DNA from: a virus
DNA: 20,351 bases
Reading direction: 5' to 3' (one strand)
Virus record (IMG/VR): IMGVR_UViG_3300045007_000406
Coordinates: 1 to 20,351 of that record
The position numbers were made by a program, and so were the translations under genes. Position 1 is the stretch's first letter. Every line of letters starts with the position of its first letter. The notes under the pieces are model-generated. The model was not told the origin of the DNA. It made no database searches and was given only the letters and a program-made list of their open reading frames with translations. This document shows, piece after piece, positions 1 to 20,351 of the stretch.

Positions 1-263
1 GCCAGCAACTTGTCAATTTCCGTTTCCGTGCCGCTCGGCCGTGTGCAGCGAACGGTGAACTCGTCCGCGTAGGTTGCCAGGTAGCGATGTTTGCGGACGC
101 GGCAGGCGATCCGCAGACCACCGCGCATCGTCAAGGTGATCAGGTCCGTGTTCCGCAGGACGTCGTCGTCGGGCTCGGCCACGTCGATCAGCACGCGGCC
201 GAGGATCGACTTGATCTCTGGCAGGAAGCGGTCTGACCAAGCCTTGTCAGCTTGCCAAATCAT
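1..263 (-). CDS. Conserved phage-type hypothetical protein, 3' end cut by the window edge
   Basis: A minus-strand frame opens with ATG at 261-263 and stays open to base 1, giving about 87 residues without a stop. The protein begins MIWQADKAWSDRFLPEIKSI and continues with segments such as ATDLITL-like (TDLITLTMRGGLRIACRVRK) and DEFTVRC. This pattern of a tryptophan-rich start, a conserved TDL, then R-x-A-C-R-V-R and a basic/tyrosine stretch resembles a hypothetical family I recall from phage and prophage replication regions; its function is not known. The start lies inside the 3' end of the methyltransferase gene, with a 17-base overlap. A GGAGGA is present 11 bases upstream, which suggests translational coupling. 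Another minus-strand frame at 13-240 is arginine/proline-rich shadow and was not used. The family assignment is from memory and moderate at best; that it is coding is well supported by composition and overlap. Confidence 0.7.
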   Translation of the reverse strand, partial: MIWQADKAWSDRFLPEIKSILGRVLIDVAEPDDDVLRNTDLITLTMRGGLRIACRVRKHRYLATYADEFTVRCTRPSGTETEIDKLL

Positions 264-1899
264 GCGGGCACTGTTCCTCCGCCACGTGGTGGATCGCCTC
301 GACAGCCAACCGATGCCAGTCCTCGTCCAGTTCGATGCCGAAGAAGTCGCGCCCCAGCGCGTAGGCTTCCAGCAGCGTGTTTCCGGTGCCGAAAAACGGA
401 TCGACGACGGTGTCACCGGGCTGAGTGACGGCTTCAATCAGTTGGCGCAAGAGGTCGCGGGGCTTCTCCATCGGGTGCTCGCTGTCCTGGCAGTCGTGTC
501 CGGACAGGACGTCGGCCGCCCGGCGGACGAGTTTCGGGTTGCCCTTGACCGCGTGGATGATGCGTTCGTGCTGGGGGGCGAATGCGCCCGCCAGGTCGCC
601 GGCGCCGTGGTTGTTCTTCACCCACACCAGGCTGCCGCGAATCGTGAAGCCGGCCTGCTGAATGACTTGGCGAAATTCCGGTTCATTGCGCCAGCCCGTG
701 AAGATCAGGCAAGTGGCGTCCTCGGCCATGAGTGGAAAAGCCTTGGTGAGCACGTCGGCCAGCAAGGCCAGGGCATCGTCTTTGCCGTCGTTGGCGATCG
801 CTGCCTTGCGTGCGGTGGTGACGCGGCGGTGGCTCTGAAAATCCCCGCCGTACGGCGGATCGGTCAGCAGCAGTTGGAAACCGGACGGGGCGCTGGCCAG
901 CAACTCACGGGCGTCGCCGCAGAGCAGCTTGCCCGCCTGGGACGAGACGTAGCGAAGCTTGGCTTCCTCGCGTTGCAGCCGGCGCACTTCGCGGTCCTTG
1001 GTGTCGGCCGCGGCCCGCAGTCTTGCGGCTTGGTCTTCATCCGCACGCCGTTTCTGCGCGACGAGCTGGTGCAGGGCCTGCTTGACGCCCGCTTCGGTGC
1101 GCACCCGCCGATCGGCGAGCAGCCTGACGAATTGCGCGTTCCAGGGAGCTTCCGGGAGCGACTCGTAGGCCTGCTTGGCGGCTTGAATCAAAGTCAGCCA
1201 TCGCTGGGCCGCCTCGCGCACGACCTTGACGCTGGGCTTAATGCCGGCGGACGAACCGCGGTGCTTGGACAGGACTTCGGCAACCAGTTCGATTTGAGCT
1301 TGCTCGGTGGTCAGCCACGGTTCCAGATCTTTAGTCGATACAAGAACTCGCAAAATCTGGCAGCAATGTGTTTCGTCCAGCTGTCCGACTAAAGCCGGTT
1401 TGTGGAGGGCCGGCGTCTTGCTGAGGCGAATTCGGAAGCTCACCAGCGTCTCGCTGACGCCCAGGCACTTGGCCATCTCCACCTGTGACCAGCCCTCTCG
1501 TTCCTGTTGGACTGCGTAGTCGAGCCATACATCCACTGGATTCAGGCGGCTGTGTTTTTCGGCCTGCTCGTTGTCGCGATAGGCCAAGCACCAGATCGTG
1601 CTGCGATCCAGGCCCTCGTGCACGTAGACCGGCGCCGTCAGCAGTCCCGCCCGGCGCGCGGCCAGCAGGCGATTGCCGCCAGCGAAGACACGATACCCGT
1701 CCCCTTCGGAATAAGCCTTTAAGGCGTAGGCGGGATCGAATCCGTGGCGGCCCATGAACTCCGCGATCTCCGCAATGCGGGCCTCGTCGCGGTGGCTCCG
1801 CGGGTTGAGATCGCTGATCGCGAGTCGATCGAGTGGCACGTCCGCCAAGAAGTGGATGCCGTTGGCGATCGGGGAACGGGCTGCACAGACCATCTGCAT
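247..1899 (-). CDS. ParB-domain / DNA methyltransferase fusion (adenine-type DPPY motif)
   Basis: About 550 residues. Residues about 20-115 form a ParB/Srx-type domain, with the box-II-like segment VFAGGNRLLAARRAG. Residues about 137-161 look like a helix-turn-helix (WSQVEMAKCLGVSETLVSFR). A charged, probably coiled stretch at about 280-315 leads into a SAM-dependent methyltransferase. There the catalytic DPPY (347-350) comes before the SAM-binding DPFFGTGNT (about 500-508), an order typical of the beta class. HPMEKP (475-480) is also typical of this family. DPPY favours N6-adenine methylation. ParB-methyltransferase fusions are common in phages and mobile elements and usually have no partner nuclease; none is seen here. 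A TTG at 1914 extends the frame by five codons, but ATG at 1899 (or 1893, preceded by a weak AGAG) is more likely. The gene overlaps the gene at 1-263. The ParB box has GGNR where classical ParB has GERR, so CTP binding is uncertain. Confidence 0.9.
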   Translation of the reverse strand: MQMVCAARSPIANGIHFLADVPLDRLAISDLNPRSHRDEARIAEIAEFMGRHGFDPAYALKAYSEGDGYRVFAGGNRLLAARRAGLLTAPVYVHEGLDRSTIWCLAYRDNEQAEKHSRLNPVDVWLDYAVQQEREGWSQVEMAKCLGVSETLVSFRIRLSKTPALHKPALVGQLDETHCCQILRVLVSTKDLEPWLTTEQAQIELVAEVLSKHRGSSAGIKPSVKVVREAAQRWLTLIQAAKQAYESLPEAPWNAQFVRLLADRRVRTEAGVKQALHQLVAQKRRADEDQAARLRAAADTKDREVRRLQREEAKLRYVSSQAGKLLCGDARELLASAPSGFQLLLTDPPYGGDFQSHRRVTTARKAAIANDGKDDALALLADVLTKAFPLMAEDATCLIFTGWRNEPEFRQVIQQAGFTIRGSLVWVKNNHGAGDLAGAFAPQHERIIHAVKGNPKLVRRAADVLSGHDCQDSEHPMEKPRDLLRQLIEAVTQPGDTVVDPFFGTGNTLLEAYALGRDFFGIELDEDWHRLAVEAIHHVAEEQCPHDLAS

Positions 1900-2060
1900 C
1901 TCTACTGGACCCAAAACAAGTAGGTGGCGCGGGACGGGGCGTTGGGCGGTAGCTACGGTCGCGACATCCCGGCAGCAGGCATGTGGCTAAGCGACGAGGC
2001 GGGGGGCCACATTGCATCCCGCTACCTCTTCATATACGCCGTTTGCCGACGAGACGGCCG

Positions 2061-2089
2061 AAAAAATGCACGCCCGGCGCTGCGCCGGG
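2061..2089 (-). terminator. Terminator-like hairpin plus T tract, minus strand
   Basis: The plus strand reads CCCGGCGCTGCGCCGGG at 2073-2089: arms of seven G/C pairs around a CTG loop. Read on the minus strand, the hairpin is followed after six bases by six T residues (2066-2061). That resembles an intrinsic terminator or attenuator for transcription running leftwards toward the methyltransferase gene. The gap before the T tract is slightly long, so termination strength is uncertain. Confidence 0.4.
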
Positions 2090-2142
2090 TCGGGGAAAAT
2101 CAGCCGTGACGATCACGAAGAAATTTTTTTCCGTGTACACTA

Positions 2143-2170
2143 TTGCATCGCGCAGGCCGCTTGCTATGCT
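2143..2170 (+). promoter_or_regulatory. Possible sigma70-like promoter for the 2516 gene
   Basis: TTGCAT (2143-2148) and TATGCT (2165-2170) are separated by 16 bases, directly after an A/T-rich block in otherwise GC-rich DNA. Each hexamer matches the standard consensus at four positions. The next plus-strand gene starts about 340 bases later, so the transcript would have a long leader containing the hairpin at 2348-2397. Chance occurrence cannot be excluded. Confidence 0.3.
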
Positions 2171-2347
2171 AGTCTCAACGATGGATGGGGATGAACATTT
2201 GGCCATCAACAGGAGCGTCCAGGAAGGGTCGTTACAGGGATGTCATTCCGGTGCCGGGACTGCCGGGCTCCGGGGAATGGCGCGGCTTACCCCGTTGGAA
2301 CGCCGCTCAACCTAAGGCGAGGTTGCTGCTCTTAGTCGTGCTGACTG

Positions 2348-2397
2348 CTACTGCTGAAACGGGCGTTTTCGGCCTTCCCGAAGAAACGCAGCAGTAG
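2348..2397 (+). repeat. Long bulged inverted repeat / RNA hairpin
   Basis: The outer stem is nine perfect pairs, CTACTGCTG (2348-2356) with CAGCAGTAG (2389-2397). Inside it, CGTT (2364-2367) pairs with AACG (2385-2388), and TTCGG (2368-2372) pairs with CCGAA (2378-2382) around a CCTTC loop. A seven-base bulge lies on the left side and a GA bulge on the right, for 18 pairs in total. No T tract follows, so it is a poor terminator. It could be a leader structure, a small RNA element or a protein-binding site. Confidence 0.5.
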
Positions 2398-2515
2398 ATT
2401 CCCGCTCGCCGCGTCGGGTTCCTGCCCTGCGCTTCGGCGGCCGATTCTCTGCGCGCGTACCGGGCGCCGGCGGCGTCCGTGGTCCCTTTGTCATTCTCTG
2501 TTGAGGATTTTCATC

Positions 2516-3679
2516 ATGACCAGGCAATTACCCCTATTCGGAATGGCAGACGATGTCCACGTCCTGGATCGCGCCTACCTGCACAGGCTAGCTGCTCATT
2601 TCGACTATCAGTTGCCCGCTGCCCTGGCCGCGACGGCGGACATTCGAAAGACCGTGCTGGACCTGACGGAAATGGACGACCGAGCCCCCCAGCCGTTCCT
2701 GCGGGCATTGCAGGTGATCACCGGGTTGGCGGCGTGGGACGCGTTGGACGCCCTGTTCGTGGCCGTGCCCAGGGAAATCACCGTCCAGGTGGACGACCGG
2801 TTGACACCGGTCGACGTCGCTGCGGAACTCTGGCTGCGGTGCCCGCAGATCGTCGAGCAGGTGTACGCCGAGCGGCAAACTCGCCAGGTGCGATCATTTG
2901 AGTACTTCCAATCGCCCCACGGTGCTGCCCCGGTTCGGAACTTCGCCGCGGGGGACGACATGGGATCCTTGGAGACCGCCATGAAGGCGGACTTTGGCGA
3001 GCGCAAGCGAGGACGGGGCGTGCGGGTGGTCAGTTTCGAACGCGGCGGCGCCCTTTGGTTCCAAATCTGGCATGGCGAGGCCATGAAATGGGACCATCAC
3101 TGGGAGGACGAAGAGGTCGGGGAGGTCGGTCCGTTCCGGTACCGGCCCGTGCGTTACGACGTGGTGAGCTACGACCCGCGGTGCGGTGAACTGCGCATCA
3201 GCGCCCGTGCGGCGTGGCAGAAGCAGCTTTACCGGAAGGCATTCGGTCGGTTCCTGTTTGGCAACGTGGACCACTTTCCCGGAGCCGCCAAGTTCACGCT
3301 GGAGCCGTTACGCCGCGATCCGCAGGCCGTTTTGAACTGCGGAGATCTGCCCGACGTGGAGCGGATCACGCTGTGCCAGCTGGAGGTGTTGCTCAGCGAG
3401 GCGCACAATTGGCGACACATCCATTTGGCCGATAGTCTGCTCGCCTGCGGGTTTCCCGCGTTGCCCCTGGGGGCGCGGCTCACCGACGCCGTATTTCGCT
3501 TCAAGCTGCGCGGCCTGCGGGAACCCCGAGTCCTGGAAATCCAGCCCCACAACGTGGCCCATTTCAAACACGATAGGTTTGGAGCCTGCATCGAAGGTTG
3601 GATGGTCGCTCGGCAAATCGCATTGGAGGGGCGAGGCGATGAAAACGACGAGATTGAAGCGATTCTGGCGGTTGCTTGA
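2516..3679 (+). CDS. Hypothetical protein with N-terminal clamp-binding-like motif QLPLF
   Basis: 387 residues of unknown family. ATG at 2516 was chosen over TTG at 2501 because TGAGGA lies eight bases upstream. The protein begins MTRQLPLFGMADD; QLPLF at residues 4-8 matches the pentapeptide used by many bacterial proteins to bind the DnaN sliding clamp. The rest is soluble, with no membrane segment. It has a helical N-terminal half and an aromatic, charged middle region (ALWFQIWHGEAMKWDHHWE, then RYRPVRYDVVSYDP and ELRISARAAWQKQLYRKAFG) that suggests a beta-rich domain. No catalytic motif or nucleotide-binding loop was recognised. It overlaps the next gene by 41 bases, so the two products are probably made together and may form a complex. 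A role at the replication fork, in repair or in element maintenance is only inferred from the motif and the context. Confidence 0.85.
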   Translation: MTRQLPLFGMADDVHVLDRAYLHRLAAHFDYQLPAALAATADIRKTVLDLTEMDDRAPQPFLRALQVITGLAAWDALDALFVAVPREITVQVDDRLTPVDVAAELWLRCPQIVEQVYAERQTRQVRSFEYFQSPHGAAPVRNFAAGDDMGSLETAMKADFGERKRGRGVRVVSFERGGALWFQIWHGEAMKWDHHWEDEEVGEVGPFRYRPVRYDVVSYDPRCGELRISARAAWQKQLYRKAFGRFLFGNVDHFPGAAKFTLEPLRRDPQAVLNCGDLPDVERITLCQLEVLLSEAHNWRHIHLADSLLACGFPALPLGARLTDAVFRFKLRGLREPRVLEIQPHNVAHFKHDRFGACIEGWMVARQIALEGRGDENDEIEAILAVA

Positions 3680-4883
3680 GCGTCTTTGTCAGCCGGCGAC
3701 CGTCGAGCGACAGTGGCAACAGTGGCTGCAAGAAGAATACGACCTGGTGCGGGGCTTTCTGCGGCCTCAGCCGCAGCCGGCGGAGTCCTATCCCAAGATT
3801 GGGTTCCATCGGTGCCCTTTGCCGTATCGCGTCGTGGCCGCGGTTCCCGGTTGCTACAAGGGCATCTGCGACGTCACAGGGGATACCATCGGGCTGTCGG
3901 TCCAGGACCTGGTCCTGTATGAGATCGACCGTCGGGCGGTGCAGCGTGCGGTCACGGCCGCGCTGGGCATTCGCCCTGGGCTCGCTCCTGTGGAACGCCT
4001 GCCCACCACATCGCAGCTGGGCACGCAGTCACCTGGGGCGGGGCGTCCCTTTCCCGTGTTCTTTACAGCCCAGCGTGAGGCGACCGCCTTCGAGCACGTG
4101 GTGTCGTTGCTCTGCGTCCAACAGGAGCAGCCGTTTCTCCTGGCATCGCCCACGGAAGAACTCTGCAGCGCGGGCACGGAAGCCCTGCTGCGTCACCATC
4201 CGGCCGCCATGATTCCCTTGCGGGACGCGGTGATCGTCGGGTCCGACGGCGCGTTTCATGCTACGCCCGCCTATCACGTCATGCTGGCTGACTTCTGCCG
4301 CATCGCGGTCCCTGCCGCACAAGCGGCTCCCGAGGCAGAACCGGCATGTGTCTTCCGCCAAGACGGCCCCCGCTGGGACGTGCGTTTCGAGGGACGAGGA
4401 GCGAGTGTCCCAGACGGTAAGGGAATGCACCAGCTGCGCTACACGCTGGCTCATCGAGGTCAATCGATACCGAGCCTCGTCCTCTTGTCGGGTGACTCGC
4501 GTCCGGAAAGGCCCAAGGGCGGCTCGGCTGGCGAACTGCTGGACGATCCAGCTGTGCGCCGATATCGGGAGCGACGGAACGAGCTGATTGAAGAATTGGA
4601 AGAAGCGCAGCGACACCACGACCCGGCCCGCGCTGAGCATCTGCAAGTCGAGATCGAGCAGCTCACGGCTGAGCTTTCCCGGGCTGTCGGCCTCGGTGGA
4701 CGCAAGCGGCAGCGTTCCGATGCGGAACGCGCTCGCGTGTCCGTGAAGATGGCCATGGAACGAGCCTTGGTAGAGATCGAACGTCGGCTGCCCGAACTCG
4801 CCCGTCATTTCCGCCTGTTTCTGACCACAGGCCACCTCGTGTGCTACAACCCACAGCCGCCCATCGACTGGACTTTGTCATAG
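3639..4883 (+). CDS. Unknown protein with a regulator-type C-terminal domain
   Basis: 414 residues. ATG at 3639 was chosen because a GGAGGGGCGAGG stretch (3625-3636) lies just before it; the frame opens earlier, at 3579, inside the previous gene. Residues about 238-414 run from FRQDGPRWDVRFEGRGASV through KGMHQLRYTLAHRGQSI, a coiled helix about 305-350, RAVGLGG (349-355) and DAERARVSVKMAMERAL, to TGHLVCYNP. This matches a C-terminal module I recognise from large ATPase, adenylate-cyclase-like and LuxR-type bacterial regulators; its biochemical role is not established. The N-terminal 235 residues are unlike those proteins. They begin with a basic helical segment, then a cysteine-containing part (RCPLPYRVVAAVPGCYKGIC), and have no P-loop. 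With the overlapping upstream gene it forms a two-gene unit. A regulatory or sensing role is inferred only from the shared C-terminal module. Confidence 0.85.
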   Translation: MKTTRLKRFWRLLERLCQPATVERQWQQWLQEEYDLVRGFLRPQPQPAESYPKIGFHRCPLPYRVVAAVPGCYKGICDVTGDTIGLSVQDLVLYEIDRRAVQRAVTAALGIRPGLAPVERLPTTSQLGTQSPGAGRPFPVFFTAQREATAFEHVVSLLCVQQEQPFLLASPTEELCSAGTEALLRHHPAAMIPLRDAVIVGSDGAFHATPAYHVMLADFCRIAVPAAQAAPEAEPACVFRQDGPRWDVRFEGRGASVPDGKGMHQLRYTLAHRGQSIPSLVLLSGDSRPERPKGGSAGELLDDPAVRRYRERRNELIEELEEAQRHHDPARAEHLQVEIEQLTAELSRAVGLGGRKRQRSDAERARVSVKMAMERALVEIERRLPELARHFRLFLTTGHLVCYNPQPPIDWTLS

Positions 4884-4893
4884 CCGCAAATTT

Positions 4894-4930
4894 GTCACGC
4901 GGAACGTGACGATGTCACGCAGCTTGTGAC
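4894..4930 (+). promoter_or_regulatory. Tandem 17-bp dyad operator
   Basis: Two copies of a 17-base inverted repeat lie 20 bases apart: GTCACGCGGAACGTGAC (4894-4910) and GTCACGCAGCTTGTGAC (4914-4930). Arms and length are conserved while the centre five bases differ, as expected for a protein-binding site. The 20-base period puts both copies on the same helix face. The site lies between the stop at 4883 and the sigma-factor start at 5049. The bound regulator is unknown. Confidence 0.6.
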
Positions 4931-4949
4931 GCCCTACCCGCGAAGGCGA

Positions 4950-5047
4950 GGTTCGGCGTCACCATCACACGGCTGTCGCACGGGAAATCGAAAGCCGAAC
5001 CACGCCACCGCGTGCGGCACAACGGTCCGCGGGACCCAAGGGTTCGG
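4950..5047 (+). promoter_or_regulatory. Leader with mutually exclusive pairings before the sigma-factor start
   Basis: GGTTCGGC (4950-4957) can pair with GCCGAACC (4994-5001). The same middle segment can instead pair with GGTTCGG (5041-5047), which touches the start codon at 5049 and overlaps the AAGGG ribosome-binding site (5038-5042). The first pairing would free the ribosome-binding site and the second would hide it. This is the arrangement of a translational switch; whether the RNA starts upstream of 4950 is unknown. Confidence 0.4.
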
Positions 5048-5048
5048 T

Positions 5049-5684
5049 ATGTCTCAAGCAAGCGTGAACACATCGTCCGTGGCACATGACCTTCTCGATG
5101 ACTGGGCGTGGCGTCTGATCCACTGCAAAGTTGATGAGCTGATCGGCAGATATGGTTTGCTGGAAGCCGATCGTGAAGACCTGCAGCAGGAACTTGGACT
5201 GCAGATCCTGCTGAGCGCACCCCGCTTTGACCCCGCGCGTGCGAAGAAGAAGGCATTCACTCGGCGCGTCGTAAACAACAAGATCGCGGCCCTCCTGCGC
5301 CATCGCAAACGCACCAAGCGGCAGGAGCGGCAACGCACGTCGCTTTCGGCAGTCGAACATACGGCCAGCGGAGAGGTCCAGGAACTCGGCGAGGCGATCT
5401 CGGCCGACCGCCACGCGGCCTACCGCGGCTACTACTCGACCTGCCCGGCGGAGGCATTCGATCGGTCGCAGGACGTGGCACACGTCCTGGCCAGTCTGCC
5501 GGACGATCTGCGGGCGGTGGCGGAAAAGTTGCAGCACGATTCCAAGGCCGAGGTACAGCGCAAGCTGGGCCTTTCCAAACACGCCATGGCCGAGGTACTG
5601 CAGCAGTTGCGGGCGCGGTTCGCCGCCGCCGGGTTGGAAGACGACGGAAAAGATTTTCGGCCAACGCGTCTCGATTTGGCGTAA
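5049..5684 (+). CDS. ECF-like sigma-70 family RNA polymerase sigma factor
   Basis: 211 residues with ATG at 5049, preceded by AAGGG; an ATG at 4926 in the same frame gives an arginine/proline-rich leader that does not look like protein. Residues about 15-90 resemble sigma region 2: an amphipathic helix (WAWRLIHCKVDELIGRYGL), then EADREDLQQELGLQIL, then a basic AFTRRVVNNKIAALLRHRK helix. A linker follows (about 95-140). Residues about 143-192 resemble region 4, with LASLPDDLRAVAE and a helix-turn-helix (AEVQRKLGLSKHAMAEVLQQLRARF). In ordinary ECF factors region 4 holds the -35-binding helix. No anti-sigma gene is adjacent. Its position, just before the recombination cassette and after an operator cluster, suggests that it directs transcription of element genes. 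The family call is good; the regulon is inferred. Confidence 0.75.
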   Translation: MSQASVNTSSVAHDLLDDWAWRLIHCKVDELIGRYGLLEADREDLQQELGLQILLSAPRFDPARAKKKAFTRRVVNNKIAALLRHRKRTKRQERQRTSLSAVEHTASGEVQELGEAISADRHAAYRGYYSTCPAEAFDRSQDVAHVLASLPDDLRAVAEKLQHDSKAEVQRKLGLSKHAMAEVLQQLRARFAAAGLEDDGKDFRPTRLDLA

Positions 5685-5724
5685 TAGGAACAGTAGGGGA
5701 CGACACGATTCAGGAGCCGACGAG

Positions 5725-6573
5725 ATGACCAGCAACAGCACCTGTTCTGCACCGCGGCCGACCGCGGGGGAACGAACGATGGACGTGGCGTTCCTCATCC
5801 GTGAACCAGCGGAGGTCTACCACGCCAAGGCCGGCGAATACCTCTCCAGCCACCAGCTGGCCAATTTTCGCAAGTGTCCCCTCCTCTATCACCGCAAGCG
5901 CTGTGGCCTAATTCACGACGAAGACCGCCCGGCGTATCTCGTGGGCCGTGCAGCCCACACGGTGATCCTGGAAGGCCTGGAGGTCTTCCATCAGACGTAT
6001 GCCGTCGGCGGGCCGGTCAACCCCAAGACCGGCCAGCCGTACGGCTCTTCTACCAAGGCTTGGGCCGAGTGGGCGGAGGCCCAGGGCAAGCCCGTGCTGA
6101 CCACGGAGCACTACAACCTGGTCATGCGCATGGCCGAAGGCGTGAAGGAGAACGCCGAGGCCCAGGGACTCCTCGGTGACGGCGTGGCCGAGGGTGTGGT
6201 GCGGACCGAGTACTGTGGGGTCGCCTGCCAGATCCGCATGGACTGGTGGAATCCCCAGCGCGGGATCGTCGACCTGAAGACGGCCGACGACCTGCAGTGG
6301 TTCGAAGCCGACGCCCGACGATACGGTTACGCCCACCAACTCGCCTTCTACCGGGCCGTTCTGGCCCAAGTGATCGGCGTCTGGAAGCCCGTGTTCCTAA
6401 TCGCCGTCGAGAAGAAGGAGCCGCACCGTTGCGGGGTGTGGCGCGTCTCGGACGACACGCTCAGCATCGCTCAACAGGAAAACGAAGCGGCCATCCGCCG
6501 GCTCCGGCAATGCACGTCTCTGGGCCGCTGGCCCACGGGCTACGAGGACGTGCGTTTGCTCGAAGCCGCCTGA
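5725..6573 (+). CDS. PD-(D/E)XK exonuclease, RecE/Exo VIII-like
   Basis: 282 residues. ATG at 5725 has CAGGAG eight bases upstream; a second ATG at 5779 would remove a poorly conserved leader and lacks a comparable site. After SSHQLANFRKCPLLYHRK (41-58), the nuclease core shows GRAAHTVILEG (74-84), then D173 (RMDWW), the DxK strand VDLKT (182-186) and QLAFY (205-209). These are the expected catalytic and supporting motifs of the PD-(D/E)XK fold as found in RecE C-terminal and phage exonuclease families. Such enzymes resect double-stranded DNA to give single-stranded tails, which an annealing protein then pairs. The next two genes (Sak4-like ATPase and DUF669) are usual companions, and this supports the call. 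A four-cysteine iron-sulfur cluster as in AddB/Cas4 was not seen. Confidence 0.85.
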   Translation: MTSNSTCSAPRPTAGERTMDVAFLIREPAEVYHAKAGEYLSSHQLANFRKCPLLYHRKRCGLIHDEDRPAYLVGRAAHTVILEGLEVFHQTYAVGGPVNPKTGQPYGSSTKAWAEWAEAQGKPVLTTEHYNLVMRMAEGVKENAEAQGLLGDGVAEGVVRTEYCGVACQIRMDWWNPQRGIVDLKTADDLQWFEADARRYGYAHQLAFYRAVLAQVIGVWKPVFLIAVEKKEPHRCGVWRVSDDTLSIAQQENEAAIRRLRQCTSLGRWPTGYEDVRLLEAA

Positions 6574-6602
6574 GTCTCCCAACCACGAGCGTCGGACGGT
6601 CG

Positions 6603-6622
6603 GTGTGGCGGGCCCACACTTT
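6603..6622 (+). terminator. Weak terminator-like hairpin
   Basis: GTGTGG (6603-6608) pairs with CCACAC (6614-6619) around a CGGGC loop and is followed by TTT. It lies in the 122-base gap between the exonuclease and the Sak4-like gene. The T tract is short, so partial termination or no function are both possible. Confidence 0.3.
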
Positions 6623-6695
6623 CGCGTTCTAAAGGTGCCGAATCGGCCGCCCTCCGTCCGCGCTCATTTTTCCACCACAGGAAAGGACCGAAACG

Positions 6696-7466
6696 ATGAC
6701 GACTCTGCAACAAATCCAACGCGGCAAGCAGACCGTGCCGCCGCGGCTGATGGTTTACGGCAGCGAAGGCGTGGGCAAGTCGACGCTCGCGGCGCAGACG
6801 CCGGCGCCGATCTTCGTTCAGACTGAGGATGGCCTCGGCCAGATCGACTGCCACAAGTTCCCGTTGGCCCAGTCGTTCGACGACGTCTTGGGCGCGCTGG
6901 AGGCATTGAACACCGAACAGCACGACTACCAGACCGCGGTCGTGGACTCGCTGGACTGGGCCGAACGCCTGATTTGGGACGCAGTGTGCCACGACTACGG
7001 GGCCAAGTCCATCGAGAAGGTCGACGGCGGCTACGGCAAGGGCTACGTCTACGCGCTGGCCTACTGGCGCAAGTTCCTGGACGGCCTGATTGCCCTGCAC
7101 ACTCGGCGCCAGATGATGATCCTGCTCGTGGCCCACGCCAAGGTCGAACGCTTCGAAGATCCCGAATCCGCGGCCTACGACCGCTACTCACCCCGCCTGA
7201 ACAAGCACGCCGCGGCGTTGATCACCGAGTGGTCAGATGCCGTCCTGTTCGCCACCCGCAAGTTCCGCGTGGAGGCCGACACGGGCACCTTCAACCGCGA
7301 ACGCCACGTGGCCCACGCCATTGGCCGTGACGGCGGCGAGCGCGTGCTGCGCACGGTAGGCGGCCCGTCCTGCGTGGCCAAGAACCGCTTCAATCTGGCC
7401 GCCGAACTGCCGTTGGACTGGAACGCGCTGTTGGCGGGCATCGCCAGCGGCGTCTCCAGCAAGTAG
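6696..7466 (+). CDS. Sak4-like RecA-fold ATPase / single-strand annealing protein
   Basis: 256 residues; ATG at 6696 follows an AGGAAAGGA ribosome-binding site. It is a minimal RecA-fold ATPase: Walker A GSEGVGKST (22-30), a Walker B strand TAVVDSLDWAE (80-90, D84), and a later strand LLVAHAKVERF (143-153). Phage proteins of this type (AAA_24 / Sak4) bind single-stranded DNA and promote annealing or strand exchange. They commonly sit beside an exonuclease and a DUF669 or SSB-like gene, exactly as here. Length is normal for the family. The long loop YGKGYVYALAYWRKF (113-127) and the DRYSPRLNK segment fit the DNA-binding side of this family but were not tested. A general AAA ATPase function in replication initiation is the main alternative. 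Confidence 0.85.
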   Translation: MTTLQQIQRGKQTVPPRLMVYGSEGVGKSTLAAQTPAPIFVQTEDGLGQIDCHKFPLAQSFDDVLGALEALNTEQHDYQTAVVDSLDWAERLIWDAVCHDYGAKSIEKVDGGYGKGYVYALAYWRKFLDGLIALHTRRQMMILLVAHAKVERFEDPESAAYDRYSPRLNKHAAALITEWSDAVLFATRKFRVEADTGTFNRERHVAHAIGRDGGERVLRTVGGPSCVAKNRFNLAAELPLDWNALLAGIASGVSSK

Positions 7467-7500
7467 TTACTACCCCTTCGATCTTTCAGGAGAACCAGAC

Positions 7501-7956
7501 ATGCCGAATCTCAGTGGTTTCAACGCGAACGAAGTCGAACCGTCCACGGGCTTTGAGGTGATCCCCGCCGGCAAGTACGTGGCGGTCATCACGGACAGCG
7601 AAGTGAAGAAGAACAAGGCCGGCACCGGCAGCTACCTGCAGTTCACCTTCCAGGTCATCGAGGGCGAGTACAAGAACCGCTTACTGTGGGCCCGGCTGAA
7701 CCTGGACAACCCAAACGCGACGGCGGTGAAGATCGCCCGGGCCGAGTTGTCGGCCATCTGCCGTGCGGTGGGCGTACTGCAGCCCAAGGACAGCTGCGAG
7801 CTGCACGACCTGCCGCTGGTGGTCACGGTGAAGTGCAAAAAGCCCAAGGGGTCCGACGAGGTCGTCAATGAAATCAAGGGCTACGCCCAGAAGGAATCGC
7901 TGAACGGCAAGCCGGTCCAGGCCGCCACCGACACGCCGCCCTGGCGACGGGGCTAG
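7501..7956 (+). CDS. DUF669 family protein, probable SSB-like partner of Sak4
   Basis: 151 residues; ATG at 7501 has CAGGAGA upstream. The sequence closely follows the DUF669 pattern: a start such as FNANEVEPSTGFEVIPAGKY, VITDSEVKKNKAGTG-YLQF, VIEGEYKNR-LWARLNLDNP, AVKIARAELSAICRAVGV, and a C-terminal NEIKGY followed by a flexible tail ending TPPWRRG. DUF669 proteins are found in phage recombination cassettes next to Sak4-type recombinases and are thought to bind single-stranded DNA. The beta-rich core would suit an OB-like fold. The tail does not carry the acidic DDxPF tip of true SSB proteins; that tip is found instead at the end of the helicase at 10080. Confidence 0.9.
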   Translation: MPNLSGFNANEVEPSTGFEVIPAGKYVAVITDSEVKKNKAGTGSYLQFTFQVIEGEYKNRLLWARLNLDNPNATAVKIARAELSAICRAVGVLQPKDSCELHDLPLVVTVKCKKPKGSDEVVNEIKGYAQKESLNGKPVQAATDTPPWRRG

Positions 7957-7995
7957 CCGGTTCCCGGTGTCACAGGTTTGAGGAGGGCGCACGTC

Positions 7996-8337
7996 ATGGG
8001 ACTTCGATCGCGCAACAAAGGCAAGCTCGGCGAACGCGAGGCAGCCGCCGAGATCCGGCGCCTGTTTGGCGTCGAGGCGCGTCGCGGGCGCCAGTACTGT
8101 GGCAGCGACGATGCCCCCGACGTGGTCACAGGTATCGAAGGTGTTCACTTCGAGGTGAAACGAGCGGAAGCGTTGCGATTGTACCTGGCTCTTGAGCAAG
8201 CGACGGAGGACGCGTCCGAGAAGATCCCGGTTGTCTTGCACCGAGCCAACAACCAGCCGTGGGTGGCGATTGTCCGCCTGGACGATCTGCCGCAGTTGGC
8301 CACGGCGCTCTATCTGACACTCGCCCAGAACGGCTAA
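7996..8337 (+). CDS. Small PD-(D/E)XK nuclease, Holliday-junction-resolvase-like
   Basis: 113 residues. ATG at 7996 was chosen over TTG at 7978 because GAGGAGG lies at a good distance before it. The protein has the compact archaeal-Hjc/phage resolvase pattern: basic start MGLRSRNKGKLGERE with E13, the acidic APDVV (D42), and the catalytic strand HFEVKR (E53, K55). A helix and a final strand with NNQPWVAIVRLDDL follow. Enzymes of this type cut branched DNA. Lying in the middle of the recombination cassette, it would resolve joint molecules made by the exonuclease and Sak4-like proteins. A non-specific structure-dependent endonuclease is an alternative. No signal or membrane segment is present. 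Confidence 0.8.
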   Translation: MGLRSRNKGKLGEREAAAEIRRLFGVEARRGRQYCGSDDAPDVVTGIEGVHFEVKRAEALRLYLALEQATEDASEKIPVVLHRANNQPWVAIVRLDDLPQLATALYLTLAQNG

Positions 8338-8385
8338 ACGCCGGGAACGCGAATCCGTTTCTGCCCGCTTGCGTGGCGAGGCGAC

Positions 8386-10080
8386 ATGCAACTTAGACCC
8401 TACCAGCAAACGGCCATCGAGGCCGTCTACCGACACCTGCGGGATCGCGACGACAATCCGGTGGTCGTGATCCCGACGGCGGGCGGCAAGACGCCGATCC
8501 TGGCCACGATCTGCAAAGATGCGGTGACCCGCTGGAACGGTCGCGTGCTGATCCTGGCCCACGTCAAGGAACTGTTGGAGCAGGCGGCCGACAAGCTGCG
8601 GGCCGTCTGCCCCGAAGTGAAGTTCGGCGTCTACTCCGCGGGCCTGAACCGGCGCGACACAGAGCACGCGGTGATCGTGGCTGGCATCCAGAGCGTCTAC
8701 CGCCGGGCCTGCGAACTGGACGCCTTTGACCTGATCATCGTTGATGAAGCCCATCTAATTCCCACGTCGGGCGACGGCATGTACCGCCAGTTCCTGGCCG
8801 ATGCCAAGGCGGTCCGCCCGACTGTCCGCGTGATCGGACTCACGGCCACGCCGTTCCGCTTGGACAGCGGGTCGATCTGTTCAACGGATCATTTCCTCAA
8901 TGCGATCTGTTACGAGATCGGTGTCAAGGAACTGATCCGGGATGGCTACCTTTGCCCGCTGATCACGAAAGCCGGGCTGACCAAGGTCGACACCAGCGAG
9001 TTGCACGTTCGCGCCGGTGAATTCGTCGCCGAGGAAGTCGAGCGGCTGATGGATCAGGACAACCTGGTCGTAGCCGCCTGCCGCGAGATCGTGTCCCACA
9101 CCCGGGATCGTGAGAAGTGCCTGATCTTTGCGGCAGGCGTGGCCCACGGCCGCCACATCGTCGACGTGCTGCGACACGAACACGGCATTGACTGCGGCTT
9201 TGTGTGCGGTGACACGCCGTCCAGCGAACGCGCCGACCTGATCGCTCGCTTTCGCGATGAGCCGAGGCCGAGCCTGTTCCAGCACGAGCCGCTGAAGTAC
9301 CTGTGCAACGTGAACGTGCTGACCACGGGCTTCGACGCGCCGAACATCGACTGCGTTGCGCTGCTGCGGCCGACCGCATCGGCGGGACTCTACTACCAGG
9401 CGGTCGGTCGCGGGTTCCGCCTGCATCCCGGCAAGCAGAATTGCCTGATCCTGGACTTCGGCGGCAACGTGGCGCGCCACGGCCCCGTGGACCAACTCAG
9501 GGTCAAGGATAAGTCGGCGGCCGGCAGTGGCGAGGCCCCGGCGAAGGAATGCCCCGAGTGCCAGTCCGTAATCGCGGCCGGCTACGCGACGTGTCCCGAC
9601 TGCGGCTACCAGTTCCCGACGCCGGAACGCCAGAAGCACGAGGCCCAGGCGTCGGAGGCTGGCATCCTGTCCGGGCAGGTCACGACCACGAGCTACAAGG
9701 TCGAGGACGTTGCCTACAGCGTCCACACCAAGCGGGGCGCAGCCGAGGACGCGCCGAAGACCATGCGGGTCGACTACCGCGTGGGCTTCAACGAGTTCAA
9801 GTCCGAGTGGGTCTGTTTCGAGCACGCGGGCTACGCGCGCTGGCGGGCCGAACAGTGGTGGCGGAAGCGCTCACACGATCCCGTGCCAGACACCGCGGAG
9901 CGGGCGGTAGAGGTGGCCCAGTGCGGAGCCCTGGCGCCCACGCTGTACATCACGGTCCGCACCGTCGCGGGCGAGCCGTATGAGCGGATCGTGGACTACG
10001 AGTTAGGCCCGATGCCGGAGCCCTTGCCGGCCGAGGTTCTGCGCACTTACGAGGAGTCGCTGGACGATATTCCGTTCTGA
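8386..10080 (+). CDS. SF2 DEAH-box helicase with zinc ribbon and SSB-like C-terminal tip
   Basis: 564 residues; ATG at 8386 after GAGGCGAC. Helicase motifs appear in order: LRPYQQTAIEAV Q-like segment (3-14), Walker A PTAGGKT (30-36), DEAH (120-123), TATPFR (153-158), motif V TTGFDAPNID (313-322) and motif VI QAVGRGFR (338-345). A zinc ribbon follows, with CPEC (389-392) and CPDCGY (403-408). The C-terminal 150 residues are unlike common helicases but rich in aromatic residues, and the last residues are LDDIPF. That is the same acidic-hydrophobic ending used by SSB to recruit repair enzymes. The helicase probably unwinds branched or recombination intermediates. Restriction-type helicase subunits have a related core, but no restriction partner genes lie beside it. 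Confidence 0.9.
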   Translation: MQLRPYQQTAIEAVYRHLRDRDDNPVVVIPTAGGKTPILATICKDAVTRWNGRVLILAHVKELLEQAADKLRAVCPEVKFGVYSAGLNRRDTEHAVIVAGIQSVYRRACELDAFDLIIVDEAHLIPTSGDGMYRQFLADAKAVRPTVRVIGLTATPFRLDSGSICSTDHFLNAICYEIGVKELIRDGYLCPLITKAGLTKVDTSELHVRAGEFVAEEVERLMDQDNLVVAACREIVSHTRDREKCLIFAAGVAHGRHIVDVLRHEHGIDCGFVCGDTPSSERADLIARFRDEPRPSLFQHEPLKYLCNVNVLTTGFDAPNIDCVALLRPTASAGLYYQAVGRGFRLHPGKQNCLILDFGGNVARHGPVDQLRVKDKSAAGSGEAPAKECPECQSVIAAGYATCPDCGYQFPTPERQKHEAQASEAGILSGQVTTTSYKVEDVAYSVHTKRGAAEDAPKTMRVDYRVGFNEFKSEWVCFEHAGYARWRAEQWWRKRSHDPVPDTAERAVEVAQCGALAPTLYITVRTVAGEPYERIVDYELGPMPEPLPAEVLRTYEESLDDIPF

Positions 10081-10089
10081 CGAAGGGAA

Positions 10090-10323
10090 TCATGCTTTGG
10101 ACCTGCGTTTGCCAGTCGCTTTCCTACGAGCTTTCTGGCGATCCGCCTCGCGAAGCCGCATCGCTTCTCGAAAGTTCTCCTGCATGCCTTCGTCATCCGT
10201 GAACAGGCCGACAGCTCGGCGCCAGTCCTTCTTCCGACGGCCCTTGGCGTTTAGCTCGTTCCGCAGCTGCGCCACCTGCAACTCGAGCACCCTGATGCGT
10301 TCTTCGAGTGTCGGACGAGTCAT
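10090..10323 (-). CDS. Small antisense-strand protein, antitoxin-like
   Basis: 77 residues on the minus strand inside an otherwise plus-strand operon. ATG at 10323 has AAGGAG six bases upstream, a strong site in this window. The N-terminus (MTRPTLEERIRVLELQVAQLRNELN) forms a short leucine-zipper-like coiled coil. The rest (DWRRAVGLFTDDEGMQENFREAMRLREADRQKARR) resembles the tail of small planctomycete and cyanobacterial proteins that often sit beside VapC toxins. No PIN-domain partner is present here. The C-terminus is very basic and may bind nucleic acid. It may be a solitary antitoxin, a small regulator or a remnant. Function is not known. Confidence 0.7.
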   Translation of the reverse strand: MTRPTLEERIRVLELQVAQLRNELNAKGRRKKDWRRAVGLFTDDEGMQENFREAMRLREADRQKARRKATGKRRSKA

Positions 10324-10375
10324 GTGAACTCCTTGTCAAGTCGAGCGACGCGAGCAGCTAGACGGAATACTACCC

Positions 10376-11422
10376 ATGCCCAACAGCCGAGGCAAACCCA
10401 GCGTGAAGGCGACCGAACTCCGGACCATCCGCAATCTGGAAAGCCAGCTCACCGCCGTGCGATCCGCCCTGTCATTGGAACGGCAGAAGCGGGGCCAGGC
10501 GGAGCAGGAACTCTGGCACGCCCAGCGCAGCTTAGACACCGTTCTCGCCACCAAGGATCGCGTGGCCCGCAGGAAACTGCGCCCCGGCGGCAAGGTCTCT
10601 CGCGGGCAGGCCACGGCCATCCTGTGCTGCAACGACTGGCACGTCGAAGGCTGCGTCACGCGCGAATCCGTCGACGGCGCCAACGAGTTCAACCTGGCGA
10701 TCGCCGACCACCGCATCCGCAGGACCTGGCAGAAGGCGTTGTACTTGCTGGCCTTCGCGCGCCACATCTCAAACATCCGGGACTTGGTGGTGTGGCTCGG
10801 CGGCGATCTGATCAACGGCGCGATCCACGAGGAACTCGAGGAGTCGAACTTCCTGGGTCCGGCCGAGGCGGTGCTGTACGTCCAGGACCACGTGGCGGCG
10901 GGCCTGGACCTGCTGCTGCGGGAGGCTGACGTAGACCACATCACGGTCGTCACCAGCTACGGCAACCACGGCCGCACGACGAAGAAACGGCGGATTTCGA
11001 CGGGATACCGGCACTCTTGGGAATGGTTGTCGTACAGCAACTTAGCCCGCCACTACCGCCAGACGCCCAAGATCACGTTCAAGGTCGAGCAGGGCTATCA
11101 CAACTGGCTCGACATCCAGGGACACGACGTGCGGTTCCATCACGGCGACGCCATCCGCTACGCCGGCGGCGTGGGCGGCGTGACCATCCCGCTGCGTAAG
11201 AAGATGGCCCAGTGGAACAAGCGGCGTAAGGCCGACTTGGACGTGCTCGGCCACTTCCACCAATTCATCGACGGCTGGGATTTCGTCGGCTGCGGGTGTC
11301 TGGTCGGCTACGACGCCTACGCCCTGGAGATCGGTGCCGAGTTCCAGCAACCGACGCAGACGTTCATCGTGATCGATCGCGCTTTCGGCAAGGTTTTGAC
11401 CGCACCGGTGTTCTGCGGGTGA
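10376..11422 (+). CDS. Calcineurin-like metallophosphoesterase
   Basis: 348 residues; ATG at 10376. Residues about 10-65 form a charged coiled coil. The enzyme core then shows the five metal-binding blocks in order: NDWHVEG (86-92, D87 and H89), LGGDLI (141-146), YGNHGR (195-200), FHHGDAIRY (254-262) and LGHFHQF (291-297). This is the pattern of calcineurin-type phosphoesterases that use two metal ions, including phage-encoded forms and the SbcD/Mre11 branch. In this cassette a nuclease or a 3' phosphatase acting on DNA ends is likely, but the substrate cannot be read from sequence. No SbcC-like ATPase is adjacent. Expression appears separate from the helicase because of the antisense gene between them. 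Confidence 0.85.
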   Translation: MPNSRGKPSVKATELRTIRNLESQLTAVRSALSLERQKRGQAEQELWHAQRSLDTVLATKDRVARRKLRPGGKVSRGQATAILCCNDWHVEGCVTRESVDGANEFNLAIADHRIRRTWQKALYLLAFARHISNIRDLVVWLGGDLINGAIHEELEESNFLGPAEAVLYVQDHVAAGLDLLLREADVDHITVVTSYGNHGRTTKKRRISTGYRHSWEWLSYSNLARHYRQTPKITFKVEQGYHNWLDIQGHDVRFHHGDAIRYAGGVGGVTIPLRKKMAQWNKRRKADLDVLGHFHQFIDGWDFVGCGCLVGYDAYALEIGAEFQQPTQTFIVIDRAFGKVLTAPVFCG

Positions 11423-11425
11423 AGC

Positions 11426-11785
11426 ATGAGTCTGCTCAACATCCTGTACGAGTGGATCGACGGCGAACTGCAGGCCGAGGGCATCACGCCCGAAGTACTG
11501 GCCGCGGTCGACCTGGAGATCGAATACAGCCCGGTGATCCCGTTCCGCGGTGGCACGCTGGAACACGCGGTCCGCGTACTGCCCTGGGGCTTCTTTCCGA
11601 CCGGCGTGCTGCCCGACAAGTTCGAGGTCCAGCATCCGTTGGTCAGCAACCCCATCGATCGGGACACGCTGAAGATCATGCGTGCGCGTTACCTCTTGGC
11701 CCGTGATGCCTACTACGGCCCGCTCGTCCGCCAGTGGTTCAAGGACCTGCGAACCGCCCACGGTGACACGCCTCAAGATTCTTGA
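11426..11785 (+). CDS. Hypothetical protein of the small-gene cluster
   Basis: 119 residues. Its ATG follows the stop of the phosphoesterase gene by three bases, so the two are probably translated together. The protein begins MSLLNILYEWIDGELQAEGI and contains a hydrophobic/proline middle (VIPFRGGTLEHAVRVLPWGFFP). It ends with a helical arm (RDTLKIMRARYLLARDAYYG). No catalytic motif, metal-binding set or membrane segment was found, and no family was recognised. Composition and codon use match the neighbours, so it is very likely a real gene. Confidence 0.75.
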   Translation: MSLLNILYEWIDGELQAEGITPEVLAAVDLEIEYSPVIPFRGGTLEHAVRVLPWGFFPTGVLPDKFEVQHPLVSNPIDRDTLKIMRARYLLARDAYYGPLVRQWFKDLRTAHGDTPQDS

Positions 11786-11811
11786 CCCCCACTCTTCAAC
11801 CAGGAGGATCT

Positions 11812-12060
11812 ATGGCATCCCACATGGTGCTCATCGACGTATGCGCCCGACGCGAGACGTGGCAGTGGGAACCGGGCCGGCGCGTGCCGACCCGCCGGAT
11901 CGAAGTCTGCCACGCGACCGTCGTGGAAGTCTTCTGCGACGGGGACTGCGAGCCGGCGTGTACCGCTTGTAATCCGGCCGTGGCAGCGCCCGTGCCGCAT
12001 CGTGGCCACGGTCTGGCGTTGAACTCGGATTCGGTTCGAGGCAGGGAGATCGCGGCATGA
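11812..12060 (+). CDS. Small cysteine-rich hypothetical protein
   Basis: 82 residues. ATG at 11812 has AGGAGG seven bases upstream, one of the best sites in the window; a TTG at 11782 in the same frame was rejected for that reason. After a strand-rich start (MASHMVLIDVCARRETWQWE), a cluster C-DGD-C-EPA-C-TA-C occurs near residues 44-53, which may bind a metal ion. The C-terminal end is unstructured. The stop overlaps the next start by four bases (ATGA). Function is not known. Confidence 0.7.
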   Translation: MASHMVLIDVCARRETWQWEPGRRVPTRRIEVCHATVVEVFCDGDCEPACTACNPAVAAPVPHRGHGLALNSDSVRGREIAA

Positions 12061-12446
12061 CGGCATTCGTTGTCAAAGACTCTGGGGACCGGCGGACGTT
12101 TGCCACCGGTTCCGTCCGTGACCGCGGCGACCTCAAGCCGCGGCCGGACTTGATCTCGCCATTCGCCCTGATGCGCATCGGGGAGCACATGCGGAAGGGG
12201 GCGGTGAAGTATGGCGAAAACAACTGGCAACTGGGCCAGCCGTTTTCCGAGATTACCGCCTCGATGTTCCGGCATCTGCTGCAGTGGTTGCAGGGCGACG
12301 CGGAAGAGGACCACTTGGCCGCGATCGTGTTCGGGGCCCAGGCCCTGATGCACTACCGCGAAATGATCGACCGCGGCCTGTTGCCGGCGGATCTGGACGA
12401 CATGCACCGGTACGGGCCGCCGCCGGTTGTGGAGAAACCCGTATGA
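12057..12446 (+). CDS. dATP/dGTP diphosphohydrolase N-terminal-domain protein
   Basis: 129 residues; starts in an ATGA overlap with the previous gene and ends in another with the next. The core reads RPDLISPFALMRIGEHMRKG, then AVKYGENNWQLGQPFSE, MFRHLLQWLQGDAEEDHLAAIVFGAQALMHYREM. This is the helical, MazG-like pattern of the family named dATP/dGTP diphosphohydrolase N-terminal, with the acidic EEDH segment (about 81-84) in the right place for a metal-dependent nucleotide pyrophosphatase. Many phages carry it to adjust host nucleotide pools. The protein is only one domain long. No partner for base-modified DNA (such as a PurZ-type synthetase) is present in the window. Confidence 0.85.
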   Translation: MTAFVVKDSGDRRTFATGSVRDRGDLKPRPDLISPFALMRIGEHMRKGAVKYGENNWQLGQPFSEITASMFRHLLQWLQGDAEEDHLAAIVFGAQALMHYREMIDRGLLPADLDDMHRYGPPPVVEKPV

Positions 12447-12862
12447 CGACGCTGTACTACAAGTCCGGACGCCGCTACGTCCCCTGTCGCGACGCCGCGG
12501 CCTACGACGGGCTGCCGGACGGCGCGTGGCTGGTAATCGTCCGTGGCGGCAGCCGCCGGATTCGAGCGTTGCTCGACACGCGGCCGGCGGACGCCACGTT
12601 GCAGGCGGCGCTGGCGGAGTTCGAGACGGACCTGGGCGCAACGATCGTCGAGGCATCCCAGGCGGAGCCGACGACCCGTCCGCTCAGCAAGCGGGAGCAG
12701 CGGGCGTGGCGGGCGTACGCGCAGGTCATGGGCGAAGACTGCCCGCTCACATTCACTCGCCCGGCCGCCGCGGACATCGCGCGCCGGGCCCTCGACCGGT
12801 GGGCGCAGCGTGTCCGGTTGGAATCGACGGGGCGGGACCAATCATGCGCGTCAAGATCCTGA
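12443..12862 (+). CDS. Hypothetical protein of the small-gene cluster
   Basis: 139 residues; ATG at 12443 overlaps the previous stop (ATGA). It begins MTTLYYKSGRRYVPCRDAAAYDGLPDGAWLVIVRGG and later has PLSKREQRAWRAYAQVMGED with FTRPAAADIARRAL. The arrangement of a YYKSGRRYVP start, a short linker and a basic KREQRAW block resembles short proteins I recall from planctomycete-type phage regions, but no function is known. It ends 19 bases inside the next gene. A longer frame from 12284 in the same reading frame is the tail of a shadow. Confidence 0.75.
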   Translation: MTTLYYKSGRRYVPCRDAAAYDGLPDGAWLVIVRGGSRRIRALLDTRPADATLQAALAEFETDLGATIVEASQAEPTTRPLSKREQRAWRAYAQVMGEDCPLTFTRPAAADIARRALDRWAQRVRLESTGRDQSCASRS

Positions 12863-13104
12863 ACAAGCTCTGGAACCTGCGGTTTGCGCCGAACTTGGCC
12901 AACCGCGGGGACTGCGATCCGCCGACGGCGCCGGGCAAAGAAATCCGTATCTCATCGCGCCTGCGCGGTGAGGAAAGTCTGGAAGTCGTGCTTCATGAAT
13001 TGGTCCACGCCGCGGGCTGGCACATCGCCGAAGAGTTCGTGGGCCAATTCGCGCACGACGCCGCCCGCGCATTGTGGCGGCTGGGATACCGCGCCGGTGA
13101 CTGA
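12844..13104 (+). CDS. Mini HExxH metalloprotease-like protein
   Basis: 86 residues; ATG at 12844 overlaps the end of the previous gene. The protein contains SLEVVLHELVHAAGWHIAEEFVGQFAHDAARALWRLGYR, with HELVH at residues 51-55 giving the HExxH zinc ligands and catalytic glutamate. H60, E63/E64 or H71 could supply the third ligand. The preceding loop GKEIRISSRLRGEE is typical of compact SprT/ImmA-like proteases. The protein is much shorter than those families, so proteolytic activity is uncertain. It may be a zinc-binding regulator with a protease-derived fold. Unusual only for its size. Confidence 0.75.
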   Translation: MRVKILNKLWNLRFAPNLANRGDCDPPTAPGKEIRISSRLRGEESLEVVLHELVHAAGWHIAEEFVGQFAHDAARALWRLGYRAGD

Positions 13105-13196
13105 AGCTCAAGTCAACCCGTTGGCTCGGTACAGTCGCATTCCAACACGCACGCACTTTCTTGAGGCAACTGTCTATCCACGAAACGAGGGACCTT

Positions 13197-13733
13197 ATGA
13201 GCAATGCGTTGCAATCAGATGTCGTCGTCTCCGAACTGACCACGAGAGAGCGGTTGGTCGAGGTCGCTGCCATTTTGGCCCACGCCGTGTTGCGTGTCAG
13301 GGCCGCCCAGGTCAGGCAGAACACGGCGCAGGCAGCCATGCCGCGAGCCCACGGGGAGCTGCCACCGCTTCACCTCGCAAGAAGGCTTGCAGAGAGCGTT
13401 GTAGATCGCGATGACTTCTGGCCCTATCCTGCAGCCGAATCGCCGCTGCTGCGAGAACTCCGACAGGAGAACAAACACCTTGTCGTCTGGCTCGAACTGC
13501 AGGGCCGCAGCGACGCGGCGGCGAAGATCGACACGGCCTGGGTGGCGCTGAAGGAAGCGTGGTGGAAATTCGATCGTCAGCGCGCGTGTTCCGGCTCGGA
13601 TGACCGCAACGATTCCCGCTGCCGTCGGCCTTTAGCATCTCTGATCGCAGCGGCCGCCCGCCTGAAGGGCGTACTCGGGGACGTCGCCGACGAAGTCCCG
13701 GAATCGGTCTGGAAAGGATTCCCCTACACCTGA
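13197..13733 (+). CDS. Recombinase-associated hypothetical protein
   Basis: 178 residues. ATG at 13197 follows GAGGGA; a TTG at 13161 was rejected. The N-terminal segment TTRERLVEVAAILAHAVLRVRA (about residues 16-37) is the recurrent helix I recall in small proteins coded just before DUF2924 / serine-recombinase modules in Planctomycetes and Alphaproteobacteria. Here it is followed by a less familiar helical part with PHLARRLAESVVDRDDFWPYP-like spacing and a C-terminal stretch ending VWKGFPYT. A 168-base gap precedes the next gene. A role in recombination control is suggested by neighbourhood only. Confidence 0.7.
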   Translation: MSNALQSDVVVSELTTRERLVEVAAILAHAVLRVRAAQVRQNTAQAAMPRAHGELPPLHLARRLAESVVDRDDFWPYPAAESPLLRELRQENKHLVVWLELQGRSDAAAKIDTAWVALKEAWWKFDRQRACSGSDDRNDSRCRRPLASLIAAAARLKGVLGDVADEVPESVWKGFPYT

Positions 13734-13901
13734 CCCCCAGGAACTCGGCTGACGCAGCTTCGCGGTAAGTGGCTGGCATCCAGGTAATCCAGTCGGGAAT
13801 CCCTCAGAATCTGCGGCCCATCCCCTTGAGCTCGCCCGCGAATCGAGGCTCAGTGTCACCACGGGTTAACGGTTCCGAGACGCAAACACAAGGAGCACAC
13901 G

Positions 13902-14369
13902 ATGACACTGAACATCGAACGGGCGGTCACCGATCTGCAGCGGATGACCGCCAAGGAACTGCGGGACAGGTACGCCGAAGTGGTCGGCGAACAGGCCCGT
14001 AGCAGCCACAAGAACTGGCTCATCCGGCGTATCGCCTGGCGGTTGCAAGCCAACCATGAAGGCGACCTGTCCGACCGCGCCCGTCGGCGGGCCGCAGAAC
14101 TGGCTAACGACGCCGACGTGCGCGTCACGCCGCCCAGGGACCTGCGCACGGCCGCGACGAGCACCCCCGCCCCCGCAGCCCGCGACGAACGGTTGCCGAA
14201 CGACACCATCGAACGCACGTACAAGGGCCGGCTGATCCGCGTAGTCATTCGGGGGAACGAATTCGAGTACGACGGCCAACGGTACAAGTCACTCTCGGCC
14301 GTGGCCAAGGCAGTCAGCGGATCCCACTGCAATGGATTCCGCTTCTTCGGCTTGGAGGACAAGCGATGA
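13902..14369 (+). CDS. DUF2924 protein of the recombinase module
   Basis: 155 residues; ATG at 13902 with an AAGGAG site. The sequence follows DUF2924: MTLNIERAVTDLQRMTAKELRDRYAEVVGE, then SHKNWLIRRIAWRLQA, and after a proline/alanine-rich linker a second part with GRLIRVVIRGNEFEYDGQRYKSLSAVAKAVSG. In many genomes such a protein is coded immediately before a large serine recombinase. The two genes overlap here by ATGA (14366-14369), so they are almost certainly co-translated. It may bind DNA and assist or direct the recombinase, for example as a directionality factor. That is not established for the family. Confidence 0.9.
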   Translation: MTLNIERAVTDLQRMTAKELRDRYAEVVGEQARSSHKNWLIRRIAWRLQANHEGDLSDRARRRAAELANDADVRVTPPRDLRTAATSTPAPAARDERLPNDTIERTYKGRLIRVVIRGNEFEYDGQRYKSLSAVAKAVSGSHCNGFRFFGLEDKR

Positions 14370-15934
14370 CCCGGAAAACCAACAGCAAACCCACGGTCCC
14401 CACCATTCGCTGCGCGATCTACACCCGGAAATCGACCGACGAAGGTCTCGACCAAGAATTCAACTCGCTCGACGCTCAACGCGAATCGGGCGAGGCCTAC
14501 ATCGCCAGCCAGCGGGGCGCCGGGTGGGTCTGTGTGCCCGAACACTACGATGACGGCGGCTTCTCCGGCGGCAACATGGAACGCCCGGCCCTGAAACGGC
14601 TCTTGGCCGACATTGACGCCGGCAAGGTCGATTGCGTGGTGGTGTACAAGGTCGACCGCCTCAGTCGCTCGCTGCTGGACTTCGCCAAGATCATGGAGGT
14701 CTTCGAGCAGCGGAAGGTGTCCTTCGTCTCGGTGACCCAGCAATTCAATACGGCCACGTCGATGGGCCGATTGGTGCTCAACGTCCTGTTGTCGTTCGCC
14801 CAGTTCGAACGCGAGATCATCGGCGAACGCATCCGGGACAAAATCGCGGCCCAACGGCGCAGGGGCAAGTGGACGGGTGGCACGCCCGTTCTGGGCTACG
14901 ACGTGGATCGTTCGGGCCCCAGTCCCAAACTGGCGGTCAACGCGGCCGAGGCGGCCCACGTCCGCGAGATCTTCAATCTGTACCTGGCGCAGGGCTCACT
15001 TCTGCCGGTCGTCGAGGAGTTGGTCCGGCGGGGCTGGTTGAACAAGGCCTGGAAGACCAAGACCGGGAGGCCCAAGGGCGGACAGCCGTTCGACCGGGGC
15101 ACGCTGCACGCGTTGCTCACAAACCCGCTGTACGCCGGCAAGCTCCGCCACAAGACGAACCTGTACGACGGGGAGCACGAACGGATCATCGAACCCGACG
15201 TTTTTCAGAAGGTCCAGGCGCAACTCCAACAGAACAACCGCTGCGGTGGCGTCGAGGTGCGGAACCGCTATGGGGCGTTGCTGAAGCGGCTCTTGTACTG
15301 CAAAGCCTGCGGCCACACGATGGTCCACAACTTCACGGGCCGCAACGGGAGACGCTACCGGTATTACACCTGCACGCACGCCATCAAGAGCGGGCGGGCC
15401 GCTTGTCCGTCCCCGAACCTGCCGGCCGCCGAGGTCGAGAAGTTGGTGGTGGACCGGATTCGCTGTATCGCCCGCGACCAGACGCTACGCACGGAAGTGC
15501 TCCGGCAGGCACGGACGCTGGTCGCCGCCAACCTCGAGAATCTGAGAACCGAGTCGGACGGCCTGAAACGGGACTTGGCCAGATACCACGCTGAATTGCA
15601 GAAACTGACCGCCGACGGTCCGGTCCGCGGCGTGAAGGCAGATCGGATCGCCGACCTGCAATGCCTGATCGCTCAGGCCGAAACCCGGCTGGCCGAGGTG
15701 CGTGCCCAGATCCAGAAGCAGGACGACGAACGGGTCGAGGAACACGACATTCTGGCGGCGTTTGCCGATTTCGACGGCATGTGGAACACGCTGAGCCCGC
15801 GGGAGCAGGCCCAGGTGCTTACGCTGCTGGTGGAGCGGGTCGAGTTCGACGCGGCCACCAGCGAGATCCTGATCAGCTTCCACCCGTCCGCCATCAAGAC
15901 CCTGGCCCAGGAACAACGCGGGGAGAGCGTATGA
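14366..15934 (+). CDS. Large serine recombinase
   Basis: 522 residues. The catalytic domain carries RKSTDEG with serine S23 and R21, then YKVDRLSRS (94-102) and the FAQFERE helix (about 144-150), the usual active-site arginine set. A recombinase domain follows (about 175-290) with GTPVLGYDVD and GTLHALLTNPLYAGKL. The zinc ribbon has CKAC (312-315) and later C336 and C347. A coiled coil lies at about 385-455. This is the full arrangement of a large serine integrase that joins attP and attB by double-strand breaks with a covalent serine link. Overlaps by ATGA at both ends with DUF2924 and the HTH protein make a three-gene operon. The attachment sites were not identified. Confidence 0.95.
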   Translation: MTRKTNSKPTVPTIRCAIYTRKSTDEGLDQEFNSLDAQRESGEAYIASQRGAGWVCVPEHYDDGGFSGGNMERPALKRLLADIDAGKVDCVVVYKVDRLSRSLLDFAKIMEVFEQRKVSFVSVTQQFNTATSMGRLVLNVLLSFAQFEREIIGERIRDKIAAQRRRGKWTGGTPVLGYDVDRSGPSPKLAVNAAEAAHVREIFNLYLAQGSLLPVVEELVRRGWLNKAWKTKTGRPKGGQPFDRGTLHALLTNPLYAGKLRHKTNLYDGEHERIIEPDVFQKVQAQLQQNNRCGGVEVRNRYGALLKRLLYCKACGHTMVHNFTGRNGRRYRYYTCTHAIKSGRAACPSPNLPAAEVEKLVVDRIRCIARDQTLRTEVLRQARTLVAANLENLRTESDGLKRDLARYHAELQKLTADGPVRGVKADRIADLQCLIAQAETRLAEVRAQIQKQDDERVEEHDILAAFADFDGMWNTLSPREQAQVLTLLVERVEFDAATSEILISFHPSAIKTLAQEQRGESV

Positions 15935-16326
15935 TCGCGCTGCGAACGAAAGTCAAGTTCGGCCGCGCCCGAGCCGGCCGGAAACGGATGCTGCCCAAGA
16001 CGTCCGAACCCGCGGTGGTGTCTGACGGGCGGGTGCCACGCATATCCAAGCTGATGGCGTTGGCCATTCGGTTCGAGGGATTGATCCGGGATGGACAAGT
16101 GACGGACCAGTCGGAACTGGCCCGTCTGGCGCACGTCACGCAGCCGCGGGTGACGCAGATTATGAACCTGCTCCACTTGGCCCCGGACATTCGGGAATCG
16201 CTGCTGTTCCTGCCGCGGGTCACGTCGGGTAAGGCCCCGATCCACGAGAAGTTGCTGCGCCCGATCGCGGCGGAGATCGACTGGGGTAAGCAGCGGGCGA
16301 TGTGGTCGGAGTTGAGGCCGGTGTGA
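15931..16326 (+). CDS. Recombinase-associated small HTH protein
   Basis: 131 residues; starts in an ATGA overlap with the recombinase stop. The central part RVPRISKLMALAIRFEGLIRDGQVTDQSELARLAHVTQPRVTQIMNLLHLAPDIRE holds a helix-turn-helix at about residues 55-82. It ends with RPIAAEIDWGKQRAMWSEL. This small protein is the standard third member of the DUF2924 / serine recombinase module in several phyla. It probably binds DNA at or near the attachment site or represses the operon. The longer frame that opens at 15661 overlaps the recombinase and was not used. Confidence 0.85.
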   Translation: MIALRTKVKFGRARAGRKRMLPKTSEPAVVSDGRVPRISKLMALAIRFEGLIRDGQVTDQSELARLAHVTQPRVTQIMNLLHLAPDIRESLLFLPRVTSGKAPIHEKLLRPIAAEIDWGKQRAMWSELRPV

Positions 16327-16448
16327 AGTCGGGGTGGCACGCTGTCGGCGTGCGTTGTCCCCCGTCGCCCACGTCGACGCCAGTCGCGTCCTGGCGGTCA
16401 GTCCGGCGCACGAAGCCAACGTTCGCGATAGGCCGCGACAGGTGCCCA

Positions 16449-16473
16449 GACGGGCGGGGTAGCGTCGCCCGTC
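16449..16473. repeat. Perfect 8-bp dyad in the gap after the recombinase operon
   Basis: GACGGGCG (16449-16456) and CGCCCGTC (16466-16473) form a perfect eight-pair stem around a nine-base loop. It lies in the 245-base noncoding stretch between the HTH gene and the DUF4314 gene. No T tract follows. It could end the recombinase transcript inefficiently, or be part of a protein-binding site. Nothing else clear was seen in that stretch. Confidence 0.4.
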
Positions 16474-16571
16474 GTCGGGAAGAACGGGCAGATTCTGGCC
16501 CCTTGGCCTTGACCTCCGGGCACGTCGAGCCACACTCGTCCCGATTTCTAGTTCAGTCTAGGAGCAACGCT

Positions 16572-16784
16572 ATGCATACGCCCCAACCCGGCGACCGAAT
16601 TCGACTGATCGCCATGCTCGACGATCCCCATCCCGTTCCGCCCGGAACCACGGGAACAGTAACCGCTGTCAGGCTGCAACGCACTTGGAGCCAGGTGGAC
16701 GTGAAGTGGGACAACGGGCGGACGTTGATGCTTGTAGTGCCGCCGGACCAATTCGAGGTTCTCGCCCGCGATGTCAACGAGTAG
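16572..16784 (+). CDS. DUF4314 family small protein
   Basis: 70 residues. ATG at 16572 has AGGAG seven bases upstream; the frame opens earlier, at 16302, but that part is an arginine/proline shadow. The sequence follows DUF4314: PGDRIRLIAMLDDPHPVPPGTTGTVTAV, then WSQVDVKWDNGRTLMLVVPPDQFEVL. The fold is probably a small beta barrel of SH3-like type. DUF4314 proteins are common on phages and conjugative elements, and no activity is known. It points away from the recombinase gene and toward the convergent mcrC gene. Confidence 0.85.
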   Translation: MHTPQPGDRIRLIAMLDDPHPVPPGTTGTVTAVRLQRTWSQVDVKWDNGRTLMLVVPPDQFEVLARDVNE

Positions 16785-16878
16785 AGCAAGCTGTCAGGAA
16801 TGCTGCGGGGATGGTTCCCAGGCGCGATCGGAGCAGTTGGTTCCCTGCGGCTGTCTCCCGCCCATGTTCCGCTCAGCG

Positions 16879-18120
16879 TCAATTGGCATCGCCGCGAACG
16901 ATGGACGTTAAGAGTGCAAGGCAACTTTCCGGACCTGCGGCCATGGGCAGGCCGATGGAGTCGATTCGTACGATCTTGCCGTTAACGACCGTCGAAAGTA
17001 GCGTGCGAAATGAGCCGGGACCCTCCGCTGTTGGGTACACCAGCGACGCGGTCTCGGCGTCGAAGGCGACGGCGTAGGCACACATTTGAAACCGGTCCAC
17101 TCGATTTTCGTCGCCGAACTCGCGCTTGTACTTGGCATCAAGAACCCAGCGTGCCCCGGACCGCTCGACGATCAAATCTGCGGTCATCCAACGTTTCGGA
17201 TCGTCCCGCCCGGCAACGTCGTCCCATCGCCTGATACGTTGGCTGTCGCCCAGCCGACGCCAGCCTGTTTGAGCAGCCATGTCATCGAACATACGGCGTA
17301 GGGCTCGCTCCCAGACGATCGCGAGCGGCAGCGTGAAGGCCTGACCACCGCAATTCGAAGTCGGGTCCAATGCCGCTCCGACCAGGATCAACCGTGCCAG
17401 TTGCAGCACCTCCCGATAGCCCGGCGGACTGGCCCATTGGGCCGCGGTGACGGCGGTGAGCGGGTCGTTGATGTGCCGAGTGATGTGCGCCCACTGGTCA
17501 CGCAGTCGTGCGACACGCCGCAACTCGTCGGGTCGATTGCTCAACAGACTTGGGAGTCGGTCCAGGGCGAGGGCCAGCACGATGTTGAACGGCGTGTCGA
17601 GGGTTCGGTTTCGCTGCAGCTGCGGTACGCGAGGCAGGCGATGCAGCTGCCGTACCAACTCCGTAGTCAGAATCCGTCCACGGATTTCCGAATCGTCCGC
17701 CGTGACAGTCACGTACTCCTTTCGCAAGTGGCGACGCGTCACGTGTTCCAACGCATACAGGAACAGCCTGGCAATGCACTGCGGCCAGTCGTGTCCGGTC
17801 GAGACGCCAGCGTCGGGTAGCCAAGATGTCAACCGCGGAAAGTCCCCGAGATAGGCGAGCCATTCGAGCAACGTCACACCGGAGATCTTCGAGCGGACAA
17901 TCAGCCGTCGTCCGCTCGGCAGCATTACAAGCCCCACGCGACTTGCACCACGGATGGCAACCCGGTCGCCGCGCACGTCGAGCTGAATCACACCGCGGTT
18001 CACCTGTGCTTGCAGGGGCGCCCAGTCGTTCCCGAGTTCGCGTCGCGACCCCGTCCACGCCGGCATGACGCCGCTTCCGATTTCAAAGCACACGATGTCG
18101 TCAGGCCGCTGGCTGGTCAT
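16879..18120 (-). CDS. mcrC: McrC-like nuclease subunit of type IV restriction
   Basis: 413 residues. ATG at 18120 was chosen, giving a 20-base overlap with the upstream mcrB. A more upstream ATG at 18216 lies deep in mcrB and gives a cysteine/serine-rich shadow. The N-terminal half is a DNA-binding type domain with GVIQLDVRGDRVAIRG and a SKISGVTLLEWLAYLGDFP segment typical of McrC. The C-terminal PD-(D/E)XK core has IVWERALRRMF (E271), TADLIV (D315), the DAK strand WVLDAKYK (328-330) and RFQMCAYA (Q345). The protein would cut DNA once the McrB ring, driven by GTP, reaches it at modified cytosines. Size and motifs are intact, so the system looks functional. Confidence 0.9.
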   Translation of the reverse strand: MTSQRPDDIVCFEIGSGVMPAWTGSRRELGNDWAPLQAQVNRGVIQLDVRGDRVAIRGASRVGLVMLPSGRRLIVRSKISGVTLLEWLAYLGDFPRLTSWLPDAGVSTGHDWPQCIARLFLYALEHVTRRHLRKEYVTVTADDSEIRGRILTTELVRQLHRLPRVPQLQRNRTLDTPFNIVLALALDRLPSLLSNRPDELRRVARLRDQWAHITRHINDPLTAVTAAQWASPPGYREVLQLARLILVGAALDPTSNCGGQAFTLPLAIVWERALRRMFDDMAAQTGWRRLGDSQRIRRWDDVAGRDDPKRWMTADLIVERSGARWVLDAKYKREFGDENRVDRFQMCAYAVAFDAETASLVYPTAEGPGSFRTLLSTVVNGKIVRIDSIGLPMAAGPESCLALLTSIVRGDAN

Positions 18121-20290
18121 CGGTCGACTCCGACGGCGCGGCGGCATTTCGGTGCTCGACACATTGCAGCAGCAGATCCGAGATCTGCTGCTGCAAGTTG
18201 GCGTCGGCTTGGCCAAATTGCATGGTCAACAGTTCCCGGACGTACGGCAACACGCTGAACTTCACGATCTGCCGTAGCTGCTTCTCGCTCAGCGGCTTGT
18301 CGAGTTTGGGCGAGACCTCATCGTCCTCGGCCGTACGCTGCAGCATGAACAGCGCGTGACCGATGTGTTGTTCGGGGAGAATACCGTGTTCGGCCAACAA
18401 CTCGTTGCATCGCGCCAGTGCCGAGGCCTGAAACCCAAGCGGATTGTTGCCCGGTCGTTTGAGCCAACGATCAAGCGTCTCAGGCTGCGGATGCAGGTTG
18501 AGTTGCAGAAACCTCCGTTGGAGCGCCAGGTCCATGCGCCCAATCGACCGGTCGGCGCTGTTCATGGTACCGATGATGAACACGTTGCTGGGGAAGATGA
18601 AGCGTTGACCCGACAGAAGAGGAATCGGCGAGTCGCGGTATTCGAGCAGTTGCAGCAGTTCGCCAAGTACCGCCGCAGTATCGCAGCGATTGATCTCGTC
18701 CAGTACGAGCACGTGCCGAGCCTTGGGGCTCCAGTCCTTCAGTTTCGCTACCCACTTCAGGAAGAAACCCGTGCGCATTTCGAATCTAAGCGACCCGCCC
18801 TCGGACGGCTTGAGTCCCTGGAAGAAATCCTCGTAGCGCCAGCTGGCGTGCATGAACAGCACATCGGAATTGCCCTGCGGCTGGCCTTGGCGTTGTCGGA
18901 CAAAATACCGGGCGAATTGCCGGGCAATGAACGTCTTGGAGGTTCCTGGCGGGCCGACGAGGATCACTTGCCGCTTCGCCCATAGCGCTTCTTCAATGTC
19001 GGACAACAACGGCTCTGGCAACGCCGTGATCTCCGCCAGTTCGGCAATCGTCTTCGGGGCTGTCTCGTCGACCTCGCCGGTCTCTTCGTCGCCCGGTTTC
19101 GGAGCCAGCGACTTGGGACCCGGCGCGCTCCACGCACCGGTCATGGCGGCTTCGAAGAAGGGCCAAGCCCACGTGAAGTACTCGCCGATCTCTTCGACGA
19201 TCGTTGCGGCGTGTTCGGGCAAAGTGCCGAGTTGGTACTCCCGGACAATGCTGATGTCCGTCAGCGGACCGTCTGGCACGAATGTGTCGTCGCCTAGTCT
19301 AACGAGTCGTTCGGCAAAATCGGCCGGTGACAATTGTTCCTCGCGATCGCCGATGGACAGCCGCACGACCGTCTCCGCCGGGCAGTAACGAATGTAATCG
19401 GCTACGGCCTTTCGATTGCCTGCGATCGCCGCGACGAGTTGTTTCAGGTACTGGCCGCAGTAATTGCCCATCGCCAGGCCGTAGCGCCACACACGTGCGC
19501 CCCCAAGAAAGCGAACGAACAACTGCACCGATCTGGTCTTGCTTCCGGCGGCCGGATCGTAGAAGGCGAACCAATAATGATCGTGATATCCGCCTTTGCC
19601 GTAGTCATTCTTCTTGAGAATCGATAGATGTCTCTTGCCGCCGGCAACCGCGGGGTTCAGGCGTTGGATGTACCGCGTCCGTAGTCCCTCGACGATCGCC
19701 TGGCTTGGGTCACGCAGAACGTGTTCGTATCGCCGCCGATTCCGTTCGTGCCAGGGACCGTCCTCGGTGTGCTCAGTCAATTCCAGCAAAAACGCCACGG
19801 TCTCGTCCGAAAAAGTGGGAGTCGGCTCATCGTCTGTTCCCTCAGCTACGCTCGCGTCTTCGACCCCGGTCGACTCGTCAGTGTTGCTGTTGGGTTCTTC
19901 CTCCGTGGAGGCCATTCGTTCTTGCTTGATGGTGTCATCCGTCTTGATTGCCTCCTGTAACTTGGCCTGCTCGGCGTCGGTCAATGCCGCTCGCACGTAG
20001 TACGGAGCGAAGCTTGGGGCGCTCGGCGCGTGTTTCAACTGATGATCGTCGGCCCCAACCTCGACGGTCTTTGAGTTGCCCCCCATGTGCATTGGCAGCT
20101 TCGCGAAGGCTTCAAATGCGACATCTTCCGGCACGGCCCAGGCGTCCAGTGCAGACTCCTCGACATCCCAGTGCATCAGTAGATACACGACGGGCCGCTC
20201 CCGCGCCAACTCGTGGAACTGCTGAACGACGGACTCCTGCGCCGTGGACCAGTGATGCTCGAGGACTCGCGAGTTCCGCAGGGCAATCAC
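18101..20290 (-). CDS. mcrB: McrB-like AAA+ motor with an atypical N-terminal half
   Basis: 729 residues from a GTG at 20290; the frame stays open to the window edge, so a longer protein cut by the edge is possible. The AAA+ domain has Walker A GPPGTSKT (446-453), Walker B VLVLDEINR (527-535), the McrB-type GTMNSADRS (574-582) and a following arginine pair (about 592-593). The N-terminal half does not show the common DUF3578 or EVE modified-base readers. It has a start of unknown fold (about 1-125), an acidic linker (about 128-160), and a region (about 165-385) with WHERNRRRYEHVL and later YWFAFYDP and LFVRFLGG that resembles DUF2461-type spacing. That region would set target specificity. The downstream overlap with mcrC supports one operon. 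Confidence 0.85.
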   Translation of the reverse strand: MIALRNSRVLEHHWSTAQESVVQQFHELARERPVVYLLMHWDVEESALDAWAVPEDVAFEAFAKLPMHMGGNSKTVEVGADDHQLKHAPSAPSFAPYYVRAALTDAEQAKLQEAIKTDDTIKQERMASTEEEPNSNTDESTGVEDASVAEGTDDEPTPTFSDETVAFLLELTEHTEDGPWHERNRRRYEHVLRDPSQAIVEGLRTRYIQRLNPAVAGGKRHLSILKKNDYGKGGYHDHYWFAFYDPAAGSKTRSVQLFVRFLGGARVWRYGLAMGNYCGQYLKQLVAAIAGNRKAVADYIRYCPAETVVRLSIGDREEQLSPADFAERLVRLGDDTFVPDGPLTDISIVREYQLGTLPEHAATIVEEIGEYFTWAWPFFEAAMTGAWSAPGPKSLAPKPGDEETGEVDETAPKTIAELAEITALPEPLLSDIEEALWAKRQVILVGPPGTSKTFIARQFARYFVRQRQGQPQGNSDVLFMHASWRYEDFFQGLKPSEGGSLRFEMRTGFFLKWVAKLKDWSPKARHVLVLDEINRCDTAAVLGELLQLLEYRDSPIPLLSGQRFIFPSNVFIIGTMNSADRSIGRMDLALQRRFLQLNLHPQPETLDRWLKRPGNNPLGFQASALARCNELLAEHGILPEQHIGHALFMLQRTAEDDEVSPKLDKPLSEKQLRQIVKFSVLPYVRELLTMQFGQADANLQQQISDLLLQCVEHRNAAAPSESTDDQPAA
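18164..18196 (-). repeat. Perfect 15-bp inverted repeat within the mcrB 3' end
   Basis: TTGCAGCAGCAGATC (18164-18178) and GATCTGCTGCTGCAA (18182-18196) are perfect arms with a three-base centre. In the minus-strand mRNA they form a 15-pair stem that begins about 44 bases before the mcrC start at 18120. The coded protein reads LQQQISDLLLQ, so the symmetry comes from a glutamine/leucine-rich helix. Structure and amino-acid constraint both explain it, and a translational effect is possible. Confidence 0.55.
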
Positions 20291-20351
20291 GCCCCCACTC
20301 CACTCGAAGGTTGTGTGACGTATGTGCTGGGGTGACTCACCGCCTTGGGCC

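Follow-up and report, generated by a model that had tools for sequence, protein, structure and literature searches.

An SSB-like acidic tip on a RadD-like phage helicase: a probable docking peptide relocated among the proteins of a recombination cassette

Known SSB tips and the cassette analysed

In bacterial DNA metabolism, the C-terminal tip of SSB is a classic recruiting peptide, and it is regarded as belonging to SSB. In Escherichia coli, RadD binds this peptide (SSB-Ct) via a pocket comprising R21, R49, and R145, and its ATPase is thereby stimulated (PMC10238739). In phage replication, Sak4 and SSB function as a pair (PMC5499656), and in HK620 the DUF669 SSB loads and stimulates Sak4, for which it relies on its six C-terminal residues, NDYPPF (PMC5928155). 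Neither the motif nor the helicase family is new, and the pairing of Sak4 with DUF669 is also known. The literature that we searched, in which subscription journals were thinly covered, did not yield a phage helicase or clamp ending in an SSB-type tip, nor an exclusive distribution of the tip over four carriers.

We analysed a virus record of 20,351 bases (the whole stretch is called the window here), whose close relatives in cellular genomes are nearly all from Planctomycetota. The features on which the analysis centres, from the exonuclease of the recombination cassette to the last codon of the helicase, are collected in Table 1. The cassette is headed by a gene with a match to sigma-70 region 2 (PF04542; phrog_1740; window 4926-5684, +). 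On the opposite strand, a 555-aa protein consists of a ParB-like N-terminal part fused to an N6/N4 DNA methyltransferase (window 247-1914, -), and a McrBC-type restriction-like gene pair (PF10117 and an AAA_5 ATPase; window 16879-20290, -) lies beyond a serine integrase (14366-15934) and a DUF2924 protein (13902-14369).

Table 1. Features of the recombination cassette and of the helicase, in window coordinates
Feature	Position	Strand	Basis
PDDEXK exonuclease of the recombination cassette	5725..6573	+	DUF3799 / phrog_412
Sak4-like annealase, candidate partner of the tip	6696..7466	+	AAA_24 / phrog_124; co-occurrence with the tip
DUF669 phage SSB, without acidic tip	7501..7956	+	PF05037; phrog_6015 ssDNA-binding protein
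PPWRRG C-terminus of the DUF669 SSB, a conserved non-acidic tail	7936..7953	+	sequence comparison
Member of the RusA-like resolvase family, encoded between SSB and helicase	7978..8337	+	phrog_244
RadD-like SF2 helicase, 564 aa	8386..10080	+	ResIII + Helicase_C + zinc ribbon + C-terminal domain
Zinc ribbon of the helicase (C389, C392, C403, C406)	9550..9603	+	UPF0547
Helicase linker, residues 541-558, from last core strand to tip	10006..10059	+	AF2 model; relatives
SSB-Ct-like acidic tip LDDIPF, stop directly after	10060..10077	+	sequence; conservation in relatives

The helicase and its C-terminal tip

The helicase ORF starts with ATG, ends with TGA at 10078-10080, and matches the profile of PHROG 16 phage DNA helicases over the helicase core (E 1.5e-94). 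Its product has a RecA-like domain pair for which RadD is the nearest solved structure (E. coli chain 6jde_B, E 5.3e-64), also when the AF2 model was submitted to Foldseek (best match 7r7j, E 2.8e-37). The four zinc-ribbon cysteines are invariant or nearly so among 105 aligned helicases. Against the RadD model NF053632, the protein scores 301 bits, aligned over residues 1-393 only, and the curated cut-off is 720. Since this score is far below the equivalog cut-off, we describe the helicase as RadD-like and not as RadD.

The initial annotation, made from the sequence alone, had reported that the helicase ends in LDDIPF directly before the stop codon, and that the DUF669 SSB of the same cassette has no such tip. 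Both statements are borne out by the window: the helicase ends ...TYEESLDDIPF, with the tip encoded by CTG GAC GAT ATT CCG TTC, and the SSB ends ...ATDTPPWRRG. Among the 264 ORFs of at least 45 aa in the window, the helicase is the only one with a tip-like terminus. The annotation had also likened this end to that of SSB, a likeness that we uphold, as the end is conserved and free at the C-terminus, and comparison with homologues does not refute it. Specifically, an acidic-[I/V/A/L/P]P[F/W] terminus is kept by 78 of the 79 complete relatives at 65-74% identity. Further away, the helicases of Roseobacter phages CRP-901 and CRP-902 (39-40% identity) end EEIPF and EDIPF, and that of Acinetobacter phage HD01 (35% identity) ends EDDLPF. 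Across 114 helicases made non-redundant at 88% identity, the motif [DE].{0,2}[ILVAP]P[FW]-stop is found in 95.

The carrier of this tip is an SF2 helicase and not an OB-fold ssDNA-binding domain, and yet its end is built as an SSB-Ct peptide is built. Acidic residues and [I/L/V/P]-P-F stand at the extreme C-terminus, preceded by a linker whose length and sequence are not conserved among relatives and which appears flexible in the AF2 model, where the last strand ends at residue 540 and the pLDDT of residues 551-564 drops to 61 and 53. Because the last three residues of the tip are encoded by 52 different 9-mers, and because no consensus is seen in the helicases N-terminal to position -7 (entropies from tip-bearing rows only), selection appears to act at the level of the peptide rather than of the DNA. 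Other plus-strand ORFs of the same loci match the tip in 5/7,520 cases; judged by these sequence comparisons, the helicase tip is not due to chance. The helicases have the tip in two flavours, ...DEIPF and ...DFPFGxNAVAAEEEIPW. Those of the EEEIPW flavour (related loci L006-L012, L020-L023, and others) contain a second conserved motif, DFPFGxNA, located internally about 10 residues before the tip.

Given the relationship to RadD, the tip might dock in a RadD-type SSB-Ct pocket of the helicase itself, in cis or between helicases. It would then replace SSB as the stimulator of the ATPase, and elsewhere a clamp or a four-cysteine protein (see below) would feed the helicase instead. Two of the three arginines of the pocket do have counterparts in the window helicase, where R19 and R148 correspond to R21 and R145 of RadD, and the pocket positions remain hydrophobic. 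However, the equivalent of R49, which is the partner of the terminal carboxylate in the published RadD model, is N51 in the window, nearly all relatives have N, Q, G, D, or S there, and many of them have A, Q, or S in place of R21; a strictly conserved RadD SSB pocket was looked for and not found. Two AF2 models likewise contain no confident docking (tip pLDDT 53 and 45), which, for single-chain models, is a weak negative. We consider such self-regulation improbable.

Carriers of the tip across related cassettes

Helicases of one side branch are tip-less, with the stop codon immediately behind the core (KYPEIMSYEY-stop). Next to the helicase gene of Escherichia phage Shy and Pseudomonas phage Pavpe01, and overlapping its stop, a gene encodes a protein of 76-87 aa that ends HDFDIPF, and in many further loci a small four-cysteine protein, PHROG 23504, to which no function is assigned, ends DIPF. 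Among phages of laboratory E. coli K-12, Halfdan, like Shy, has the tip on the four-cysteine protein, and WildeMaa has it on the helicase, which ends DYVPF. Members of PHROG 23504 (L268:5634-5861, L155:4216-4437, and others) have four invariant cysteines, an invariant terminal PF, and no Pfam match, and they are mostly encoded at the stop of a helicase that itself lacks the tip. A third carrier is the sliding clamp, or DNA polymerase processivity factor (PHROG 947), which ends NYEDDIPF in Pseudomonas phage C1. PHROG 947 clamps at L272:5929-7068 and L148:5759-6901 have a C-terminal extension ending DDIPF or DEIPF, and the clamps of sister phages without this extension terminate in the core. Finally, the tip is found on the DUF669 SSB in Streptococcus and Listeria phages and in HK620 (IDLPF, NDLPF, NDYPPF), and the helicases of the Streptococcus and Listeria phages are tip-less.

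We then counted carriers over the 291 related loci whose helicase is complete. The helicase bears the tip in 203, the clamp in 25, the four-cysteine protein in 20, and the DUF669 SSB in 12, with no recognisable carrier in the remaining 31. Thus, exactly one carrier is present in 260/291 loci, and two of the four are present together in 0/291. Where the four-cysteine protein bears the tip, a clamp is often present, and wherever seen it is tip-less and ends in its core. The 31 tip-less loci include near misses, namely clamps ending DDISV and DDEIQF and helicases ending DDNIAF and EDISF.

Three further termini were recorded outside this count. A 90-aa protein just downstream of a tip-bearing helicase (L081:4738-5007) ends TEEEIPW; it belongs to no assigned family and is none of the four carriers counted, and L081 is the one plausible two-tip locus. 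The small protein HkaM, encoded beside the HK620 Sak4 (L318, 5754-5942), ends SVPSELPF, which resembles a second tip in addition to the NDYPPF of the SSB. The gene at L157:5689-7653, which follows a tip-less helicase, encodes 654 aa ending EEQLLLF, which resembles a beta-clamp-binding motif and not an SSB tip.

When the comparison is restricted to the 199 loci in which the SSB is seen and at least 1.5 kb is available downstream, the tip is on the helicase only in 134, on another carrier only in 48, on both in 0, and on neither in 17 (Fisher p 5e-32); for 57 clusters at 70% identity, the corresponding numbers are 28, 22, 0, and 7 (Fisher p 6e-10), where both p values ignore descent. On a tree of 75 representatives, the state of the helicase tip changes four times, two of these changes being forced by supported branches, and the carrier switches about six times if the state "none" is left out. 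With so few swaps, an independent-pairs sign test is under-powered, and the loci had been collected through similarity to a handful of query helicases. At the level of sequence, the exclusivity is striking, but it rests on few independent swaps, and this is its main weakness. On the same tree, the F-to-W change in the tip was considered as a probe of covariation with a partner and set aside, as only two such changes occur and the probe has no power.

To obtain an independent test, we retrieved records with a single four-cysteine protein as the query, rather than with a helicase. The helicase is tip-less in 5/5 of these records, and the clamps read in three of them and the SSB tails read in four fit the rule of one tip per cassette. 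The helicase of Pseudomonas phage Knedl has a long tail, ending DTEGYF, and is separated by 2.2 kb from the four-cysteine gene, an arrangement that looks like a separate swap. In addition, a search of whole records detected the four-cysteine family in 0/10 records with a helicase or clamp carrier and in 2/2 records in which it is itself the carrier.

These distributions bear on the simplest account of the tip, in which its likeness to SSB would be a by-product of common descent, that is, a conserved C-terminus with no docking role. Most helicase carriers do fall in two large clades, as this account would have it. Yet the tip is conserved behind an unconserved linker with many different codings of its last three residues, the change seen at it is not that of a neutral rate, and the same motif also ends the unrelated phrog_947 clamp, the phrog_23504 protein, and DUF669, in a mutually exclusive manner. 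We therefore regard common descent without docking as highly improbable.

The tail of the DUF669 SSB follows the position of the tip. With the tip elsewhere, it is a PxW motif in 202/204 cases (PPW[K/R]R in the group of the window), and the tails of the two exceptions look disrupted; with the acidic tip on DUF669 itself, PxW is absent in 12/12 cases. The non-acidic PPW[K/R]R or PxW end is seen in loci L002-L245 wherever the tip sits elsewhere. Compensation by DUF669 for loss of the helicase tip in near relatives was considered and rejected, as its tail stays PxW in them; the compensation comes from the four-cysteine protein or the clamp. Altogether, these patterns suggest a one-tip rule, to which we give slightly better than even odds: in evolution, a single SSB-Ct-like peptide would be passed among four unrelated carriers, because no more than one tether for a shared partner would be wanted, and the SSB tail would be rebuilt as an orthogonal PxW.

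Candidate partners of the tip

That the tip is a docking peptide relocated among carriers is very probable in our judgement, and the identity of its partner is the more delicate part of the argument. Because Sak4 of HK620 depends on the tip of the DUF669 SSB, we favour the phage's own Sak4, which is present in 153/160 tip-bearing loci with at least 2.8 kb of upstream sequence. Conversely, no tip lies near the RadD-like helicases of seven phages without a detectable Sak4, and two other such phages have a canonical SSB ending DDDIPF or DEDIPF. The co-occurrence of tip and Sak4 is confounded, since both lie within one cassette. Moreover, 15 of the 31 tip-less loci, counted among those with enough upstream sequence, have Sak4, so that either the tip is not strictly required or it lies outside the stretch read. 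Perhaps the DUF669 PxW tail is the cognate contact of Sak4, which could free the acidic tip for something else. If the tip is a relocated docking peptide, Sak4 is, by a narrow margin, our expected main partner.

The initial annotation had instead proposed that the helicase may recruit host SSB-interacting proteins (exonuclease I, RecO, RecQ, PriA) or compete with SSB for them. In this account, the tip would recruit or divert proteins such as PriA, RecO, DnaG, or ExoI: DUF669 would coat the phage ssDNA without a tip that the host can read, and another fork protein would therefore supply one. The helicase and the clamp are indeed fork proteins, and the DUF669 tail of the window is not acidic. 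Furthermore, DDDIPF, which occurs among the tips, is identical to the hexapeptide that PMC5872125 and PMC10238739 give for the E. coli SSB-Ct, and host SSBs of the carrier genomes end IPF/PPF; host proteins could bind a tip that is a near-perfect host SSB-Ct. However, the helicases in planctomycete genomes end EEIPW, EEVPW, and EEAPF, as opposed to the IPF/PPF of the host SSBs read there, which speaks against a strict copy of the host tip. Also against a host partner is the lack of a nearby tip in the seven phages without a detectable Sak4, although the two others do have a canonical SSB. Considering the HK620 dependence and the presence of Sak4 in nearly every tip-bearing cassette, a phage partner is at least as likely as a host one, and we hold the host proposal to be doubtful, although it is the main rival.

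Our preferred reading is thus a relocated SSB-Ct docking peptide on the helicase with the phage's own Sak4 annealase as its most likely partner, to which we assign a probability of about 0.47. According to this reading, the Sak4/DUF669/RadD-like-helicase cassette would carry one acidic tip on one DNA-working protein, which would be the DUF669 SSB in Gram-positive phages and HK620, the helicase here, and the clamp or the four-cysteine protein in others. On its flexible linker, the tip may capture a partner that offers a hydrophobic pocket with a basic rim, and the captured partner would be held where the helicase works on DNA. With Sak4 as this partner, unwinding or strand exchange might be coupled to annealing; the choice of Sak4 is the least certain step.

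If the movable tip is confirmed, the carrier would indicate where the partner is needed, and the exclusivity would indicate that a second copy is unwanted. The partner of a large and widespread phage recombination cassette would become directly testable, and a hint of function would be gained for the uncharacterised phrog_23504 and for the DUF669 PxW tail. The natural tip variants (IPF, IPW, APF) could be used to study the specificity of docking.

Comparison with known systems

The tip resembles the bacterial SSB-Ct (MDFDDDIPF in E. coli) in its acidic residues followed by hydrophobic-Pro-Phe, its free C-terminus, and its disordered linker; it differs in being on an SF2 helicase instead of an OB-fold SSB, and in the occurrence of terminal Trp and EEAPF variants. 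E. coli RadD (YejH) shares the helicase family and is the closest solved structure, but it binds SSB-Ct as a receptor and ends RFRLAHELRG, with no tip, whereas the phage helicase displays the tip and falls under the NCBIfam RadD cut-off. HK620 has the same gene pair, with Sak4 beside DUF669, and an acidic-PF tip whose role in Sak4 loading has been shown (PMC5928155); there the tip is on the SSB, while in the window it is on the helicase and the SSB ends PPWRRG. The gp4 protein of T7, a hexameric primase-helicase, has no relationship to RadD, and the T7 sources read describe no relocation of a tail between carriers. Nevertheless, the acidic C-terminal tail of this phage helicase docks on a replisome partner, gp5 (PMC12593628), and the T7 SSB, gp2.5, which also has an acidic tail, has an essential C-terminal Phe according to the title of a study cited in PMC9917605. 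T7 is the nearest precedent for a helicase with an acidic docking tail.
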